Source: Massilioclostridium coli (GTDB lineage Bacteria; Bacillota; Clostridia; Oscillospirales; Ruminococcaceae). From it: 64,000 nt of DNA. The stretch is taken from NCBI RefSeq assembly GCF_900095865.1, contig NZ_FMIZ01000004.1, positions 1 to 64,000 on the forward strand. The letters are read 5' to 3'. This document shows, piece after piece, positions 1 through 64,000 of this stretch; position 1 is the stretch's first letter; each line of letters opens with the position of its first letter. The notes below the pieces were generated by a model. The model saw only the letters and a list, made by a program, of their open reading frames with translations. It was not told the DNA's origin and searched no databases. A program made the position numbers and the translations under genes.

Positions 1-918
1 ACCATCAAGCTGATGTTAAACGCTGGTTCTTCCGCTCAACCTTGGGAAGAATATTTCAACGAAATTCCCTCCCCTACTCCGGAATATCCGCAGAAAATCC
101 ATCACGTTGGAGATAGTGGCAGTATTACTATAACTGTTGACGATGACAGTACAAGTACCCAACCGCTTGTAGTGGATACTACAGGGGGATTACCTGGTAT
201 TCCGGTAGCCTCCGGCGGAAACGTGACAATAGAGGGTCAGCAATATATATCAGAGACTATTCAACTATATTCTGATGGTACCGGCAAACGGGTTAGCCCT
301 GTGAAAACCATTGTGCTGGATGGTTCGGAAACCTATTCGGTCAACGCTTCATCTACCAATACAACCAGATTTTACATTAGTGTTGCCGATATCAAAAGTT
401 CCCTTGCACCAGCGTTATGTAGCCACGCCAAATATAAAGAAATTTGGGGTGGAGATGAGGTTGGATTCTATTTAAGTTCCAACTATATTGTGTTCCGCAT
501 GCCAAAAGCAGTGGTTGGTGAAACAAAAGACAGTGTCCAAAAGTGGATTGCGTCCCAACACAGCGCAGGTACTCCGTTAACAGTAATCTATCAGATTGCC
601 ACACCTACCGAATCAGAACTGGAAAAGGGCGAGGCGCCGAATGTCCAATCTGTACATACCTATTATTCCGATACCAATATCGAAAACGATAGTGATACTC
701 ATATGGATGTCCGGTATGTTGCGGACACAAAATTATATATTGATAACCACTCCGGCGGTGGAACGTCTTATAAAATCGGCGATGGACTTAAGCTGGAGGG
801 TAACAAATTATCTGTAGACACTGCCACGGAAGTAGAGCGGGACAATACTAAGCCAGTTACATCGGCTGCGGTATATGCCCAAATTGGTAATATAGCAGCC
901 TTACTGGCAGAAATTTAG
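1..918 (+). CDS. Phage tail / baseplate-associated protein, 5' partial
   Basis: The frame is open from base 1 (codons ACC ATC AAG CTG precede the first ATG at 13), so the gene starts upstream of the window. The visible part reads QPWEEYFNEIPSPTPEYPQ followed by a GDSG segment. This matches a motif common in tail/baseplate proteins of Firmicutes siphophages (QPWEPYTGG-IPSPxPxYPQ). The remainder is beta-rich and Ser/Thr/Gly-rich, as in structural proteins. The C-terminus (DNTKPVTSAAVYAQIGNI) resembles the ends of tail-fibre proteins. It is followed 10 bases later by another tail gene with an AGGAGG ribosome site. The role in receptor binding or baseplate assembly is inferred. The exact subunit is not known. 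Confidence 0.7.
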   Translation, partial: TIKLMLNAGSSAQPWEEYFNEIPSPTPEYPQKIHHVGDSGSITITVDDDSTSTQPLVVDTTGGLPGIPVASGGNVTIEGQQYISETIQLYSDGTGKRVSPVKTIVLDGSETYSVNASSTNTTRFYISVADIKSSLAPALCSHAKYKEIWGGDEVGFYLSSNYIVFRMPKAVVGETKDSVQKWIASQHSAGTPLTVIYQIATPTESELEKGEAPNVQSVHTYYSDTNIENDSDTHMDVRYVADTKLYIDNHSGGGTSYKIGDGLKLEGNKLSVDTATEVERDNTKPVTSAAVYAQIGNIAALLAEI

Positions 919-928
919 GAGGGCAGAC

Positions 929-1588
929 ATGGAAGATGTAAAAATACAAATCGAACGTTTGCAGGGAGAAAAAGAAGCATTGCGAACAAAATTAGTAGGA
1001 ATGGGACTTGCTAAATCTAGTGATGATCTAGAGGCATGTGTAACGGCTGTGGAAGGGATTGCGGATAATGGTGCAGTGTCCGGTAATATCAGTGCAGTGG
1101 CGGAACAATACTCTGTTCCAGCAGGCTACCACAACGGCACTGGGAAAGTACAGATTGCCAGTGTCGAACAAGCTAAAATCATTGCCGGCAATATCAAGAG
1201 CGGTGTTACCATTTTGGGGGTAGCCGGCTCATACGCTGGCGAAGGCGTAGACTTACAGGAAAAGACGGTAACCCCAACAAAAGCCCAACAGAATATTACT
1301 CCTGACGAAGGATATGATGGGTTATCCAAAGTAACGGTAGAGGCAATCCCTGCTAACTATGCAGATGTAACAGGAGTAACAGCAACCGAGGCGGACGTGC
1401 TAGCGACCAAAACATTTGTGACGGCGGCGGGCACAAAAACAGCAGGTACGATGGTTAACAACGGGGCTGTATCCGCTACGATTGACGGACTAACCACAGG
1501 CAGTTATACCATTCCAGCGGGATATCATGACGGCAAGGGGACAATATCCCTTACTGACGATATTGCGAACGCCCTAGCGGCTATCTAG
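929..1588 (+). CDS. Phage tail fibre-like protein with repeated VPAGYHxGxG motif
   Basis: 219-residue protein starting at ATG after GGAGGGC. Residues 1-45 form a charged helix (KIQIERLQGEKEALRTKL) followed by a short leucine-containing segment. Then come two copies of a Y-[ST]-[VI]-PAGYH-[ND]-G motif, near residues 60 and 195, and a NIKSGVTILGVAGSY segment. These are typical of phage tail and collar proteins. It has no enzymatic motif. The N-terminal helix resembles those of the next two tail genes (1599 and 1801), which suggests a common docking module. It probably forms part of the host-recognition apparatus. The function comes from family-like motifs and neighbours and is not certain. Confidence 0.65.
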   Translation: MEDVKIQIERLQGEKEALRTKLVGMGLAKSSDDLEACVTAVEGIADNGAVSGNISAVAEQYSVPAGYHNGTGKVQIASVEQAKIIAGNIKSGVTILGVAGSYAGEGVDLQEKTVTPTKAQQNITPDEGYDGLSKVTVEAIPANYADVTGVTATEADVLATKTFVTAAGTKTAGTMVNNGAVSATIDGLTTGSYTIPAGYHDGKGTISLTDDIANALAAI

Positions 1589-1598
1589 GGGGGATAAG

Positions 1599-1826
1599 GT
1601 GAAATATGAGCGGGAAGAAAGATTTCTTATGACACTATCTCAAAACAAGCCATTAGGGACAATCGACAAATTTTTTTATCGAACAATTGAGACAAAAATA
1701 AGATTTTTGGAAGTTTTTGAAAAATACGGTATCGCCACACCTGATGGAGTAAGACTTGATGAGTTGCCAATAATATTGGCTGACTATTTGGAGGGATTAA
1801 ATGCGGAACGAAAAAATACAGATTGA
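1599..1826 (+). CDS. Small phage tail-locus protein
   Basis: 75 residues from a GTG start at 1599, preceded by AGGGGGGATAAG, a good ribosome site. Its last 26 bases overlap the next gene. The core KIRFLEVFEKYGIATPDGVRLDELPIIL looks like a lone copy of the helix plus L-D-[EG]-[LY]-P-x-[IL]-I module that also begins the 1801 protein and, more loosely, the 929 protein. That suggests a small adaptor or spacer protein in the tail-fibre assembly. I recognise no named family. An alternative is an ATG at 1629 giving 65 residues. Its reality is supported by tight operon spacing and a GTG start with ribosome site. Confidence 0.5.
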   Translation: MKYEREERFLMTLSQNKPLGTIDKFFYRTIETKIRFLEVFEKYGIATPDGVRLDELPIILADYLEGLNAERKNTD

Positions 1827-2901
1827 TAGGCTTAATAACGCCAAAGCTGCTATAGCTGAGGCGATTGCAGCAAAAGGCGTACAAGTGCCAGAATCAACCA
1901 AACTGGATGGCTATCCTACTCTAATTAGTCAAATATCGACCAGTGGCTCTGGTGGCGGCAAGTCCATCCGTACCTGCCGAGTTGTCGTTGGCACGGCAGT
2001 AGCCGGATGGACAGAAAATGACTGTGATTATTTATGTGATGGAACATCAGATGAAGTGAAAATTCAGGCTGCTATTGATGCCCTACCGGAAGATGGCGGA
2101 GAAATTGTGCTGCTTGATGGACGATATGTTGTTACTGGAATTGATTTAAAAAATAACACACAACTTATTGGTAATGGATTGTCAACACAAATATATTCGG
2201 ACACGAGCATTGGCCCTCAAGGAGTGTTGGTGTACGCTGGGTCAAATTGTGCATTGCGAAATATATCGCTATTGTTGGAAACCACAGACCTGAGTGGGAC
2301 GGCTACTGCTATAAAAATTACGGGGAGCAATACCGAGGTGCGTAATGTACATTGTTCGGGGTTTATAGGAAATACAATTGAAATCGCTTCTTTTACAGCC
2401 GGAGCCATTAATAATATCAGTATTATTAATAATGTACTTGTAGGAGGAGCAAACAACTTGTCTGCTATTAAGATAAATAGTTGTACCAATTCGATAATTT
2501 CCGGCAATTATATTATTGATCACGAAGAAGATGGTATATCAATTATCAACAATATGTGCAAACACCTCAATGTGTCAAATAATGTGATTTCCAACGTGAA
2601 GGGATACGGGGTGCTTGTACAATCTGGATCGTGGTATAACATTGAAAATAACATCATTGAAACCAAGCAATCGGAATCAAGTGGTATTGCTTTTGGAGGA
2701 AGTTTTGGAAATATTTCTGGAAATACTATAGGCGGCGACCATGCCATGGCAAATTCCATCAAAATGTTGCCATCCAGTGTTAAATCATTCGTCACTGGGA
2801 ATTTAGTGTTTGTCACAGGAATAGTGACCGGAGGAAAAGAAATTGTCGTAGAAAATAATGTCGTCATAAAAAACCAAGCTTCTGGGGGTGGAACAGATTG
2901 A
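1801..2901 (+). CDS. Phage tail spike protein, right-handed beta-helix (pectate-lyase-like)
   Basis: 366-residue protein starting at ATG after GGAGGGATTAA. Residues 1-45 are the short docking module (KIQIDRLNNAKAAIAEAI... KLDGYPTLISQI). After a Gly/Ser linker, residues about 70-100 read C-D-GTSDEVKIQAAIDALPEDGGEIVLLDGRY. This is the classic N-terminal signature of single-stranded beta-helix tail spikes and pectate-lyase-3-type proteins. The rest has many N-x-I/I-x-N-N repeats (ISGNYI, VSNNVI, ENNVV) typical of parallel beta-helix coils. Such proteins bind or cleave surface polysaccharide during adsorption. No obvious catalytic triad can be named by eye. The stop overlaps the TTG start of the next gene (ATTGA), which supports translational coupling. 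Confidence 0.75.
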   Translation: MRNEKIQIDRLNNAKAAIAEAIAAKGVQVPESTKLDGYPTLISQISTSGSGGGKSIRTCRVVVGTAVAGWTENDCDYLCDGTSDEVKIQAAIDALPEDGGEIVLLDGRYVVTGIDLKNNTQLIGNGLSTQIYSDTSIGPQGVLVYAGSNCALRNISLLLETTDLSGTATAIKITGSNTEVRNVHCSGFIGNTIEIASFTAGAINNISIINNVLVGGANNLSAIKINSCTNSIISGNYIIDHEEDGISIINNMCKHLNVSNNVISNVKGYGVLVQSGSWYNIENNIIETKQSESSGIAFGGSFGNISGNTIGGDHAMANSIKMLPSSVKSFVTGNLVFVTGIVTGGKEIVVENNVVIKNQASGGGTD

Positions 2902-3602
2902 AATATGAAGAAAAATTTTGCGTGCAAGGATTAACAATATTGTTATATCGGTATGTTGTTGCTTGGCAAGAGGACGAACAACATAAACAGTATTATTGTG
3001 TAGACAAACAGGAAGCAAACCAATACAGTGATAGATATGACGATGCGACAGTGCAACCAATAGAGGTTGATCCATCGGATGAATGGATAGATGGTATTAC
3101 TATCCCAGAAACAACACATCCAATGGATGATGCGATTAAAATTTATGAAGCTGGGGAAAATGCCTGGCTAAATAGCAAATACATACCAAGTGCGGAGCAA
3201 TCCGCACAGGCGTTAGCAGGAATACTACTTAACACCATAAAACCAGAAAACGACACCCAAAAATTAGAGTTATCAGGGTTGTACCCAGTATGGGTGGAAG
3301 GAAATCATCCATCCGGTGATATATGCAACGCTAGAGGTCAGACGTGGGAGTGTTATCAATCCCACGATACAGCAACCTATCCTGATATCACGCCAGATAA
3401 CCCAGCATGGTATACCTTCTGGCGATCGTTACACGGGACAAGTCCGGAAACAGCCCGCCCATTTGTGCCAGTACAGGGCTCTCACGATATATATCATAGT
3501 GGCGAATACGCAATTTGGGAGGACGGCAATGTGTACAGATGTAGACAGGATACAAATTTTAGTCCCGGCGAATACCCGCAAGCGTGGGAGGTGGTAGAAT
3601 AA
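2898..3602 (+). CDS. Phage protein with C-terminal chitin-binding-type (ChtBD3/CBM5_12-like) repeats
   Basis: 234 residues from a TTG start at 2898 that overlaps the previous stop, so it is translationally coupled. The N-terminal ~90 residues have no recognised domain. Two W/Y-rich repeats follow. The first, around residues 130-175, reads YPVWVEGNHPSGDICNARGQTWEC...PDNPAW. The second, 195-234, reads YHSGEYAIWEDGNVYRCRQDTN...AWEVVE. These fit the pattern W-x-Y-x-x-GD-V-x(5)-Y-x-C of type-3 carbohydrate-binding modules found in tail tips and chitinases. A cell-surface glycan-binding role is inferred. There is no catalytic motif. The next gene begins directly at the base after the stop. Confidence 0.6.
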   Translation: MKYEEKFCVQGLTILLYRYVVAWQEDEQHKQYYCVDKQEANQYSDRYDDATVQPIEVDPSDEWIDGITIPETTHPMDDAIKIYEAGENAWLNSKYIPSAEQSAQALAGILLNTIKPENDTQKLELSGLYPVWVEGNHPSGDICNARGQTWECYQSHDTATYPDITPDNPAWYTFWRSLHGTSPETARPFVPVQGSHDIYHSGEYAIWEDGNVYRCRQDTNFSPGEYPQAWEVVE

Positions 3603-3941
3603 GTGGATTTTATAATCGAATATTGGGTGGAATTTTTGTTCGGGGTACTTGCCGTAGGATTAACCGCTGTGCTATCTACTGGATATCATAGGCTAGCCAA
3701 AAAAGTGGAAGAACAGGAAAATGTTAAGGATGGCATACTGGCAATACTCCACGATAGGTTATATCAGTTATGCCAATACTATTTAGGGCAAGGGGTAATC
3801 ACCCCAAATGCCCTTAAAAACGTAGAATACCTATACCGCAGCTACCACAGTTTGGGCGGGAACGGCACAGGCACAGAGCTATATACAAGGGTAACAAAAT
3901 TACCCCTGGATTTGGAAGGAGTTGATGACAATGAAAATTAA
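3603..3941 (+). CDS. Small phage membrane protein upstream of holin
   Basis: 112 residues from a GTG start immediately after the preceding stop. One transmembrane helix lies near residues 10-28 (FLFGVLAVGLTAVLSTGY), followed by a charged helix (HRLAKKVEEQENVKDGIL) and a segment ALLHDRLYQ-like...LGGNGTGTELY. The arrangement (single TM, then DRLYQ and LGGNGT motifs, directly before a phi-LC3-type holin) recurs in Firmicutes prophages, where these proteins are usually left unnamed. A role beside the holin in lysis timing is possible but unproven. Its 3' end overlaps the holin reading frame by 11 bases. Confidence 0.6.
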   Translation: MDFIIEYWVEFLFGVLAVGLTAVLSTGYHRLAKKVEEQENVKDGILAILHDRLYQLCQYYLGQGVITPNALKNVEYLYRSYHSLGGNGTGTELYTRVTKLPLDLEGVDDNEN

Positions 3942-4206
3942 CTGGAAAGTACGAATCAAAAACCCTGTATGGTGGGCACAGATCATCATTGCTATTGTGT
4001 CCCCTATTTTGGTTGGGTTGGGGCTGCAATGGAGTGATATGACAACCTGGAAATCACTAGGACAAGCGTTATATGACGCTATCTGTAACCCTGTAATTGT
4101 AGTATCCGTCATTGCGTCCGTATGGACCGCCATCACAGACCCTACCACTAAGGGTACATCCGACAGTACACAGGCACTTACATATGACAGCCCAAAACAA
4201 GATTAA
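3931..4206 (+). CDS. Phage holin, phi-LC3 family
   Basis: 91 residues starting at ATG 3931, which sits 9 bases behind GGAAGGAG; upstream in-frame TTG 3922 and ATG 3925 are too close to that site. The start MKINWKVRIKNPVWWAQII is the hallmark of phi-LC3-type holins (Phage_holin_1): N-W-x-V-R-x-K-N-x-x-F/W-W. Two hydrophobic segments follow, around residues 14-32 and 48-68, and a polar charged tail. Holins form inner-membrane lesions that release the endolysin, and the gene lies 15 bases before the lysin. Family assignment is confident. The exact start is less so. Confidence 0.85.
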   Translation: MKINWKVRIKNPVWWAQIIIAIVSPILVGLGLQWSDMTTWKSLGQALYDAICNPVIVVSVIASVWTAITDPTTKGTSDSTQALTYDSPKQD

Positions 4207-4221
4207 TAGGAGGTAAATAAT

Positions 4222-5283
4222 ATGAGCATTAGAGGAATTGACTTATCTTATCACAATGGTACAGTAGATTTTGCGGCAGTGAAAGCAGCAGGCGCACAGT
4301 TTGCGATGCTACGGGCTGGGGTTGGCAGTGATATCGCTAGCCAGGATGATAAAAAATTTGTGGAATATATTACAGGCTGTGAGACAAACGGTATTGAATG
4401 GGGAGCGTATCTATACAGCTACGCTATGAATATGGACGAAGCAGACAGCGAAGCTAATCACATGCTACGGCTGTTACAAGGCCGTAAACCATCCTATCCA
4501 ATTGTTATTGACATGGAGGACGCGGATGGATATAAGGCTAAAAGGGGTGGTATTTCCCGCCAAATGGCTACCGATATCATCAAACACTTTTGCCAAAAAC
4601 TTGAATCCGCCGGATATTATGTAATGTGGTATGCAAATAAAGACTGGTACGAAAACAAATTATATCCAGGCCAGCTTACCGCATATGATTTCTGGTATGC
4701 CCGCCCTGATAAATCCGCGCCAGATAAATCTTGCGGTATTTGGCAGAATGAAATTGGTGAAACTGGCGGGCATTGGCCAGGTGTAAAAAATAATGCTGTA
4801 GGAGGATGTGATACCAATATTGCGTACAAAGATTATGCCGCAATGATCAAATCAGCAGGGTTAAACGGGTGGGTTGCTGGATCTTCCCCTACCCCACCCC
4901 AGCCAACAGGGACACAATATAGTGTTGGCGATGTAGTAACCGTATCCAGCTACTACGCATCTAGCACAGAAACAGACAGCAATAAGGCAGTAATTCCGTC
5001 CGAGTGGAAAACAGGCACGATTACCCGTATTGTAGAAGGCGCACGCAATCCATACTTACTGAATAACGGTAATTTAGGATGGTGCAACGACGGCGATATC
5101 AGAGGACGTGGGAGCATTACAGGTGGTTCCACTCCTCAATCTGTTACATACACGGTACAATCTGGCGATACTCTTTCTGGCATCGCCGCTAAATACGGGA
5201 CAAGCTACCAGCACTTAGCTAGCATCAACGGTATTTCCAATCCAGATAAAATCTATGTTGGACAAAAAATCAAAATTAAATAG
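4222..5283 (+). CDS. Prophage endolysin: GH25 muramidase with SH3-like and LysM domains
   Basis: 353 residues, ATG after AGGAGGTAAATA. Residues 1-205 are a GH25 (Cpl-1/cellosyl-type) muramidase: [10 protein letters not shown] at the N-terminus supplies the first acidic residue, and [12 protein letters not shown] near residue 92-103 carries the catalytic D-x-E pair. It cleaves the MurNAc-beta-1,4-GlcNAc bond of peptidoglycan. A Pro/Ser/Thr linker is followed by an SH3-like wall-binding segment (about 230-300, [14 protein letters not shown]...[13 protein letters not shown]). A C-terminal LysM repeat (about 308-353) reads [19 protein letters not shown]...[10 protein letters not shown]. There is no signal peptide, which fits holin-dependent export. 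An intrinsic terminator lies 30 bases downstream, so this is the end of the late phage operon. Confidence 0.93.
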
Positions 5284-5313
5284 AACAACGTTGACAATTG
5301 AATAATAGACATA

Positions 5314-5352
5314 AAATAACCCAGCGGGACAAAATCCTGCTGGGTTATTTTT
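5314..5352 (+). terminator. Intrinsic terminator of the phage lysis operon
   Basis: Stem AACCCAGCGGGA / TCCTGCTGGGTT with loop CAAAA (one G-U pair), followed by ATTTTTG. It closes the late phage operon 30 bases after the lysin stop. The stem is nearly the same as the one after the Fic gene at 6793. Confidence 0.9.
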
Positions 5353-5435
5353 GTGCCATAGAAAATACATATAACATATATTATACTATAAACAAAGAAT
5401 ATTATTAATTAAAAACGAAATAATAACTTTAAGTT

Positions 5436-5448
5436 TTGCATATTGCAA
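5436..5448 (+). promoter_or_regulatory. Inverted repeat TTGCA-TAT-TGCAA upstream of the fic promoter
   Basis: Perfect 5-bp dyad with a 3-base centre, 53 bases upstream of the predicted -35 element of the Fic gene. A related TTGCAA lies inside the promoter spacer. This could be a repressor site, but no regulator is identified. Confidence 0.3.
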
Positions 5449-5500
5449 GTAATTTGTTATTAGAAATTAATAAATATAATAATAAATTACCTTAATTCGA

Positions 5501-5529
5501 TTTACTTTTTGCAATTTTGGTATTATAAT
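5501..5529 (+). promoter_or_regulatory. Predicted sigma-A promoter of the fic gene
   Basis: TTTACT (5501-5506), 17-base spacer, TATAAT (5524-5529), 44 bases before the preferred start codon. The gene therefore appears to be transcribed on its own, not from the late phage operon, which is closed by a terminator. Confidence 0.6.
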
Positions 5530-5572
5530 AGTAACAATTAGCTAAATAATGATAAGTAAAGAGGAGAACAAA

Positions 5573-6802
5573 ATGGAGTATGTTTTATTATCAAAACTTT
5601 TTTATCAAGATAGAGAAAAACAAAAAGCACTCTATCAAAAAAGGTACGAAAGTGAATCGACATATCATTTTAACTTTTATGTAAAAGAGCATCCTGCTTT
5701 TTGCGTTATATCAAAAGAAATACATGCTTTATGCTGTAATATTTACGAATATAAAAGTAAATTATATGAGATGCTATCCCAAATTCCAGGTGATATTATA
5801 AATCACTTTACTAAAACATGTTTAATTGATGAGGTAAAATTAACAAATGAGATTGAAGGAGTGCAAAGTACTAGGCAGGAAATAAATGCGCTTATTGAAC
5901 ACTTACCTTCACGCAAAAAGAATAGCCGGTTATATGGGCTAGTTAAAAAATATCTCCTTTTATTGGATATTAATGAAGAAATACCTTTAAACGCCTGTGA
6001 AGATATCCGTTCTTTATATAATGAGCTTTGCTTACCGGAAGTAATAGCAGAGGATAAAAATAACGCTCCTGACGGAAAGCTGTTCCGTAAAGAAATTGTA
6101 AATGTTTTATCACCTACCCAAAAACCTATACATCAAGGAAGTTATCCCGAAGCAAAAATTATATCAGAAATGGAACAAGCATTAAATATTTTACATGATG
6201 AAAAAATTCCATCATTAATACGCATTGCTGTATTTCATTATTTATTTGGATATATTCATCCGTTTTATGATGGAAATGGTAGAACGAACCGTTTTATTAG
6301 CAGTTATTTTTTATCAAAAGAGATAGAGCCTTTAGTAGCGTTACGTCTTTCGTATATGGTAAAATATCGGCTTAAAAACTATTATGATAGTTTTACTTAT
6401 GGAAACGATCCTCATAATTTTGGTGATTTAACACCTTTTATTATTGAGTTTTTGACAATAATATTATATGCCCAACAAGATTTGTTGCAACGGCTAGAAG
6501 ATGATAATAAACGGTTTTCTTTTTATCTGAATCAAATAGAAAACATGATAAAATCATCAGATGAATTAAAGGAGCCTGCATATAAAATATTATTTTATTT
6601 ATTATTAAACTCTTTATTTAATGATAGAGGAATTAGTGTGGATGAATTAGCTAAAGAATCTGATATTAGTATTTCTACTGTTCGGAAATACATCAAAAAA
6701 TTTAAAGAAGCTGGTTATTTGAAAATATCCAAAGAAAGTTACAACAATCTTTATGACATTGATTTAAACGTATTAGAAAGATATAATGATAAAACCCAGT
6801 AG
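5573..6802 (+). CDS. Fic-domain protein (AMPylase-type) with C-terminal winged helix
   Basis: 409 residues. ATG 5573 is chosen because GAGGAG lies 6 bases upstream; an in-frame ATG at 5549 would add 8 residues but has no ribosome site. Around residue 229 is a full Fic motif HPFYDGNGRTNR, with catalytic His, the phosphate anion-hole GNGR, and the terminal Arg. Near residue 91 is TNEIEG, which fits the (S/T)xxxE(G/N) autoinhibitory helix of class II Fic proteins. The last ~75 residues form a winged helix-turn-helix (ISVDELAKESDISISTVRKYI). The family usually transfers AMP from ATP to a hydroxyl of a target protein. The target cannot be read here. It sits between the prophage lysis operon and the tRNA attachment region with its own promoter and terminator, which suggests prophage cargo (a moron). 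Confidence 0.88.
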   Translation: MEYVLLSKLFYQDREKQKALYQKRYESESTYHFNFYVKEHPAFCVISKEIHALCCNIYEYKSKLYEMLSQIPGDIINHFTKTCLIDEVKLTNEIEGVQSTRQEINALIEHLPSRKKNSRLYGLVKKYLLLLDINEEIPLNACEDIRSLYNELCLPEVIAEDKNNAPDGKLFRKEIVNVLSPTQKPIHQGSYPEAKIISEMEQALNILHDEKIPSLIRIAVFHYLFGYIHPFYDGNGRTNRFISSYFLSKEIEPLVALRLSYMVKYRLKNYYDSFTYGNDPHNFGDLTPFIIEFLTIILYAQQDLLQRLEDDNKRFSFYLNQIENMIKSSDELKEPAYKILFYLLLNSLFNDRGISVDELAKESDISISTVRKYIKKFKEAGYLKISKESYNNLYDIDLNVLERYNDKTQ

Positions 6803-6830
6803 GATTCATTTCCTACTGGGTTTATTTTTT
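6793..6830 (+). terminator. Intrinsic terminator overlapping the fic stop codon
   Basis: Stem AACCCAGTAGGA / TCCTACTGGGTT with loop TTCATT and a T-rich tail. The TAG stop of the Fic gene (6800-6802) lies inside the left arm. The stem differs from the lysin terminator (5314) by only a base pair or so. Confidence 0.88.
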
Positions 6831-6918
6831 ATCAAAAATACTATTAAATTTTGTTACTAACGTGTTATTAGTAGAGTTCTTGAAATACATTTTACTGACC
6901 TCATTTTTATATTAAAAC

Positions 6919-6942
6919 CGTGTTGCATTTCGTGTTGCATAA
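6919..6942 (+). repeat. Tandem 12-base repeat CGTGTTGCAT(TT/AA)
   Basis: CGTGTTGCAT occurs twice with a 12-base period (6919-6928 and 6931-6940) in the non-coding strip between the fic terminator and the tRNA-Ser gene. Short direct repeats beside an attachment core are often integrase arm-type sites. That reading is an inference from position. Confidence 0.4.
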
Positions 6943-7013
6943 TCTTGAAAATCATTAGATTTTTAGTCAAAAATCAAGAATTTTATGTAAAATCTTAGAA
7001 CTAAAAAACATAA

Positions 7014-7058
7014 GAAAACCCCGTAACTACTGGATTTGTCAGTAATTACGGGGTTTTT
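7014..7058 (-). terminator. Intrinsic terminator for the tRNA-Ser pair
   Basis: Long stem AACCCCGTAACTACTG / CAGTAATTACGGGGTT with a 7-base loop and T-tracts on both sides. It works for minus-strand transcripts leaving the two tRNA-Ser genes, and probably also stops plus-strand reads coming out of the prophage. Confidence 0.8.
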
Positions 7059-7062
7059 GCTT

Positions 7063-7153
7063 TGGCGGAGAAGGAGGGACTCGAACCCTCGCGCCGGTTA
7101 CCCGACCTACGCCCTTAGCAGGGGCGCCTCGTCACCAACTTGAGTACTTCTCC
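7063..7153 (-). tRNA. tRNA-Ser (anticodon GCT)
   Basis: The reverse complement starts GGAGAAGTACTC and ends CTTCTCC-G-CCA. The acceptor stem pairs GGAGAAG with CTTCTCC, and CCA is encoded. The anticodon loop CTGCTAA gives GCU (serine AGC/AGU codons). The long variable arm is typical of tRNA-Ser. The T-loop is GGTTCGAGTCC. Its 3' end faces the prophage, a classic tyrosine-integrase target. Confidence 0.96.
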
Positions 7154-7261
7154 AAATGACAAGACACCTACCAAGTTTACGTTTGCTCCTTTTATAGAAG
7201 CGGTTACAGGGTGTCCACTTGCTAAAGGTAGACATTCCACTATAACACGTTAATCTTCGGT

Positions 7262-7350
<89 letters not shown>

Positions 7351-7664
7351 AAATCAAATATTAAAATGATTTGCAACGACATTTATTATATCAAACAACT
7401 TGTATTTTGTCAACAAGTTTTCCAAAATAATTTAGAAAAACATCTTTCTTTGTAACAGTTTTCAGTGGAATCTATATGAAAAGCCTTATATAAAATTTGA
7501 CAATATACTTTTTAAAGCAGAAAATGAATATACGACGGTATCTTTAAAAAATCTATTTTCTGTTTTATTTATCTCTACTATTGAATTAATAAAACAGCAT
7601 TCTTGATATTTTTGAAATATTAAGAGTTAATTTTCAAAGGAAATATAATACTTAAACGCATATT
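7351..7664. other. Non-coding AT-rich gap
   Basis: About 310 bases between the tRNA-Ser(TGA) 5' end and the hairpin beyond the metal ATPase. I see no credible ORF with a ribosome site and no RNA structure. It presumably holds the minus-strand tRNA promoter near its left edge. Confidence 0.5.
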
Positions 7665-7697
7665 AATCCCCCTCATTTCCATTAAATGAGGGGGATT
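7665..7697 (-). terminator. Perfect 14-bp hairpin downstream of the metal ATPase
   Basis: AATCCCCCTCATTT / AAATGAGGGGGATT with a 5-base loop. It lies 9 bases past the ATPase stop on the minus strand. The tail beyond the stem is AT-rich but not a clean T-tract, so it may be a terminator or mainly a 3'-end stabiliser. Confidence 0.6.
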
Positions 7698-7705
7698 GGC
7701 GATTT

Positions 7706-9874
7706 TTATGAAGAATATTTTTTCTTGCGCACAAAGGAGAAAATCCGTACAGAGTTAAGCATTGCTAGAATGGTAACACCAGTATCGGCAAATACGCCCA
7801 ACCACATTGGTGCCAATCCAATCGCTACTAAGATAATAACAATCAATTTTATCAATAGTGCAAATGCAATATTAAATTTTACAACTCCCATACTGCGTTT
7901 TGCAAGGTGGATTGCTTTTGGAAGGTTTTGTAGTTGGTTTCCCATAATTACGACATCAGAAGAGTTGTTTGCTATTTCACTTCCTAATCCCATTGAAATT
8001 CCCAAATCTGCTGAAGCTAATACAGGGGCGTCATTAATGCCATCTCCAACAAAGGCTACTGTGTGGTTTGTTTTTAACCGTTGTAATTGTTCCACTTTAT
8101 CCTGTGGCAACAAAGAAGCATGGTATTCGCTAATACCACATTGTTCTGCCACTGTTTTGGCAGCTTGAGAACTATCTCCTGTTAACATTACTACTTTTTG
8201 TACTCCATTTTGTTCTAATTCCTGAACAATTGTTTTACTGGCTTGTGGGATCGTTTCCTTTAAATAAATCATTCCAGCAATTTTACCATCAATACAAAGG
8301 TAGGAAGCCGCATAAGTTTTAGGGGTCATTTGATAACGAGCTAACAATTTTTGGTTTCCACATAATATTTGTTGCCCATCAATGATAGCGGAAACGCCAA
8401 AACCAGCAATTTCATTTACATCGGATACTTCCAGTTTTTCATTTTTTTGAGTATAATCACATATTGCCTGAGAGATTGGATGATTTGAGTATTGTTCTAC
8501 TGCTGCCGCATAGGTATAAACCTGTTCTTGGGTAAATCCAGGCATTACATCAATCCGTTCTACCTCTATTTTTCCAGAAGTAATGGTACCTGTTTTATCC
8601 ATAGCAACACAGTCAATTTTGGATAGGGTTTCCACATATTTTGTTCCTTTAATGAGGATACCTTGTTTTGAAATTGCTCCAATAGAGGAAAAGAAAGAAA
8701 GGGGAACAGAGATAACCAAAGCACATGGACAGGAAGCTACTAAAAAGATTAAAGAACGCAAAATCCATGTTTTAAAATCTAAAATTCCCAATAGTGGAGG
8801 AACTACGGCCAGAAGGATACCGCATATAATCACAATGGGCGTATACAGTTTGGAAAATCTTGTGATGAATTTTTCGGTTTTTCCCTTTTTTTCTGAAGAA
8901 GCATAAACCAAATTTAAAATTTGGGAAGCGGTAGAGTTTTCAAATGTCTTGTTCACCTGACAGGTAAGGGCACCAGATAAATTAATACTGCCGGATAACA
9001 ATTGGCTACCTGTTTCTGCTGGAACTGGAATACTTTCCCCTGTTAAAGCTGAACTATCAATTGCGGAATGTCCAGAGAGGACAACACAGTCCAATGGGAC
9101 TTTATCTCCAGCACGAACTAAGATTTTCTCTCCTATCTGTATTTCTTCCGCTTTTACCGGAACTGGAGTTCCGTCCTCTAATAAACGGTTGGCAGTATCA
9201 GGACGAATTTCGGTTAACGCTTTCAGATTTTTACGGGAGCGTTTGATTGCTACCTGCTCCAAAAATTCACCAATTTTAAATAAGAGCACTACCATACAAG
9301 CTTCTGGATGTTCCCCTAAAGCAAATGCTGCTACTGCTGCAATGGTCATTAAAGTATCTTCTTCAAATTTTAAGTGGAATAACCCTTTAATGCCGTTCCA
9401 CAGTAAATCATATCCTGCTAGTAGGACACAGGCACCAAATAAGATGGTAGAAACAATTTCTGGAATCGGTAAAAACGCAAGAACAAAACAAGCAACAGAA
9501 ATTCCATACAAAATGAAATCTATCTTTTTCATTTCCCCGTGGTCATGGTTGTGTTCATCTTGGTGTGTTTCCTGTTTCATCAAAGCTTCTCCTTCTACGC
9601 AAGCCTTACAGGAACAGTGTTCTTCTCCATGGTCATGTTCACAACAAGCATCATGGCACCTATGATGTTCTTCTTCATCTGGTGGATCATGGCTATCATG
9701 ATGATGGTTGTGATGCTCATGACCTTCACATCCACAACTATCCTGTTCATGGCTTTCTACTTGCTGGCAGTGGCAATGTTGCTCATGGTTGTGATCATGG
9801 TGATGGCAATGGGAATTTTGAGGTTTTGTAAGCTGTTCAGCTGCCGCACATGCTTTACAAGAACATTTTGACAT
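7706..9874 (-). CDS. cadA: Zn/Cd/Pb-type P1B-ATPase efflux pump with duplicated His/Cys-rich N-terminus
   Basis: 722 residues, ATG at 9874. Core P-type signatures are all present: TGES actuator motif, CPC metal-site motif (ASCPCALVIS), phosphorylation motif DKTGT, and GDGINDAP hinge. The late membrane helices carry LLIKL and VFADTG, the Lys and Asp typical of P1B-2 (zinc/cadmium/lead) pumps. It exports divalent soft metals at the cost of ATP. The N-terminus lacks the usual GMTCxxC ferredoxin-like domain. Instead residues 1-112 hold about 26 His and 14 Cys, with CSCKAC at 4-9 and again at 87-92. It forms an operon with the ArsR-type repressor 30 bases upstream, which fits metal-induced expression. 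Specificity among Zn, Cd and Pb cannot be settled by reading. Confidence 0.92.
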   Translation of the reverse strand: MSKCSCKACAAAEQLTKPQNSHCHHHDHNHEQHCHCQQVESHEQDSCGCEGHEHHNHHHDSHDPPDEEEHHRCHDACCEHDHGEEHCSCKACVEGEALMKQETHQDEHNHDHGEMKKIDFILYGISVACFVLAFLPIPEIVSTILFGACVLLAGYDLLWNGIKGLFHLKFEEDTLMTIAAVAAFALGEHPEACMVVLLFKIGEFLEQVAIKRSRKNLKALTEIRPDTANRLLEDGTPVPVKAEEIQIGEKILVRAGDKVPLDCVVLSGHSAIDSSALTGESIPVPAETGSQLLSGSINLSGALTCQVNKTFENSTASQILNLVYASSEKKGKTEKFITRFSKLYTPIVIICGILLAVVPPLLGILDFKTWILRSLIFLVASCPCALVISVPLSFFSSIGAISKQGILIKGTKYVETLSKIDCVAMDKTGTITSGKIEVERIDVMPGFTQEQVYTYAAAVEQYSNHPISQAICDYTQKNEKLEVSDVNEIAGFGVSAIIDGQQILCGNQKLLARYQMTPKTYAASYLCIDGKIAGMIYLKETIPQASKTIVQELEQNGVQKVVMLTGDSSQAAKTVAEQCGISEYHASLLPQDKVEQLQRLKTNHTVAFVGDGINDAPVLASADLGISMGLGSEIANNSSDVVIMGNQLQNLPKAIHLAKRSMGVVKFNIAFALLIKLIVIILVAIGLAPMWLGVFADTGVTILAMLNSVRIFSFVRKKKYSS

Positions 9875-9904
9875 AATAAAACCGCCTTTCTAAAAATGTC
9901 TTTT

Positions 9905-10291
9905 TTATTTTGTAATAGAACGATCTTCCCGAATGTGGTCTAATGATTGGAAGATAATCCCTTTTACATGGTCGTCATCTAAGGAATAAAAAATTTGTTT
10001 TCCTTGACGGCGATATTTGACTAACTTGGAGGATTTTAAGATTCGTAACTGGTGGGATACCGTACTTTGATTTAAAGACAATAGTTCACAAATATCACAA
10101 ACACAAAGTTCATCTTTTCCTAACGCACAAATAATTTTTAGCCTTGTATTATCTGAAAATATTTTATATAGTTCTGCTAACTCCTCAATTTCCTCTAAAG
10201 TAGGAAAATTTTGTTTTGCTAAATCAATCAAATTTTGATGAGGGCAGTTTTCACTACAAACTGGAACATTACATTCGTTCAATTTAGTCAC
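9905..10291 (-). CDS. cadC: ArsR/SmtB-family metal-sensing repressor (CadC-like)
   Basis: 128 residues. The winged-helix core IFSDNTRLKIICAL...LCVCDICELL...STVSHQLRILKSSKLVKYRRQGKQIFYSL is a textbook ArsR/SmtB fold. ELCVCD in helix 3 plus the N-terminal CNVPVCSENCPH form a CadC-type thiolate site. DDDHVKGIIFQSLDHIRE in the last helix has the D-x-H...H-x-x-E residues of an alpha-5 zinc site. These sensors leave DNA when loaded with Cd, Pb or Zn. The first in-frame start is GTG 10291 (TTG 10282 is an alternative); no ATG fits well. A candidate operator lies just upstream (10299). It is the first gene of the operon with the ATPase. Confidence 0.9.
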   Translation of the reverse strand: MTKLNECNVPVCSENCPHQNLIDLAKQNFPTLEEIEELAELYKIFSDNTRLKIICALGKDELCVCDICELLSLNQSTVSHQLRILKSSKLVKYRRQGKQIFYSLDDDHVKGIIFQSLDHIREDRSITK

Positions 10292-10298
10292 CTATTTT

Positions 10299-10324
10299 AA
10301 TATATGCACATATATTCATATGTT
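10299..10324 (-). promoter_or_regulatory. Candidate ArsR/SmtB-type operator
   Basis: ATATATG-CA-CATATAT (10300-10315) is a perfect 7-2-7 dyad, followed by ATTCATATG that continues the pattern. It lies 8 bases upstream of the repressor start, where SmtB/CadC-type operators normally lie. Autoregulation of the repressor-pump operon is inferred. Confidence 0.6.
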
Positions 10325-10420
10325 AATCTTATAATAACTCTTTTTTTATCTTTTGTCAAGGTTCATTTTTTATAAAATCCAACTTATTTTTTGCGTTATT
10401 ACATAGTTTTTTACAATGTT

Positions 10421-10440
10421 TTTTGTTTAATAATACAAAA
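10421..10440 (+). promoter_or_regulatory. Rex-like inverted repeat upstream of the hydrogenase promoter
   Basis: TTTTGT-N8-ACAAAA, with inner TTTAA, lies 26 bases upstream of the hydrogenase -35. It loosely resembles the clostridial Rex box (TTGTTAA-N4-TTAACAA), and Rex commonly controls NADH-linked hydrogenases. The match is imperfect and the call is weak. Confidence 0.3.
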
Positions 10441-10466
10441 ATAAATGTAAATTACACAAAAAATTA

Positions 10467-10495
10467 TTGATTTTATTTGAGCCTTATCGTATAAT
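10467..10495 (+). promoter_or_regulatory. Predicted sigma-A promoter of the hydrogenase operon
   Basis: TTGATT (10467-10472), 17-base spacer, TATAAT (10490-10495), 70 bases before the hndA start. The bases around the -35 closely resemble the glgB promoter at 37956. Confidence 0.75.
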
Positions 10496-10564
10496 GATTA
10501 TGTTTTGTATATAATTTATATAAAAATAAAATACATTATTAATTTTAAAATAGGGAGTGTGCAT

Positions 10565-11056
10565 ATGTTGACCCAAAAAGAACAAAAGGTCCTGGATCAC
10601 ATTTTAAAAGATCATACCTATCAGCAATCAGAAATTATTGCGATTATGCAGGATATCCAGCAAGAATATCATTATTTGCCACAGGAGGCTTTATGCTATA
10701 TAGCTGACCAACTAAAATTGCCAGAAGCAAAGGTATACAGTGTTGCCACCTTTTATGAAAATTTTTCCTTAGAACCAAAAGGAAAATATGTTATCAAAAT
10801 TTGTGATGGCACGGCATGCCATGTAAGAAAATCGGTGCCAATTTTAGAAGAATTCCGAAAATCCTTAGGATTGTCCGATTCCAAACACACGACGGATGAC
10901 ATGATGTTTACTTTAGAAACAGTATCCTGCCTGGGGGCTTGTGGGCTAGCGCCAGTCTGTACTGTAAATGACAAAGTCCATCCTTCTATGACTCCAGAAA
11001 AAGCAAAAGAATTGATACAAACTCTAAAACAGGAGGAAGCATCCAATGAGAATTAA
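10565..11056 (+). CDS. hndA: NADH/ferredoxin-dependent hydrogenase, NuoE-like [2Fe-2S] subunit
   Basis: 163 residues from ATG 10565 (ribosome site GGGAGTG). Upstream in-frame codons back to 10505 lie inside the leader and lack a site. It is NuoE/HndA-like: an N-terminal helical region, then a thioredoxin-like [2Fe-2S] domain with CDGTACHVR near residue 80 and CLGACGLAPVC near residue 122 (the C-x4-C...C-x3-C pattern). In trimeric hydrogenases this subunit (HydC/HndA) relays electrons with the NuoF-like subunit. It overlaps the next gene by 11 bases, so translation is coupled. It is the first gene of a three-gene operon. Confidence 0.92.
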   Translation: MLTQKEQKVLDHILKDHTYQQSEIIAIMQDIQQEYHYLPQEALCYIADQLKLPEAKVYSVATFYENFSLEPKGKYVIKICDGTACHVRKSVPILEEFRKSLGLSDSKHTTDDMMFTLETVSCLGACGLAPVCTVNDKVHPSMTPEKAKELIQTLKQEEASNEN

Positions 11057-12929
11057 TACATATAATGATTTGGTTCAGATGAGGAAAGAATACAAGGCTT
11101 CCCTGGATAGCCAGTACAAACAAATCCTGATTTGCGCAGGTACAGGGTGTGTTGCAGGTGGTTCTCTGGATATTTACGCACGAATGCAGGAATTGCTCAA
11201 TGAAAAAGGGCTGCATACCTCATTAGTATTAGAAAAAGAACCACATGAACATGGTTCCGTTGGTATCAAAAAAAGTGGTTGCCATGGTTTTTGTGAAATG
11301 GGCCCACTACTCCGCATTGAACCACAAGGATATTTATATATCAAGGTAAAAGTAGAAGATTGTGAAGAAATCATCGAAAAAAGTATCCTTCATGATGAAG
11401 TTGTAGAACGCCTGATTTATAAAGACGCAGAACATTCTTATAGTAAACAAGAGGAAATTCCTTTCTATAAAAAACAGACCCGTATTGCTTTAGAACACTG
11501 TGGACATATCAACGCAGAATCCATTAAGGAATATATTGCTGTTGGCGGTTATAGCGCTATGGCAAAAGCTTTATTTGAAATGGACAGCCAGCAAATTGTT
11601 GATGAAATTTCTGAGAGTAATCTGCGTGGCCGCGGAGGCGGAGGCTTCCCCACTGGTGTGAAATGGGCACAGGTACTGGCTCAACCACAAGAGGAAAAAT
11701 ATATTGTCTGTAATGGGGATGAAGGTGACCCGGGTGCATTTATGGACCGGAGCATTATGGAAGGGGACCCTCATCGTGTCATTGAAGGAATGATTATTGC
11801 CGGAATCGCTACAAAAGCACATCATGGCTATATTTATGTGCGTGCGGAATACCCACTGGCAGTAAAACGGTTGAATACTGCTATTGCAAAAGCGAAGGAA
11901 AAAGGGATGCTGGGAAAAAATATTCTGGATTCTGGTTTTGATTTTGATTTACATGTTAACCAGGGTGCAGGCGCATTCGTTTGTGGAGAAGGTAGCGCAC
12001 TTACTGCCTCCATTGAAGGGAACCGTGGCATGCCACGTGTAAAACCTCCTCGTACTGTAGAACAGGGCTTATTTGGAAAGCCAACTGTATTGAACAATGT
12101 AGAAACATTTGCCAATGTTCCTTCTATCATTTTAAAAGGGGCAGATTGGTTTAAAACAATTGGTCCAGAAAATAACCATGGTACAAAAGCATTTGCTTTA
12201 ACTGGAAACGTAAACAATACCGGATTAATCGAAGTGCCAATGGGAACTACTTTACGTGAAGTTATTTTTGACATTGGCGGCGGTGTAAAAGGCGGAGAAT
12301 TCAAGGCAGTACAAATTGGTGGTCCTTCTGGCGGATGCTTATGCTTAAACCATAACCATCTGGATTTACATTTGGATTATGACTCCTTAAAAAAAGTTGG
12401 CGCTATGATCGGAAGCGGCGGCATGGTTGTTATGAATGATAAAAGCTGTATGGTAGAAGTTGCCCGCTTCTTTATGAAATTTACCCAAAATGAGTCTTGC
12501 GGAAAGTGTGTTCCATGCCGTGAAGGGACAAAGCGTATGTTGGAACTGTTAGAAGATATTGTTGCTGGACGTGGTACCATGGAGCATATCACTATGTTAG
12601 AAGAATTATCTCAGATGATTTCCGAAACCGCATTGTGTGGATTAGGTAAAACAGCTGCTTATCCTGTCATTAGTACTTTAAAATATTTCCGTGAAGAGTA
12701 TATCGCCCATGTAGTGGATAAAAAATGTCCAGCTGGGGAATGTAAAGCACTGTTAAACTACGTTATTGACCCAGAAAAATGTAAAGGTTGTAGTAAATGC
12801 GCAAGGGTCTGTCCAGTTGGCGCAATCAGCGGAGAAATCAAAAAGCCTTTTGTTATTGATACAAGCAAATGTATCAAATGTGGCAGCTGTAAAGAAGGCT
12901 GTAAATTCAATGCCATTCGGGAGGAATAA
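11046..12929 (+). CDS. hndC: NADH/ferredoxin-dependent hydrogenase, NuoF-like flavoprotein subunit with extra ferredoxin domains
   Basis: 627 residues (HydB/HndC). Residues about 20-125 are a thioredoxin-like [2Fe-2S] domain (CAGTGCVAGG...GCHGFCEMGP). The NuoF core follows with GRGGGGFPTG near 193 for FMN, and GDEGDPGAFMDRSIMEGDPHR for NAD(H). CGKCVPCREG near 485 supplies a [4Fe-4S] cluster. The C-terminus has two ferredoxin-type clusters (CKGCSKCARVCP and CIKCGSCKEGC, residues about 577-625). This is the NAD(P)H-binding subunit of multimeric [FeFe] hydrogenases. In bifurcating enzymes it couples ferredoxin and NADH oxidation to H2 release. Which nicotinamide is used cannot be decided by eye. 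Confidence 0.93.
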   Translation: MRINTYNDLVQMRKEYKASLDSQYKQILICAGTGCVAGGSLDIYARMQELLNEKGLHTSLVLEKEPHEHGSVGIKKSGCHGFCEMGPLLRIEPQGYLYIKVKVEDCEEIIEKSILHDEVVERLIYKDAEHSYSKQEEIPFYKKQTRIALEHCGHINAESIKEYIAVGGYSAMAKALFEMDSQQIVDEISESNLRGRGGGGFPTGVKWAQVLAQPQEEKYIVCNGDEGDPGAFMDRSIMEGDPHRVIEGMIIAGIATKAHHGYIYVRAEYPLAVKRLNTAIAKAKEKGMLGKNILDSGFDFDLHVNQGAGAFVCGEGSALTASIEGNRGMPRVKPPRTVEQGLFGKPTVLNNVETFANVPSIILKGADWFKTIGPENNHGTKAFALTGNVNNTGLIEVPMGTTLREVIFDIGGGVKGGEFKAVQIGGPSGGCLCLNHNHLDLHLDYDSLKKVGAMIGSGGMVVMNDKSCMVEVARFFMKFTQNESCGKCVPCREGTKRMLELLEDIVAGRGTMEHITMLEELSQMISETALCGLGKTAAYPVISTLKYFREEYIAHVVDKKCPAGECKALLNYVIDPEKCKGCSKCARVCPVGAISGEIKKPFVIDTSKCIKCGSCKEGCKFNAIREE

Positions 12930-12934
12930 GAACA

Positions 12935-14632
12935 ATGCCAAATTATATGATTGTAGATGGAATCCATGTGGAATTCGACCAGGAAAAAAATATTTTAGAT
13001 GTTGTGCGGAAAGCAGGAATCGAATTGCCTACCTTGTGTTATTACTCTGACCTGTCCATTTACGGCGCATGCCGTATGTGTGTAGTGGAAGATGAACGTG
13101 GAAGGATTATGGCTTCCTGTTCCACTCCTCCAAAAAATAAAATGGTAATCCAAACCAATACTCCAAAATTGCAGAAATACCGGAAGATGATTCTGGAATT
13201 GTTGTTATCTGCTCACTGTAGGGATTGTACGGTTTGTGAAAAAAGTGGAAAATGTAAATTGCAGGATTTAGCATACCGTTTCGGCATTAAATCTGTACGC
13301 TTTGCAAATACCACCGTCAAAAAACCGATGGATACTTCTTCGAAAGCGATTGTACGTGATCCTGGAAAATGTATCCTTTGTGGTGACTGTGTACGTATGT
13401 GTAATGAGGTACAAAACGTTGGGGCAATTGATTTTGCATACCGTGGTTCCAATATGATTGTCAGCCCTGCGTTTGAACGGAGTATTGCGGAAACAGACTG
13501 TGTCAACTGTGGCCAATGTGCGGCTGTCTGTCCAACAGGGGCAATTACCATTAAAAACGAAATTGACCGGGCATGGGACGCAATTTATGACCCAACTAAA
13601 CGAGTTGTCGTCCAAATCGCTCCAGCTGTCCGTGTTGCGTTGGGGGAAGAGTTCGGTCTGCCTGCTGGAGAAAACGTAATGGGTAAAATCGCGGCTAGCT
13701 TGAGGAAAATGGGATTTGACCATATCTATGATACCAACCTTTCCGCTGACCTAACGGTTACAGAGGAAGCGGCGGAATTTGTAAAACGAATCAAAAAGGG
13801 GCAGACAAAAGAATTCCCATTGTTCACATCCTGTTGTCCAGCATGGGTACGTTATATGGAGACCAAACATCCAGAGTTAATGCAATATGTATCCTCCTGT
13901 AAATCCCCAATGCAGATGTTTGGGGCAGTAATTAAAGAATACTATCGGGAACAGGACGAAATGGATGACCGTCAGACCTTTATGATTGCTATTATGCCAT
14001 GTACCGCAAAAAAAGCAGAAGCCGCACGGGAAGAATTTGTCCGGGAAGGTGTGCCGGATATTGACCTAGTTTTAACTACTTCTGAATTATGCCAGATGAT
14101 TAAAGAAACTGGTATTAAATTTAACGACCAGGAACCAGAAGCTTCGGATATGCCGTTTTCCTTGTATTCTGGTGGTGGTGCTATCTTTGGGGTTACTGGT
14201 GGTGTTACAGAAGCTGTGATTCGTCATGTGATGGATGACAAAAGTTCCGTCGCATTGCGGGAACTAGAATTTATTGGTGTACGTGGCGCGGACGAGATAA
14301 AAGAATGTGAAATCGAAGTGGAGGGAAATCCAATCCGAATTGCTGTAGTAAGCGGGTTAAATAATGCGGAAACAATTATCCAACAAATTACCAACGGAGA
14401 ACGCCATTACGATTTTGTAGAAGTAATGGCCTGCCCAGAAGGTTGTATTTCTGGAGCAGGGCAGCCATTTAATCTTCGTGGAGGACGTAAAATGCGAGCA
14501 AGAGGTATTTATCGTGTGGATAAAGTTGCGCAAATTAAACGTTCTGGAGAAAACCCAATGGTAAAAGAATTGTATAATGGTATTTTGAAGAACCGGACCA
14601 AAGATTTATTACATGTTCATTACCATAAATAA
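12935..14632 (+). CDS. hndD: [FeFe] hydrogenase catalytic subunit
   Basis: 565 residues, five bases after hndC. N-terminal plant-type [2Fe-2S] domain (residues 1-75, GACRMCVVE), then a His-ligated cluster (HCRDCTVCEKSGKC), then two [4Fe-4S] motifs (CILCGDCVRMC and CVNCGQCAAVCP). The H-cluster signatures are L1 TSCCPAW near 298, L2 MPCTAKK near 353, and L3 MACPEGCISGAGQP near 497. This matches group A hydrogenases that partner NuoE/NuoF-like subunits and reduce protons to H2. The maturases HydE, HydF and HydG are not in the window and must be encoded elsewhere. A clear terminator follows. Confidence 0.95.
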   Translation: MPNYMIVDGIHVEFDQEKNILDVVRKAGIELPTLCYYSDLSIYGACRMCVVEDERGRIMASCSTPPKNKMVIQTNTPKLQKYRKMILELLLSAHCRDCTVCEKSGKCKLQDLAYRFGIKSVRFANTTVKKPMDTSSKAIVRDPGKCILCGDCVRMCNEVQNVGAIDFAYRGSNMIVSPAFERSIAETDCVNCGQCAAVCPTGAITIKNEIDRAWDAIYDPTKRVVVQIAPAVRVALGEEFGLPAGENVMGKIAASLRKMGFDHIYDTNLSADLTVTEEAAEFVKRIKKGQTKEFPLFTSCCPAWVRYMETKHPELMQYVSSCKSPMQMFGAVIKEYYREQDEMDDRQTFMIAIMPCTAKKAEAAREEFVREGVPDIDLVLTTSELCQMIKETGIKFNDQEPEASDMPFSLYSGGGAIFGVTGGVTEAVIRHVMDDKSSVALRELEFIGVRGADEIKECEIEVEGNPIRIAVVSGLNNAETIIQQITNGERHYDFVEVMACPEGCISGAGQPFNLRGGRKMRARGIYRVDKVAQIKRSGENPMVKELYNGILKNRTKDLLHVHYHK

Positions 14633-14640
14633 TACATAAA

Positions 14641-14680
14641 AAATAAACGGAAGATTTTATTGCTTCCGTTTATTTTTTAT
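14641..14680 (+). terminator. Intrinsic terminator of the hydrogenase operon
   Basis: AAATAAACGGAAG / CTTCCGTTTATTTTTT with an 8-base loop, 8 bases beyond the hndD stop. Confidence 0.9.
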
Positions 14681-15006
14681 GTATAAATATCTTGCATGTC
14701 ATGATATAGCTTTTCAGCAAATATATATGACACATTATCATATGATTCCTTTTAGAATGAATTAATTACCGGATTTTCTATATCGAGTCAATATTTTTTG
14801 AAGTGCCTATCAAAAGTAGAATGTACTGAATATCCAAATAAAAGTGCGATTTTTTCAATAAAAAAATTTATAGAGGTACTTTTAACAATAAACAGTTCAA
14901 TATATCTAATAAAAATCAACTATTTTTGTTTATTTATTCTATTATGATGTAATTTATAGCAGAGTATAATAAACTTATCTTTTATGTTCAAGGAGGAAAA
15001 GAAAAT
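14681..15006. other. Promoter-bearing gap ahead of the GH78 gene
   Basis: About 325 AT-rich bases without a credible gene. TATAAT at 14965-14970 could be the -10 of the rhamnosidase promoter, although no good -35 is seen. AAGGAGG lies 9 bases before its ATG. No RNA structure is evident. Confidence 0.45.
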
Positions 15007-18000
15007 ATGAAGTTAAAACGACTTTTGAGCGTTGTGCTTTCTGCAACGATGGCAGTATCCGTTATTGGTACAGTGCTTCCAGCATTTGCATTGGAAGATG
15101 ACGGTTTGGAGGTATCTGCTTTTCAAACAAGTTCCCGCTATGATCTGGGAATTGATGCTGATAATGTGCGGATTGGTTGGGAAATTGATGCGGAAAACCG
15201 TGGTATGGTACAGTCCGAATACCATGTAATCGTAAAGGATAGCAAAGATACCATTGTATGGGACAGTGGATGGGTTACATCAGACCAACAAACAGGTATC
15301 CGGCCACAAGGGCTAAAGCCGGAAACAGTGTACACCTATCAAGTCAATATTAAGGACCAAAGTGGAACAGAATCCGGTTGGAGTGATCCTAAAACGATCG
15401 AAACCGCTCCGGCAAAAGTGGATGGGCAATGGATTGCTTCCGATAGTTTATTGAGAAAAACCTTTGAGCTGGATCAGCCATTGGAAAACATAGATCGGGC
15501 ACGTTCTTATATAGGTAGCACTTCTTATATGGAGCTGCGAATGAATGGTAATAAAGTAGGGGATATGGTGTTGGCACCTAAAAAACCGGTTGCTGATTTA
15601 GAATGTTATTATAATACTTATGATATTTTGCCTTATTTGCAGGACGGAAAAAATACAATTGGCGTTATGGTAAGCGGTGTCAATTCGCTGGGTGATCGTG
15701 CTGCTGGTATGATAAAAATTTATTATAAAGATGGTACGACCCAAACGATCTCTACTGATACCAATTGGAGGGCTTCTGCAAAATCAGAAATTACACGAGA
15801 AAATTTATCTACTGGGGAAGATGTCAATGCCAATTTGCGTGACAGTTGGGATACTAACGATTATGTAGAGGATGAAACCTGGTCAAACGCATTACCAGCA
15901 GGACCTACTATTGTGGATGGACAATTACGTATCCCTTCCAATAGCGGTATTTATTACAGCAAACAATCTTTTAGTGGGGATTATACCATTCACGCAACAG
16001 TAACTCCAAGACAGAATGCGTATGGGTTAGTATTTGGACATGGAAATCCAAACCCTGGCATGTGGCAGTTTAATGTGGAAGGGGCAGGAGTATTGCGTGC
16101 CCACCATCCAGGACAGTGGACAACAGTAGATACCATCCCTTGCGATGATATAAAAAAAGACGTTCCAATTGATGTTGCCGTTACGATCCAAGGAACAACA
16201 GTAACAACTTCTGTCAATGGAAACACTATCCATACCACCACTGTAGGAGAAGGGGAAACGACTGGTCCAATAGGAATGCGAGCGGCCTTAAATGAATCCT
16301 TTGATTTGGACAAAATGTGGGTAGAACAAAATGGAGAGGTGATCTTTGAAGATAATTTCGATACAGTAGATTATGAAAAATGGAATTTTCCATCTTCTCC
16401 TGATTTAGTCCCTTCTATCAGCGGTACAAAAGTAATTGATGAAATTAAACCAATTTCAGTCCATGAAAGTATATCTGTGGATAAAACTCGTCCCTATGCG
16501 GAAGATGGGGCGTTGGTTCTGCCAACCAACTGTGGTACATTCTATTCCAACCAATCTTTTAGTGGGGATTATACCGTTGAGGTAGCAGCAAAAACTAACA
16601 GTGTATTCGGATTTTTGTTTGGTAGTGGAAATCCAAACCCATGTATGTGGCAGATTAAACCAGATAACAACGGTGCGCTTTATCTGCATCGACCAGGAGA
16701 TTGGACTGATATTAAAGGCATTTTTGGGACACCAGGGGTTGATCCAATCAATGATTGGGTACATATGAAAATTGAAGTAAAAGGCAACCATGTGGCTACC
16801 TATATTGGTGATATTTTAGTGGATGAAGTAGATCTTCCAGAAGGTAGTACGACAGGACCATTGGGATTCCGTACAACCATAGATGAAAGCAGTACAGTGG
16901 ATTATGTACGTGTTACTCAAAACGGGCAGGTGGTATTTGAGGATAATTTTGATAAAATAGACTCTTCCAAATGGGCTGGTTTTATTGAACCAACTACCAA
17001 TTATGTTTTGGATTACGGAAAAAATATGCAGGGTTATGTAAAAGTAGATACCACTGGACCAAAAGGTTCCACGATCTCTGTAAAATATGCGGAATTGCTA
17101 AATGAAGATGGTTCGATTAACGGGACATCAACCTTCCACCACCCATATTGTAGTTATACCCTTTCCGGAGGGGAAGATAGCTTTGAACCTAGATTTTTCT
17201 ATACTGGGTTCCGTTATGTAGCGGTAGAGGGGGTTCAGGGAGAATTTGACCCGAATGATTTCACCGCTTGCTTTGTCAGCGATGATGTAACACAAACAGG
17301 TTATTTTGATTCTTCCAATGACCGTTTGGATCAGGTATTTGATATGTACTACCAATCCCAACGTTCTAATATGATGAGCAATTATACCGATTGTCCACAA
17401 CGTGAAAAGAATGGTTGGACTGGGGATGCTTCCGTTATTAAAGAATCTGCGGCAATGATGTTGGATGATTATACTACAGCGGAAGCATTTATGAAAACTA
17501 TGTATTTGGACATTACTGAAGAAGGGCAGCCATTTACAGTGGTACCTTGGGTTTCTACTGATATTGCCACTAATGCTGGATTTGATATTACCTGGACATC
17601 CGCTTATTTTGTTTTCCCATATCAGACCTATATGCAGACAGGAGATCCATATTATCTAGAAATGGCATATGAACCATTGACAAGGGTATTTGATTACTAT
17701 AAATCTTTGGATAAAGATGGGGATTATATTGTAACTGATAATGTTTATGGTGACTGGCTGGGATACGATAACCAGGAAGGAAAAATTGACCGTGGATTTT
17801 TAACTGCGCCATATTTTTACTATTGTGGTTGCTTATTAGCTGAAATGGCGGATGTTATCGGAGAAGACCATACAGAGTTAGATGCTTATTTAGATAATGT
17901 ATATCAGGCATTGCAGAATACCTATAATAAAGAGACTTATTTCAGTACCGAAACCCAAACTGCAAATGCAATGGCATTGGATTTTGAAATTGTACCACCT

Positions 18001-19491
18001 GAAAATAAAGAAGCGGTAGTACAAACATTGGTGAACGCTGTTACCAACGCTAATACCACCATTAAAACCGGTGTATTGGGAACAAAATCCATTTACAGCG
18101 CACTGGGAGAAGCCAACCAGCATAAAACATTATTGGATATGACTATAACCCCAGAAAAATGTTCTTTTGGCTATATGATTGATAACGGTGCGACAACCTT
18201 GTGGGAATATTGGGATAAATTTGGTGAAACCTTTAACTCTAACTTAACTCCAAATGATGTAGGTGCTTATGATTCCCAAAACCATGCCATGATGGGAGGC
18301 GGTCCAGCAACCTGGATGTTTAAAGGACTGGGAGGAATTACCGAAACCGAAGCAGGTTATGAGGAAATTACCTATCGCCCAGGTATCGAAAGTGAATTAG
18401 AATATGTAGATAGTTCGATTGATACCATTAGAGGGTTGGCGGAATCCAATTGGGATATAGTAGACGGCGACCTGATATGGGATGTAACTGTTCCAGCAAA
18501 CAGTACCGCAACGATTAAAATCCCAATGAAAGACGCGAAAACTATTACCGAATCTGGCAATGATATTTTCCAGAAAGATGGAAATGGAATAACCTATGTA
18601 GGCCAGGAAGAAAACGGTGACTATGTATACACAGTAGGCAGTGGAAGTTACCACTTTGTAGCGAGTGAACAAGGTAGCGTAGTAGAAGAATCAGATAAAG
18701 ATATCTTGAACAAAGTGATTACCTACGCAGAAGAACAGAAAGCATCTGATGACTTTAACAATGTCATCAAAGATGTACAGGAAACCTTTAATGCAGCATT
18801 GGATGCAGCGAAAGAAGTAGCAGCAGATCCAGCAGCAAATCAGGAAACAGTAGATGCAGCATGGAAAGCATTAATGACAGAAATTCATAAACTAGGCTTT
18901 GTGAAAGGCGATATTACTTCTTTGGAAGATTTGGTAGCATTGGCAGAAAGCTACGATATGGATGACTATGTAGAAGCAGGTCAGGCAGAATTCTTAGAAG
19001 CATTGAAGGCAGCACAAGATTTATTAATGGATAAAGACAATGCAATGGCGGAAGAAATCGAAACAGCAGAAAGTAATCTGTTGAACGCGATGTTAAATCT
19101 GAGATACAAAGCGGATAATTCTATCCTGGAAAAAGTGATTGCAGAAGCGAATGAAGTTGATTCCAATGCATACACAGCAGAAAGCTATGCAGTATTGGAA
19201 GCAGCAGTAGCAGAAGCGAACACAGTGATGGTGAACGAAGATGCAACCCAGGAAGAAGTAAACGCAGCAGTAACAAGTGTACAAGAAGCAATGAAAGGTC
19301 TGGTAGCAGTAGAAAAACCATCTACCGAAACATCAGATGACAACAAAGCGGATAGTACACAAACAGGGCAAGAATCTACCACACCAAAAGCAAACGCAGC
19401 GAAAACAGGAGATTTTGCTCCAATTGCAGGAGCGGCAGCAATGGCAGTAGTAGCAGGGGCGGTACTGTTGATTTCCCGTAAGAAAAAATAA
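15007..19491 (+). CDS. Secreted, wall-anchored GH78 alpha-L-rhamnosidase with FIVAR repeats
   Basis: 1494 residues. Signal peptide 1-28 (MKLKRLLSVVLSATMAVSVIG). Then a fibronectin-like strand region (to ~135), the rhamnosidase N-terminal lectin-like domain (~140-290), two related concanavalin-type modules (~300-455 and ~490-655; both have GDYT, FG.GNPNP.MWQ and TTGP.G.R), and the GH78 body from ~664. DCPQRE-x-NGWTGD near residue 794 is the GH78 acid motif. From ~1231 come FIVAR-type helical repeats, then a NAAKTGD sorting-like signal, a membrane helix and RKKK. It removes terminal L-rhamnose from plant or microbial glycans at the cell surface. The two inserted modules are unusual. Its C-terminal cassette is nearly copied in the GH106-like gene at 21013. 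Confidence 0.9.
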   Translation: MKLKRLLSVVLSATMAVSVIGTVLPAFALEDDGLEVSAFQTSSRYDLGIDADNVRIGWEIDAENRGMVQSEYHVIVKDSKDTIVWDSGWVTSDQQTGIRPQGLKPETVYTYQVNIKDQSGTESGWSDPKTIETAPAKVDGQWIASDSLLRKTFELDQPLENIDRARSYIGSTSYMELRMNGNKVGDMVLAPKKPVADLECYYNTYDILPYLQDGKNTIGVMVSGVNSLGDRAAGMIKIYYKDGTTQTISTDTNWRASAKSEITRENLSTGEDVNANLRDSWDTNDYVEDETWSNALPAGPTIVDGQLRIPSNSGIYYSKQSFSGDYTIHATVTPRQNAYGLVFGHGNPNPGMWQFNVEGAGVLRAHHPGQWTTVDTIPCDDIKKDVPIDVAVTIQGTTVTTSVNGNTIHTTTVGEGETTGPIGMRAALNESFDLDKMWVEQNGEVIFEDNFDTVDYEKWNFPSSPDLVPSISGTKVIDEIKPISVHESISVDKTRPYAEDGALVLPTNCGTFYSNQSFSGDYTVEVAAKTNSVFGFLFGSGNPNPCMWQIKPDNNGALYLHRPGDWTDIKGIFGTPGVDPINDWVHMKIEVKGNHVATYIGDILVDEVDLPEGSTTGPLGFRTTIDESSTVDYVRVTQNGQVVFEDNFDKIDSSKWAGFIEPTTNYVLDYGKNMQGYVKVDTTGPKGSTISVKYAELLNEDGSINGTSTFHHPYCSYTLSGGEDSFEPRFFYTGFRYVAVEGVQGEFDPNDFTACFVSDDVTQTGYFDSSNDRLDQVFDMYYQSQRSNMMSNYTDCPQREKNGWTGDASVIKESAAMMLDDYTTAEAFMKTMYLDITEEGQPFTVVPWVSTDIATNAGFDITWTSAYFVFPYQTYMQTGDPYYLEMAYEPLTRVFDYYKSLDKDGDYIVTDNVYGDWLGYDNQEGKIDRGFLTAPYFYYCGCLLAEMADVIGEDHTELDAYLDNVYQALQNTYNKETYFSTETQTANAMALDFEIVPPENKEAVVQTLVNAVTNANTTIKTGVLGTKSIYSALGEANQHKTLLDMTITPEKCSFGYMIDNGATTLWEYWDKFGETFNSNLTPNDVGAYDSQNHAMMGGGPATWMFKGLGGITETEAGYEEITYRPGIESELEYVDSSIDTIRGLAESNWDIVDGDLIWDVTVPANSTATIKIPMKDAKTITESGNDIFQKDGNGITYVGQEENGDYVYTVGSGSYHFVASEQGSVVEESDKDILNKVITYAEEQKASDDFNNVIKDVQETFNAALDAAKEVAADPAANQETVDAAWKALMTEIHKLGFVKGDITSLEDLVALAESYDMDDYVEAGQAEFLEALKAAQDLLMDKDNAMAEEIETAESNLLNAMLNLRYKADNSILEKVIAEANEVDSNAYTAESYAVLEAAVAEANTVMVNEDATQEEVNAAVTSVQEAMKGLVAVEKPSTETSDDNKADSTQTGQESTTPKANAAKTGDFAPIAGAAAMAVVAGAVLLISRKKK

Positions 19492-19525
19492 CTTGAATTA
19501 GGGACATTTTTTCTTTCTTAGTAAT

Positions 19526-19562
19526 AAAAATCAGGGGATCCAAATCGGACCCCTGATTTTTA
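19526..19562 (+). terminator. Intrinsic terminator of the GH78 gene
   Basis: AATCAGGGG / CCCCTGATT with a GATCC...CGGA loop region and a following TTTTTATTATTTTA tract. The left end of the IS200-type element begins about ten bases after this T-tract. Confidence 0.9.
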
Positions 19563-19638
19563 TTATTTTACTTGTATAAGAAAACCCCCGACTGTGTCAG
19601 GGGTTCCCAAAAGCTTTAGCGGTGAGTATGCAAAAAAA

Positions 19639-19694
19639 CTCCTTTTGGTAAAATATAAGTGCGGCCTGACAACTGCACAAAAAACCAAAAGGAG
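19639..19694 (+). promoter_or_regulatory. RNA stem that hides the tnpA ribosome site
   Basis: CTCCTTTTGGT (19639-19649) is the exact complement of ACCAAAAGGAG (19684-19694), an 11-bp stem with a 34-base loop. The right arm contains the GGAG of the tnpA Shine-Dalgarno, so the folded mRNA would block translation. IS200 is known to limit its transposase with a 5'-UTR stem of this kind. Confidence 0.75.
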
Positions 19695-19704
19695 GGCATT
19701 CGAG

Positions 19705-20163
19705 ATGAATGACAATAAAAGTTTAGCACACACAACATGGAATTGCAAATATCACATAGTCTTTGCGCCAAAATACAGAAGGCAAATTTTCTATGGAGAG
19801 CACAGAGTAGAAGTGGGGAAAATATTAAGGGAATTGTGCGAATGGAAAGGGATAACGATAATAGAGGCGGAAGTGTGCCCAAATCACATACACATGCTGG
19901 TAGAAATACCACCAAAAGAAAGTGTATCAGGATTCATGGGATATTTGAAAGGAAAAAGCAGTATATTGATACACGAAAGACATGGAAATTTAAAATATAA
20001 ATATGGGAACCGAAGCTTTTGGTGCAGGGGATACTATGTAGATACAGTAGGGAAGAATAAGAAAAAGATAGCAGAGTATATACAAGATCAGCTGAAAGAA
20101 GACCAATTACATGACCAACTAACATTGAAAGAATACATGGACCCGTTTACGGGTAGCAAGTAA
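19705..20163 (+). CDS. tnpA: IS200-family transposase TnpA (Y1 HUH)
   Basis: 152 residues from ATG 19705, ten bases behind GGAGG; the longer open frame back to 19594 runs through the left end and is not coding. It begins THTTWNCKYHIVFAPKYRRQ-like. The HUH motif is CPNHIHMLVEIPP near residue 62, and the catalytic Tyr helix is KKIAEYIQDQLK near residue 120. These are the hallmarks of Y1 transposases that cut and join single-stranded DNA at end hairpins. Length is normal for the family (about 150). No frameshift or stop is seen, so it looks intact and possibly active. Expression is probably low because of the stem over its ribosome site. Confidence 0.93.
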   Translation: MNDNKSLAHTTWNCKYHIVFAPKYRRQIFYGEHRVEVGKILRELCEWKGITIIEAEVCPNHIHMLVEIPPKESVSGFMGYLKGKSSILIHERHGNLKYKYGNRSFWCRGYYVDTVGKNKKKIAEYIQDQLKEDQLHDQLTLKEYMDPFTGSK

Positions 20164-20275
20164 CAATCCATTCGCAGGTGTGAGGACGTAAAAAGCGCCT
20201 GGGGGCGCTGCTAGTAACAGAGCCTTACAGGCGCATCTGTAAAACCCTCGGCTATGCCGGGGGATATTTATTTTT

Positions 20276-20920
20276 TATCTGTCGTTATTAGCAACATTAT
20301 CATATTATAGGCGTTACTCTTACGGTATCTGTTATGACGGACGATATAGTTGAATTCAGCACTAATCTGAAACTATTTTTTCCTATGGTGTAGGTTTTAA
20401 ATGAATATAACTTTTTTATAGATGAAAATAGATAAACTTTGGTAGTTTTTTGAGGGGAAGTGCTTTAAAAAATATCATGATTTTAGTATCTAATAAATTT
20501 TTTAGATAGTAAAAACAACAATTGGAATCTATTGAGTGATAAATAAAAATTATGCTTTTTTCGTAATATCTTTGTTTTGATTGTTACAAATAGTATAATA
20601 CAATCTATAAATTCAATATGTAAATTTAGAGATTAAAAAATAGATCATATTTTGTGTAATTGAACAGATAAGTTATTTTATATGCTAAATAAAAATTCAT
20701 GAAAACGAATGGGGTTTTATGACTTGTAAAATGGGTTATAGTGCAATAAAAATACTCATAATATTCATAACAATAATTTATACAAATAGACAATCCATTA
20801 TTTCCCTAAAAGTTATCTTATACAAATAAAATGATAAAATATTTAGATGTAAAATTAATTTTAAAAAATGGATTAGAAGATTCTTTTTATATTTTTGTCA
20901 ATATTTTTTTACCGTAAAAA
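20276..20920. other. Non-coding gap between the IS and the GH106-like gene
   Basis: About 645 AT-rich bases. I find no ORF with a ribosome site, no tRNA and no clear RNA fold. It may be the remnant of the intergenic region between the two convergent rhamnosidase genes. Confidence 0.5.
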
Positions 20921-20953
20921 ACAACCACAGGTCACTATTAAAGTGACCTGTGG
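20913..20953 (-). terminator. Intrinsic terminator of the GH106-like gene
   Basis: CCACAGGTCACT / AGTGACCTGTGG, a perfect 12-bp stem with a 5-base loop. On the minus strand it is followed by TTGTTTTTTA. It stops the transcript of the gene ending at 21013. Confidence 0.9.
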
Positions 20954-21012
20954 CTGATAAGGAGATTGTTTTAATTTATTTATAGAGAAAAAGAACATAA
21001 AGATTGATCATA

Positions 21013-24000
21013 TTATTTTTTCTTGTGGGAAATCAACAGTACTGTTCCTGCTACTACTATTGTTATCGCTCCTGCGATTGGGGTTATATCCCCTGTTTTC
21101 GCTGCGTTTGTTTTGGTTGTTGTAAATTCTTGTCCTGTTTGTGTACCTTCTGTTTTGTCTGTGTCTGGTGTTTCCGTAGTATCTTTTTCTACTGCTACCA
21201 AACCTTTCATTGCTTCTTGTACACTTGCTACTGCTGTATCTACTTCTTCCTGGGTTGCGTTTTCATTTTCCAGTACTGCTTTTGCTTCATTTACTGCTGC
21301 TGTCAGTACTGCGTAGCTTTCTGCTGTGTATACGTTTGCATCTACTTTTCCTGCTTCCGCTATCACTTCTTCCAGGATGGTTTTATCCGCTTTGTATCTC
21401 AGGTTCAGCATTGCGTTTAGCAGATTATCTGCTGCTTCATTGATTTCTGACTGCATTGCATCACCATTTTGGTAAACTGCTTGTGCTGTTTCCAATGCTG
21501 CGGTGAAATCCGCTTTGCCTGCTTCTATATAACGGTCTAGTTCAGCATTAATTCCGTTTGCTGCTTCGATTAAGCTTGCTAGTTCTGCTTTATCCCCTGC
21601 GATAAATCCTAATTTATGGATTTCGTTCAACAAGGTCTGCCATGCAACATCCACTTCTTTCTGTGTTGCTACCGCATTGTCTGCCACTGCTTTCGCATTT
21701 TCCAATGCTTTATCAAAGGATTTTTGTACCGATTCAATGGCATTATCATATTCACCACTTGATTTTGCATTTTCTGCATAGGTAATCACAGAATTTAAGA
21801 TATCTTTATTTACTTCTACAGTTACTGATTTGGTATAAGTTTTTAAAACAACATTACCTGTCATACCAAAATCGCGGGACTGATTGTTTTCAGAATCAGC
21901 GTTTCCTGTCCATCCAGGATACCGGTCATTTGTAGTGTGTTCCTCATATAATCCACCTGGACGATATAAATCCCTTAAAGCATTCATTAAAATACTGGTA
22001 ACTTCAACTTTAATTGTATTTTCTCCAGGAGATAAGAAATCTGTTATATCGGCTACAGTGTCACGTGGATTTAATACAGATACCTTTTGTCCATTAACAT
22101 AAACAGCACCTGTCTGTCCGCTAATGGATTCAATATCCAAATATGCACCATTACTACTATTCCAGTTATCTGGAAGGGTAAATGTTGTCTCATAATATCC
22201 AATACCGGATACATATTCACCTAATTCCGGAATGTCTTTCCAGGATATAAGGTCAGAGATTGGACCAACATTAATATTTTCTTTGCTAGTAGGCCAAATA
22301 TATTCTGTAGAGGAATAAGCTGGAGAAACAGGATCACCAAAGAGACGTTCTGATGCTTCCTCACCGATAATATCAGAAGCCCAACCTTCTGGACGGGATT
22401 CTGTAGCATATTCTTGGATACCGTTCAAATCTGGAGACCATTTTTCAACAGTCAAATTCCAGGTTGGCAACTCAATATCATTTGGAACCGTGATATCTTG
22501 TGTTACAGTGGAACCATCACTTAATGTAGCCGTATAGTTACCGGTTTGAGAAGCGAGCATATAAACGGAACCCTCTGAAATATATGCTTTATCTGCAGTT
22601 GTACTGACAACATGTAGGCTATCGGCACTATTTTTATCCAGTACTACCATAGTGGCGTCACCAGGTTCAACTGTTAAGGAAAATACTGTTTTACCATTTT
22701 GTAAACTATAGTTCAATGGTTCTATTTCACCAGTATAAGCATTGTATTGATAAGGTTTACCAGGTATATCGAGTGTGATTTCAACTTCATAAGCTTCTTG
22801 CTGATCCCATCTGTGGTTATATGCGTACAGATAAACTTCATCATTAGTTTCACGCATTGTAGTTACAATATTGTGATTGGTTTCATCAAATGCTGCACGT
22901 GGATAAACGCCAAGTTCTTGCAATGCTAAGTAAGCATCATTATCAATACCATTTTCAGATGCAGTCACTGTCCTTGAGTTTGGTAAAGCTTTGATTTGTG
23001 CAACAACTGCCTGTACTTCTTCATCAGAATCATAACTGTACATGGATTTGCTAGCTGCTTCTCCATGCTGCCAGGTATTGTAAACAGTATCGCTTTGGCA
23101 TTCAATTACTTCACTCAACCCATTTACAAATACAACTGGTAAACCTTGCTGAGCAAACTCAAGCAGTTTTTTTGCGCTGGAAAGTGAGATCTGTTCCTGA
23201 TAGAGGATGACAGCTTTATATCCCATTGTGTCAGGATTAATCTGTCCATCTTTAAATTCAATATATTCTTCATTTTCTAAAATTGATGGAGCAAAGTACT
23301 CATAGTTATAACCCATCTGTTGCATAGTCAAATCTCTGAAGTAATGGCCTACTTCATATTGTGCAGGTGTTTGGAGTGCCTCCGCTCTACGGTGTAAACT
23401 ATCAAAGTGATAGTCGGTACGTAGGATTGCAAAATCCATTTTTGAAACGCCTTGTTGCAACATTTTTTGATAGCGGGAAATCATGGTTGTCCATTCTTTG
23501 TAATGAATGCTGGATGGTTGCCTTTCACTAAACCGTTCTGGATAGGTATTTAGCATTCCGTCGTTTCCAGGCCATAATACTTGGTCGCTACCTACAATAC
23601 TGGAATAACCATGTAACACATTTTTTTGGACACCGCCAGCAAATGCTGCATAAATATGTTGTGTATGCTGGTCAATATTCATTTTATAGGTTGCGTTACC
23701 CAAAGCGCCCATCTCAACAGAATATAGTTTATTAAATACATGGGCTCCTCCGGACATACCACGGTATCGGTCAATTTGTGATTCAAAGTCAAGGGATTCC
23801 GTCTCAACACCGTCTACAAACTCAGCCGGAGTCGAAATTTCAAAAGGCTGGTTGTAGGAAATTTCTGCACGCAGTGTCATACCTTTTTCATGCAGCCATT
23901 CACGCAGAGGTTCCAGTGTGTTTTCTGAATACATTTTAGTTACATATTCTAGGATATCGTTTCTGACCTGAGCAGTTTTGCCTTTATCTGCGTCAGAATA

Positions 24001-25155
24001 AGCTTCATAAAAGCTAGTAGCTCCACCGGAGCGGTGGTTACCACGGACAAATGGAATCCACGGAATAGGATCATATCCATATTCTTCCATAAATCCTTCT
24101 CTCATCTCTAAGCCCCAAATCATTTCCCGATTATTACGGTTAAAACAGCTTAGTTCAAGAGAGTCCATATACAGTTCTACCTTGCCGTTTTCCCGGATTA
24201 ATTCTTCCATATCCGGTGTAAGAATATATTCATCCCAATATTCTTTCAAAGCTTCGATTCCATAGGGGTCCATATAATTGACAGTATAGTTTGTAGCCAC
24301 GGATGGTTCAGCGGTTTGACAGGTACCATGAAGCCATATTGCCACAATATGGACAGGATAACCTGTGTTATTAGTATATTCTACTGTATTTGTGTTGGTA
24401 TCCACTGCTCCTTCTGCCATTAGGTCAACAGGTGTAATATCATGAACCTGATATTCTCCAACACTAACATCATTGATCCTGCTACCATTGGATTCAGTGC
24501 TTTCCAGTGTATATGCATAAACACCTTGCAACTCAAACTCAGGCTCATATATTTCTTTGATTGCATCCGGGATTGTAGGGAGTGTAAGAGCTCCAGAATA
24601 GCTTTGTCCAGCTTCGACTGTATTGGTTGTTATATTTAATTGTTTCAAAGCGGCTTTATTGTCTGGATTAAAGCTTTCTCCATCATAGGTAAAGGTATCA
24701 GGGAGATTTGCAGATTCCCAGTTAGTACCACTTGTCATAGCAATACCCATATCCAGTTCAGTTGCTTTTTTTATGAGAAGTTTTGTATCATTGACCCATT
24801 CGGCAGAACCCCAGCCATAGTAGGAACGCTGTGAATCGTAAGCACCACCATTATCAGGCATAGCTAAAACTTCGACACCAGAAAAACCTTGATCATGTAT
24901 TTTTTCCATTTCTTCTTCCAAAGTCGCATCGGTATGATGTCCTTCATTTAGCCACCAACGTGCCCATGGCCAAAAATTTTCTTCTGGTTCGTCATACATT
25001 TGATGTAATTTTTGAGTAAAAGAATCTTCCACATTTGTTGTGGGAATTTTTCCGCTTCCTGTTGCCGCAATAACAGTACTAATTGGCTGAAGCGATGCGG
25101 TAACAAGAATGGCTGCTAGTAATGCAGCTAGACTTGATTTTAATTTTTTGGACAT
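21013..25155 (-). CDS. Secreted, wall-anchored GH106-like alpha-L-rhamnosidase with FIVAR repeats
   Basis: 1380 residues, ATG 25155 after AAGGAAGG. Signal peptide 1-31 (LAALLAAILVTASLQPIS). Residues ~50-110 read FWPWARWWLNEGHHTDATLEEEMEKIHDQGFSGVEV, the start typical of GH106 and related rhamnosidases. The middle has the family-like segments EPLREWLHEKGMTLRAEISYNQPF, LHGYSSIVGSDQVLWPGNDGM and ERQPSSIHYKEW. A galactose-binding-like beta domain lies near ~985-1090 (GYYETTFTLPDNW...VYVNGQKV). FIVAR repeats span ~1120-1330, then NAAKTGD, a membrane helix and HKKK. It should release L-rhamnose from pectin-type or other glycans. No second active-site assignment is attempted. The C-terminal 250 residues nearly match those of the GH78 protein. 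Confidence 0.85.
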   Translation of the reverse strand: MSKKLKSSLAALLAAILVTASLQPISTVIAATGSGKIPTTNVEDSFTQKLHQMYDEPEENFWPWARWWLNEGHHTDATLEEEMEKIHDQGFSGVEVLAMPDNGGAYDSQRSYYGWGSAEWVNDTKLLIKKATELDMGIAMTSGTNWESANLPDTFTYDGESFNPDNKAALKQLNITTNTVEAGQSYSGALTLPTIPDAIKEIYEPEFELQGVYAYTLESTESNGSRINDVSVGEYQVHDITPVDLMAEGAVDTNTNTVEYTNNTGYPVHIVAIWLHGTCQTAEPSVATNYTVNYMDPYGIEALKEYWDEYILTPDMEELIRENGKVELYMDSLELSCFNRNNREMIWGLEMREGFMEEYGYDPIPWIPFVRGNHRSGGATSFYEAYSDADKGKTAQVRNDILEYVTKMYSENTLEPLREWLHEKGMTLRAEISYNQPFEISTPAEFVDGVETESLDFESQIDRYRGMSGGAHVFNKLYSVEMGALGNATYKMNIDQHTQHIYAAFAGGVQKNVLHGYSSIVGSDQVLWPGNDGMLNTYPERFSERQPSSIHYKEWTTMISRYQKMLQQGVSKMDFAILRTDYHFDSLHRRAEALQTPAQYEVGHYFRDLTMQQMGYNYEYFAPSILENEEYIEFKDGQINPDTMGYKAVILYQEQISLSSAKKLLEFAQQGLPVVFVNGLSEVIECQSDTVYNTWQHGEAASKSMYSYDSDEEVQAVVAQIKALPNSRTVTASENGIDNDAYLALQELGVYPRAAFDETNHNIVTTMRETNDEVYLYAYNHRWDQQEAYEVEITLDIPGKPYQYNAYTGEIEPLNYSLQNGKTVFSLTVEPGDATMVVLDKNSADSLHVVSTTADKAYISEGSVYMLASQTGNYTATLSDGSTVTQDITVPNDIELPTWNLTVEKWSPDLNGIQEYATESRPEGWASDIIGEEASERLFGDPVSPAYSSTEYIWPTSKENINVGPISDLISWKDIPELGEYVSGIGYYETTFTLPDNWNSSNGAYLDIESISGQTGAVYVNGQKVSVLNPRDTVADITDFLSPGENTIKVEVTSILMNALRDLYRPGGLYEEHTTNDRYPGWTGNADSENNQSRDFGMTGNVVLKTYTKSVTVEVNKDILNSVITYAENAKSSGEYDNAIESVQKSFDKALENAKAVADNAVATQKEVDVAWQTLLNEIHKLGFIAGDKAELASLIEAANGINAELDRYIEAGKADFTAALETAQAVYQNGDAMQSEINEAADNLLNAMLNLRYKADKTILEEVIAEAGKVDANVYTAESYAVLTAAVNEAKAVLENENATQEEVDTAVASVQEAMKGLVAVEKDTTETPDTDKTEGTQTGQEFTTTKTNAAKTGDITPIAGAITIVVAGTVLLISHKKK

Positions 25156-25280
25156 ATCTTTTTCTTCCTTCCTTTGCGAACGGCTCTTTTTTAAAAAATT
25201 AGTTTCCTCTTCATTATTATTTCTGGTTAGAATCTATTTGCTTTAAAAATATATTCCCCCTTTACTTTTTACCTTAAATT

Positions 25281-25310
25281 TTATAAAACAAAGATGCGGT
25301 AATATGCCAT
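25281..25310 (-). CDS. Possible 9-residue leader peptide ahead of the GH106-like gene
   Basis: On the minus strand AGGAGGT is followed 6 bases later by ATG and nine codons, MAYYRIFVL, then TAA. The ribosome site is the strongest in this stretch. GCCATA and TATGGC flank it as a 6-bp stem that leaves AGGAGG in the loop. It lies 125 bases upstream of the large gene. It could be a translated leader or chance. No attenuator structure was established. Confidence 0.3.
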   Translation of the reverse strand: MAYYRIFVL

Positions 25311-26017
25311 ATACACCTCCTTTATGGCAGCTATCCATACTGTTGGAAAAATTGAAACTCAAACTTCAACATGGATCCGATTAGCAGTAGGTTAGATATT
25401 CGCATCTGTTTTAGTGAATATAAAAAATAGTAGCTATCCCTAAATATAAAGTTGTGATTTGCAAATTGATAATGATATTTTTCATTGTTTCGATCTATGA
25501 ATGGAACTATATGTAAAAATGATATAAATATTAATAATTATGATAAAAATATTATATAAAACGCTAAAATTGTTGTCAATGGAAAGGGTTGCGGATTTAA
25601 AAAACAAAAACAGAAAGTTTCTTGTATAGTAAATGACAAACTTTTTATAGATGTATACAAAGGTAGAAACAATGCAGATAAAGCCAAAAATAAGAAAAAA
25701 TTACCAGTATCTAATTATATTTTCCAGTATCCTATAATCAACATTTTATTTTTTGGTATCCATATATCATTCAATATTTTTTATACATTTTTCTTTCCGT
25801 AGATGTAATTATATCTTATTGTCTAAAGCATAAATTATATCTAAGATTCAGTTCGCCATATCACATGTTCAAAATAACAAGTTATTTATTGCGATCTATC
25901 ATCATAATCTAAAAAAGAATTCGAATATAGTTTACATTCAAACTTATTTGTTTTATATTCTCAAAATAGATTATTTGATTGATGTGAGTTATGACACTTG
26001 TAATTTATAAAAAGAAA
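25311..26017. other. AT-rich gap upstream of the GH106-like gene
   Basis: About 700 bases with no credible coding sequence or RNA gene. It presumably contains the minus-strand promoter of the rhamnosidase gene. No clear -35/-10 pair stands out. Confidence 0.45.
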
Positions 26018-26046
26018 AAAGTCCGAATGCGATATACATTCGGACT
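26018..26046 (-). terminator. Second intrinsic terminator beyond tRNA-Ser(GGA)
   Basis: AAGTCCGAATG / CATTCGGACTT with a 7-base loop, followed on the minus strand by TTTTTTCTTT. It is the stronger of two tandem hairpins after the tRNA gene. Confidence 0.85.
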
Positions 26047-26112
26047 TAGTTTAGAAAGGTCAAACAAAATAGATGCGATTTGGTTGTGAGAAAATTACCT
26101 TGATAAAAGAAA

Positions 26113-26144
26113 CGAGTCCAAACACAATATGCGTCCGGACTCAA
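26113..26144 (-). terminator. First hairpin downstream of tRNA-Ser(GGA)
   Basis: Minus strand: GAGTCC-gg-ACGCA-tat-TGTGT-tt-GGACTC, a symmetrical two-part stem followed by GTTTCTTTT. It shares GTCC/GGAC and the general layout with the hairpin at 26018, as if the two were diverged copies. Confidence 0.65.
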
Positions 26145-26146
26145 TC

Positions 26147-26239
26147 TGGCGGAGAGAGAGGGATTCGAACCCTCGGTAAGGTGTTTGCCCTACACACGAT
26201 TTCCAGTCGTGCGCCTTAGACCAGCTCAGCCATCTCTCC
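26147..26239 (-). tRNA. tRNA-Ser (anticodon GGA)
   Basis: The reverse complement starts GGAGAGATGGCTGAGC and ends TCTCTCC-G-CCA with encoded CCA. The anticodon stem-loop CACGA-CTGGAAA-TCGTG gives GGA (serine UCC/UCU). A long variable arm (GTAGGGCAAACACCTTAC) and a GGTTCGAATCC T-loop complete it. Two hairpin terminators follow. Confidence 0.96.
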
Positions 26240-26327
26240 AGTTATAAAATTGTAAGCTGTTTCATCAGACAGCTTAATTATTATAGCATGATGATCGAAT
26301 TATGTCAATATCTTTTTTAAAATTTTT

Positions 26328-26576
26328 TTATTTTAAATAAAGTATTGTAACCCCTTGATTAAATGATTTTATCTTTTGCTTGATACGAGGATGTTTCAGA
26401 CATTTTTGAATCATATTTTGTAGGGTTGTACCAGAATGATACCCATGGATAATATGAACTTCTTTTACATTTATACTAATAGAGTTTAAAAGTTGTTCTA
26501 AATAACGTTTCGCTTGTTCTTTTACCATATTGTGTAGATCCACAGTTATAATTTGTTTTTTATTATCTAAAGTCAT
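26328..26576 (-). CDS. Stand-alone Smr-domain protein
   Basis: 82 residues. It contains the Smr (small MutS-related) signature: VDLHNMVKEQAKRYLEQLL, with the D-L-H motif near residue 13, and IHGYHSGTTLQ near residue 43 in place of HGxGxGxL. Smr domains occur at the end of MutS2 or alone and have nicking or RNA-cleaving endonuclease activity in several proteins. The HG-x-x-x-G form here is slightly off the usual HGxGxG. There is no fused partner. The ribosome site AAGG is weak. It is monocistronic and divergent from feoA. Confidence 0.8.
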   Translation of the reverse strand: MTLDNKKQIITVDLHNMVKEQAKRYLEQLLNSISINVKEVHIIHGYHSGTTLQNMIQKCLKHPRIKQKIKSFNQGVTILYLK

Positions 26577-26645
26577 AATATTAACCTTATTCCTATAAAA
26601 TTAGTACTAGTGTAACATAAAAGGGAGCTGAAATCAATAAAGTAG

Positions 26646-26900
26646 GTGAAAAAAGTGAAATTAACACTAAACCATTTACGGCCGGGACAAACATGTGTTG
26701 TATTGCACATATGGGGAAATAAAGCTTTGCGAAAACGGTTAATCGAAATGGGCATAACTCCAGGAGTACAAATAAAAGTTCATAAATATGCCCCTTTGGG
26801 GGACCCAATGGAACTACATTTACGAGGGTATTCATTGGCTATTGCTCGCTCTGCTGCGATGCAAATACAAGTAAAAATACTTTTTCGTAAAAAAGAATAA
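26646..26900 (+). CDS. feoA: FeoA-domain protein
   Basis: 84 residues with the SH3-like FeoA fold: LNHLRPGQTCVVLHIWGNKALRKRLIEMGITPGVQIKVHKYAPLGDPMELHLRGYSLAIARSAA. The RLIEMGITPG and GDPMELHLRGYSLAIR-like segments are diagnostic. FeoA supports the FeoB ferrous-iron transporter. No feoB or feoC is next to it here, so it is an orphan copy and may act on a distant FeoB. The start is GTG 26646 or GTG 26655; the second is better spaced from TAGGTG. A hairpin terminator about 190 bases downstream is shared with the convergent yqeY. Confidence 0.9.
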   Translation: MKKVKLTLNHLRPGQTCVVLHIWGNKALRKRLIEMGITPGVQIKVHKYAPLGDPMELHLRGYSLAIARSAAMQIQVKILFRKKE

Positions 26901-27223
26901 TTAGTTCTACAATATCAGTTTTCTAGTTCGTCAAACGGGATTTAATTTATATTGTTTAGTGGATAAAAACGTTTTTTAAAAATGAGAATTTTGGTTTGTA
27001 ACATAGAAGTTTTTTGACTAACAATACTTTATCAAATAATATTGAAAATACAGGTTTAGATGTTATGAAATAACGAGCAATACAATAGTACTAAAATAAG
27101 CGCCCCGTTAAAAAATAAATGGAACGCTTATTTTAGGATATTTAACATTTAATCTGTAAAGAATAGAAAAAAGAAAACTACTATTATTGATACATAAGAA
27201 AACTATTTTATCAAAGAAATATA
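26901..27223. other. Convergent gap with a bidirectional terminator
   Basis: About 320 bases between feoA and yqeY. Apart from the hairpin at 27093-27134 I see no gene or structured RNA. Confidence 0.5.
27093..27134. terminator. Bidirectional hairpin terminator between feoA and yqeY
   Basis: AAAATAAGCG / CGCTTATTTT, 10 bp, plus an inner CC/GG, with a 20-base A-rich loop. T-runs at both edges allow use on either strand. Confidence 0.7.
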
Positions 27224-27670
27224 TTATTTTAGGTATTCTCCTACCAAACGATTAACTAGACCACCATCTGCCTTTCCCTTTACCAAAGGCATTAAGTTTT
27301 TCATAATAATACCTTTATCCTTTACGGTAGGTTGGGTAATTCCTAATTGATCTAATACAGATTGAATTACTTGTTTGATCTCTGTTTCATCCATCATTTT
27401 TGGAGCGAACTCATTTAATACTTCCAAACGGTTTTTGCATTCTGTAAGGATATCATCCCGTCCATCTGGAGCATTTTCCATAGTTTCCTGAGTTTGTTTA
27501 ATTTCCTTTAATATAATTGCGTTTTCTTCTTCCTCGGTTAAGTCCTCCCGTTTATCAATATATTTTGCTTTTAGAGCGGATAACAATAAAGATAACGTTT
27601 CTTTTCGATCCATTTCCTTGTTTTTTAAGGCTTGCATCATTGCTTTTCTTACTTCGTCCATTTTACTCAT
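27224..27670 (-). CDS. yqeY: GatB/YqeY domain protein
   Basis: 148 residues, ATG 27670 with AGGAGG 8 bases upstream. The whole length matches the YqeY family: MDEVRKAMMQALKNKEMDRKETLSLLLSALK, then LTEEEENAIILKEIKQTQETME, and the C-terminal VKDKGIIMKNLMPLVKGKADGGLVNRLVGEYL that resembles the tRNA-binding tail of GatB. Its cellular role is unsettled; a link to charged-tRNA handling is inferred from the shared domain. Length is normal. It is the last gene of a minus-strand group but 59 bases from the next. Confidence 0.92.
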   Translation of the reverse strand: MSKMDEVRKAMMQALKNKEMDRKETLSLLLSALKAKYIDKREDLTEEEENAIILKEIKQTQETMENAPDGRDDILTECKNRLEVLNEFAPKMMDETEIKQVIQSVLDQLGITQPTVKDKGIIMKNLMPLVKGKADGGLVNRLVGEYLK

Positions 27671-27728
27671 ATTAAAAACCTCCTACCATTTTAATAGATT
27701 TTAAAATTAAATTTAATATTGTTTTTGA

Positions 27729-27947
27729 CTATGTGATATTATATTTTAACCTTTGTTCAATCCAACGATATTGTCTCTGGAAAAAGATGTATTCTTTTTT
27801 ACAGATAGAACATACAAGCAATGGAAAATCTCCTTGTTTGCAATGAAGCATCCTACCAGTGGGAACCATATTATTTTTGCAACATTCGTACAACATAATA
27901 ACTTTTCCTGGGACATGGGTACGATATGGATGATCTAAGCCTTTCAT
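27729..27947 (-). CDS. Small Cys-rich (zinc-ribbon-like) protein
   Basis: 72 residues from ATG 27947, which has ATAAGGAG 8 bases upstream; the in-frame ATG at 27977 lies inside the neighbouring regulator gene. Cysteines occur as YECCKNN, LHCKQGD and VCSICKKEY, which fit a small metal-binding knuckle. The end is basic and aromatic. I do not recognise a named family. It overlaps no domain of the Crp-type gene, whose TAA stop merges with its ribosome site, so the two are likely co-transcribed. Confidence 0.6.
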   Translation of the reverse strand: MKGLDHPYRTHVPGKVIMLYECCKNNMVPTGRMLHCKQGDFPLLVCSICKKEYIFFQRQYRWIEQRLKYNIT

Positions 27948-27957
27948 AAAAAGCTCC

Positions 27958-28614
27958 TTATGGATGAAAAGAGTCATTTTGCATATAATAATAGTTTCCT
28001 TCTTTTCTAAGAAAGCCGGTTTTTACCAGTTCGCTTAAAGAACGGTATAAACTGGAGCGGGCAATATGAAGAATTTTTGCTAAGGATACCATACTTTGAG
28101 AAAATTGAACTCGCCCTTGGCTATCACAATGCTGCGCACAGTACATAGCTACTTTTTGGTGAGAAGAACCCAATGCAAATCCTGCTATTTTATGGTTAAA
28201 AAACCGAACACCATTAGATAGAAACCGAATATAGTTTTCTGCTATGATATAATATTTTTTCATAATCAAAGCTAATGTTTGTTGGGATAAAAACAATATA
28301 GTAGTAGCTTTTTCCGCCTTAATTTCGTTTACATAATAGCTTTGTTCTTCAAATAAAGTAGTAGCGCCAAATATATTACCTGGTACAATTTGGTTTACTA
28401 GGATTTGTGATGTGCCATTCCCACAAGTTACTTGGGCAGCTCCACATAAAATAATACCAATCGCCTTTCGAAAATGGGACCGAGAATAGATAATTTCTCC
28501 TTTGGCAAATACTTCAGGAGATGGAAAATAAACCAGCAGTTCTTGAAACTCTTCCTTTGATAGTCCTTGAAATAAAAATGACTGCTGTAATATTTGTTGA
28601 TTACAATCTTCCAT
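27958..28614 (-). CDS. Crp/Fnr-family transcriptional regulator
   Basis: 218 residues from ATG 28614, nine bases behind TTAGGA; in-frame ATGs at 28635 and 28623 are alternatives. Residues ~15-130 form a cyclic-nucleotide-type beta-roll (FQGLSKEEFQELLVYF...GEIIYSRSHFRKAIGIILCGAAQVT...VPGNIFGATTLFEE). A long helix follows. A Crp-type helix-turn-helix then lies near 170-205 (QSMVSLAKILHIARSSLYRSLSELVKTGFLRKEG). It lacks the N-terminal cysteine cluster of Fnr. Clostridial members without recognisable ligand residues respond to varied signals, so the effector is unknown. It is followed by the small Cys-rich gene. Confidence 0.85.
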   Translation of the reverse strand: MEDCNQQILQQSFLFQGLSKEEFQELLVYFPSPEVFAKGEIIYSRSHFRKAIGIILCGAAQVTCGNGTSQILVNQIVPGNIFGATTLFEEQSYYVNEIKAEKATTILFLSQQTLALIMKKYYIIAENYIRFLSNGVRFFNHKIAGFALGSSHQKVAMYCAQHCDSQGRVQFSQSMVSLAKILHIARSSLYRSLSELVKTGFLRKEGNYYYMQNDSFHP

Positions 28615-28765
28615 TTTTTTCATTCCTAACAGCATATATTTTCATAAAAATGCTTTCATTAAGATATAAATAGTATACCATATGAACGTTATATAATCAA
28701 TTTGAAATAGATTTGCTTAATAAATAGAAATACAGTATAGAAATCTATACTGTATCATAATTCAT

Positions 28766-30022
28766 TTAATCCTCTGTTTCTATGAAAGAATTATCGTCCA
28801 ATCCACCGCGTTTGATGAATAATTCTCTTACCGCTGTGGAGCAACCTGCCAAATAGATTGCTTTTGTTTTAATCTTACTAATAGAAATTAGGCTGAGCAT
28901 TTCAGAATCTAAATAAGAAGAAAGCTGTTGCCGTAGAAAGTTTACCAAAGCAGAATTTTCAAACATTTTTCCAAAAAATACAATTCTTTCTGGGTCATAC
29001 ATTCGAACAGTGTTAATAATTGCCATTGCAAAATATTTAGCACAATCCGCAATAATATCACAAATTTTTGGGTCACCAAATAAATTTGCCTCATTTAAAA
29101 CACGTTGCCCTGGTGCCTTTGAATCTGGCCCTAAAGCAGCAAATAGTTTAGGGGTGTTTTCAGGAGAGTAGATAGCATCTATTTTTTTAGTCATTGCTTC
29201 CCCTGAAATAATGGTACTTAAACAGCCGTCACATCCACAGAATTTGCAGTGTTGGCCATTTGGATCCACTACTAAATGGCCAAATTGGCATGCGTTATGA
29301 TGGATCCCAAAATAAATGGAGTTGTCAATAATTACAGATGATGTAATATCCTTACGGTAGCGAACAAACACCATATTACGAGGTTTTTTATCTTCTTCGT
29401 AACCAAAATCAATATCAGCTAAAGCAAGAGAGTTTACCAATTCTTCTGCCACAACACGGTATCCTAATATTTCTTCTAACGGCTTTGTCAAAGGAGTAAA
29501 ATCCATCTTTTCTCCTTTTGGAATCACGCCAAGTTCTGTAAAGTGTTGAGTTGGGATACAAAGCCCCATTCCAAGGATTTGATCATTGGTTAAACAACTT
29601 TCCGCTTTAATATCTTTTGCATGGCGTGCAATAGAATCTAGCATCCGTTGTACGTTTAACATATCAGGCAGACGTTCCGAACGTTTACCGAGAACATCTC
29701 CATTAAGGTTAGATAAACCAACACTAATCACACCACGGTCTACCACTACACCAAACACAAATTTATAGTTGGGCGCAATATCAATTAAAACTTTTTTTCG
29801 CCCTCTGGTTGCTTTTTTTCCGTTTGGGTTTGCCTCTCCTTTTTTATATAAAATGCCATTTTCCATCATTTCATTTGTGATAATTGTAACAGCTGCCCGT
29901 GTAAGCTCTAATGAACGAGAGATGTCTATTCTGGAAGTAGGTCCGTGCTGGCGGAGTAATTTAAGAATTTGCATACGGTTACAACGTTTTAGATCTAACT
30001 TGCTAATACCGGACTGTTCCAT
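28766..30022 (-). CDS. ROK-family transcriptional repressor (NagC/XylR type)
   Basis: 418 residues from ATG 30022, nine bases after AAAGGAG (a TTG at 30031 would add three). N-terminal winged helix: CNRMQILKLLRQHGPTSRIDISRSLELTRAAVTIITNEMMENGILYKKG. The ROK sugar-kinase-like fold follows, with the zinc motif CKFCGCDGCLSTIIS around residue 265 and GHLVVD nearby. Such proteins repress sugar-utilisation genes until a sugar or sugar phosphate binds. No sugar gene is adjacent, so the regulon is unknown. The gene stands alone on the minus strand with about 100 bases on its 3' side. Confidence 0.88.
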   Translation of the reverse strand: MEQSGISKLDLKRCNRMQILKLLRQHGPTSRIDISRSLELTRAAVTIITNEMMENGILYKKGEANPNGKKATRGRKKVLIDIAPNYKFVFGVVVDRGVISVGLSNLNGDVLGKRSERLPDMLNVQRMLDSIARHAKDIKAESCLTNDQILGMGLCIPTQHFTELGVIPKGEKMDFTPLTKPLEEILGYRVVAEELVNSLALADIDFGYEEDKKPRNMVFVRYRKDITSSVIIDNSIYFGIHHNACQFGHLVVDPNGQHCKFCGCDGCLSTIISGEAMTKKIDAIYSPENTPKLFAALGPDSKAPGQRVLNEANLFGDPKICDIIADCAKYFAMAIINTVRMYDPERIVFFGKMFENSALVNFLRQQLSSYLDSEMLSLISISKIKTKAIYLAGCSTAVRELFIKRGGLDDNSFIETED

Positions 30023-30242
30023 ATTTATCAACTCCTTTTTTTTACAAAATTACTTATTAATTTTATTTTAACGTATTTTTCTGTTAAAGTCAATGAAAAA
30101 AGTGTTTGTTTTAACTAAAACTATAAATAGAAAGAAAAAATTTTTAAAAAATGCAATAGAAAGGTTTTATTTTGACAAAAAATAAATTTTTTTCATAATT
30201 TTTAACGCATCTGTTAAAAATTATAATCTTTATCAAAATATA

Positions 30243-30271
30243 TTGTTTTTGCTTGCGCAATATGTTAAAAT
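30243..30271 (+). promoter_or_regulatory. Predicted sigma-A promoter of the PII-like gene
   Basis: TTGTTT (30243-30248), 17-base spacer, TAAAAT (30266-30271), 34 bases before the start codon. Confidence 0.5.
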
Positions 30272-30304
30272 GAAAATAAAAGATAGTGTGGGGAGGATTT
30301 GGTA

Positions 30305-30640
30305 ATGAAACTTTTGATTTTAGTATTGAATAATGTTAGTAAATTGGATAATTTAATGGTAGAGTTAGCAAACCAAGGAGTGAAGGGTGCTACTATTATT
30401 AATAGTACTGGTATGGCCCATTCTTTATATAATCATCAGGAAAGTAAATTGATGAACTCTTTGAAAGCTTTGTTGGATCCAGATTTACCAGATAATAAAA
30501 CGATCTTTACCGTGGTGGATGATGAGCAGGAAGCTATTTTTGTGAAAGTAGTAGAGGAAGTAATTGGTGATTTGAGTAAACCTAATACAGGAATTATGTT
30601 TACCCTTCCTATAAGTGATGTAAAAGGATTATCCAAATAA
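30305..30640 (+). CDS. Small PII-like (ferredoxin-fold) protein
   Basis: 111 residues from ATG 30305 behind GGGGAGG. The pattern is beta-alpha-beta-beta-alpha-beta: MKLLILVLNNVSKLDNLMVELANQGVKGATIINSTGMAHSLY, then TIFTVVDDEQEAIFVKVVEEVIGDLSKPNTGIMFTLPISDVKGLSK. The ending GxIF/MFxxPV-type strand and the internal GATII-S-x-GM are as in PII/GlnB-type trimers. It lacks the uridylylated Tyr loop of true GlnB. It is monocistronic with its own promoter and terminator, and no ammonium transporter or glutamine gene is near. Function is unknown; ligand sensing is plausible. Confidence 0.65.
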   Translation: MKLLILVLNNVSKLDNLMVELANQGVKGATIINSTGMAHSLYNHQESKLMNSLKALLDPDLPDNKTIFTVVDDEQEAIFVKVVEEVIGDLSKPNTGIMFTLPISDVKGLSK

Positions 30641-30653
30641 TAACACATAATGA

Positions 30654-30686
30654 GCCACTAGCATGAAAAATGCTGGTGGCTTTTAT
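30654..30686 (+). terminator. Intrinsic terminator of the PII-like gene
   Basis: GCCACTAGCAT / ATGCTGGTGGC (11 bp with one wobble), loop GAAAA, then TTTTATT. The 43-base IS relic starts at the last bases of this tail. Confidence 0.9.
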
Positions 30687-30728
30687 TGTATAAGAAAACC
30701 CCCGGCTATGCCGGGGGATATTTATTTT
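30686..30728 (+). repeat. 43-bp palindromic relic fusing the left and right ends of the IS200 element
   Basis: Bases 30686-30703 equal the IS left end (TTGTATAAGAAAACCCCC, as at 19572). Bases 30703-30728 equal the IS right end (CGGCTATGCCGGGGG plus ATATTTATTTT, as at 20249). Between them is a perfect hairpin CCCCCGGC-tat-GCCGGGGG. It is therefore a minimal, non-autonomous IS end pair (REP/MITE-like) that TnpA could still recognise. Confidence 0.85.
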
Positions 30729-30861
30729 GATTTATTAATTATTAAAATACCTTAAAAAATTGTAGCCTTTATGTTTCTCCAATTTAGATGATCTTAAAGA
30801 TGGATACAAGACATGCCTGCATGTCATTATTTATACTTGACAACGATAAATTTTTTGGATT

Positions 30862-31176
30862 TCATGAAAAAAACCTGATGTGGGAACCAATAAGAGGGAT
30901 GGGCGTTTCGTTTCCAGAAAGGGCATGGCAGATTCCGCAAACTGCAAGGCAAACCCAAATAATAGTCAAACAAACTTGCAACACAAATCCTACAATAAAA
31001 ATCCACGAAACAAAGTAAAGGAATATTTCTACTACAATACCTGATATTAACAGTAAAAAACCTTGATTCGCATGATATCGGCAAAAGGTGGGATGATCAC
31101 CAAACAATAAAGGAAGAAAAAATAAAACCCCACTATAAGCAGTCGCTGACAACAGTTTGTCCTTTTTACAAATCAT
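30862..31176 (-). CDS. Small membrane protein, DUF4870-like
   Basis: 104 residues from ATG 31176, eight bases after GAGG (GTG 31185 is an alternative). It starts CKKDKLLSATAYSGVLFFLPLLFGDHPTFCRYHANQGFLLLI, followed by two further hydrophobic helices and a short polar tail. An early H-x-N-Q-G within a TM region and a total of about three helices are the pattern of DUF4870/Tic20-like membrane proteins of unknown function. It runs parallel to the upstream deacetylase with 26 bases between, so the two may share a transcript. The plus-strand ORF opposite (30788-31018) is a shadow. Confidence 0.65.
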   Translation of the reverse strand: MICKKDKLLSATAYSGVLFFLPLLFGDHPTFCRYHANQGFLLLISGIVVEIFLYFVSWIFIVGFVLQVCLTIIWVCLAVCGICHALSGNETPIPLIGSHIRFFS

Positions 31177-31202
31177 AAGCGCCACCTCATTGTTCTTAAC
31201 TA

Positions 31203-32723
31203 TTATTCTGCTTGGGAATATGTTTTTCCCCCTGTCATTGAGATTCCATACGCTTCAAAAAGTTCGCTCACTGTAACCAACTGGTATTGTTTTGCTAACT
31301 CTGGTATTATTGTATCACATGCATCTGCTGTTGTGCTATAGATATCATGCATCAAAATAATTTGGCCTGGGGCAGCATTTTTTCTAATATGGTCTATCGT
31401 AGCCTGTGCATTTCGTGTTTTCCAATCTCTTGTATCTACAGACCATAGCACTAAAGGCTGAGATAGGGTGGATTTTACAGTATCGTTTACGGCACCTCCT
31501 GGTGGACGTACCAAACGGGGTGACACTCCAGCTATTTCTTTTACAATCTGGTTTGTCTGGTCTACTTGAGATATCATTACTTCTGGTGTCTGTTTGGTAA
31601 GCGTAAGATGATCCATTGTATGGTTTCCAATTTCACATCCCATGTTTACAGCTCGTCGTAATGTATCAGGATATTGTTTTGCTTGTGGTCCCACAACAAA
31701 AAAAGTGGCTTTTGCATTATTTTGTTCTAATAAGGTCAAAATTCTTTCGGTAGAAGATGCTTTCGGACCATCATCAAAGGTTAACGCTAATAGTGGTTTA
31801 CCATTTTTAGTTGGTTGATTAGATGGCGGCTGAGAAGGTGGTGTATCATCCGGTTTTGGTGCTTCTGTTGGCGGTTGGGGCTGCTCAGGCGAAGTACCAG
31901 AACTAGGATTTTCTTCTTTTTGATCTGGTTGTGTTGGAGTGGTTAACCCTGGTTTCATAATATCCTGTAGTTCATTCCAAGGAATTACAGCGGTACAAAT
32001 CCCAATTTCATTCGGAAAAATGGTATTATAATTAAAAATGAATTTACAGTTTTCTTTGGTCAGTACAAATTGAGGGGATTCTGTTAACCAATTCTGAAGC
32101 TGGGGTTTTAGAGGAACATCTTTTAAGTAATTTTGATATTGGTTTTTTCGGGTAAAATATCGTTCCAATTTTGTAGAGAGGGGATCCACAAATTGATTCT
32201 GAAAAATATCTGTTAATCCAACTTTTTGTTTTGTAGAAATTTGATAGGAAACGCCAGTGTATTGTTTTGCGATTTCTTCCCCTTTTACAGACACTGTAGT
32301 AGTAAATAAAATAGAAGCTAATTGATCAGTCGCTTGATAACTTTCATAATCAATAGATAGCACTGGACGTTCGTCAAGATTTTTGGGCTTATTTTGCTTA
32401 TGGTTTTCAATAAAATGATTGACAATGTCATCTACCATTGTGGCAATATCCTGATCTATTTCCTCTTGATTTAATTGCGGATACTGGATATCATATACAT
32501 AGTGGCTGGTACATTCTGTTTTTTCCTGTTTTTCACCAATATCTCGCTGTGGATCTACTTTGTGATATGCAGTATTTTTTAATTGTAAATCGCTTTGTTC
32601 CCTAGTACGTTGATGCAAGACAACTGCCATACAACTGGCAATACTAAATAAAATAATTGCCAAAATTAAGGTTATAATACGGATAAAAAAATTTTTTTTG
32701 TTTTTTTCTGCTCTATTTTTCAT
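31203..32723 (-). CDS. Membrane-anchored polysaccharide deacetylase (CE4), PdaC-like
   Basis: 506 residues from ATG 32723 behind GAAGGTGG; ATG 32756 would add 11 without a good site. One N-terminal membrane helix (FFIRIITLILAIILFSIAS). Residues ~60-265 resemble the DUF4163/DUF3298 sensor-like domains found in B. subtilis PdaC and RsiV. A Pro-rich linker (PEQPQPPTEAPKPDDTPPSQ) leads to the NodB domain. Its motifs are TFDDGP, GNHTMDH, RPPGG, LWSVDTRDW and ILMHD, so the metal site (Asp-His-His) and catalytic base are intact. It removes N-acetyl groups from peptidoglycan or a related wall glycan outside the cell, often giving lysozyme resistance. Confidence 0.9.
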   Translation of the reverse strand: MKNRAEKNKKNFFIRIITLILAIILFSIASCMAVVLHQRTREQSDLQLKNTAYHKVDPQRDIGEKQEKTECTSHYVYDIQYPQLNQEEIDQDIATMVDDIVNHFIENHKQNKPKNLDERPVLSIDYESYQATDQLASILFTTTVSVKGEEIAKQYTGVSYQISTKQKVGLTDIFQNQFVDPLSTKLERYFTRKNQYQNYLKDVPLKPQLQNWLTESPQFVLTKENCKFIFNYNTIFPNEIGICTAVIPWNELQDIMKPGLTTPTQPDQKEENPSSGTSPEQPQPPTEAPKPDDTPPSQPPSNQPTKNGKPLLALTFDDGPKASSTERILTLLEQNNAKATFFVVGPQAKQYPDTLRRAVNMGCEIGNHTMDHLTLTKQTPEVMISQVDQTNQIVKEIAGVSPRLVRPPGGAVNDTVKSTLSQPLVLWSVDTRDWKTRNAQATIDHIRKNAAPGQIILMHDIYSTTADACDTIIPELAKQYQLVTVSELFEAYGISMTGGKTYSQAE

Positions 32724-32756
32724 TATGCCACCTTCTGTCGAATTTTTGCTTGACAT

Positions 32757-33105
32757 GTCAATTTAATTTTAATTATAGTAGCTTATTATAGAAAAACAAT
32801 AGTATTTATTGGATTGAGATGATTTGTAAAAGCTTTGTAATTTTTGAAAAAAACAGTATCATCCTCTGTAACCACCATGTTATTATTCGTTAAAGATTCT
32901 TTACATTTTTTCATGAGTTCATCTAATTTTACAACCCATATTACTTCATAAAAGGCAATAAAACGATACAGTAATTAATAGAGTTTAGATGGAATTCGGA
33001 ACTTAACATGTTAAAATAAGAAAAGGACGGGTTGGAAGGAATTTAAGCATAGATATTGAAAAGATATTATGGTATTTCATCTAGAAAGTACCGCAGTCAA
33101 TATAA
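32757..33105. other. Non-coding gap
   Basis: About 350 bases between the deacetylase start and the terminator of the broken rhamnosidase-like gene. It should contain the deacetylase promoter on the minus strand. I see nothing else. Confidence 0.45.
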
Positions 33106-33143
33106 ATAAAAATCCGTCAGGAGTTTTTCTGACGGATTTTTTA
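33106..33143 (-). terminator. Intrinsic terminator of the rhamnosidase-like pseudogene
   Basis: AAATCCGTCAG / CTGACGGATTTTTT with an 8-base loop. T-runs on both strands. It is 26 bases beyond the minus-strand stop. Confidence 0.88.
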
Positions 33144-33168
33144 TAAGAAAAAGAATTTTAAAGTGATA

Positions 33169-35493
33169 TTACAGTTTTTTTCTGCGTGAGATGACGATGG
33201 CAGTTGCTGTAATTCCGAATAATCCTAATATTCCTAGGATAGGACCAGCATCGCCTGTTTGTGGTGGTTTTGTTCCATCTGGTTGGGATGGAGTTTGGCT
33301 TGGATTTTCAGTAGATGGCTCTGATGGAACAGGAGTTTCAGATGGATTGGATGGGGTAGGTTGTTCTTCATCGTTTACTGTTACTTTGGTGTAAGTATTT
33401 AATGTAACGTCCCCTACCATACCATAGTTGTCCGGGGTAGCTTCGTGAGAATAACCGAGGAAATTCCAATATATATCATATCCCTGGACGATCATACGGT
33501 TTCTTAAACTGCTGGAAACACGCACTTCTAATTGGTTCGAGCCTGGGATAACATATTCTGAAATATCGGTTGACCGGCTGTTCATATTCATCGGTACAGG
33601 TTGCCCATTTACAAACAGGGTAGCGGTTCCACCGCTGAAAGATTCTGCGTTAAATATTAAGCCATTTGTTTGATTAGACCAATCTTCTGGTAAGTCAAAG
33701 GTAGTAGTATAGTAGCCAATCCCTGATACTTTGTCTCCAACTTGTGGGATATCTTTCCATGGAATTAATTCAGTTTCTCCAACGTCAATAGAAACTTTTT
33801 CGGTCGTATAGCTTACTTCAGTTGTCGTATAGCCAAGGCCTCTATCTTCGGTACGGTATTGTTTTTCTCCTGGCTGCCAATCTTCTACAGATAAATTCCA
33901 TTTATCTAATACAATATTCTCTGGTACTTGGATTTCATTGGCCTCAATGGAAGTACCATCACTGTAGTTTACAGTAGATTTTCCTGAGTCGGATACATAA
34001 AGGGTAGTTGATCCATGATCTGTAACTACTTTATCCACATTTTCCGTAGAAACAACAGTTTTAGCGTCCTGACTGTTGGGGTCTAAAGCAAATACCATAA
34101 TGTCACCAGGAGCAAGGTCAATATTTAAGATGGTACGGTTCTGTTGGATAGAGTATTCTGTAACCTCTTCCACTTCACCTGTCCAAGTATTAATCGTATA
34201 TGGTTTATAAACTCCTTCTAAAGAGATTTGCCCCTGATAATTTTCTGTTTGTTCAAACATGTAGTTGTAAACATACAAATAGCTAGCACCGTCATCTTTA
34301 CGTAGTACAGAAAGTAAGTTTTGGTTGGATTCTGTATATTCAGCACGTGGATGTACCCCTAAATTGATTAATGCATCATATGCTTCTGCCTCCGTTTGGA
34401 CAGTTGTAAAACTCTCTAGTTGCTTCATTTGTTCCATTAAAACAGTGAGCTCTTCATCTTTACCGTCGTTTCCTGGTGTACTCAAAGCAGCACCTTGGTT
34501 GTATTTCATTTCGTATGGACGTACATGTTCTTCTGTAGCCCCATCTACAAGTACGACTGGCAAACCGTCTTTTGCCCATTGGTATAATATTTGAGCGCTT
34601 TCATAAGGTAATTCTTCCTGGTAAACTATCAGAGCCTGATATCCAACGCCATCGGCTTGTACTAGTTGGTTGGAACAGGTAATATCTTCGTCCTGCAACA
34701 AGTATGGTGAAAAATAATCGTAGGTATAACCGGCGTTTTGTAGGGTCATATCCTGCCAATAATAAGCTTTATTGGAGCGGAGATTATTTTCTCTAAAATC
34801 TACAGGAGCATGGATAAACATAGCATTATTATAAAAATAATCGGATCTTAAAATTCCTAAATCCATTTGAGGAACGCCAGACATCAAAGCGGTTTGAATC
34901 CTGGTAAGATGTTGGTTAATTGTTGGGAAATCCTAGGATGATGGTTGACGTTTATTAAAACGTTCGGAAAAAATTTCTGTCATTCCTTCATAACCAGGCC
35001 AGGAACAATGCACTTCTGGACCATAAGAAGAGGAATATCCATGTAAAACAGTTTTCTGAATTCCGGAAGCGAATTGTGTATAGTATAACTGGCGGTAATA
35101 ATTATTGTTGCGATAGTAGTTTTCACTATGATAAGCTCCGGTTTCACTGGAATATACTTTGTTATATAAATGGGCGGCGCTAGATTGTCCACGGAAACTG
35201 TCAATTTCTGAGTTAAATTCATAAGATTCTGTTTCTACAAAATCCAATGATTTGACAGGCTGGGAAATATCGAATCTAGCTCCATAGGAGTTTTCTGCCC
35301 GTAATTTCATATCAAAGCCGTGCATCCATTCTCTTAATACGTCCAGACATTCTTCCATGTACAACTCTGTATTGGTTTGATATAAATCGTTCCTTACTTT
35401 TTCACAGAGTTGTTCTTGACCATCCAATTTTAAGGTGTGATAGGGAACAAACGGATGGATTATGGGAGGAAAACGAATTATTCCATAATTTTT
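33169..35493 (-). pseudogene. Broken GH106-like surface rhamnosidase: 5' deleted, one in-frame amber stop
   Basis: Two open pieces in the same frame (35493-34936 and 34932-33169) are split by one TAG at 34933-34935. Both align with the intact protein at 21013-25155. The first piece has YGIIRFPPIIHPFVPY, CLDVLREWMHGFDMKLRAENSYG, VLHGYSSSYGPEVHCSWPGYEGM and ERFNKRQPSS. The second begins DFPTINQH...GVPQMDLGILRSDYFYNN and runs to a galactose-binding-like domain, a Ser/Pro/Thr linker and a PPQTGD sorting signal with membrane helix and RRKKL. About the first 350 residues, including any signal peptide, are missing; homology ends close to the divergent AraC gene. Internal re-starts are unlikely to give a secreted enzyme. 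Confidence 0.85.
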
Positions 35494-35502
35494 TTATTGT
35501 AT

Positions 35503-35532
35503 TTAACAAAAATATGTTTTATATGCTATAAT
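35503..35532 (+). promoter_or_regulatory. Predicted promoter of the AraC-type gene
   Basis: TTAACA (35503-35508), 18-base spacer, TATAAT (35527-35532), 31 bases upstream of the ATG. It lies only a few bases from the truncated end of the rhamnosidase-like pseudogene. Confidence 0.5.
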
Positions 35533-35563
35533 AAAAGAAAATGGCAGGAAAGGAAAAGGGAAC

Positions 35564-36589
35564 ATGAAAAATGATTTGGATTGTATATTGAAACATTCTA
35601 TTCAACTGGAACCTTATTTGGAGACTGCGGTAACTGAATCTATTGAATATTTAAAGCGGGTGTTTGAATACAACAAATTAATTGGTAAAACTTATTTTGA
35701 ATCGAAACAGGTTTTCTCCAAACCGTTATTTTTAAAGGAAGAGAATATTGCTGTATCTTTACATATATTGGATACGAAATATTGTGATGGGAAAATGAAC
35801 CCGGATAGTGGGCCGGTTTTACATCATCATGATTTTTATGAGGTTAATTATATTTATAAGGGTGGGGTAACCAATTATTTGCCAAATACGGTTTTTCATC
35901 AGGATGAGGGCCAAATTTTACTGATGAACCCCTATGCCCAGCATACCGTACAAACAGATGATGAGGATACTTTATTATTTAATATTGTAATCAAGCAGGG
36001 ATTTTCCGCCACTATTTTAAATAATCCCGCCTTAAATAATCTAAGTGTAGCTAATTTGTTTTTGGATACAAGCCTAGGCATGAGTCCGATCCAGCCGTAC
36101 TTGATTTTTCAAAATGAGCCGGAAATACAATTGATTTTACATCAGATGATTGTGGAGTATTATCAAAGGCAGCCATATTATCAGCAGCGTTTATACGCGA
36201 AATTTATTGATTTATGGTCTATGTTTGCAAGGCAAAAAAATAGGGAGCGTCAGCAGGGGGATAAAAGCAATTATCCTGAGAATATGGTGGAAATTCTTAA
36301 TTTTATCCGGGAACATTACGCAGATGTTACTTTAAATGATTTATCAAAAAGATTTGGATATTCTACCCATCATTTATCCTTGAATATTCAGAAACATACT
36401 GGTTATAAATTTAACGAAATCGTTTCCAAATTTAAAATGCAAAATGCGATCACCTATTTGCTGTATACAGAATATTCTTTAAATGAAATCGTTGATTTAA
36501 TAGGATATAAGGATGTGGGGTATTTTATTAAAATGTTTCGGAAGAATTTTGGAATTTCCCCCATTGCATATCGAAATCAACATAAATAA
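35564..36589 (+). CDS. AraC-family transcriptional regulator with N-terminal cupin
   Basis: 341 residues, ATG after GGAAAAGGGAAC. Residues ~85-165 are a cupin-like sensor (LHHHDFYEVNYIYKGGVTNYLPN...LLMNPYAQHTVQTDDEDT). The C-terminal ~100 residues hold two helix-turn-helix units: MVEILNFIREHYADVTLNDLSKRFGYSTHHLSLNIQKHTG, and SLNEIVDLIGYKDVGYFIKMFRKNFGISPIAYR. These regulators often activate adjacent glycan genes when a sugar binds. Here the divergent neighbour is the broken rhamnosidase-like gene, so its former target may be lost, or it may act on the intact rhamnosidases at 15007 and 21013. That link is inferred. Confidence 0.88.
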   Translation: MKNDLDCILKHSIQLEPYLETAVTESIEYLKRVFEYNKLIGKTYFESKQVFSKPLFLKEENIAVSLHILDTKYCDGKMNPDSGPVLHHHDFYEVNYIYKGGVTNYLPNTVFHQDEGQILLMNPYAQHTVQTDDEDTLLFNIVIKQGFSATILNNPALNNLSVANLFLDTSLGMSPIQPYLIFQNEPEIQLILHQMIVEYYQRQPYYQQRLYAKFIDLWSMFARQKNRERQQGDKSNYPENMVEILNFIREHYADVTLNDLSKRFGYSTHHLSLNIQKHTGYKFNEIVSKFKMQNAITYLLYTEYSLNEIVDLIGYKDVGYFIKMFRKNFGISPIAYRNQHK

Positions 36590-36614
36590 ATTCTTAGAAG
36601 GAGAGAATAAAGTA

Positions 36615-37019
36615 ATGATTTGGATTGTTTTGATAATTGCTGTAGGGATTTTTTTGTTAATCCTTTGGATGATCGTCCAGGATATGTTGAGTTCAAAAGA
36701 AATCGAGGTAAAAGAGGAAGAAAAGACATCAAATGAGGAGTCTCCTATTGAAAAGAAAAATGCTATTGTTGTGGACAAAACAATGGAAGATGTCATTATA
36801 GGAAGCTACCATATTCCAGAGCGTTACTTGGATTATAAAATATTATTCCAATTTGACGATGGGGAACAAAAATGGTTCTCTGTTACAGAGGATATTTACG
36901 ATGATATTTCAGTGAACGAGTATGGTGAACTTATCACAGCTGAGGATGATTTTTTAGATTTTAATAATAGATATGGAGAAGAAATTTCCAGTGAAAATAA
37001 AACTACCGGCTTTGATTAA
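36615..37019 (+). CDS. Membrane-anchored small protein, DUF2500-like
   Basis: 134 residues from ATG 36615, after AGAAGGAGAG; the frame is open upstream only because it runs through the end of the AraC gene. Residues 1-25 are one membrane helix (IVLIIAVGIFLLILWMIVQDML). A charged linker follows, then a beta-rich domain DYKILFQFDDGEQKWFSVTEDIYDDISVNEYGELITAEDDFLDF, which fits DUF2500 (edG-x(3)-F-V...Y-x-x-l-x-x-G-x-G-x-L). Function is unknown. It follows the AraC gene by 25 bases and could share its transcript. The terminator stem overlaps its last codons. Confidence 0.6.
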   Translation: MIWIVLIIAVGIFLLILWMIVQDMLSSKEIEVKEEEKTSNEESPIEKKNAIVVDKTMEDVIIGSYHIPERYLDYKILFQFDDGEQKWFSVTEDIYDDISVNEYGELITAEDDFLDFNNRYGEEISSENKTTGFD

Positions 37020-37036
37020 AAGCCGGTAGTTTTTGC
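37001..37036 (+). terminator. Intrinsic terminator overlapping the DUF2500-like stop
   Basis: AACTACCGGCTTT / AAAGCCGGTAGTT with the TAA stop in the loop, then TTT. The diverged IS-like element begins a few bases later (TGATTAGGG at 37037). Confidence 0.9.
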
Positions 37037-37246
37037 TGATTAGGGAAAACGCCATCTCTGCTAGTGGAGGCTGCCTATCAAAATTCTCCAAACATTGAGT
37101 GAATAGGGCTACTAATAACAATCTTCCAATGATAGTAAGATACCGATCCGACCGTGATGTAAGCGGGATAAAATTCATCACATCTTGAGTCGACTTTCGA
37201 TAGCCGTATCGGGATAATTTGAACTATCGGTTTTGTCCAGTAGCGG
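37037..37246. repeat. Diverged palindromic element related to the one at 62787 (IS200-derived?)
   Basis: It shares with 62787-62885 the ordered blocks TGATTAGGGAAA, AGTGGAGG, TGCCT and CTACTAA-x-AA-CAATCT, with similar spacing. The IS-like hairpin is decayed here (GCCATCTCTGCTAGTGG). Further small dyads occur (GTGATG/CATCAC, CGATAG/CTATCG). No coding capacity is seen. It lies directly behind an intrinsic terminator. Its right edge is uncertain, and descent from an IS200-type element is inferred. Confidence 0.5.
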
Positions 37247-37663
37247 CTAAGAAAGGGAAGGTTTATTGTTTGTGGTCGGGCTTTGCAGCATTAAGCGGCA
37301 AAACCAGTTATCTACATGGAGGGCAATCCAACTTAATCCATACCATAAAATAGAAAATGGAAGGCAGATTTGCCCTAATATTTGAAATGGAAGTGCAGAA
37401 TAATCCCATACATTTAAGTGCAATATTTTATTGACAATACATCCAGTGATAAATTCAATGGCTGTAATAATTCCAGATCCTGCTAAGCATTGTATCCAGA
37501 TTGATTTCGAAGAAAGTTTATTGCGAATAATTCCAATTAAACGGAAACAAACCCCTCCCGCTAAAAACATGCTCCAATGGGAGCTCCCTTTCCAAAGTAC
37601 CTCGATTAAATAATAAACTGCTCCTCCAAATTGGAACAAAATAATCTTATGCCGTAGTTTCAT
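37247..37663 (-). CDS. Putative ABC-transporter permease-like membrane protein (CmpB family)
   Basis: 138 residues from ATG 37663 with GGAGG 7 bases upstream; the longer frame to 37726 has no site. Five or so membrane helices. Diagnostic segments are FGGAVYYLIEVLWKGSSHWSMFLAGGVCF, then TAIEFITGCIVN, LNVWDYSALPFQILGQICLPFS. These define the putative ABC_trans_CmpB membrane family, common in Clostridia and often encoded without an ATPase. The real function is unknown, and the ABC link is only a family label. It is monocistronic. Confidence 0.85.
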   Translation of the reverse strand: MKLRHKIILFQFGGAVYYLIEVLWKGSSHWSMFLAGGVCFRLIGIIRNKLSSKSIWIQCLAGSGIITAIEFITGCIVNKILHLNVWDYSALPFQILGQICLPFSILWYGLSWIALHVDNWFCRLMLQSPTTNNKPSLS

Positions 37664-37726
37664 AGTATCCTCCACATTACCAAATAATCTAATGTTATGG
37701 TTTGCCGGGAAAAACTTTTTAAACAT

Positions 37727-37955
37727 AACAATATGTGGAATTTTTCTGCTATGATTTATTTGAATTCGACAAGCTATTATGGTATAATATATGGGATATT
37801 TTGTAATTGAAGAAATGGGGTTTCATGGAAATGTAACAAAAGAGTTGAAAGAAACATAGCAAATTGTTAAAAGTTCCATTTTTAATAATTATGCAGATTA
37901 AATAGTTTTGTATATTTTACACGGAATATATTGCGGAATTTTGCACAATAAATAA
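37727..37955. other. Gap upstream of the glycogen operon
   Basis: About 230 AT-rich bases without a gene, leading into the glgB promoter. No riboswitch-like structure is apparent. Confidence 0.4.
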
Positions 37956-37984
37956 TTGATTTTATCGATTCAGTTTGCTATAAT
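37956..37984 (+). promoter_or_regulatory. Predicted sigma-A promoter of the glycogen operon
   Basis: TTGATT (37956-37961), 17-base spacer, TATAAT (37979-37984). The bases just before and after the -35 (CACAA-x-AAAT-x-ATTGATTTTAT) closely match those of the hydrogenase promoter. Confidence 0.7.
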
Positions 37985-38042
37985 AAAAGTAATAGAAATA
38001 AAAGGAATTTCAGGCTGATTGTGACGGGAAGGGATGATTCCA

Positions 38043-40220
38043 ATGAAAACAAAATATATAACTGACTTTTTTACTGGCAATAATACACATGCTTATGAAT
38101 ACTTCGGGGCACATCCGGGAAAAAAGGGAAATCAGGAAGGATACTGGTTCCGAGTGTGGGCTCCCCATGCAAAATCAGTTTCTGTTGTAGGCGATTTTAA
38201 CGAATGGAATGCAGAGCCACACAGGATGAAAAAAATTCATGATGGTGGTATTTGGGAAATATTTATAAAAAGCTTAAACCAGTATGAGATGTATAAATAC
38301 AGTATTATTACTGCTGATGGGCGTCAAGTCATGAAAGCGGATCCATTTGGTTTCCATATGGAAACCCGACCGGGTACAGCTTCTAAATTATACGATTTAT
38401 CTGGTTATAAATGGGGGGATCAAAGATGGCAGACAGCCCAACAAAATAAGAATAATTTCCGTTCCCCAATGAATATTTATGAAGTGCACGCAGGTTCTTG
38501 GCGTACTTATGAGGATGGTTCCCCATTTAACTATGTAAAATTAGCAGAAGAATTAATTCCATATGTCAAACAGATGGGATATACCCATATCGAGTTAATG
38601 CCATTGGCAGAATATCCTTTTGATGCTTCTTGGGGATATCAGATTACAGGATATTATGCTCCTACTTCCCGTTATGGCACACCGCATGATTTTATGAAAT
38701 TTGTGGATATGTGCCACAAAAGTGGAATTGGCGTAATTTTGGATTGGGTTCCTGCCCATTTTCCAAAAGATGCGCAAGGACTGTATGAGTTTGATGGACA
38801 GCCTTGTTATGAATACGAAGATCCACGTAAAGGAGAACACGCGAACTGGGGGACAAAAGTATTTGATTATAGCAAGCCAGAGGTTGTTTCCTTTTTGGTT
38901 TCCAATGCTATGTACTGGATGGAGTTATACCATATTGATGGTTTGCGTGTAGACGCAGTAGCTTCCATGCTATATTTGGATTATGATCGTGAAGAAGGAA
39001 AATGGGTTCCAAACCAATATGGGGGAAAAGAAAATCTGGAAGCCATTGAATTTTTACGCAAGTTAAATAAAGAAATTTTAACTGCTTATCCTTCCCGTTT
39101 GATGATTGCGGAAGAGTCTACAGCATGGCCAATGGTAACCCAGCCGGGGGATGTTGGTGGATTAGGGTTTAATTTTAAATGGAATATGGGTTGGATGAAT
39201 GATATGATCAGCTATATTTCATTGGACCCTTATTTCCGTGGAGGAAACCATGATAAGGTAACCTTTTCATTCTTTTATGCGTTTTCTGAAAACTTTATTT
39301 TACCAATTTCCCATGATGAAGTGGTACATGGAAAATGTTCTTTAATCAATAAAATGCCAGGGGAATATGAACAGAAATTTGCTGGTATGCGCGTTTTCTT
39401 GGGCTATATGATGGCGCATCCTGGTAAGAAACTTCTGTTTATGGGGCAGGAATTTGGACAGTTCATTGAATGGAACTTTGAACAGGAATTGGATTGGATG
39501 TTATTTGATTATAAATCTCATCAACAACTTGCCCATTATACTGAAACTTTAAATAAATTCTATTTGAAAAATAAACCGTTCTGGGAAGTGGATGATTCTT
39601 GGGAAGGATTTTCTTGGATTTCCAGTGATGACAATACCCAAAACGTGATTGCGTTCCGCCGTATTGACGCAACGGGGCATGAACTGATTGTTGTTTGTAA
39701 TTTCTCACCAATTACGTATTATAATTACCGGATTGGGGTACCATTCCAGACCAGCTATACAGAGGTATTTAATTCTGATTCCACTGAATTTGGTGGGCAA
39801 GGGAATTTGAACTCTACTCCAATTAAAGCGGAAAAGGTAGCAATGCATGGATATGAACAATCCATTGAGCTAGTTGTTCCACCAATGGGGGTAACCTATT
39901 TAAAACCACGTAGTATCCCAAGAAAGAAAACAGCTGATTCCAAAACAAAACCAGCGGCTAAAAAAGCAACCAAAAAAACGGCTGCTACTAAAAAATCAGA
40001 TGTAGCAGAAAAAGTTGTAAAAGAAACAGCAAAAAAACCTGCTGTAAAAAAACAGGTGGAAAAAGAAAAACCAACGGTAGAAAAAACAGTAAAACAGGAT
40101 ACAGCAAAAAAAGCAACAACAAAATCTGTTTCTACAAAAACAAAGACAAAAACAGCAAAAGAAACATCTCCAAAACCTTCTGTAAAGAAAACAACAAAAG
40201 AAGAAAAAAATAAGAAATAA
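38043..40220 (+). CDS. glgB: 1,4-alpha-glucan branching enzyme with histone-H1-like C-terminal tail
   Basis: 725 residues from ATG 38043, nine bases behind AAGGG (ATG 38034 is too close to it). Residues ~15-110 are the carbohydrate-binding N-domain ([28 protein letters not shown]). The GH13 barrel has DWVPAHF, GLRVDAV (nucleophile Asp ~305), AEES (acid Glu ~357) and SHDE (Asp ~425). It makes alpha-1,6 branches in glycogen. The normal enzyme ends near residue 624 (VTYLKPR). A ~100-residue tail rich in Lys, Ala and Thr follows ([23 protein letters not shown]), like bacterial histone-H1 tails. It is the first gene of the glg operon, 54 bases before glgC. Confidence 0.95.
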
Positions 40221-40274
40221 GAGAAAAAATTTTCAGGTTTTATTTGGGGTGTAATTTGAGATAGGAGGATTTTT

Positions 40275-41477
40275 ATGTTTGTAAAGAAGGAATGTGTTGC
40301 GATGCTTTTAGCCGGCGGTCAGGGGAGCCGGCTGCATGTGCTCACGGAAAAAGTGGCAAAACCAGCAGTGCCTTTTGGGGGAAAATACCGTATTATTGAT
40401 TTTCCGCTTTCTAACTGTGTTAATTCTGGCATTGATACTGTTGGAGTGTTAACACAATACCAACCATTGATTTTAAATGATTATATTGGGAATGGTCAAC
40501 CTTGGGGATTGGACCGTGTTTATGGCGGCGTACATATTCTTCCCCCCTATCAAAGTGTATCCGGTGCAAGTTGGTACGCTGGAACAGCAAATGCCATTTA
40601 TCAGAACATTTCCTTTATTGAACGTTATGATCCGGAATACGTTTTAATTTTATCTGGTGACCATATTTATAAAATGAATTATGATAATATGTTAAAAGTA
40701 CATAAACAGCGTCAGGCAGATTGTACTATTGCTGTTTTGGAAGTAGAAATGCAGGAAGCAAGCCGTTTTGGAATTATGAACACGGATGAAAATGGGGATG
40801 TATACGAATTTGAAGAAAAACCGGAGCATCCAAAAAGTAATTTGGCATCTATGGGGATTTATATTTTTAATTGGGATGTATTAAAGCAATATTTAATTGC
40901 TGATGAAAATGATCCAAACTCCTCGAAAGATTTTGGGAAAAATATTATTCCAAATATGTTAAATGACCAGAAGAAATTGACTACCTACCATTTTGATGGA
41001 TATTGGAAGGATGTTGGAACAATTGATAGCCTTTGGGAAGCTAACATGGATTTAATTAATCCGAATGTACCAATGGATTTGTATGATCCAGGATGGAAAA
41101 TCTATTCCAGAAACCCAGTAGCACCACCTCATTATGTTTCCCGTAGTGCAGTAGTACAAAATTCTATGGTAACAGAGGGCTGTAAAGTATATGGAAAAGT
41201 AGACTTTTCGATTTTGTTTGCTTCTGTTACAATAGAAGAAGGGGCAATTATTCGCGACAGCATTATTATGCCAGGCGCCCATATCAAGAGTGGAGCTGTG
41301 GTTGACTATGCAATTGTTGGGGAAAACGCAGTAGTGGGTGAAAATGCTCATATTGGGGCAAGGCCAGAAGCTTCGATTGACTCGGAGAGCTGGGGCGTAG
41401 CTGTAGTAGGTCCAAATTTGACAATTTCAGATGGATCAATCATTCCTGCTAAAGCAATGATTGATAAGAACATGTAG
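40275..41477 (+). CDS. glgC: Glucose-1-phosphate adenylyltransferase, catalytic subunit
   Basis: 400 residues, ATG after AGGAGG. The nucleotide-binding motif [10 protein letters not shown] is intact near residue 12, followed by [32 protein letters not shown] carries the metal-binding Asp. [10 protein letters not shown] and the C-terminal left-handed beta-helix ([12 protein letters not shown]...[10 protein letters not shown]) complete it. It makes ADP-glucose from ATP and glucose-1-phosphate, the committed step of glycogen synthesis. In Firmicutes it pairs with GlgD, whose gene starts 12 bases later. Confidence 0.96.
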
Positions 41478-41489
41478 GAGGTGGTACTG

Positions 41490-42617
41490 ATGTTAGCAAG
41501 AGAACAAAAAGTAATGGGGATTATCTTTGCCAATATGCATGATATTGCGCTTTCAGATATTACAAAAAATAGAACAATGGCATCTGTACCATTTGGAGGC
41601 AGATATCGTTTAATTGATTTTCCATTATCCAACTTGGTAAATGCAAATATTTTTAATATTGGTTTAATTACAAAAGCGAATTATCAATCGTTGATGGATC
41701 ATGTAGGTTCTGGACGTGAATGGGATTTGAGTAGAAAAACCAGCGGATTACATATTTTACCTCCATATGGTAACAAAAACTATGGTATTTACCGTGGAAA
41801 ATTAGAAGCATTAGGTTCTGCTTTGGATTACCTAGCTGGAAGCCATGAAAAGTATGTAGTATTAAGCGATTGTGAAATTGTTTCCAATATTGATTTAACT
41901 CCATTTATCGAACAGCACCAGGAGAGCGATGCAGATATTACGATTATGTATTCTTCTGGTTATTTAGATCGCCAGGCTGCACAAGATTCTATTATTTTAA
42001 ACTTTGATGATACAGGACGTTTAATTGAAACAATGTGTAATCCAGATATTTCTGGGGAATTTAACTATTCTTTAAATATCATGATTATGGAACGGGAATT
42101 CCTAATGCATATTGTGACAGAAGCGGTGAGCAAAGGAGAGTTTAGCTTTGACCGTGATATTCTCCAAAAAAGGAATAAGAATTATAAAATCTGTGGATAC
42201 AGATATGATGGTCTAGTTCGGAAAATTGCATCAATAAAAGCTTATTACCAAGCCAACATTGATTTGTTGAACGAAAGTGTAAGAGATCAGTTATTTACCA
42301 AGGAAAGGTTGATTTATACAAAAATCAGGGATGAAGCCCCTGTACGTTATGGATTGCAGGCGCATGTAAAAAATAGTTTTATTGCAGATGGATGCATTAT
42401 TGAAGGAGAAGTAGAAAATAGTATTGTTTTCCGTGGATGTAAAATTAAAAAAGGTGCAGTTGTTAAAAATTGTGTATTAATGCAGGGAACTGTGATTGGG
42501 GAAAAAGCGGAAGTGCAATATACAATAACAGATAAAAATGTTACGATTTCCGATTTCCGTACTATGATTAGTGCATCAACTTATCCTGCCTATATAGCAA
42601 AAGGAACTACGATTTAG
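41490..42617 (+). CDS. glgD: GlgD, regulatory subunit of ADP-glucose pyrophosphorylase
   Basis: 375 residues from ATG 41490, seven bases after TAGGAGG; GTG 41481 overlaps that site. It is a GlgC paralogue: ASVPFGGRYRLIDFPLSNLVNA near the N-terminus, a hexapeptide beta-helix at the C-terminus. The GGxGxRL loop is replaced (IIFANMHDIAL) and the GDH triad is changed (LSDCEIV), as in GlgD of Firmicutes. There it is not catalytic by itself and raises GlgC activity in a heteromer. It is co-transcribed with glgC. A weak hairpin separates it from glgA. Confidence 0.94.
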   Translation: MLAREQKVMGIIFANMHDIALSDITKNRTMASVPFGGRYRLIDFPLSNLVNANIFNIGLITKANYQSLMDHVGSGREWDLSRKTSGLHILPPYGNKNYGIYRGKLEALGSALDYLAGSHEKYVVLSDCEIVSNIDLTPFIEQHQESDADITIMYSSGYLDRQAAQDSIILNFDDTGRLIETMCNPDISGEFNYSLNIMIMEREFLMHIVTEAVSKGEFSFDRDILQKRNKNYKICGYRYDGLVRKIASIKAYYQANIDLLNESVRDQLFTKERLIYTKIRDEAPVRYGLQAHVKNSFIADGCIIEGEVENSIVFRGCKIKKGAVVKNCVLMQGTVIGEKAEVQYTITDKNVTISDFRTMISASTYPAYIAKGTTI

Positions 42618-42624
42618 TAAAAAA

Positions 42625-42660
42625 CAGAGGGGATCCATGTTGGTTCCCTCTGGATTTTAT
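42625..42660 (+). terminator. Weak hairpin between glgD and glgA
   Basis: CAGAGGG / CCCTCTG, 7 bp, 14-base loop, then GGATTTTAT. It could cause partial termination and lower glgA relative to glgBCD. Confidence 0.45.
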
Positions 42661-42725
42661 CATAATAGTAAATTTATTTTTTCAACCAAATAATCATCCA
42701 ATTGTAAAATGAATGAGGTGAACCA

Positions 42726-44144
42726 ATGAAAGTTTTATATGCAACAAGTGAAGCCCGTCCCTTTGCTGCTTCTGGTGGTTTAGCTGATGTAGCAGGCTCT
42801 TTGCCAAAAGCAATTCGTGGAAAAGGGGTTGCTTGCCGTGTCGTAATGCCTTTATATGGGGACATTAGCGAGGAATGGCGCTCTAAAATGACCTATTTAT
42901 GTAATTTTCAGGTAGATGTTGCTTGGAGAAAACAGTATTGTGGTTTATTTGAATATAACTATAATGGTGTGATTTTCTATTTTATTGATAATGAATATTA
43001 TTTTAAACGACCTGGATTATATGGATACTATGATGATGCGGAACGGTTTGCGTTTTTCTCCCGTGCTGTTTTGCAAATGTTATGGCATGTCGATTTTATG
43101 CCGGATATTATCCATTGTAATGATTGGCAAACAGCGATGGTTCCTGTTTATCAGGATTTATTTTATCGGTATTGCGATAAGTTTTCCAATATTAAAACGG
43201 TATTTACAATCCACAATATCCAGTATCAAGGTAAATACGGCTTTGAATTGATGCAGGAAGTATTAGGTGTGCCTGATTACGCAAAACCGTTGATGCAATA
43301 CGATGATTGCTTAAATATGATGAAAGCAGCAATAGAAGTAAGTAACCAGGTTACTACTGTAAGCCCTACTTATGCTCAGGAATTGTTGGATCCTTGGTAT
43401 TCTCATGGTATGGATCGCGAATTAATTCATCATCAAGGAAAAATGCGTGGTATATTGAACGGAATTGATTACGAAACCAATAATCCAGAAACCGACCCTG
43501 ATATTGCGGCACATTTTTCAGCCAAAGATTTATCCGGAAAGCGCAAAAACAAAAAAGCGTTGATGGAAGAAGTTGGTCTACCCTATAGTGATGAACCGTT
43601 GGTTGGTATTGTTACCCGCATGGTAGACCATAAAGGGTTGGATTTAGTACAATATGCTTTTGAAAATTTAGTGAATAATGGTTTTAAATTTGTAGTATTA
43701 GGATCCGGCGATTACGGTTATGAGAATTTTTTCCAGGCGATGAAAGAAAAATATCCAGACAGGGTTTCCACTACATTAGGGTTTATTCCAGCATTGGCCA
43801 AAAAGATTTATGCAGGAGCGGATATGTTTTTAATGCCATCTAAATCAGAACCTTGTGGATTAGCACAGATGATAGCATTGCGTTATGGTACAGTACCAAT
43901 TGTTCGTGAAACCGGTGGATTAAAAGATAGTATTCAGGATTGTTCTTTGGGATCTGGCAACGGTTTTACCTTTAGTGGCTATGATGGGGAACAGATGAAA
44001 AACGCTTTGTATCGTGCAAAAGAAGTCTACTATAAAAAAGATGAGTGGGAATCGTTAGTCAAGTATGGTATGAGCTGTGATTTAAGCTGGAAGAATTCTG
44101 CTGCCCAATATATTGAAATGTATGAAGATGTTCTTCGCTTTTAA
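42726..44144 (+). CDS. glgA: Glycogen synthase (ADP-glucose type, GT5)
   Basis: 472 residues, ATG after GAGGTG. N-terminal MKVLYATSEARPFAASGGLADVAGSLPKAI holds the KTGGL-like ADP-glucose loop (here ASGGL). HCNDWQTA and FTIHNIQYQGKYG follow. The C-terminal half has MVDHKGLDLV, LMPSKSEPCGLAQMIALRYGTVPIVRETGGLKDS, with the catalytic E-x7-E motif. It extends alpha-1,4-glucan chains from ADP-glucose. It is the last gene of the glg cluster. No glycogen phosphorylase is in the window. Confidence 0.96.
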   Translation: MKVLYATSEARPFAASGGLADVAGSLPKAIRGKGVACRVVMPLYGDISEEWRSKMTYLCNFQVDVAWRKQYCGLFEYNYNGVIFYFIDNEYYFKRPGLYGYYDDAERFAFFSRAVLQMLWHVDFMPDIIHCNDWQTAMVPVYQDLFYRYCDKFSNIKTVFTIHNIQYQGKYGFELMQEVLGVPDYAKPLMQYDDCLNMMKAAIEVSNQVTTVSPTYAQELLDPWYSHGMDRELIHHQGKMRGILNGIDYETNNPETDPDIAAHFSAKDLSGKRKNKKALMEEVGLPYSDEPLVGIVTRMVDHKGLDLVQYAFENLVNNGFKFVVLGSGDYGYENFFQAMKEKYPDRVSTTLGFIPALAKKIYAGADMFLMPSKSEPCGLAQMIALRYGTVPIVRETGGLKDSIQDCSLGSGNGFTFSGYDGEQMKNALYRAKEVYYKKDEWESLVKYGMSCDLSWKNSAAQYIEMYEDVLRF

Positions 44145-44527
44145 GGAATACGAGTAGATTGGTATCTATTCCTTCTAGAAATAGATAAAATAGACAAATA
44201 GGAAAGGAATCGGATAAAGTTATCATCCGGTTCCTTTCCTATTTTAGAAAGACCTATGTTAAAAAATATGTAAATGGTACATAACAGTATAAGATGCTAC
44301 TAAGGTTTACAGCAAAACAATTAGAAAGTCAATTAAGTACTTAATATTACAAATTGGTCCAAAATTTACTTTTGGAAAAATGGCTAACAGATAATGGATA
44401 GAAACTTGTGTTCTCAATAAGATTACATCAGATTTTGCTATTGGAAATAAATTCCTCTATGAAGGGAAAACAATAATCGTATTTAAATTTGGAAGGAATA
44501 AAAATGTTAAATTCAAATAAATTATAC
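44145..44527. other. Gap after glgA
   Basis: About 380 bases between convergent glgA and the GNAT gene. A strong terminator fills 44196-44246. The rest has no visible feature. Confidence 0.5.
44196..44246 (+). terminator. Strong terminator of the glycogen operon
   Basis: AAATAGGAAAGGAATCGGAT / ATCCGGTTCCTTTCCTATTT, a 20-bp stem with one wobble and a 9-base loop, then TTAG. It is nearly symmetrical and can also serve minus-strand transcripts. Confidence 0.85.
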
Positions 44528-45031
44528 TTATTGTATTTTGGAAAATAGGATACTATCAAAAAAATTGCCATTTTTAAAAATACTTTTTTGTAGAATCCCT
44601 TCCTGCTGAAAACCTGATTTTTTTAACACTTGGCACGATGCTAGATTATTAGAAAATACTTCAGCATAAATTCGATTGATATCCCAATAGTTCCATCCAA
44701 TTTCACAAATTTGTTTTACTGCTTGAGTTGCAATTCCTTTATTCCAATATTCTTCTCCAATCCAATATCCTAGTTCTGCTGATTTTCTTTTTACGTCTAA
44801 CTGTCTTGTAAGTCCAATGCTTCCTACAAGAGATCCATCTACTGTAATGGCAAAAGGAAGATCAATATTGGAATCTGCTTGTTGGCACATTTGGATGAAA
44901 AAAGCTGCATCTTTTGCTTGATATGGGTAGGGGAATACATCCCGTAAATAGTTTGCAATATTGGGATTATTGGCTAAGCGGGCTAATGGTTGTGTATCTT
45001 GGTTATTCCATTTTCTTAATTTTATTTCCAT
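44528..45031 (-). CDS. GNAT-family N-acetyltransferase (RimJ/RimL-like)
   Basis: 167 residues, ATG 45031 behind AAAGGAGC. The RimJ/RimL-type fold is seen in LRKWNNQDTQPLARLANNPNIANYL, then GSIGLTRQLDVKRKSAELGYWIGEEYWNKGIATQAVKQICEIGWNYWDINRIYAEVFSNNLASCQVLKKSGFQQEGIL. The G-x-A-T-Q-A loop binds acetyl-CoA and N-x-x-S-x-x-V-L-x-K-x-G-F closes the domain. It transfers an acetyl group to an amine. The substrate (ribosomal protein N-terminus, amino acid or drug) cannot be told. It is monocistronic and upstream of nothing obvious. Confidence 0.88.
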   Translation of the reverse strand: MEIKLRKWNNQDTQPLARLANNPNIANYLRDVFPYPYQAKDAAFFIQMCQQADSNIDLPFAITVDGSLVGSIGLTRQLDVKRKSAELGYWIGEEYWNKGIATQAVKQICEIGWNYWDINRIYAEVFSNNLASCQVLKKSGFQQEGILQKSIFKNGNFFDSILFSKIQ

Positions 45032-45144
45032 AAAAAAGCTCCTTTATTCATAGATTCAGTAAGTATAAGCCAGGAAAACTAGATTAAAATATAGATATGA
45101 TGAATATGGATTATTTTTGATATCAAATGATTATGATAGAATAC

Positions 45145-45179
45145 AAAAAGCTCCCTTTTGTAGAAGAAGGGAGCTTTTA
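45145..45179 (-). terminator. Intrinsic terminator of prfB
   Basis: AAAAGCTCCCTT / AAGGGAGCTTTT with a short loop, T-runs on both strands. It is about 10 bases past the prfB stop. Confidence 0.9.
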
Positions 45180-45188
45180 TCCTTATTG

Positions 45189-46307
45189 TTATAATTTTCC
45201 CTGGCTGTTTGCAACAAGATATGCGTTAATAAAATCGTCTAAATCGCCATCCATAACGGCATTAATATTTCCGCTTTCAAAATTAGTCCGGTGGTCTTTG
45301 ACTAAAGTATAAGGCATAAATACGTAAGAACGGATTTGAGAGCCCCAGGCAATTTCCCGTTGTTCCCCCTTGATATCCTCGATGCGTTCTAACTGTTCCC
45401 GTTCTTTAATTTCCACCAATTTAGACTTTAACATTTTTAACGCCACAGCACGGTTTTGTAATTGGCTGCGTTCATTCTGGCAAGCAGTTACAATTCCAGT
45501 TGGAATATGGGTTAACCGGACAGCAGAGGATGTTTTGTTTACATGCTGCCCACCAGCACCACTTGCGCGGTATACATCCATTTTGATATCTTCCGGACGG
45601 ATTTCTACTTCGGTATCATCATCAATTTCTGGGATAACTTCCAAAGAGGCAAAAGAAGTATGCCGCCTTCCGGAGGAATCAAACGGGGAAACCCTTACCA
45701 GACGATGGACGCCGGATTCAGATTTTAAATAACCATAAGCGTTTATTCCTTCTACTAAAACAGAAATACTTTTAATCCCTGCTTCTTCTCCTTCCACAAA
45801 ATCCAGGGTTTTCACTTTAAATTCATGACGTTCTGCCCACCGGGAATACATACGGAATAACATTTCTACCCAATCCATTGCCTCTGTACCACCAGCACCA
45901 GCATGAAAAGTTAAAATAGCGTTTTTATCATCGTATTCCCCTGTTAACAAAGTTGAGAGAGTTTGTTCCGATACGGAACGTTGCATATTGGCAAGATTGG
46001 TTTTAATATCCTCCTCAAAACTATCATCCTGTTCATCCAATGCAAACTCTACCATCATAGCAGTGTCTTCATACATAGCAGATAAAGACTCAAATGCCTG
46101 TACCGTATTTTTTAATTTTGTGCTGCGCTTTAAGACCTTTTGGGAGTTTTCAATATCATCCCAAAAATTTGGTTGTGCTGCTTGATGGTCCAATTCGATA
46201 ATCTCTTTATTTTTGCTTTCTATGTCCAAGGCTTGTTTCAATTCTTCTATTTGGGGCTTTAGTGCTGTAAGTTGCCCGCGGTATTCTTCAAATGCAACGG
46301 TATTCAT
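45189..46307 (-). CDS. prfB: Peptide chain release factor 2, without programmed frameshift
   Basis: 372 residues. The RF2 stop-codon tripeptide SPF is present (VRVSPFDSSGRRHTSFAS) and the peptidyl-hydrolysis motif GGQ lies in SGAGGQHVNKTSSAVRLTH. It recognises UAA and UGA. Most prfB genes have an in-frame UGA with a CUU-U slip site near codon 25. Here the equivalent stretch (KQALDIESKNKEIIELD) reads straight through with TTG-GAC, so the slip site is absent. The ATG at 46307 lies ten bases behind GGAG. A short overlapping frame from ATG 46314 ends in TGA. It is monocistronic, with a terminator. Confidence 0.96.
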   Translation of the reverse strand: MNTVAFEEYRGQLTALKPQIEELKQALDIESKNKEIIELDHQAAQPNFWDDIENSQKVLKRSTKLKNTVQAFESLSAMYEDTAMMVEFALDEQDDSFEEDIKTNLANMQRSVSEQTLSTLLTGEYDDKNAILTFHAGAGGTEAMDWVEMLFRMYSRWAERHEFKVKTLDFVEGEEAGIKSISVLVEGINAYGYLKSESGVHRLVRVSPFDSSGRRHTSFASLEVIPEIDDDTEVEIRPEDIKMDVYRASGAGGQHVNKTSSAVRLTHIPTGIVTACQNERSQLQNRAVALKMLKSKLVEIKEREQLERIEDIKGEQREIAWGSQIRSYVFMPYTLVKDHRTNFESGNINAVMDGDLDDFINAYLVANSQGKL

Positions 46308-46314
46308 TCCACAT
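46288..46314 (-). other. Short UGA-ended frame overlapping the prfB start
   Basis: ATG 46314 opens an 8-codon frame MWNEYRCI ending in TGA, +1 relative to prfB, and enclosing the prfB ATG. GGAG is 3 bases before it, too near for an efficient start. If used, its UGA could make prfB expression depend on RF2. It may equally be chance. Confidence 0.25.
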
Positions 46315-46497
46315 AATCTCCCAGTTCTAGTTTACTACATTCAATACGTTTTCTTCCTTATTATAATGAATCGAACAGAAAAAATCAAGCATATTAAAAC
46401 GACCGTTGGCCCATACTTTTTATATCAGAAAAAAATCGCTTCCAAAATCGTCCTATAAAAAGGGAAATTAGAGGAAAATACGGATTTATAATTAAAG

Positions 46498-46526
46498 TTG
46501 TAATTCATTTGGAAAAATGTTATACT
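46498..46526 (+). promoter_or_regulatory. Predicted promoter of the zinc-ribbon/DUF2628 gene
   Basis: TTGTAA (46498-46503), 17-base spacer, TATACT (46521-46526), about 75 bases before the start codon. Confidence 0.5.
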
Positions 46527-46603
46527 ATTATACCAAGGTTAGTGGTATCAACTTTAAATTATGATAAATGAAATATTTTGTTATTTATAAGGGGGTAGAA
46601 AAA

Positions 46604-47527
46604 ATGGGAAAATTCGTTGGACAAGTCTGCCCAGTATGCCAACAGAAATTTAAGGATCAAGATGATATTGTGGTTTGCCCAGAATGTGGAACACCACACC
46701 ACCGCAGTTGTTATCAAGAAATTGAACATTGCGCTAATCAAAGTAAACATGGAACTGAATGGGAATATGAGACAAAACCCGTAACACCTAATAGAGAATC
46801 TCAACAGGAGCAGCCCCAACAATCTGGTCAGAAACATAATATTGTTTGTAGCCAATGTGGGGCGAATAATCCGCCGAATGGATTGTTCTGTCTTTTCTGC
46901 GGGGCTCCTTTACAACAAAAAGATGGAGTTCAAACACCACAGAATACGGTTCCACAACAATTGCTAATGGAGATGTCGTTGGGAGGATTGCATCCAGAAG
47001 ATTCGATTGATGGAATTTCTGTAAAAGATTTTGCTGCTTTTATTGGAAGCAACACAGCTTACTATCTTCCAAAATTTAAGCGGTTCAGTGAAAAGAAATT
47101 TTTGTCCTTTAATTTTTCAGCTGCTATTATATCTCCCGTTTATTATTTGTTTCGTAAGATGATTCCGTTGGGTATCCTGTTTTTAATCATCAATCTATTG
47201 GCTACTTTTTGCTACACCATTGTACAGGTAAATACAATTGTGCCAATCCAAAATTCATTATTGTTAAACATAGCATATTATGGCATGCAGGCTATTGGTA
47301 TTTTTTCTACGATTTTTGGATTATTAAGTGGATTGTTCGCAAACTGGATTTATTATAAATGGTCGGTGCGTACCATTAAAAAGTGTAAAGCGAAAGCAGG
47401 GGAAGATCTGGCAAAGTACCAAGAACTTTTGGTGAAAAAAGGTTCTGTCAGCCCATTGTTTGTAGGGATAGGATTAATTTTTATCTTTTTGTTTTCGATT
47501 ATATTTAGCCTTGTATTGTCAATTTGA
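46604..47527 (+). CDS. Membrane protein with zinc-binding domains and DUF2628
   Basis: 307 residues from ATG 46604, behind AAGGGGGTAG; the longer frame from 46568 lacks a site. The N-terminus is a RING-like knuckle (CPVCQQKFKDQDDIVVCPECGTPHHRSCYQE), then a zinc ribbon (CSQCGANNPPNGLFCLFCG). After a linker, ISVKDFAAFIGSNTAYYLPKFKRF and three or four membrane helices make a DUF2628-type region. Such proteins are common in Clostridia and unassigned; envelope sensing or assembly is a guess. It precedes galU by 17 bases and could be co-transcribed with it. Confidence 0.75.
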   Translation: MGKFVGQVCPVCQQKFKDQDDIVVCPECGTPHHRSCYQEIEHCANQSKHGTEWEYETKPVTPNRESQQEQPQQSGQKHNIVCSQCGANNPPNGLFCLFCGAPLQQKDGVQTPQNTVPQQLLMEMSLGGLHPEDSIDGISVKDFAAFIGSNTAYYLPKFKRFSEKKFLSFNFSAAIISPVYYLFRKMIPLGILFLIINLLATFCYTIVQVNTIVPIQNSLLLNIAYYGMQAIGIFSTIFGLLSGLFANWIYYKWSVRTIKKCKAKAGEDLAKYQELLVKKGSVSPLFVGIGLIFIFLFSIIFSLVLSI

Positions 47528-47544
47528 TTTAGGAGAGTGATTAT

Positions 47545-48417
47545 ATGAAAAGAATTAGAAAAGCAGTTATTCCAGCAGCGGGATTGGGGACCCGTGTGTT
47601 GCCAGCTTCCAAAGCGATGCCAAAAGAAATGTTGGCGATTGTAGATAAACCGGCAATTCAGTATATCGTAGAAGAAGCAGTACAAAGTGGCATTGAAGAA
47701 ATCCTGATTATTACCAGCCGAGGGAAAACCACAGTAGAGGACCATTTTGATCGTGCTCCTGAGTTGGAAGCTACTCTATTGGCCCGTGGAAAACAGGATA
47801 TTTATGATGAGATTGTTTCTATTTCCAATTTAGCGAACATCTCTTATATTCGCCAAAAAGAAACCAAAGGGTTAGGACATGCTATTTTGTGCGCAAAGGC
47901 TTTTGTTGGAGATGAACCTTTTGCTGTTCTATACGGAGATGATGTTATTCGGGCGGATTATCCAGTTTGCCGCCAACTTTGTGACGCTTATGAAGAATTT
48001 GGTTTGGGTGTTGTAGGGATTAAAGAAGTATCCGAAGAAGCAATCCAAAAATATTCTTCTATGAAAGTACAGCCAGTACGGGATAATCTGTTTAAAATCA
48101 GCGACATGATTGAAAAACCAACACCGGATAAAATTATGTCCCTGTATTCTATTTTAGGCCGCTGCGTCCTACCACCAGAAATTTTTAATATTTTGGAAAA
48201 AACCCCTGCTGGTACTGGAGGAGAAATCCAGTTAACCGATGCAATGAAAAAGCTAGCGCAGGTAAAAGGAATGATTGGGGTTGACTTTGTTGGCAAACGT
48301 TATGATATGGGAAATAAACTGGGCATATTACAAGCAATTGTAGAAGTTGGGCTGGAACACAAAGAAGTTGGGGAAAGTTTTCGCTCCTATTTAAAAGAAA
48401 TTTCTAAGACATTATAG
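47545..48417 (+). CDS. galU: UTP-glucose-1-phosphate uridylyltransferase
   Basis: 290 residues, ATG after AGGAGAG. RKAVIPAAGLGTRVLPASKAMPKEMLAIVDKPAIQYIVEEAV is the diagnostic nucleotide-binding start. FAVLYGDDVI holds the metal Asp, then DMIEKPTPDK, YSILGRCVLPPEIF, TGGEIQLTDAM. It makes UDP-glucose for wall polymers and glycolipids. The stop (TAG 48415-48417) abuts the -35 of the ribosomal operon promoter. Length is normal. Confidence 0.96.
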   Translation: MKRIRKAVIPAAGLGTRVLPASKAMPKEMLAIVDKPAIQYIVEEAVQSGIEEILIITSRGKTTVEDHFDRAPELEATLLARGKQDIYDEIVSISNLANISYIRQKETKGLGHAILCAKAFVGDEPFAVLYGDDVIRADYPVCRQLCDAYEEFGLGVVGIKEVSEEAIQKYSSMKVQPVRDNLFKISDMIEKPTPDKIMSLYSILGRCVLPPEIFNILEKTPAGTGGEIQLTDAMKKLAQVKGMIGVDFVGKRYDMGNKLGILQAIVEVGLEHKEVGESFRSYLKEISKTL

Positions 48418-48446
48418 TTGACAATCTTTTTATTGTTTGGTATAAT
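48418..48446 (+). promoter_or_regulatory. Consensus sigma-A promoter of rpsF-ssb-rpsR
   Basis: TTGACA (48418-48423), exactly 17 bases, TATAAT (48441-48446): a perfect consensus promoter, beginning at the base after the galU stop. Confidence 0.85.
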
Positions 48447-48461
48447 ATCAGAGTTATCCTT

Positions 48462-48484
48462 GCTCTACCCGAGTGAGGTAGGGC
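48462..48484 (+). promoter_or_regulatory. Candidate S6:S18-binding leader hairpin of rpsF
   Basis: GCTCTACC / GGTAGGGC, 8 bp with one wobble, loop CGAGTGA so that CCG spans the stem top. It starts about 10 bases after the expected transcription start and precedes the rpsF ribosome site. Known rpsF leaders bind the S6:S18 pair through a CCG in the apical region. The position fits. The fine consensus was not checked. Confidence 0.55.
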
Positions 48485-48508
48485 CAAAGACCAAAAGGAG
48501 GTGCTGAA

Positions 48509-48805
48509 ATGGCAAAATTAACACAAAAGTATGAAACCGTTATCGTCCTGAGCACAAAAATCGGTGAGGATGGTATCCAGGCTCTTGTTGAGAAATTCAA
48601 AAATTTGATTTCAAAACACGGTACTCTTGAATCTGTTGATGAATGGGGCAAACGTAGACTGGCTTATGCAATCAACTATGAAACAGAAGGTTACTATGTT
48701 CTGTTTAACTTTGAAAGCAAACCAGATTTCCCAGCTGAATTGGATCGTATTTATAAGATCACAGACGGCATTTTACGTTCCCTGATCATTGCAAAAGAAG
48801 ACTAA
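48509..48805 (+). CDS. rpsF: 30S ribosomal protein S6
   Basis: 98 residues, ATG after AAAGGAGGTG. KYETVIVLSTKIGEDGIQALVEKFKNLISKHGTLESVDEWGKRRLAYAINYETEGYYVLFNFESKPDFPAELDRIYKITDGILRSLII is S6 throughout; the WGKRRLAY motif is diagnostic. It binds S18 on the 30S platform. It is the first gene of the conserved rpsF-ssb-rpsR operon. Confidence 0.98.
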   Translation: MAKLTQKYETVIVLSTKIGEDGIQALVEKFKNLISKHGTLESVDEWGKRRLAYAINYETEGYYVLFNFESKPDFPAELDRIYKITDGILRSLIIAKED

Positions 48806-48817
48806 GCTGGTGATTCT

Positions 48818-49300
48818 ATGTTAAACAAAGTTGTTTTAATGGGGCGCTTAACCGCTGACCCTGAGCTGAAACAAACAGCCAACGGGATTCCAGTATTATC
48901 TTTCAGCATCGCTGTTGACCGCTCTTTTGCGGCAAGAGGAACAGAACGTCAAACTGATTTTATCAACATTGTTGCATGGAGACAGACCGCAGAGTTTATC
49001 AGCCGTTATTTTACGAAAGGGCAGATGATTGCTTTGGAAGGATCGATCCAAACGCGCAGCTATGAAGATAGACAAGGAAACAAACGTACAGCGTTTGAAG
49101 TTGTGGTAGATCAGGCTCATTTTTGCGGTAGCAAAAATGAATCCACAGGCGCAAGACCTATGGTACAACAGCCAAGCTATCCAGCTCCACCAAAGTTTGA
49201 GGAACCAGCAAAAACGGGAGAAAGTTTCTCGGTAGGCGATTTTGATGATTTTGACGGATTTGAAGAAATAGGTACTGATGACAGTGACCTGCCATTCTAA
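48818..49300 (+). CDS. ssb: Single-stranded DNA-binding protein
   Basis: 160 residues. OB-fold: MLNKVVLMGRLTADPELKQTANGIPVLSFSIAVDRSF...QTDFINIVAWRQTAEFISRYFTKGQMIALEGSIQTRSYEDRQGNKRTAFEVVVDQAHF. A Pro/Gly linker leads to the acidic protein-interaction tip DDSDLPF. It coats single-stranded DNA in replication and repair. The gene lies between rpsF and rpsR, as in most Firmicutes. Confidence 0.97.
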   Translation: MLNKVVLMGRLTADPELKQTANGIPVLSFSIAVDRSFAARGTERQTDFINIVAWRQTAEFISRYFTKGQMIALEGSIQTRSYEDRQGNKRTAFEVVVDQAHFCGSKNESTGARPMVQQPSYPAPPKFEEPAKTGESFSVGDFDDFDGFEEIGTDDSDLPF

Positions 49301-49321
49301 TTGTGTAAGGAGGATTTGATT

Positions 49322-49555
49322 ATGGACAGACCAGTACGCGGTAGAAGACCTCGTAAAAAAGTTTGTGCATTCTGTGTTGATAAAGCAGAATACATCGATT
49401 ACAAAGATGTTGCTAAACTGAAAAGATACATGAGTGAAAGAGCTAAAATTGTTCCAAGACGTGTTACCGGAACATGTGCTCATCATCAACGTCAGTTGAC
49501 AGTTGCGATTAAAAGAGCTAGACATTTGGCTTTATTACCTTATATTAGTGACTAA
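49322..49555 (+). CDS. rpsR: 30S ribosomal protein S18
   Basis: 77 residues from ATG 49322 behind [77 protein letters not shown] is S18. It keeps the Cys pair CAFC and a third Cys (TGTC), which suggests the zinc-binding form of S18. It is the last gene of the operon. Confidence 0.98.
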
Positions 49556-49627
49556 TATAACAGGATTTGGACGGTGTGGCAGGATCACATCGTCCATTTT
49601 GTTTTGTGGGAAAAGAGAGGATTGATT

Positions 49628-50047
49628 ATGAACTCATTTTCCGGGTTCTTCCAAAAACACAGGGAATTTTTATGGTATACCTTATTTGGCTGCGGTACTG
49701 TAGCAATCAATTATATTACGTATCTTTTTTGTGAGTCTTTCCTACAAATTAATTATTTAATCAGCATTGTAGCTGCTTGGTTTCTTAGCTTTTTATTTGC
49801 TTTTATCACAAATAAGCTGTTTGTTTTTCAAAGTAAAAGTTTCCAATGGCTTTTACTGTTAAAAGAATTTGGGGGATTTCTTGTTTGCCGTGTGTTTTCC
49901 TTAGGAATTGAGTTAGTGACCATGTTTATCAGTGTAGGGATACTTCACTGGAATGATAAATGGATGAAACTGATTTCCAATGGCATAGTTATTTTAATTA
50001 ATTATATTGGAAGTAAACTGGTGATTTTCCGTGACCGAAATAAATAA
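49628..50047 (+). CDS. GtrA-family membrane protein
   Basis: 139 residues from ATG 49628 behind AGAGAGGA. Four membrane helices. FLWYTLFGCGTVAINYITYLFCESF, LISIVAAWFLSFLFAFITNKLFVFQSKS, and the last segment ISNGIVILINYIGSKLVIFRDRNK are typical of GtrA/DPMS2-like proteins. They help move lipid-linked sugars across the membrane for wall or O-chain glycosylation. The F-x-x-N-K-x-F-V-F motif is diagnostic. No glycosyltransferase is adjacent. A terminator overlaps its end. Confidence 0.9.
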   Translation: MNSFSGFFQKHREFLWYTLFGCGTVAINYITYLFCESFLQINYLISIVAAWFLSFLFAFITNKLFVFQSKSFQWLLLLKEFGGFLVCRVFSLGIELVTMFISVGILHWNDKWMKLISNGIVILINYIGSKLVIFRDRNK

Positions 50048-50087
50048 ACCGTTGAATCCTACTAAGAGTAAGATTCAGCGGTTTTTT
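50047..50087 (+). terminator. Intrinsic terminator after the GtrA gene
   Basis: AACCGTTGAATC / GATTCAGCGGTT, 12 bp with one wobble, 13-base loop, then TTTTTT. Confidence 0.9.
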
Positions 50088-50468
50088 GTTTATATAATGA
50101 TTGTCGATAAAAAATACACTTGTTTTCTTAATTGAATAATATTTTTGAATTTAAAAAAGTGATAGGTAAATATTAGCAAATGTATTTCCGTTGATCCGAG
50201 AGAAAATGCAAGAAAGGCATTCATATTTCTTCTAAGAATATTTAAGATGATTTATAGAGAAAATAGCTTTACTTTTATTATAAGAATTTTTATTGATATA
50301 AAAAGAAAGATGAAAGAATACAAATAATAATTGTTTTAAGGAAAAATTATTTTTGGTTCAAAAATAACTTAATAAGTACGCTTTGTTCTTATATGGTTTC
50401 AATATTTAATCATTTTTTAAAAAGTGTGTTATGATTTTTGCTTATTTTAACTTTATAATTCTATACAA
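50088..50468. other. Non-coding AT-rich gap
   Basis: About 380 bases upstream of the paaK control region. No ORF with a ribosome site and no convincing RNA fold is seen. Confidence 0.5.
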
Positions 50469-50502
50469 TTTTCACAAATAGCAGTTCTGCCACTTGTGAA
50501 AA
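50469..50502 (+). promoter_or_regulatory. 34-base inverted repeat ahead of the paaK promoter
   Basis: TTTTCACAA-xx-x-GCA / TGC-x-x-x-TTGTGAAAA: nine outer pairs and three inner ones around GTTC. It ends 22 bases before the -35. No T-tract follows on the plus strand, so it looks more like an operator than a terminator. Confidence 0.5.
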
Positions 50503-50524
50503 TAAAGAAACATGTATCATTTTG

Positions 50525-50553
50525 TTGATTTTAGCCTACAAACATGTTAAAAT
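50525..50553 (+). promoter_or_regulatory. Predicted promoter of the paaK-iorAB operon
   Basis: TTGATT (50525-50530), 17-base spacer, TAAAAT (50548-50553), 34 bases before the paaK ATG. Confidence 0.6.
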
Positions 50554-50587
50554 TATTAAAGATATTGTATATTTGAGGAGACTTAAT

Positions 50588-51889
50588 ATGTTTTGGGAAA
50601 AAGATATTGAAACCATGCCTCGTAACCAGTTGGAAGAATTACAACTGGAACGACTAAAATGGGTGGTTGACTATGCCGATAGAAATGTAGAATTCTATCA
50701 TAAAAAATTTGAAGCAGCGGGGGTAACTTCAGAAAAAATAAAAAGCCTAGCTGATGTAAAATATCTGCCATTTACCACAAAAGCAGATTTACGTGACAAT
50801 TATCCGTATGGACTTTGCGCAGCGCCAAAAAATAAAATTGTACGTACCCACGCATCTAGTGGGACAACTGGAAAACCAACAGTTGGTTTGTATACCAGAA
50901 ATGACCTGGAAAACTGGGCAAACCAGGTAGCTCGTTTGGCGGTAGCGGTTGGAGTAACATCGGATGATATTATCCAAATCGCTTTTGGTTATGGATTGTT
51001 CACTGGAGCCTTGGGATTGCATTATGGTCTAGAAAAAATTGGATGTGATGTGATTCCAGCTTCTTCCGGAAATACCAAACGTCAGCTGATGTTAATGGAA
51101 GATTTAGGAGTAACTGGTTTAGTTGCAACACCTTCTTATGCGATGTATATGAGTGAGGTTGCAAAAGAAACCGGAGCAAAATTAGATGCCTTGAGAATTG
51201 GTTTATTTGGTTCCGAAGGATGCACCCCAGAGATGGCACATAAAATTGAAAAGAATTTCCATTTGTTTGCGACTGACAACTATGGTTTAACAGAATTAAA
51301 TGGTCCAGGTGTTGCCGGTGACTGTATTGAAAAAACTGGGATGCATTTTGCGGAAGACCATTTCCTCCCTGAAATCATCAACAGCGATACATTGGAAGTT
51401 AAGGATAGAGGCGAAGAAGGAGAATTGGTAGTAACTACTTTGACCAAAGAAGGGATGCCAATGATCCGTTATCGCACCAAAGATATTACTCGTTTGCATT
51501 ATGATGCGTGCCCATGTGGTAGGACCCATGTACGTATGGAAAAAGTAAAAGGCCGTTCGGATGATATGATGGTGATTAAAGGAGTCAATGTATTTCCATC
51601 TCAAATTGAAAGCGTTCTTGTGGGGATGGCTGAAATTGGTGGCCATTATCAGTTGATCATCCGTCGTGATGCAAAATATCGTGATACTTTGGAAATTAAA
51701 GTAGAATTAATTGATGGTTCCTTATTGGAAAATTTCAAGGCTTTGGAAGATTTACAGGCAAGAATTAACGCAAAATTGCGTGAAGTATTGCGTTTGGATG
51801 TAAAAGTTTCTTTGGTTCAACCAAAAACTTTGGAACGCTTTGAAGGGAAAGCAAAACGTATTGTTGATTTAAGAGATCAAGTAGAATAA
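50588..51889 (+). CDS. paaK: Phenylacetate-CoA ligase family protein (aryl-acid CoA ligase)
   Basis: 433 residues from ATG 50588 behind GAGGAG; the upstream in-frame TTG at 50522 lies in the promoter. AMP-binding superfamily of the PaaK type: THASSGTTGKPTVGLYT (P-loop), FGYGLFTGALGLHYG, ATDNYGLTELNGPGVAGDC, MIRYRTKDITRL, GRSDDMMVIKGVNVFPSQIE, and the C-terminal Lys region RFEGKAKRIVD. It joins aryl acids such as phenylacetate or indoleacetate to CoA with ATP cleaved to AMP. It sits with iorA-iorB, which make aryl-acetyl-CoA from aryl pyruvates. Running in reverse it could save energy by releasing acid and ATP. Direction and substrate are inferred. Confidence 0.92.
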   Translation: MFWEKDIETMPRNQLEELQLERLKWVVDYADRNVEFYHKKFEAAGVTSEKIKSLADVKYLPFTTKADLRDNYPYGLCAAPKNKIVRTHASSGTTGKPTVGLYTRNDLENWANQVARLAVAVGVTSDDIIQIAFGYGLFTGALGLHYGLEKIGCDVIPASSGNTKRQLMLMEDLGVTGLVATPSYAMYMSEVAKETGAKLDALRIGLFGSEGCTPEMAHKIEKNFHLFATDNYGLTELNGPGVAGDCIEKTGMHFAEDHFLPEIINSDTLEVKDRGEEGELVVTTLTKEGMPMIRYRTKDITRLHYDACPCGRTHVRMEKVKGRSDDMMVIKGVNVFPSQIESVLVGMAEIGGHYQLIIRRDAKYRDTLEIKVELIDGSLLENFKALEDLQARINAKLREVLRLDVKVSLVQPKTLERFEGKAKRIVDLRDQVE

Positions 51890-51923
51890 AACAACCATAT
51901 TGATAAATTGGAGGAATCTAAGG

Positions 51924-53663
51924 ATGAAACAATTGCTTTTAGGAAATGAAGCGGTTGCCCGTGGTTTATATGAAGCAGGCGTATCTGTAATTTCCAGTTA
52001 TCCTGGTACCCCTAGTACTGAGATTACTGAATTTGCAGCTACTTATGATGAAATGTACTGTGAATGGGCTTCGAACGAGAAAGTTGCTTTAGAAGTAGCC
52101 ATTGGTGCCTCTTTGGCCGGAAAACGCTCTTTTACAGCAATGAAACACGTTGGTTTAAATGTTGCCGCTGACCCATTATATACTTTATCTTATATTGGCG
52201 TAAACGCCGGAGTAGTAATTGCGGTAGCGGATGACCCAGGTATGCACTCTTCTCAAAATGAACAGGACAGCCGCAACCATGCAAAGGGCTCTAAAGTTCC
52301 TATGTTGGAGCCTTCCAACTCCGCAGAATGTTTGCTGTTTACCAAATTGGGTTTTGAATTATCCGAAAAGTTTGATACACCAGTATTGTTACGGTTATCT
52401 ACCAGGGTATCCCATTCCAGAAGTTTATGTGAGTTAAACGATCGGGTAGAATTACCAGATAGACCATATGAGAAAAATATCCAAAAGAATGTAATGATGC
52501 CGGCAATGGCAATTCGGAAACACCCAATTGTAGAACAACGTACTGCTGACCTTCGTGCTTATGCGGAAACAGCGGAAATGAACCGTGTAGAGGACAACAA
52601 TAGTAAAATTGGTGTAATTACAGCAGGTTCCTGCTATCCATATGCCAAAGAGGCGCTGGGAGACAAGGTAAACTATTTGAAACTGGGTATGGCATATCCA
52701 ATGCCAGTACAGTTAATTAAAGACTTTGTGGCAAAGTGCGATCAGGTTTTTGTTATGGAAGAACTGGATGACTTTATTGAAAGCCATTGTAAAAAATATG
52801 GTATTCCCGTTATTGGAAAAGAAGCGTTTTCTTTCTGTGGGGAGTACTCCCAGGCTACTATTAAAAAAGCGATTTTGGGCATTGAACCAGAGTGTTATCA
52901 TATTGATACGGAAATACCAGGTCGTCCACCTGTAATGTGCGCTGGATGTCCACATAGGGGCGTATTCTATGCTTTAAAACGATTGAATGTATTTGTAAGC
53001 GGAGATATCGGCTGTTATACATTAGGTGCAGCAGCTCCATTACAGGCAATTGATGCTTGTGTCTGTATGGGTGCGTCTGTTTCAGGTGCCCATGGTTATT
53101 GTAAGGGAGTTGGTCCAGAAAAAGGAAAGGCAACAGTTGCAGTTATTGGCGACTCCACCTTTATTCATTCTGGTATTACCGGCTTAATTGATGTGGCTTA
53201 TAACCAAGGGAATACCGTTACGATTATTATGGATAACTCGATTACTGGTATGACAGGACACCAGCAAAATCCAACAACAGGCTATACAATTAAAGGGGAT
53301 CCAACTTCTGCTGTAGATCTGGAAGCTCTGGTAAAAGCAATTGGAATTAAACGGGTTACTGTTGTAGATCCATATGATATTGAAGCGACCTATCAAGCAA
53401 TTAAAACAGATATTGCGTTAGATGAACCAACCGTAATTATTTCACGCCGTCCATGTGCATTGTTAAAAAATGTAAAACATAATCCTCCATTCCATATTGA
53501 TACAGAAAAATGTATTGCATGTAAATCCTGTATGAGAATTGGATGCCCTGCTATGAGTTTACATAATGGCAAAGTTCAAATTGACGGTACCCAATGTGTA
53601 GGTTGTGGCGAATGCATTAGCCTGTGTAAATTTGGTGCAATCCAAACAAAGGAGGAGAACTAA
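51924..53663 (+). CDS. iorA: Indolepyruvate ferredoxin oxidoreductase, alpha subunit
   Basis: 579 residues from ATG 51924 behind TTGGAGGA. N-terminal pyrimidine-like domain (LLGNEAVARGLYEAGVSVISSYPGTPSTEITEFAA). The thiamine-diphosphate domain has CAGCPHRGVFYAL...VSGDIGCYTLGA...GDSTFIHSGITGLIDVAYNQGNTVTIIMDNSITGMTGHQQNP (GD-S...N motif). Two [4Fe-4S] motifs lie at the end (CIACKSCMRIGCP and CVGCGECISLCKFGA). It oxidises indolepyruvate and related aryl pyruvates to aryl-acetyl-CoA, reducing ferredoxin. One base separates its stop from the iorB ATG. Confidence 0.96.
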   Translation: MKQLLLGNEAVARGLYEAGVSVISSYPGTPSTEITEFAATYDEMYCEWASNEKVALEVAIGASLAGKRSFTAMKHVGLNVAADPLYTLSYIGVNAGVVIAVADDPGMHSSQNEQDSRNHAKGSKVPMLEPSNSAECLLFTKLGFELSEKFDTPVLLRLSTRVSHSRSLCELNDRVELPDRPYEKNIQKNVMMPAMAIRKHPIVEQRTADLRAYAETAEMNRVEDNNSKIGVITAGSCYPYAKEALGDKVNYLKLGMAYPMPVQLIKDFVAKCDQVFVMEELDDFIESHCKKYGIPVIGKEAFSFCGEYSQATIKKAILGIEPECYHIDTEIPGRPPVMCAGCPHRGVFYALKRLNVFVSGDIGCYTLGAAAPLQAIDACVCMGASVSGAHGYCKGVGPEKGKATVAVIGDSTFIHSGITGLIDVAYNQGNTVTIIMDNSITGMTGHQQNPTTGYTIKGDPTSAVDLEALVKAIGIKRVTVVDPYDIEATYQAIKTDIALDEPTVIISRRPCALLKNVKHNPPFHIDTEKCIACKSCMRIGCPAMSLHNGKVQIDGTQCVGCGECISLCKFGAIQTKEEN

Positions 53664-53664
53664 T

Positions 53665-54279
53665 ATGAGTACAAGGTTCAACTTGGGTGTGGAATATGAA
53701 AATAAAAGCGATGTAAAAAGTATTATGATTGTTGGAGTGGGTGGTCAAGGCACTTTATTGGCTAGCCGTTTATTGGGAAATGTCATCCAACAAAATGGAT
53801 ATGATGTAAAGGTATCCGAAGTGCATGGGATGAGCCAGCGTGGTGGTTCGGTTGTGACTTATGTAAAATATGGGAAAGAAGTGTATTCCCCGGTGATTGA
53901 AAAAGGGGAAGCGGACTATATCCTAGCATTTGAATTATTGGAAGCAGCACGTTATCTGCCTTACTTAAAAAAAGGTGGAAAACTGATTGTGAACACCCAG
54001 CAGATTGATCCAATGCCTGTCATTACTGGCGCTGCTGTTTATCCGGAGAATTTATTGGATAAACTAAAAGCCTCAGGGGCAAATGTGATTGATGTAGATG
54101 CTTTTTCTACTGCGATGGAAGCGGGTAATCCAAAAGCTGTTAATGTAGCTTTAATTGGTACACTGGCAAAAAATTCTCAATTTACAAAAGAACAATGGGA
54201 ACAAGCTATTAAAGAAACTGTACCAGAAAAATTTTGTGAATTAAACTTAAAAGCTTTTGAACTTGCTTATGAAAAATAA
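53665..54279 (+). CDS. iorB: Indolepyruvate ferredoxin oxidoreductase, beta subunit
   Basis: 204 residues from ATG 53665 behind AAAGGAGG; the longer frame to 53605 runs inside iorA. The gamma-type domain of 2-oxoacid:ferredoxin oxidoreductases is clear: SIMIVGVGGQGTLLASRLLGNVIQQNGYDVKVSEVHGMSQRGGSVVTYVKYG, then ADYILAFELLEAARYLPYLKKGGKLIVNTQ. It partners IorA. Length is normal for IorB. The ACT-domain gene follows after 27 bases. Confidence 0.95.
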   Translation: MSTRFNLGVEYENKSDVKSIMIVGVGGQGTLLASRLLGNVIQQNGYDVKVSEVHGMSQRGGSVVTYVKYGKEVYSPVIEKGEADYILAFELLEAARYLPYLKKGGKLIVNTQQIDPMPVITGAAVYPENLLDKLKASGANVIDVDAFSTAMEAGNPKAVNVALIGTLAKNSQFTKEQWEQAIKETVPEKFCELNLKAFELAYEK

Positions 54280-54306
54280 TTCAATACAATAAAAGGAGGT
54301 TTGTCC

Positions 54307-54738
54307 ATGTATATTAAGCAGATTTCCGTTTTTTTGGAAAATAAAGTAGGTCGTCTGGTAGAAATTACGGATACCATTGCAAAAGCAGGAATTGATATTA
54401 GAGCCGTTTCCTTGGCAGATACCAGTGATTATGGTATTTTACGGGTAATTGTAGATAATCCTGATCAAGCCGAGAAGGTGATTCGGGATGCCGGTTATAC
54501 AGTAGCAATTACCAACGTGCTTGCAGTGGGAATCCAGGATAAACCAGGTACGTTTACCAAAGTATTGGCGTCGCTTTCTGAGAATGATGTGAATGTGGAC
54601 TATATGTATGCATTTACAGGAACGCATAATGGTACGGCTTATGTTATCATGAAAATGGATAATTTAGAAAAAGGGATTCAAGTACTACAAAATAATAATG
54701 CGGTTGTGTTAAGCACAGATGAAATATATCATTTATAA
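54307..54738 (+). CDS. Tandem ACT-domain protein
   Basis: 143 residues from ATG 54307, seven bases behind AAGGAGG. Two ACT folds: residues ~3-68 (IKQISVFLENKVGRLVEITDTIAKAGIDIRAVSLADTSDYGILRVIVDN) and ~72-140 (NVLAVGIQDKPGTFTKVLASLSENDVNVDYMYAFTGTHNGTAYVIMKMDN). ACT domains bind amino acids. This class is often encoded beside paaK-iorAB, where sensing of aromatic amino acids is plausible. No enzyme is fused. A terminator follows. Confidence 0.9.
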   Translation: MYIKQISVFLENKVGRLVEITDTIAKAGIDIRAVSLADTSDYGILRVIVDNPDQAEKVIRDAGYTVAITNVLAVGIQDKPGTFTKVLASLSENDVNVDYMYAFTGTHNGTAYVIMKMDNLEKGIQVLQNNNAVVLSTDEIYHL

Positions 54739-54755
54739 TATGAAATAACAAAACG

Positions 54756-54798
54756 CCTATTGTGTAATTGTAACAAATTATACAATAGGTATTTTATT
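54756..54798 (+). terminator. Intrinsic terminator of the paaK-iorAB-ACT operon
   Basis: CCTATTGTGTAATT / AATTATACAATAGG with a short loop and one mismatch, then TATTTTATTTAT. Confidence 0.85.
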
Positions 54799-55194
54799 TA
54801 TCTTTTATAAAAGAAATTGGTTTGTAGAACAGATGGAAAATAATTTTGGTATTAAAAAATTGAGACAATAGCAAAACGAAAGATTATATTGCCTAAAATA
54901 TAGATGTTTTACCAATGGCAGTGAATTTTGATAGAATTAAGCCTCTGCTTTTCGGATAAAACAAAGGAGATTGCTATATTTTTAATTGTTCATGTTTGCT
55001 AACATGGTTTTATTTAATTTTATGTTTTTTTGCAACTGTTTTAGTATAGGAATATATACTAAATGCAAAATTGAAATATCATGATTTTTAACCAATTATG
55101 ATTATCGATCAAGAAAAAATGGAAAAAGGTTAGTTTGAACGGTTTCTCAAAAATTTTGGAATAACTTAAGTATATTGTACAAGAGGAAATAACG
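54799..55194. other. Non-coding gap before the LysR gene
   Basis: About 395 bases. No gene with a ribosome site; no clear RNA fold. The LysR promoter should lie near its right end. Confidence 0.5.
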
Positions 55195-56127
55195 ATGACA
55201 TTGCAACAACTACGGTATATTATTGAAATTGTAAATAGTGGCTCGATGAGTGCAGCCTCTGAAAAATTGTTTCTTACACAGCCCAGCCTGTCCATGACAG
55301 TAAAAGAATTGGAACAAGAATTGGGGATTGAAATATTTTTACGGACAAACCGAGGAATTTCATTGACAAATGACGGAGTAGAATTTTTAGCATATGCCCG
55401 CCAAGTTGTAGAACAAGTTGACCTTTTAGAAAGTAGATATCATACAAAAAAACCTTCCCGCCGAATCTTTTCAGTATCCACCCAACACTATGCTTTTTCA
55501 GTCAACGCTTTTGTCAATCTGGTAAAAGAGTACAATCACAATGAATATGAATTTACTTTACGTGAAACCAAAACACATGAAATTATTGAGGATGTGAAAG
55601 AATTTCGCAGTGAAATAGGAGTACTCTTCTTGAGCAGCTTTAACCAAAAAGTTATTAAAAAAAACTTGCGGGAAAGTGGTTTGGTATTTCATCCCCTTTT
55701 CGAGGCAAAAGCCCATGTATTTATTAGTAAAAACAATCCACTGGCACAAAATCGTCAGGTGACATTAAAAGATTTACAAGAATATCCATGCCTTTCGTTT
55801 GAACAAGGACAGTATAATTCTGCTTATTATTCGGAAGAATTGCTTAGTAATGTATGTCATCCTAAAAATATTATGGTGAGTGATCGAGCAACTTTATTTA
55901 ATTTATTGATTGGATTAAATGGTTATACCATTTCTACTGGTATTTTAAGCGAGGATTTAAATGGAAAGGATATTGTATCTGTACCACTTAATGTTGAAGA
56001 AAGAATGACAGTAGGATATATTGTACATAAAAATATTGGATTGAGTAAAATTGCCTTATCCTATATTGAAAAGTTACAACACTATATTTTTCAACAATTA
56101 AACGAAAAAATGAAGAAACTCTGGTAA
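55195..56127 (+). CDS. LysR-family transcriptional regulator
   Basis: 310 residues, ATG after AGAGGAAATAACG. The N-terminal helix-turn-helix is textbook: MTLQQLRYIIEIVNSGSMSAASEKLFLTQPSLSMTVKELEQELGIEIFLRTNRGISLTNDGVEFLAYARQVVEQ. The remainder is a two-lobed effector domain (AHVFISKNNPLAQNRQVTLKDLQEYPCLSFEQG). These usually activate a divergent or nearby gene on binding a metabolite. No metabolic gene is divergent here, so the target is unknown. It is monocistronic. Confidence 0.9.
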   Translation: MTLQQLRYIIEIVNSGSMSAASEKLFLTQPSLSMTVKELEQELGIEIFLRTNRGISLTNDGVEFLAYARQVVEQVDLLESRYHTKKPSRRIFSVSTQHYAFSVNAFVNLVKEYNHNEYEFTLRETKTHEIIEDVKEFRSEIGVLFLSSFNQKVIKKNLRESGLVFHPLFEAKAHVFISKNNPLAQNRQVTLKDLQEYPCLSFEQGQYNSAYYSEELLSNVCHPKNIMVSDRATLFNLLIGLNGYTISTGILSEDLNGKDIVSVPLNVEERMTVGYIVHKNIGLSKIALSYIEKLQHYIFQQLNEKMKKLW

Positions 56128-56306
56128 AAAAATTATCATGTATCATTTTTTATGATGGTTGTTACAATATTTTGTGATTTTAGAAAAGATATTGATTTAT
56201 ATGGGAAATAATGCTATTATGAAAAATAAATAAAGGTATTTTGATCAATATAGAAGATAATAGTACTACTTTTGATCCAAAGAGAAGAAAAAAGGAGAGA
56301 AAGAAT

Positions 56307-57380
56307 ATGGCATCCAACATTATAAAAATTATGGAGCCAATAATTTATCAGCTGAGAGAAAATCCAATCCATATGATTCGAAATATCCAACGGATGAAAC
56401 AATATAAAAAGAAACATAAAAATCAGTTGATAAATAAAGAGCATACCATGTTAGAAGAGGTATGTTTTGATCCACAGGAAAATATTACAGTCTATTTAGA
56501 TTTTTTATGTGAAAAAATTTTTCCTTTAAATACAGCTAAAAAACCACTACAAAAACGGATACAGGGTGCAAAATTACATCAACATAACCATGAATTTTTT
56601 GAGATGTTTTATCTATATTCAGGAGGATGTACCTGTTGTTTAGGAGATCGGGAGATAGAACTTCAACCAGGATCTATTTGGATTTTAAATACAAAACTAC
56701 CTCATAGCATCGTATTACATGATAATAGTACCAATTTAATTAATATATTAGTGCGGAGCTCTAGTTTTTCTCATACACTAATGGAGTTATTGAAACCGGA
56801 TAATTGTTTTTATCATTTTTTTGTAAATGATGTTTTTGGGGAAGAAACAACAGCCGATTATATGTCGTTTCAATTAGAACCAGATTCTATGTCAGAAATT
56901 TATTTAAGTCAGATTTTAAAGGAATATCTGCAACAAGAAAAAGCATCTCAAACCATTATGTTGTATTTGTTTTGCTGTTTATTGGTGGAACTATCCCGCT
57001 TATATGAACAGCAAATTACAATAAAAGCAAAAGATAAATTGAGTTTATGCGATATTCTTGGATATATGAAAGAAAACTATACTTCAGTGACATTACAGGA
57101 TTTATCAGAGCATTTTCATTATTCCTCCCATTATATTTCCGAGTTATTATTACAGTATACTGGAAAACGTTTTTTAAAAATTAAAAATGAGTTATGTTTG
57201 AAAAAGGCAAAAGAAATGCTTGCAAATACTGATTTATCTATTGATCATATCGCTATGACAGTAGGATATGAATACCGAAGTAGTTTTGATGCAACTTTTA
57301 AAAAAGAATTTCATATTACTCCAAAACAATATCGGAAGCAATTAGATGAAATTATAATACATAATAATAAAGCAGAATAA
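56307..57380 (+). CDS. AraC-family transcriptional regulator
   Basis: 357 residues from ATG 56307 behind AAAGGAGAG. Residues ~85-165 form a cupin-like sensor (KLHQHNHEFFEMFYLYSGGCTCCLGDREIELQPGSIWILNTKLPHSI). The C-terminus has two helix-turn-helix units: SLCDILGYMKENYTSVTLQDLSEHFHYSSHYISELLLQYTGKRF, and LSIDHIAMTVGYEYRSSFDATFKKEFHITPKQYRKQL. It is the same general type as the regulator at 35564. No sugar gene adjoins it. The ligand is unknown. Confidence 0.88.
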   Translation: MASNIIKIMEPIIYQLRENPIHMIRNIQRMKQYKKKHKNQLINKEHTMLEEVCFDPQENITVYLDFLCEKIFPLNTAKKPLQKRIQGAKLHQHNHEFFEMFYLYSGGCTCCLGDREIELQPGSIWILNTKLPHSIVLHDNSTNLINILVRSSSFSHTLMELLKPDNCFYHFFVNDVFGEETTADYMSFQLEPDSMSEIYLSQILKEYLQQEKASQTIMLYLFCCLLVELSRLYEQQITIKAKDKLSLCDILGYMKENYTSVTLQDLSEHFHYSSHYISELLLQYTGKRFLKIKNELCLKKAKEMLANTDLSIDHIAMTVGYEYRSSFDATFKKEFHITPKQYRKQLDEIIIHNNKAE

Positions 57381-57498
57381 AAATATCTTTTGTTGTTTGA
57401 TTTAAAGATGTAGGGGATACTATAATATTAACTTTTTTGTATTATTGTTATATAATTAAAAAAATATAAAAATATGACAAGAAAACATTAAAATAATA

Positions 57499-57527
57499 TT
57501 GTGAAACGGTTTGGATTGTGGTATACT
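57499..57527 (+). promoter_or_regulatory. Predicted promoter of the TrkH/KtrB gene
   Basis: TTGTGA (57499-57504), 17-base spacer, TATACT (57522-57527). No c-di-AMP riboswitch-like structure is seen in the short leader. Confidence 0.5.
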
Positions 57528-57573
57528 TTTAGACGTTCTTTGAAAGTCTTGCTAAGAGAATAGAATCAATACA

Positions 57574-58959
57574 ATGGAGATGAATACTTTGCTGGATTTA
57601 ACGCCTAAGCGCAATCGTCATACAATTGCTCCAGTACGGATTATTTGTTTTAGTTTTTTATTAATTATTCTTGTAGGAACAATTTTATTAACCCTTCCCA
57701 TATCTTCAAAAGCGGGAACGGTTACTTCTCCTTTAAACTGCTTATTCACTGCAACTTCAGCTACTTGTGTAACAGGATTAGTTGTATATGATACGTTTAC
57801 CCAGTGGACACCATTTGGGCAAGGGGTTATTTTGGTACTCATCCAGTTGGGTGGATTAGGGTTAGTAAGTTTTACGACATTTTTTACTCTTTCTATCCGT
57901 GGAAAATTAGGGCTACGTGATTTGCGGATAGCTGGGGAACATATGAATTTTGGCAGCTTAGATGGGATTCAAAGTGTTATGAATACCATTATTCGTGTAA
58001 CCCTTTTATGTGAAGGCATTGGCGCTATTTTATTAATGTTCCGTTTTATTCCCATGTTTGGATTAGAAGGTATTTTTGTTTCTGTCTTTATGGCGGTTTC
58101 AGCTTATTGTAATGCTGGTTTTGATTTGTTAGGACAATTAGAGCCTGGAGCTAATTTAACAGTAATAGCGGACGATTGGTTTGTGCAGCTAGTATTAGCG
58201 GCTTTAATTATCGTGGGTGGCTTAGGTTTTATTGTTTTCCATGATATTTTTACTTCTAGAAGGCACCATGAAAAAGTGCATAACTTAATGTTACATTCTA
58301 AGATAGTGTTAATTACGACAGGGCTATTATTATTGATAGGAACTGTATTAATTTTTATTTTAGAATATAATCATACCTTAAGTGGAAAACCATTGTGGGA
58401 AAAAGCTGTGAATTCGTTTTTCAGTTCTACAACCGCCCGTACAGCAGGATTTAATGTAATTAATTATGGCGAGGCTGTCCCTTTAACTAAAATGCTAACC
58501 TGTGTATTGATGTTTATTGGAGCGTCCCCAGGTGGTACAGGGGGTGGTGTAAAAACATCTACTCTATTTGTATTGTTAATGACAGTATACAGTGTGATGA
58601 GGGGGTTTGAGGACACCACGACATTTAAGCGCCGTGTAGGGCGTTCCACCATTTATAAAGCGATTGCTTTGGTGTTTTTTTCTATTATGCTATTGACTAT
58701 TTCTACAATATTATTGATGATTTTCGATAGTGATCAAAGTGGATTAAATTTATTATTTGAGACTACATCAGCCTTTTCTACCACTGGATTAAGTGCAATT
58801 GGTTCTGGAAATCTTTCGGCACCGTCTAAAATTGTTTTAATTTTATTGATGTATATTGGAAGGGTAGGACCCATTTCATTTATTTTAACATTAAATAGTA
58901 CCTATGGTTCTAAAGGTAAAAATATGACTTTACCAGAAGGAAAAGTGATGGTAGGGTAA
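57574..58959 (+). CDS. TrkH/KtrB-type potassium transporter subunit
   Basis: 461 residues if ATG 57574 is used; TTG 57589, nine bases after GGAG, is a possible start giving 456. About ten membrane helices. The four-fold pore pattern is visible: FTATSATCVTGLVV, SVFMAVSAYCNAGFD, NSFFSSTTARTAGFN, and FETTSAFSTTGLSAI. SPGGTGGGVKTST and the final YIGRVGPISFIL are family marks. It is the K+-conducting subunit of a Ktr/Trk system, which needs a cytosolic TrkA/KtrA ring. No such gene is in the window. A terminator follows. Confidence 0.92.
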   Translation: MEMNTLLDLTPKRNRHTIAPVRIICFSFLLIILVGTILLTLPISSKAGTVTSPLNCLFTATSATCVTGLVVYDTFTQWTPFGQGVILVLIQLGGLGLVSFTTFFTLSIRGKLGLRDLRIAGEHMNFGSLDGIQSVMNTIIRVTLLCEGIGAILLMFRFIPMFGLEGIFVSVFMAVSAYCNAGFDLLGQLEPGANLTVIADDWFVQLVLAALIIVGGLGFIVFHDIFTSRRHHEKVHNLMLHSKIVLITTGLLLLIGTVLIFILEYNHTLSGKPLWEKAVNSFFSSTTARTAGFNVINYGEAVPLTKMLTCVLMFIGASPGGTGGGVKTSTLFVLLMTVYSVMRGFEDTTTFKRRVGRSTIYKAIALVFFSIMLLTISTILLMIFDSDQSGLNLLFETTSAFSTTGLSAIGSGNLSAPSKIVLILLMYIGRVGPISFILTLNSTYGSKGKNMTLPEGKVMVG

Positions 58960-58971
58960 CTTCTATTGTAT

Positions 58972-59017
58972 AAAACTGCTTAAATCCCGAAATTTTTTTG
59001 GATTTAAGCAGTTTTTT
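58972..59017 (+). terminator. Intrinsic terminator of the TrkH/KtrB gene
   Basis: AAACTGCTTAAATCC / GGATTTAAGCAGTTT with a 12-base loop, then TTT. Confidence 0.9.
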
Positions 59018-59048
59018 GATTAATTAGATTGATTTTTATAATAATTTG

Positions 59049-59077
59049 TTGACAATTAACAAATATTCCGATATAAT
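59049..59077 (+). promoter_or_regulatory. Consensus promoter of the small membrane protein
   Basis: TTGACA (59049-59054), 17-base spacer, TATAAT (59072-59077): perfect consensus elements, 84 bases before the ATG. Confidence 0.75.
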
Positions 59078-59160
59078 GATAGATAATTAGAAAATAGAAA
59101 AAATAATCCAAATATAACGGAAGAATAACATATTATTTGGTAATAAAAGGAGAATGAAAT

Positions 59161-59538
59161 ATGCAAAACGGTTTTTCACAACCACCTTACCCAAATCCCA
59201 ATATGCCACCATACTATCCACCTCAACCGCCACGTAAATCCAGTGGAAAATCAATCGCTTCTTTAGTGTTGGGAATCATTTCAGATGCATTATTGGTAAT
59301 TACTTGTTGTGTTTTCCCTTGGATTTCATTAATATGCTCTATTATTGGTATTATTTTAGGGATGTTAGGGAAAAAAGAAAATTCGAATGGAGTTGCAATT
59401 GCCGGATTAATCACCAATATTATTGCATTGGTTTTATCTATTGCAATGGTATTTTTGGTTATTTTAGTTTATATTGGTATCTTGGATACTTCTGGATGGT
59501 ACTATAATTATTCTTTCTATAGTCCATTTATTCAATAA
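59161..59538 (+). CDS. Small proline-rich membrane protein, DUF4190-like
   Basis: 125 residues, ATG after AAAAGGAGAATGAA. The first ~25 residues are Pro/Tyr-rich (PPYPNPNMPPYYPPQPP), followed by SIASLVLGIISDALLVITCC and GIILGMLGKKENSNGVAIAGLITNIIALVLSIAMVFL. The pattern of a Pro-rich lead, S-x-A-S-L-V-L-G, and G-x-A-I-A-G-L-I-x-x-I is that of DUF4190-type membrane proteins. Their function is unknown. It has its own consensus promoter and terminator, so it is probably well expressed. Confidence 0.75.
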   Translation: MQNGFSQPPYPNPNMPPYYPPQPPRKSSGKSIASLVLGIISDALLVITCCVFPWISLICSIIGIILGMLGKKENSNGVAIAGLITNIIALVLSIAMVFLVILVYIGILDTSGWYYNYSFYSPFIQ

Positions 59539-59551
59539 TGAGGAATTAGAT

Positions 59552-59584
59552 AAAGACCTGTAGTAAATTACTACAGGTCTTTTA
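59552..59584 (+). terminator. Intrinsic terminator of the DUF4190-like gene
   Basis: AAGACCTGTAGTAA / TTACTACAGGTCTT, near-perfect with a very small loop, then TTATTATG. Confidence 0.88.
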
Positions 59585-59610
59585 TTATGTCGGAAATTGA
59601 AGCCATATTA

Positions 59611-59639
59611 TTGACAATAGATAGAAAAATAGATATATT
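59611..59639 (+). promoter_or_regulatory. Predicted promoter of the TIR gene
   Basis: TTGACA (59611-59616), 17-base spacer, TATATT (59634-59639), about 70 bases before the ATG. The gene is therefore likely expressed without induction. Confidence 0.65.
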
Positions 59640-59707
59640 AAATAATGGAAAATAATATAATAATGATGGCATAAATTGAAACTTTATTTAGCTCAGGAGG
59701 AAAAATA

Positions 59708-61615
59708 ATGGAGATTTTAAAATGTAAAATGTGTGGAGGAGATATCCAAGTAGAAGGAAACCAAGGATTTGGAACCTGTGAATACTGTGGAACCACCATG
59801 ACTTTACCAAAAATAGATAGCGAACAACAGGCCAACCAGTTTAATCGCGGAAATCATTTTAGAAGGAATGGAGAATTCGATCGTGCCTACCAAGTATATG
59901 AACGTATCATAGAGCAGAATCCTACTAATGCGGAAGCTCATTGGTGCTTAGCATTGAGCAGATATGGGATTGAATATGTAGAAGACCCAACCAGCCATGA
60001 GAGAATACCAACTTTTCACAGAATGAGCTATGACCTGATCATGAATGATGCTGATTATCAGGCGGCATTACAGTATTCAGAAGGGATAACCCGTTCGTTA
60101 TATGAAAAAGAGGGGAATCGGATAGCGGAAATCCAGAAAGGGATGCTGGCGATATCACAGCAGGAAGATCCATATGATGTATTTATTTGTTATAAAGAAA
60201 CGGATGAGAAAGGAGAAAGGACGCAGGACAGTGTGATAGCCCAGGATATCTACTACCAATTGGTAAATGAAGGGTATAAAGTGTTTTTCTCACGGATTAC
60301 ATTAGAAGGAAAATTGGGACAAAAATATGAGCCCTATATTTTTGCAGCATTAAACAGTGCAAAAACAATGCTGGTAGTGGGAACAAAACCAGAGTATTAT
60401 AATGCAGTATGGGTAAAAAATGAATGGGGTAGATACCTACAATTGATGAAAAAAGATAAAAATCGGTTAATAATTCCATGCTATCGAGATATGGATCCAT
60501 ATGACTTGCCAGAGGAACTATCTTATTTCCAAAGCCAGAATATGGGGAAAATAGGATTTATACAAGATTTAATTCATGGGATAAAAAAGATATTATCCGA
60601 CAAACAGGAACCTGTCCAAGCAACAGTACAGCAGGCTGTATCTGTCCAGAATACGGTGAATGACCAATTGCGAAATATTGTGGCATTGGGTTTCATGGAT
60701 TTAGAACAGGGGAAAAATGAGTCCGCAGAACAAACTTTTCGAGACGCATTGAAAATGGATATGAAATGTGCTGAAGCATATTTGGGATTATATATTGTAA
60801 CCCATAGCAAAGGGCATAAAAATTTGCAAGGAGAGTTAAACTCATATGCATCCAAAATGAAACGGTATGCTCCACAAATGACAGAATTTGAAAAAGAACT
60901 GTTTCAAGATGAAATGCAGTTGAAAATTGTACAGTCATACCTTTATATGAAGGACAACGATCGTATTAAAACAATTCTACAGATACAACCGGATATTTTA
61001 GAATCCAGAATATATGAACCAACAGCCCATTATCCGTTGTTGACCTGGGCCATTTTAGAAAAAGATATGGAAATGGTGGCCGTCTTATTAGAAAATGGAG
61101 CAAATCCAAATGGAGAGAGAATTTGTACAACAGATTATGCCGAAGTACATATTAGCCCGTTAGGGGATGCTATTTGGAATGAACCAAATGTAGAGATTGT
61201 AAGGTTGCTATTGCAATATGGAGCGGATGCCAATGGATATAGAGTATATCAAAAAGACAATGAGTATGCTGTATACAGTTTACTATCCGATGCCATTTGG
61301 AATGCACATAATATAGAGATGGTACAGCTATTGCTACAACATGGCGCAAACCCCAATTTTATGTATCAAAGCCATAATGAAGATGGAACAGTAGATGAAT
61401 ATACTATGTTATCCGATGCCATTATTTATGCACAAAATATGGATATGGTGCAATTATTGTTGCAATATGGAGCCTCTTTAGATACTGAAATTACAGTGGA
61501 AAGAAGAAAAAAACCAATCCGGAAATTTCCATTCCGCCGTTTAATGAAAACGACCATATCCCCTGACTTTTTAAGACAGTTAAAAACTATTGGTTGGAAA
61601 GAGGGATGGTTTTAA
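59708..61615 (+). CDS. Zinc-ribbon / TPR / TIR / ankyrin-repeat protein
   Basis: 635 residues, ATG behind CAGGAGG. Order: zinc ribbon (C6-x2-C9...C24-x2-C27), TPR-like helices (~45-105), TIR domain (~156-290), TPR-like helices (~325-370), ankyrin repeats (~440-600). The TIR starts YDVFICYKETDEKGERTQDSVIAQDIYYQL and continues GYKVFFSRITLEGKLGQKYEPYIFAALNSAKTMLVVGTK. Glu ~208 in YEPYI stands where TIR NADases have the catalytic Glu. Ankyrin units read MEMVAVLLENGANPNG, VEIVRLLLQYGADANG and IEMVQLLLQHGANPN. Bacterial TIR proteins often cleave NAD+ in phage defence, or act as sensors. No partner such as Thoeris ThsA is adjacent. No signal peptide is seen, so it is cytosolic. Confidence 0.88.
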   Translation: MEILKCKMCGGDIQVEGNQGFGTCEYCGTTMTLPKIDSEQQANQFNRGNHFRRNGEFDRAYQVYERIIEQNPTNAEAHWCLALSRYGIEYVEDPTSHERIPTFHRMSYDLIMNDADYQAALQYSEGITRSLYEKEGNRIAEIQKGMLAISQQEDPYDVFICYKETDEKGERTQDSVIAQDIYYQLVNEGYKVFFSRITLEGKLGQKYEPYIFAALNSAKTMLVVGTKPEYYNAVWVKNEWGRYLQLMKKDKNRLIIPCYRDMDPYDLPEELSYFQSQNMGKIGFIQDLIHGIKKILSDKQEPVQATVQQAVSVQNTVNDQLRNIVALGFMDLEQGKNESAEQTFRDALKMDMKCAEAYLGLYIVTHSKGHKNLQGELNSYASKMKRYAPQMTEFEKELFQDEMQLKIVQSYLYMKDNDRIKTILQIQPDILESRIYEPTAHYPLLTWAILEKDMEMVAVLLENGANPNGERICTTDYAEVHISPLGDAIWNEPNVEIVRLLLQYGADANGYRVYQKDNEYAVYSLLSDAIWNAHNIEMVQLLLQHGANPNFMYQSHNEDGTVDEYTMLSDAIIYAQNMDMVQLLLQYGASLDTEITVERRKKPIRKFPFRRLMKTTISPDFLRQLKTIGWKEGWF

Positions 61616-61618
61616 TCT

Positions 61619-62041
61619 CTAAAAGTAAAAATACTGTAAATACCAGCTGGTATTTCGGAGAATAAAAAAAGCAATTAAACTGATCATAAACAGTACAGCA
61701 TACCACCAGTGAAATTTTATTTTAATCGGTTTATCTGCAAAGAAAATAGAATGGATGGTAAACCAAATAAGAAATAATAACCCTATAACAATCCACAGGA
61801 AAAAGTAAGGATTGTATCGAAAGGCTTGTAATAAATCCAACTGTATGATACAATCGAACATACGGGTTAATCCACAGGACCAGCAAGCTAATCCAGTGGT
61901 GTTTTTTATGATACAACCTTCTGATAGTCCCATCCATTGGGTGGGATACCATTGGAAGTGATGGAATAAAAACCAGCCAACGAACAATACGGTCCAGATA
62001 CCGATACATAAAATACGTTTTGTTTTATGGGAAAGTGTCAA
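61619..62041 (-). CDS. DUF2752 membrane protein
   Basis: 140 residues from TTG 62041, eight bases behind AAGGAAGGG; TTG 62071 would give 150 without a site. Core: HHFQWYPTQWMGLSEGCIIKNTTGLACWSCGLTRMFDCIIQLDLLQAFRYNPYFFLWIVIGLLFLIW. The C-x-x-CGLTR motif followed by A-F-x-x-NP is diagnostic of DUF2752, small membrane proteins of unknown function found across Bacteria. Three to four membrane helices. It converges on the TIR gene with 3 bases between, and is divergent from the next gene. Confidence 0.82.
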   Translation of the reverse strand: MTLSHKTKRILCIGIWTVLFVGWFLFHHFQWYPTQWMGLSEGCIIKNTTGLACWSCGLTRMFDCIIQLDLLQAFRYNPYFFLWIVIGLLFLIWFTIHSIFFADKPIKIKFHWWYAVLFMISLIAFFILRNTSWYLQYFYF

Positions 62042-62085
62042 TGGAAAATCCCTTCCTTTCAAAAATCTCAAATAGGGGTGTTATG

Positions 62086-62739
62086 ATGGAACGACAAGAA
62101 AAAATTTTTCAGCATGTGACCAAATATCTCACCATTGGTTTTATCCTTTTCGGACTAGTGATGACGATATACAATCTATTTTATTCTACACCATACTATA
62201 TAGCTTTAAGTGCGGCATCTATTTTGTTCGCATTTATCCCTGCTGTGGTGTACAAGATATTCCGATTAAAACCAGTATACTCGTTAACTTTTTTATCCGA
62301 TTTATTTTGCATTTTAGCCTTTACCATAGGGATGGTATTTCATGGTTATACAACCCTTCCCGGCTTTGATAAATTTGTGCACACATTATCAGGGGTATTT
62401 TTTGCCTTGGTAGGGTTAGGCCTTTATTATCTGTTAAAGCCAGATCGAACAATGCAAAAATCCGATGGACCACAAGCAATTGTGTTTAGTGTCTCGTTTG
62501 CTATGTTAATTGCGGTAGTATGGGAAATTTTTGAGTACGCAATTAATTTAGTGTTGCATAATGACCCGCAAAAAGTGTTAAATACTGGTGTAAATGATAC
62601 GATGCTGGATATGATTGTGTGTTTGATTGGCGCACTGTTTTTGGCTATCTGTATGTATTTTTATTATCAAAAAGGAAAAAAAGAGTTTTTTATGCGAACC
62701 TTTGAAATCTTTTGTATTAAGAATATTCAGAGAAAATAA
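62086..62739 (+). CDS. Membrane protein, YjdF/DUF2238-like
   Basis: 217 residues from ATG 62086 (or 62083), behind AGGGGTG; the upstream ATG 62020 is in the divergent gene. Six or so membrane helices. GMVFHGYTTLPGFDKFVHTLSGVFFALVGLGLYYLL, then VVWEIFEYAINLVLHNDPQKVLNTGVNDTMLDMIVCLIGALFLAI. The D-K-x-x-H, W-E-I-x-E-Y and D-T-x-x-D-M-I-x-x-L-x-G-A motifs define the YjdF/DUF2238 family. Function is unknown. Conserved acidic and His residues within helices may bind metal. A terminator follows at once. Confidence 0.82.
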   Translation: MERQEKIFQHVTKYLTIGFILFGLVMTIYNLFYSTPYYIALSAASILFAFIPAVVYKIFRLKPVYSLTFLSDLFCILAFTIGMVFHGYTTLPGFDKFVHTLSGVFFALVGLGLYYLLKPDRTMQKSDGPQAIVFSVSFAMLIAVVWEIFEYAINLVLHNDPQKVLNTGVNDTMLDMIVCLIGALFLAICMYFYYQKGKKEFFMRTFEIFCIKNIQRK

Positions 62740-62749
62740 TTTATTTTTT

Positions 62750-62786
62750 TACCCATTTACAGCATTGCTGTAAATGGGTTTTTTAT
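62750..62786 (+). terminator. Intrinsic terminator of the YjdF-like gene
   Basis: ACCCATTTACAG / CTGTAAATGGGT with a 5-base loop, then TTTTTATT. The next base pairs begin a palindromic IS-like element (TGATTAGGG). Confidence 0.92.
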
Positions 62787-63035
62787 TGATTAGGGAAACC
62801 ACCGGCTATGCCAGTGGAGGTGCCTCGTAAAAAAGCTTTCGCTTCAAATATCGAGCGAAGCGAGCTACTAACAAGCAATCTAGCAAGTTCATCAAGCTCG
62901 GAAAGAAGCATAAGTGCCTGTTTACGGGCGGCGGAGCAGTAGATGCAAGAGAAAGAATGTTCAGTGCATCTTTAGATGCCCGCCAGTAAAATGCCCTTCT
63001 AGGGCTTAATCAAGCCTCCGGCTTAGCCGGAGATC
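62787..63035 (+). mobile_element. Non-autonomous IS200-like element (MITE-like)
   Basis: About 250 bases without an intact gene. The left hairpin CCAC-CGGC-tat-GCC-GTGG (62799-62817) resembles the IS200 hairpin at 20245 and 30699. The right hairpin CTCCGGC-tta-GCCGGAG is at 63016-63032. Between them are AGATGCA/TGCATCT and GCCCT/AGGGC stems. A short stretch at 62914 (TGCCTGTTTACGGGCGGC) resembles the last codons of the intact tnpA (15 of 21 bases), which hints at an internally deleted IS. The left 95 bases share blocks with 37037. Exact ends are unknown. Confidence 0.55.
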
Positions 63036-63373
63036 ATGGCTGCTATAATAACACAAATAAATAGATTGTTAAATGACTTGGATTATATGTAAATAAATAA
63101 TATCTATTTTAGAAATTTTGCACTTACTATTTTATCAATTCTTATTTTGGGTCATAAAATATTAAACCTTATCCAATAGGAAAAATATGATTCATTTTCG
63201 TCAATAGTATATTTACAGCCAAAAAGGTTTCGTATGATAAATCATTTTTATTACATCATGTTAAACCATATTTTGTTCCGTATGGTTTTTATTATAATAA
63301 AATTTTATCATAAATACAACTGGGATTTTGTTCTGTTTTTTCGGTAGCATCCATATAATTTGGATATGGGGTG
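63036..63373. other. Non-coding gap before the M23 peptidase gene
   Basis: About 340 AT-rich bases. Promoter elements for the M23 gene probably lie here. I see no other gene. Confidence 0.45.
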
Positions 63374-64000
63374 ATGCCAGTGAATTGGAAACAGAAATTA
63401 TTTGGTTCGGTTTGTGTTCTCTTAGTAGCTGCAATCGGATGCAATTTTATTGGAGCTGTTCAGAAATATACATCTTCCCAGTCGTTGGTGCAGGCAGCAG
63501 ATGGAAAACCAATCCAGTGGGTAACATTTGATCCCCCTTATTCTGCATTAGTAAAAGCAATGAACTATGATATAGAGAGCCAGTCTCAAGAAATCCAAAT
63601 TGACTGGGTGGATCTGCTCGCCTATTTATCCGCCAGTTATTGGGGGGAATGGAAAAAGTATAAGGCAAAAGATATGGAGGAAGCAGTAGAAAAGTTAAAG
63701 TCAGGTGTAAAAATAGAAGAACTAGCAGCCGATTATCAATATTTTTCTTATTATCAACAAGCTTATACCGCTGTACTTGGCGGGATGGTAGGGGAATATC
63801 AAATTGGAAATGGAGAAACCGATGCTTCTGGTAACCCTATTATGGAAACAAAATATGGATTAAAGGCATATTCCCCAATTGCATATGGATATTCTTTTAG
63901 CCATTATGATGATTTTGGAAATTCCCGAAACTATGGATATAAACGAAAGCATCTTGGAAACGATCTGCTTGCTTCAATTGGAACGCCAATTGTCGCAGTA
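63374..64000 (+). CDS. M23-family peptidase, 3' partial
   Basis: The frame is open from ATG 63374 (or GTG 63380, better spaced from TGGGGTGA) to the window end, about 209 residues. The N-terminus is a membrane or signal segment (LFGSVCVLLVAAIGCNFIGAV). A mostly helical region follows (LVKAMNYDIESQSQEIQIDWVDLLAYLSASYWGEW). The end reads YGYKRKHLGNDLLASIGTPIVAV, the start of an M23 (LytM) metallopeptidase domain: the H-x-G-x-D zinc motif and GTPI. Such enzymes cut peptidoglycan cross-links outside the membrane. The catalytic H-x-H lies beyond the window. The ORF on the opposite strand (63447-63668) is a shadow. Confidence 0.8.
   Translation, partial: MPVNWKQKLFGSVCVLLVAAIGCNFIGAVQKYTSSQSLVQAADGKPIQWVTFDPPYSALVKAMNYDIESQSQEIQIDWVDLLAYLSASYWGEWKKYKAKDMEEAVEKLKSGVKIEELAADYQYFSYYQQAYTAVLGGMVGEYQIGNGETDASGNPIMETKYGLKAYSPIAYGYSFSHYDDFGNSRNYGYKRKHLGNDLLASIGTPIVAV

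Follow-up and report, generated by a model that had tools for sequence, protein, structure and literature searches.

Most of what is known about bacterial TIR enzymes comes from defined defence systems, each with one fixed protein that reads the trigger. SPARTA, AbTir, SARM1 and the plant TNL receptors resemble the family studied here in having a TIR fold with a WxxxE glutamate (Z 14.9-18.3 for SPARTA, L6, SARM1 and AbTir) and repeat or ligand-binding parts fused to the TIR domain. Our starting point was a protein encoded in a 64,000-nucleotide stretch of the Massilioclostridium coli genome (positions 1 to 64,000 of contig NZ_FMIZ01000004.1, hereafter the window). Unlike SPARTA, SARM1 and plant TNLs, this protein has no Argonaute/APAZ, SAM or NB-ARC part and instead carries a zinc ribbon-TPR core and a tail of the kind exchanged across its family; Pfam and open reading frames around the gene gave neither an APAZ domain nor a short Argonaute. 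Compared with AbTir, the family has apparently replaced the strand-B aspartate. Thoeris (ThsB, type III ThcB) is likewise based on bacterial TIR proteins, and one gene found within the cassettes described below (locus L074) is ThsB-like (best PADLOC E 1e-24), whereas the window core reaches ThcB4 only at E=0.003, matches no ThsB model and has no ThsA (SIR2-SLOG) partner among its neighbours.

Two other kinds of system are relevant. The family shares with the diversity-generating retroelement (DGR)-diversified CLec sensors that accompany TIR or NTPase effectors, as presented in the sections consulted of PMC10907252 and PMC7159879, a lectin-like tail that ends a conflict-type protein and is DGR-hypermutated in one relative. 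In contrast to the systems in those sections, it belongs to gut Clostridia and not to multicellular bacteria, shows no MoxR-vWA or STAND NTPase, and has a putative SPFH/TM-protein platform instead; the same sections of Dore et al. 2024 (PMC10907252) and Kaur et al. 2020 (PMC7159879) contain no SPFH cassette. In B. subtilis PspA-YdjGHI (PMC8581546), the gene of an SPFH protein accompanies those of membrane proteins by which a cytosolic client is recruited, as we propose for the cassette, although here the client would be a TIR protein rather than PspA and the TM protein of ~230 aa has no Pfam match. PADLOC placed the window protein in no named system, giving candidate models only (PDC-M72A via the ankyrin repeats and, weakly, PDC-S66), and matched no model to the SPFH and TM genes. 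In a search of 5.39 million papers outside subscription, which makes any novelty provisional, 'TIR domain' and 'SPFH' occur together in only two, and in one of these, PMC7159879, SPFH appears just in the title of a reference.

Domain organization and TIR active site

The gene is a single open frame with the following parts and neighbours:

59161-59538, forward strand: left syntenic neighbour, a DUF4190-like membrane protein, outside the system (Pfam; synteny)
59552-59582, forward strand: intrinsic-terminator-like hairpin between the upstream DUF4190-like gene and the TIR gene (14-pair stem, T tail)
59611-59639, forward strand: promoter-like site TTGACA-17-TATATT (11/12 consensus match)
59695-59700, forward strand: Shine-Dalgarno AGGAGG (sequence)
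59708-61615, forward strand: TIR sensor-effector gene, 635 aa, ATG start (sequence, Pfam, alignment, model)
59708-59806, forward strand: N-terminal zinc ribbon, residues 1-33, with C6, C9, C24 and C27 (Cys invariance; strands at pLDDT >90)
59822-60163, forward strand: first TPR/helical block, residues 39-152, with the conserved GIEYVEDP motif (Pfam TPR; model)
60176-60604, forward strand: TIR domain, residues 157-299 (Pfam TIR_2; structure comparison)
60329-60331, forward strand: E208, at the start of the helix preceding strand C (invariant)
60410-60424, forward strand: WxxxE motif W235-V-K-N-E239, predicted catalytic Glu E239 (invariance; HMMER alignment; motif definition PMC11374754)
60641-60877, forward strand: second TPR block, residues ~312-390, the last family-shared part (alignment, model)
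60905-61483, forward strand: ankyrin-repeat tail, residues 400-592, at the family-variable sensor position (Pfam Ank; structure comparison)
61619-62071, reverse strand: right syntenic neighbour, a DUF2752 protein, outside the system (Pfam; synteny)

The original prediction described a zinc ribbon / TPR / TIR / ankyrin protein, and this composition is real. Pfam detects TPR (residues 47-86), TIR_2 (158-273, E=1e-10) and Ank (E=2.5e-15); the zinc ribbon scores weakly (E=0.05), yet its cysteines 6, 9, 24 and 27 are invariant in 73 homologues, and AlphaFold2 gives a confident TIR fold together with an ankyrin array. A second conserved TPR block (~312-390) had been missing from the predicted domain list. 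The architecture was called unusual, which is correct for the ankyrin tail only, the zinc ribbon-TPR-TIR arrangement being standard across a family of >500 matches. The near-consensus promoter is also present, as a consensus match and no proof of a promoter, since the number of sites in the scan was about equal to that in its shuffles. No TM segment or secretion signal was seen in the window protein.

AlphaFold2, run with 73 sequences, gave a mean pLDDT of 82. Most of the zinc ribbon, first TPR block and TIR domain is >90, and the BB loop region (residues 197-201) is <50. Because the structural matches listed for the full model were almost all to ankyrin proteins, the TIR domain was modelled separately. 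Compared alone with solved structures it matched SPARTA (Z 18.3, rmsd 1.9 over 134), L6 (16.1), SARM1 (15.7) and AbTir (14.9), with the MAL and MyD88 TIRs likewise among the matches; the tail (400-635) matched ankyrin structures at Z ~18. The structure prediction that had been proposed as a check thus gives a confident TIR fold closest to NADase TIRs, while sequence likeness to any solved TIR is very weak (best E 0.006).

The catalytic glutamate had been placed at about residue 208, within YEPYI, which is the wrong position. In bacterial TIR NADases it belongs to a WxxxE motif whose C helix follows strand C (W204/E208 in AbTir; PMC11374754), and the catalytic residues of RUN1 and SARM1 are E100 and E642 (PMC7282519). 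That definition, together with an HMMER alignment to flax L6-family and TLR TIRs in which W235-VKN-E239 falls on the W-CLM-E of the flax L6-family TIR, rules out E208 and points to E239. Judged from the ends of the aligned ranges, AbTir E208 (AbTir 134-267 on model residues 6-148) lies near model residue 89-90, corresponding to window E238/E239, and SARM1 E642 (561-700 on 6-146) near model residue 88. W235 and E239 are invariant in the 73 sequences, and so is E208. A strand-B aspartate is needed for the NADase activity of AbTir (D167), as also in TcpC; we know of no requirement for it across all TIR NADases. Its apparent counterpart in the family, by a register set by eye from the strand-B motif, is residue 195, which is Ser in 48 and Ala in 25 of the 73. 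The claim of an intact active site therefore stands in part: W235 and E239 are retained and intactness is likely, but the site appears incomplete at Ser/Ala195, the apparent counterpart of Asp167. As judged from sequence, the window TIR keeps its catalytic motif, and NADase catalysis is likely but not assured given invariant W235/E239 on one side and Ser/Ala at 195 on the other.

A conserved core with exchanged C-termini

The window gene is a member of a large, apparently undescribed TIR family of gut Clostridia. Core identity is 39-55% over ~405 aa in 72 homologues, invariant residues include C6/C9/C24/C27, D157, R171, E208, W235 and E239, and the window core (residues 1-300) carries the family marks, namely the four cysteines, GIEYVEDP, DVFICYKE and WVKNEW. 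Of 295 genomes of the order, 36 carry the core (24 of them as strong matches), as do 2 of 398 genomes across the phylum, and the GTDB species collection gave at least 570 candidate stretches; the GTDB matches listed are mostly Clostridia of animal gut, rumen and termites, with some metagenome-assembled genomes labelled Lentisphaerae, Planctomycetes, Synergistes or Holophagales. Its spread is patchy and multi-copy, with up to 11 core matches in one genome and frequent tandem arrays. Searches of phage and plasmid collections yielded no family member and IMG/VR one matching contig, and on this basis a phage- or plasmid-borne origin of the window gene was rejected. No homologue with characterised activity was found; this and the absence from the phage and plasmid collections count against the explanation that we favour.

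Beyond residue ~380 the C-termini diverge, with DUF6273 in 54 of 111, RCC1 in 16, LRR (LRR_5) in 6 and ankyrin repeats in one, the window protein. DUF6273 is C-type-lectin-like by AlphaFold2 and DALI (PMC10743442); our profile search found no solved structure for it. On a quick tree of 122 cores, with tail classes assigned by sequence patterns, tail class changes 43 times, compared with a minimum of 6 and a shuffled mean of 51.3, indicating that tails are exchanged; RCC1 accounts for 11 changes for 12 rows and LRR for 6 for 6. The idea that the ankyrin tail was taken from a close relative was discarded, as the order holds only weak ankyrin matches (best E 2e-10, 31%). A hydrophobic TM segment lies between core and tail in 67 of 106 C-termini, and its N-terminal side is the more positive in 55 of these 67, so that the core would stay in the cytosol. 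The longest TIR-core protein seen has 2232 aa, with a C-terminal tail of >1900 residues (L067:8001-14699).

One relative, on an uncultured Eubacterium contig, carries a complete DGR aimed at the C-type-lectin-like end of its TIR-core protein (L065:334-4761). A 126-base near copy of the lectin end forms the template repeat (3383-3508). Every one of the 21 mismatches falls on an A of this intergenic copy, which is preceded by a bAvd gene, and a reverse transcriptase gene (RVT_1, LGNQTSQ) comes after it. This arrangement supports a tail position that senses a changing ligand. The retroelement is intact in this locus only among those collected, and no reverse transcriptase of its type was found in the window genome at E 1e-30. 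A family-wide link was rejected, as DGR-type reverse transcriptases occur in 17 of the 295 genomes of the order and in none of the strong TIR-core genomes; the DGR, being so rarely linked, is no family rule. Short frames resembling the L065 reverse transcriptase and Avd, at L063:11006-11308 and L091:11779-12579, are degenerate remnants adjoining TIR-core genes.

The SPFH cassette and the orphan window copy

Most collected relatives lie in a cassette that usually runs SPFH-TM protein-(slot gene)-TIR and closes with between one and four TIR genes. Among 79 collected loci, the best-scoring ones, SPFH occurs in 52 and the ~230-aa TM protein in 51; where enough flank was available (29 loci), 22 have SPFH and 7 have neither. 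The SPFH protein is Pfam Band_7_1, often with zinc ribbons, and its gene overlaps the TM gene or sits at most 41 bases from it. An independent, order-wide draw of 295 genomes found an SPFH gene in 21 of 24 TIR-core genomes versus 16 of 271 others (Fisher p 3e-19, uncorrected for phylogeny), and of the 28 SPFH places in the TIR-core genomes, 20 have a TIR core no more than 7 kb away.

Among 34 genes inside the cassette we identified HEPN (5), AbiH/SIR2_2 (3), DUF2971 (3), a ThsB-like TIR (1) and DUF4365 (1). Homologues of the recurring SIR2/AbiH-like, HEPN-like and c7 slot genes, even outside the slot, sit ~107 bp or nearer to a cassette gene on the same strand; a slot effector is missing from many loci. 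Genes flanking the cassette outside are mostly housekeeping, and the flanks are no defence islands. PADLOC counts were discarded as proof of such islands because background flanking genes match many PADLOC models too. Homologues confined to housekeeping contexts, which the original prediction gave as part of what would refute it, are therefore half borne out: outside the cassette most genes are of this kind, whereas inside it conflict-type genes recur. Some cassettes also contain proteins with a similar N-terminal zinc ribbon and no TIR domain (L085:3784-5709, also with RCC1 repeats; L059:7552-7935; L102:2573-3175), possibly effector-less relatives.

SPFH and TM-protein genes are absent beside the window copy, in agreement with the original prediction that no partner adjoins it. 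It shares this orphan state with others: of the 48 TIR-core matches in the order, 25 lack an SPFH gene closer than 12 kb, and 8 of 11 genomes with orphan copies, that of M. coli included, have an SPFH gene elsewhere. The second TIR copy of the same genome (C1:1616682) is in such a cassette, with these genes at locus L122:

8643-9902: SPFH
9908-10597: TM protein
10683-12605: TIR

This second copy (L122:10683-13205, G000:C1) has an in-frame stop between its TM/TPR part and its DUF6273 part, and the lectin-like domain is cut off in the assembly.

The only other genome of the genus has TrkH, DUF4190-like, DUF2752, DUF2238-like and M23 peptidase genes in the same order, with one extra gene after TrkH. 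At the syntenic site the DUF4190-like gene abuts DUF2752 and the TIR gene is absent; we rejected the DUF4190, DUF2752 and DUF2238 neighbours as partners because they stand together there without it. With these two genomes compared, the difference may be a gain in M. coli or a loss in its sister. Between TrkH and DUF4190-like the sister genome also has an iron-sulphur hydrogenase-like gene (L120:4798-6270, G001:C17) that is missing from the window. The window core is closer to some cores of other lineages (up to 67%) than to the second copy of its own genome (57%), as would be expected of a horizontally gained gene more than of a recent duplicate. An IS110-like transposase frame, named by eye, lies ~9.5 kb downstream of the TIR gene (L121:15070-16326, G000:C3, ~71.1-72.3 kb).

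Proposed function and its alternatives

We favour, at roughly even confidence, a reading of the window protein as a cytosolic ankyrin-sensing orphan ('satellite') TIR NADase, by predicted activity, of a membrane-platform conflict system. It builds on computed family membership, core conservation, C-terminus exchange, cassette linkage, retained WxxxE and fold. The zinc ribbon-TPR-TIR-TPR core would signal and act as effector, with sensing left to the exchanged C-terminus, which in the window protein consists of ankyrin repeats. That the repeats sense a protein trigger, as had been proposed, is plausible; they may bind an intracellular protein, perhaps phage or damage-associated. Ligand binding would release or cluster the TIR domains, and clustered TIR would cut NAD+ via Glu239, leading to cell arrest or death or to an ADP-ribose signal. 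The SPFH protein and the ~230-aa TM protein probably make up a platform at the membrane, which would hold or trigger the TIR protein by way of zinc ribbons and TPRs, and the window copy would use in trans the platform of the cassette elsewhere in its genome. We infer from this scheme a role against phage. Weighing against the reading are the apparent replacement at Ser/Ala195, cassette flanks that are no defence islands, and the absence of SPFH and TM genes beside the window copy.

In B. subtilis, SPFH/YdjI proteins work in the repair of envelope stress (PMC8581546), and for this reason the cassette may concern stress and not phage. The main rival is accordingly an envelope-stress module, an SPFH-TM platform akin to PspA-YdjGHI whose TIR client reports or answers membrane damage, whatever its cause, by means of a signal or a non-lethal NAD+ drop, with tails that read stress ligands and any anti-phage activity as a side effect. 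The cassette does encode a Band_7_1 SPFH with the operon logic of YdjI, whose recruitment of PspA to the membrane depends on its partners YdjG/YdjH (PMC8581546), and both the TM segments in 67 of 106 C-termini, with their more positive N-terminal side in 55 of 67, and the mostly housekeeping flanks would suit such a module. We nevertheless consider it unlikely, since the accessory genes are conflict-type (HEPN, AbiH/SIR2, DUF2971, TIR) and not repair-type, and since near-random tail exchange on the tree and one DGR-hypermutated tail suit an evolving ligand better than membrane damage. Quite unlikely is a catalytically silent TIR that oligomerises only, in the style of TLR adaptors, and signals to another effector (the SPFH complex or a slot gene): invariant W235 and E239 in 73 sequences, best structural matches to NADase TIRs and the many loci without a slot effector all speak for catalysis, whereas Ser/Ala at 195 in place of the Asp167 that AbTir needs, strong conservation outside the active site and the structural matches to MAL and MyD88 would suit a silent domain.

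A stand-alone single-gene defence, one option of the original prediction, would have the window copy work without a partner. Its own promoter-like site and upstream terminator, the missing cassette gene beside it, the 25 of 48 copies of the order that are also far from SPFH, and presence or absence between sister genomes are what such a gene would show, but SPFH elsewhere in 8 of 11 orphan-copy genomes, its own included, leaves this reading improbable. The satellite receptor of a shared platform is the likelier of the two because other copies, among them the second one of this genome, are usually found in the SPFH-TM protein-TIR cassette. Ankyrin repeats and TIR domains each occur in host-acting effectors of other bacteria, and interaction with a host had also been suggested. 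We found no support for such a role, and regard a protein that is delivered into eukaryotic host cells or acts upon them as extremely improbable: the protein has no visible TM segment or secretion signal and its family is tied in operons to bacterial membrane-protein genes.

The satellite reading can be extended, more tentatively and at less than even confidence, to a Toll-receptor-like immune system of gut Clostridia. Its TIR receptors would have a fixed core and exchanged sensors (lectin-like, propeller, LRR, ankyrin), often membrane-spanning, on an SPFH/TM-protein platform, with one hub and several satellites per genome and a DGR-hypermutated lectin in at least one lineage; the window gene would be its soluble ankyrin satellite. 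In this family a single TIR core occurs with many sensor types and is linked to SPFH membrane scaffolds. Should it prove to be an immune system, gut commensals would have a repertoire of TIR receptors at their disposal, SPFH scaffolds would be tied to defence, and natural sensor swaps would be available for direct testing.
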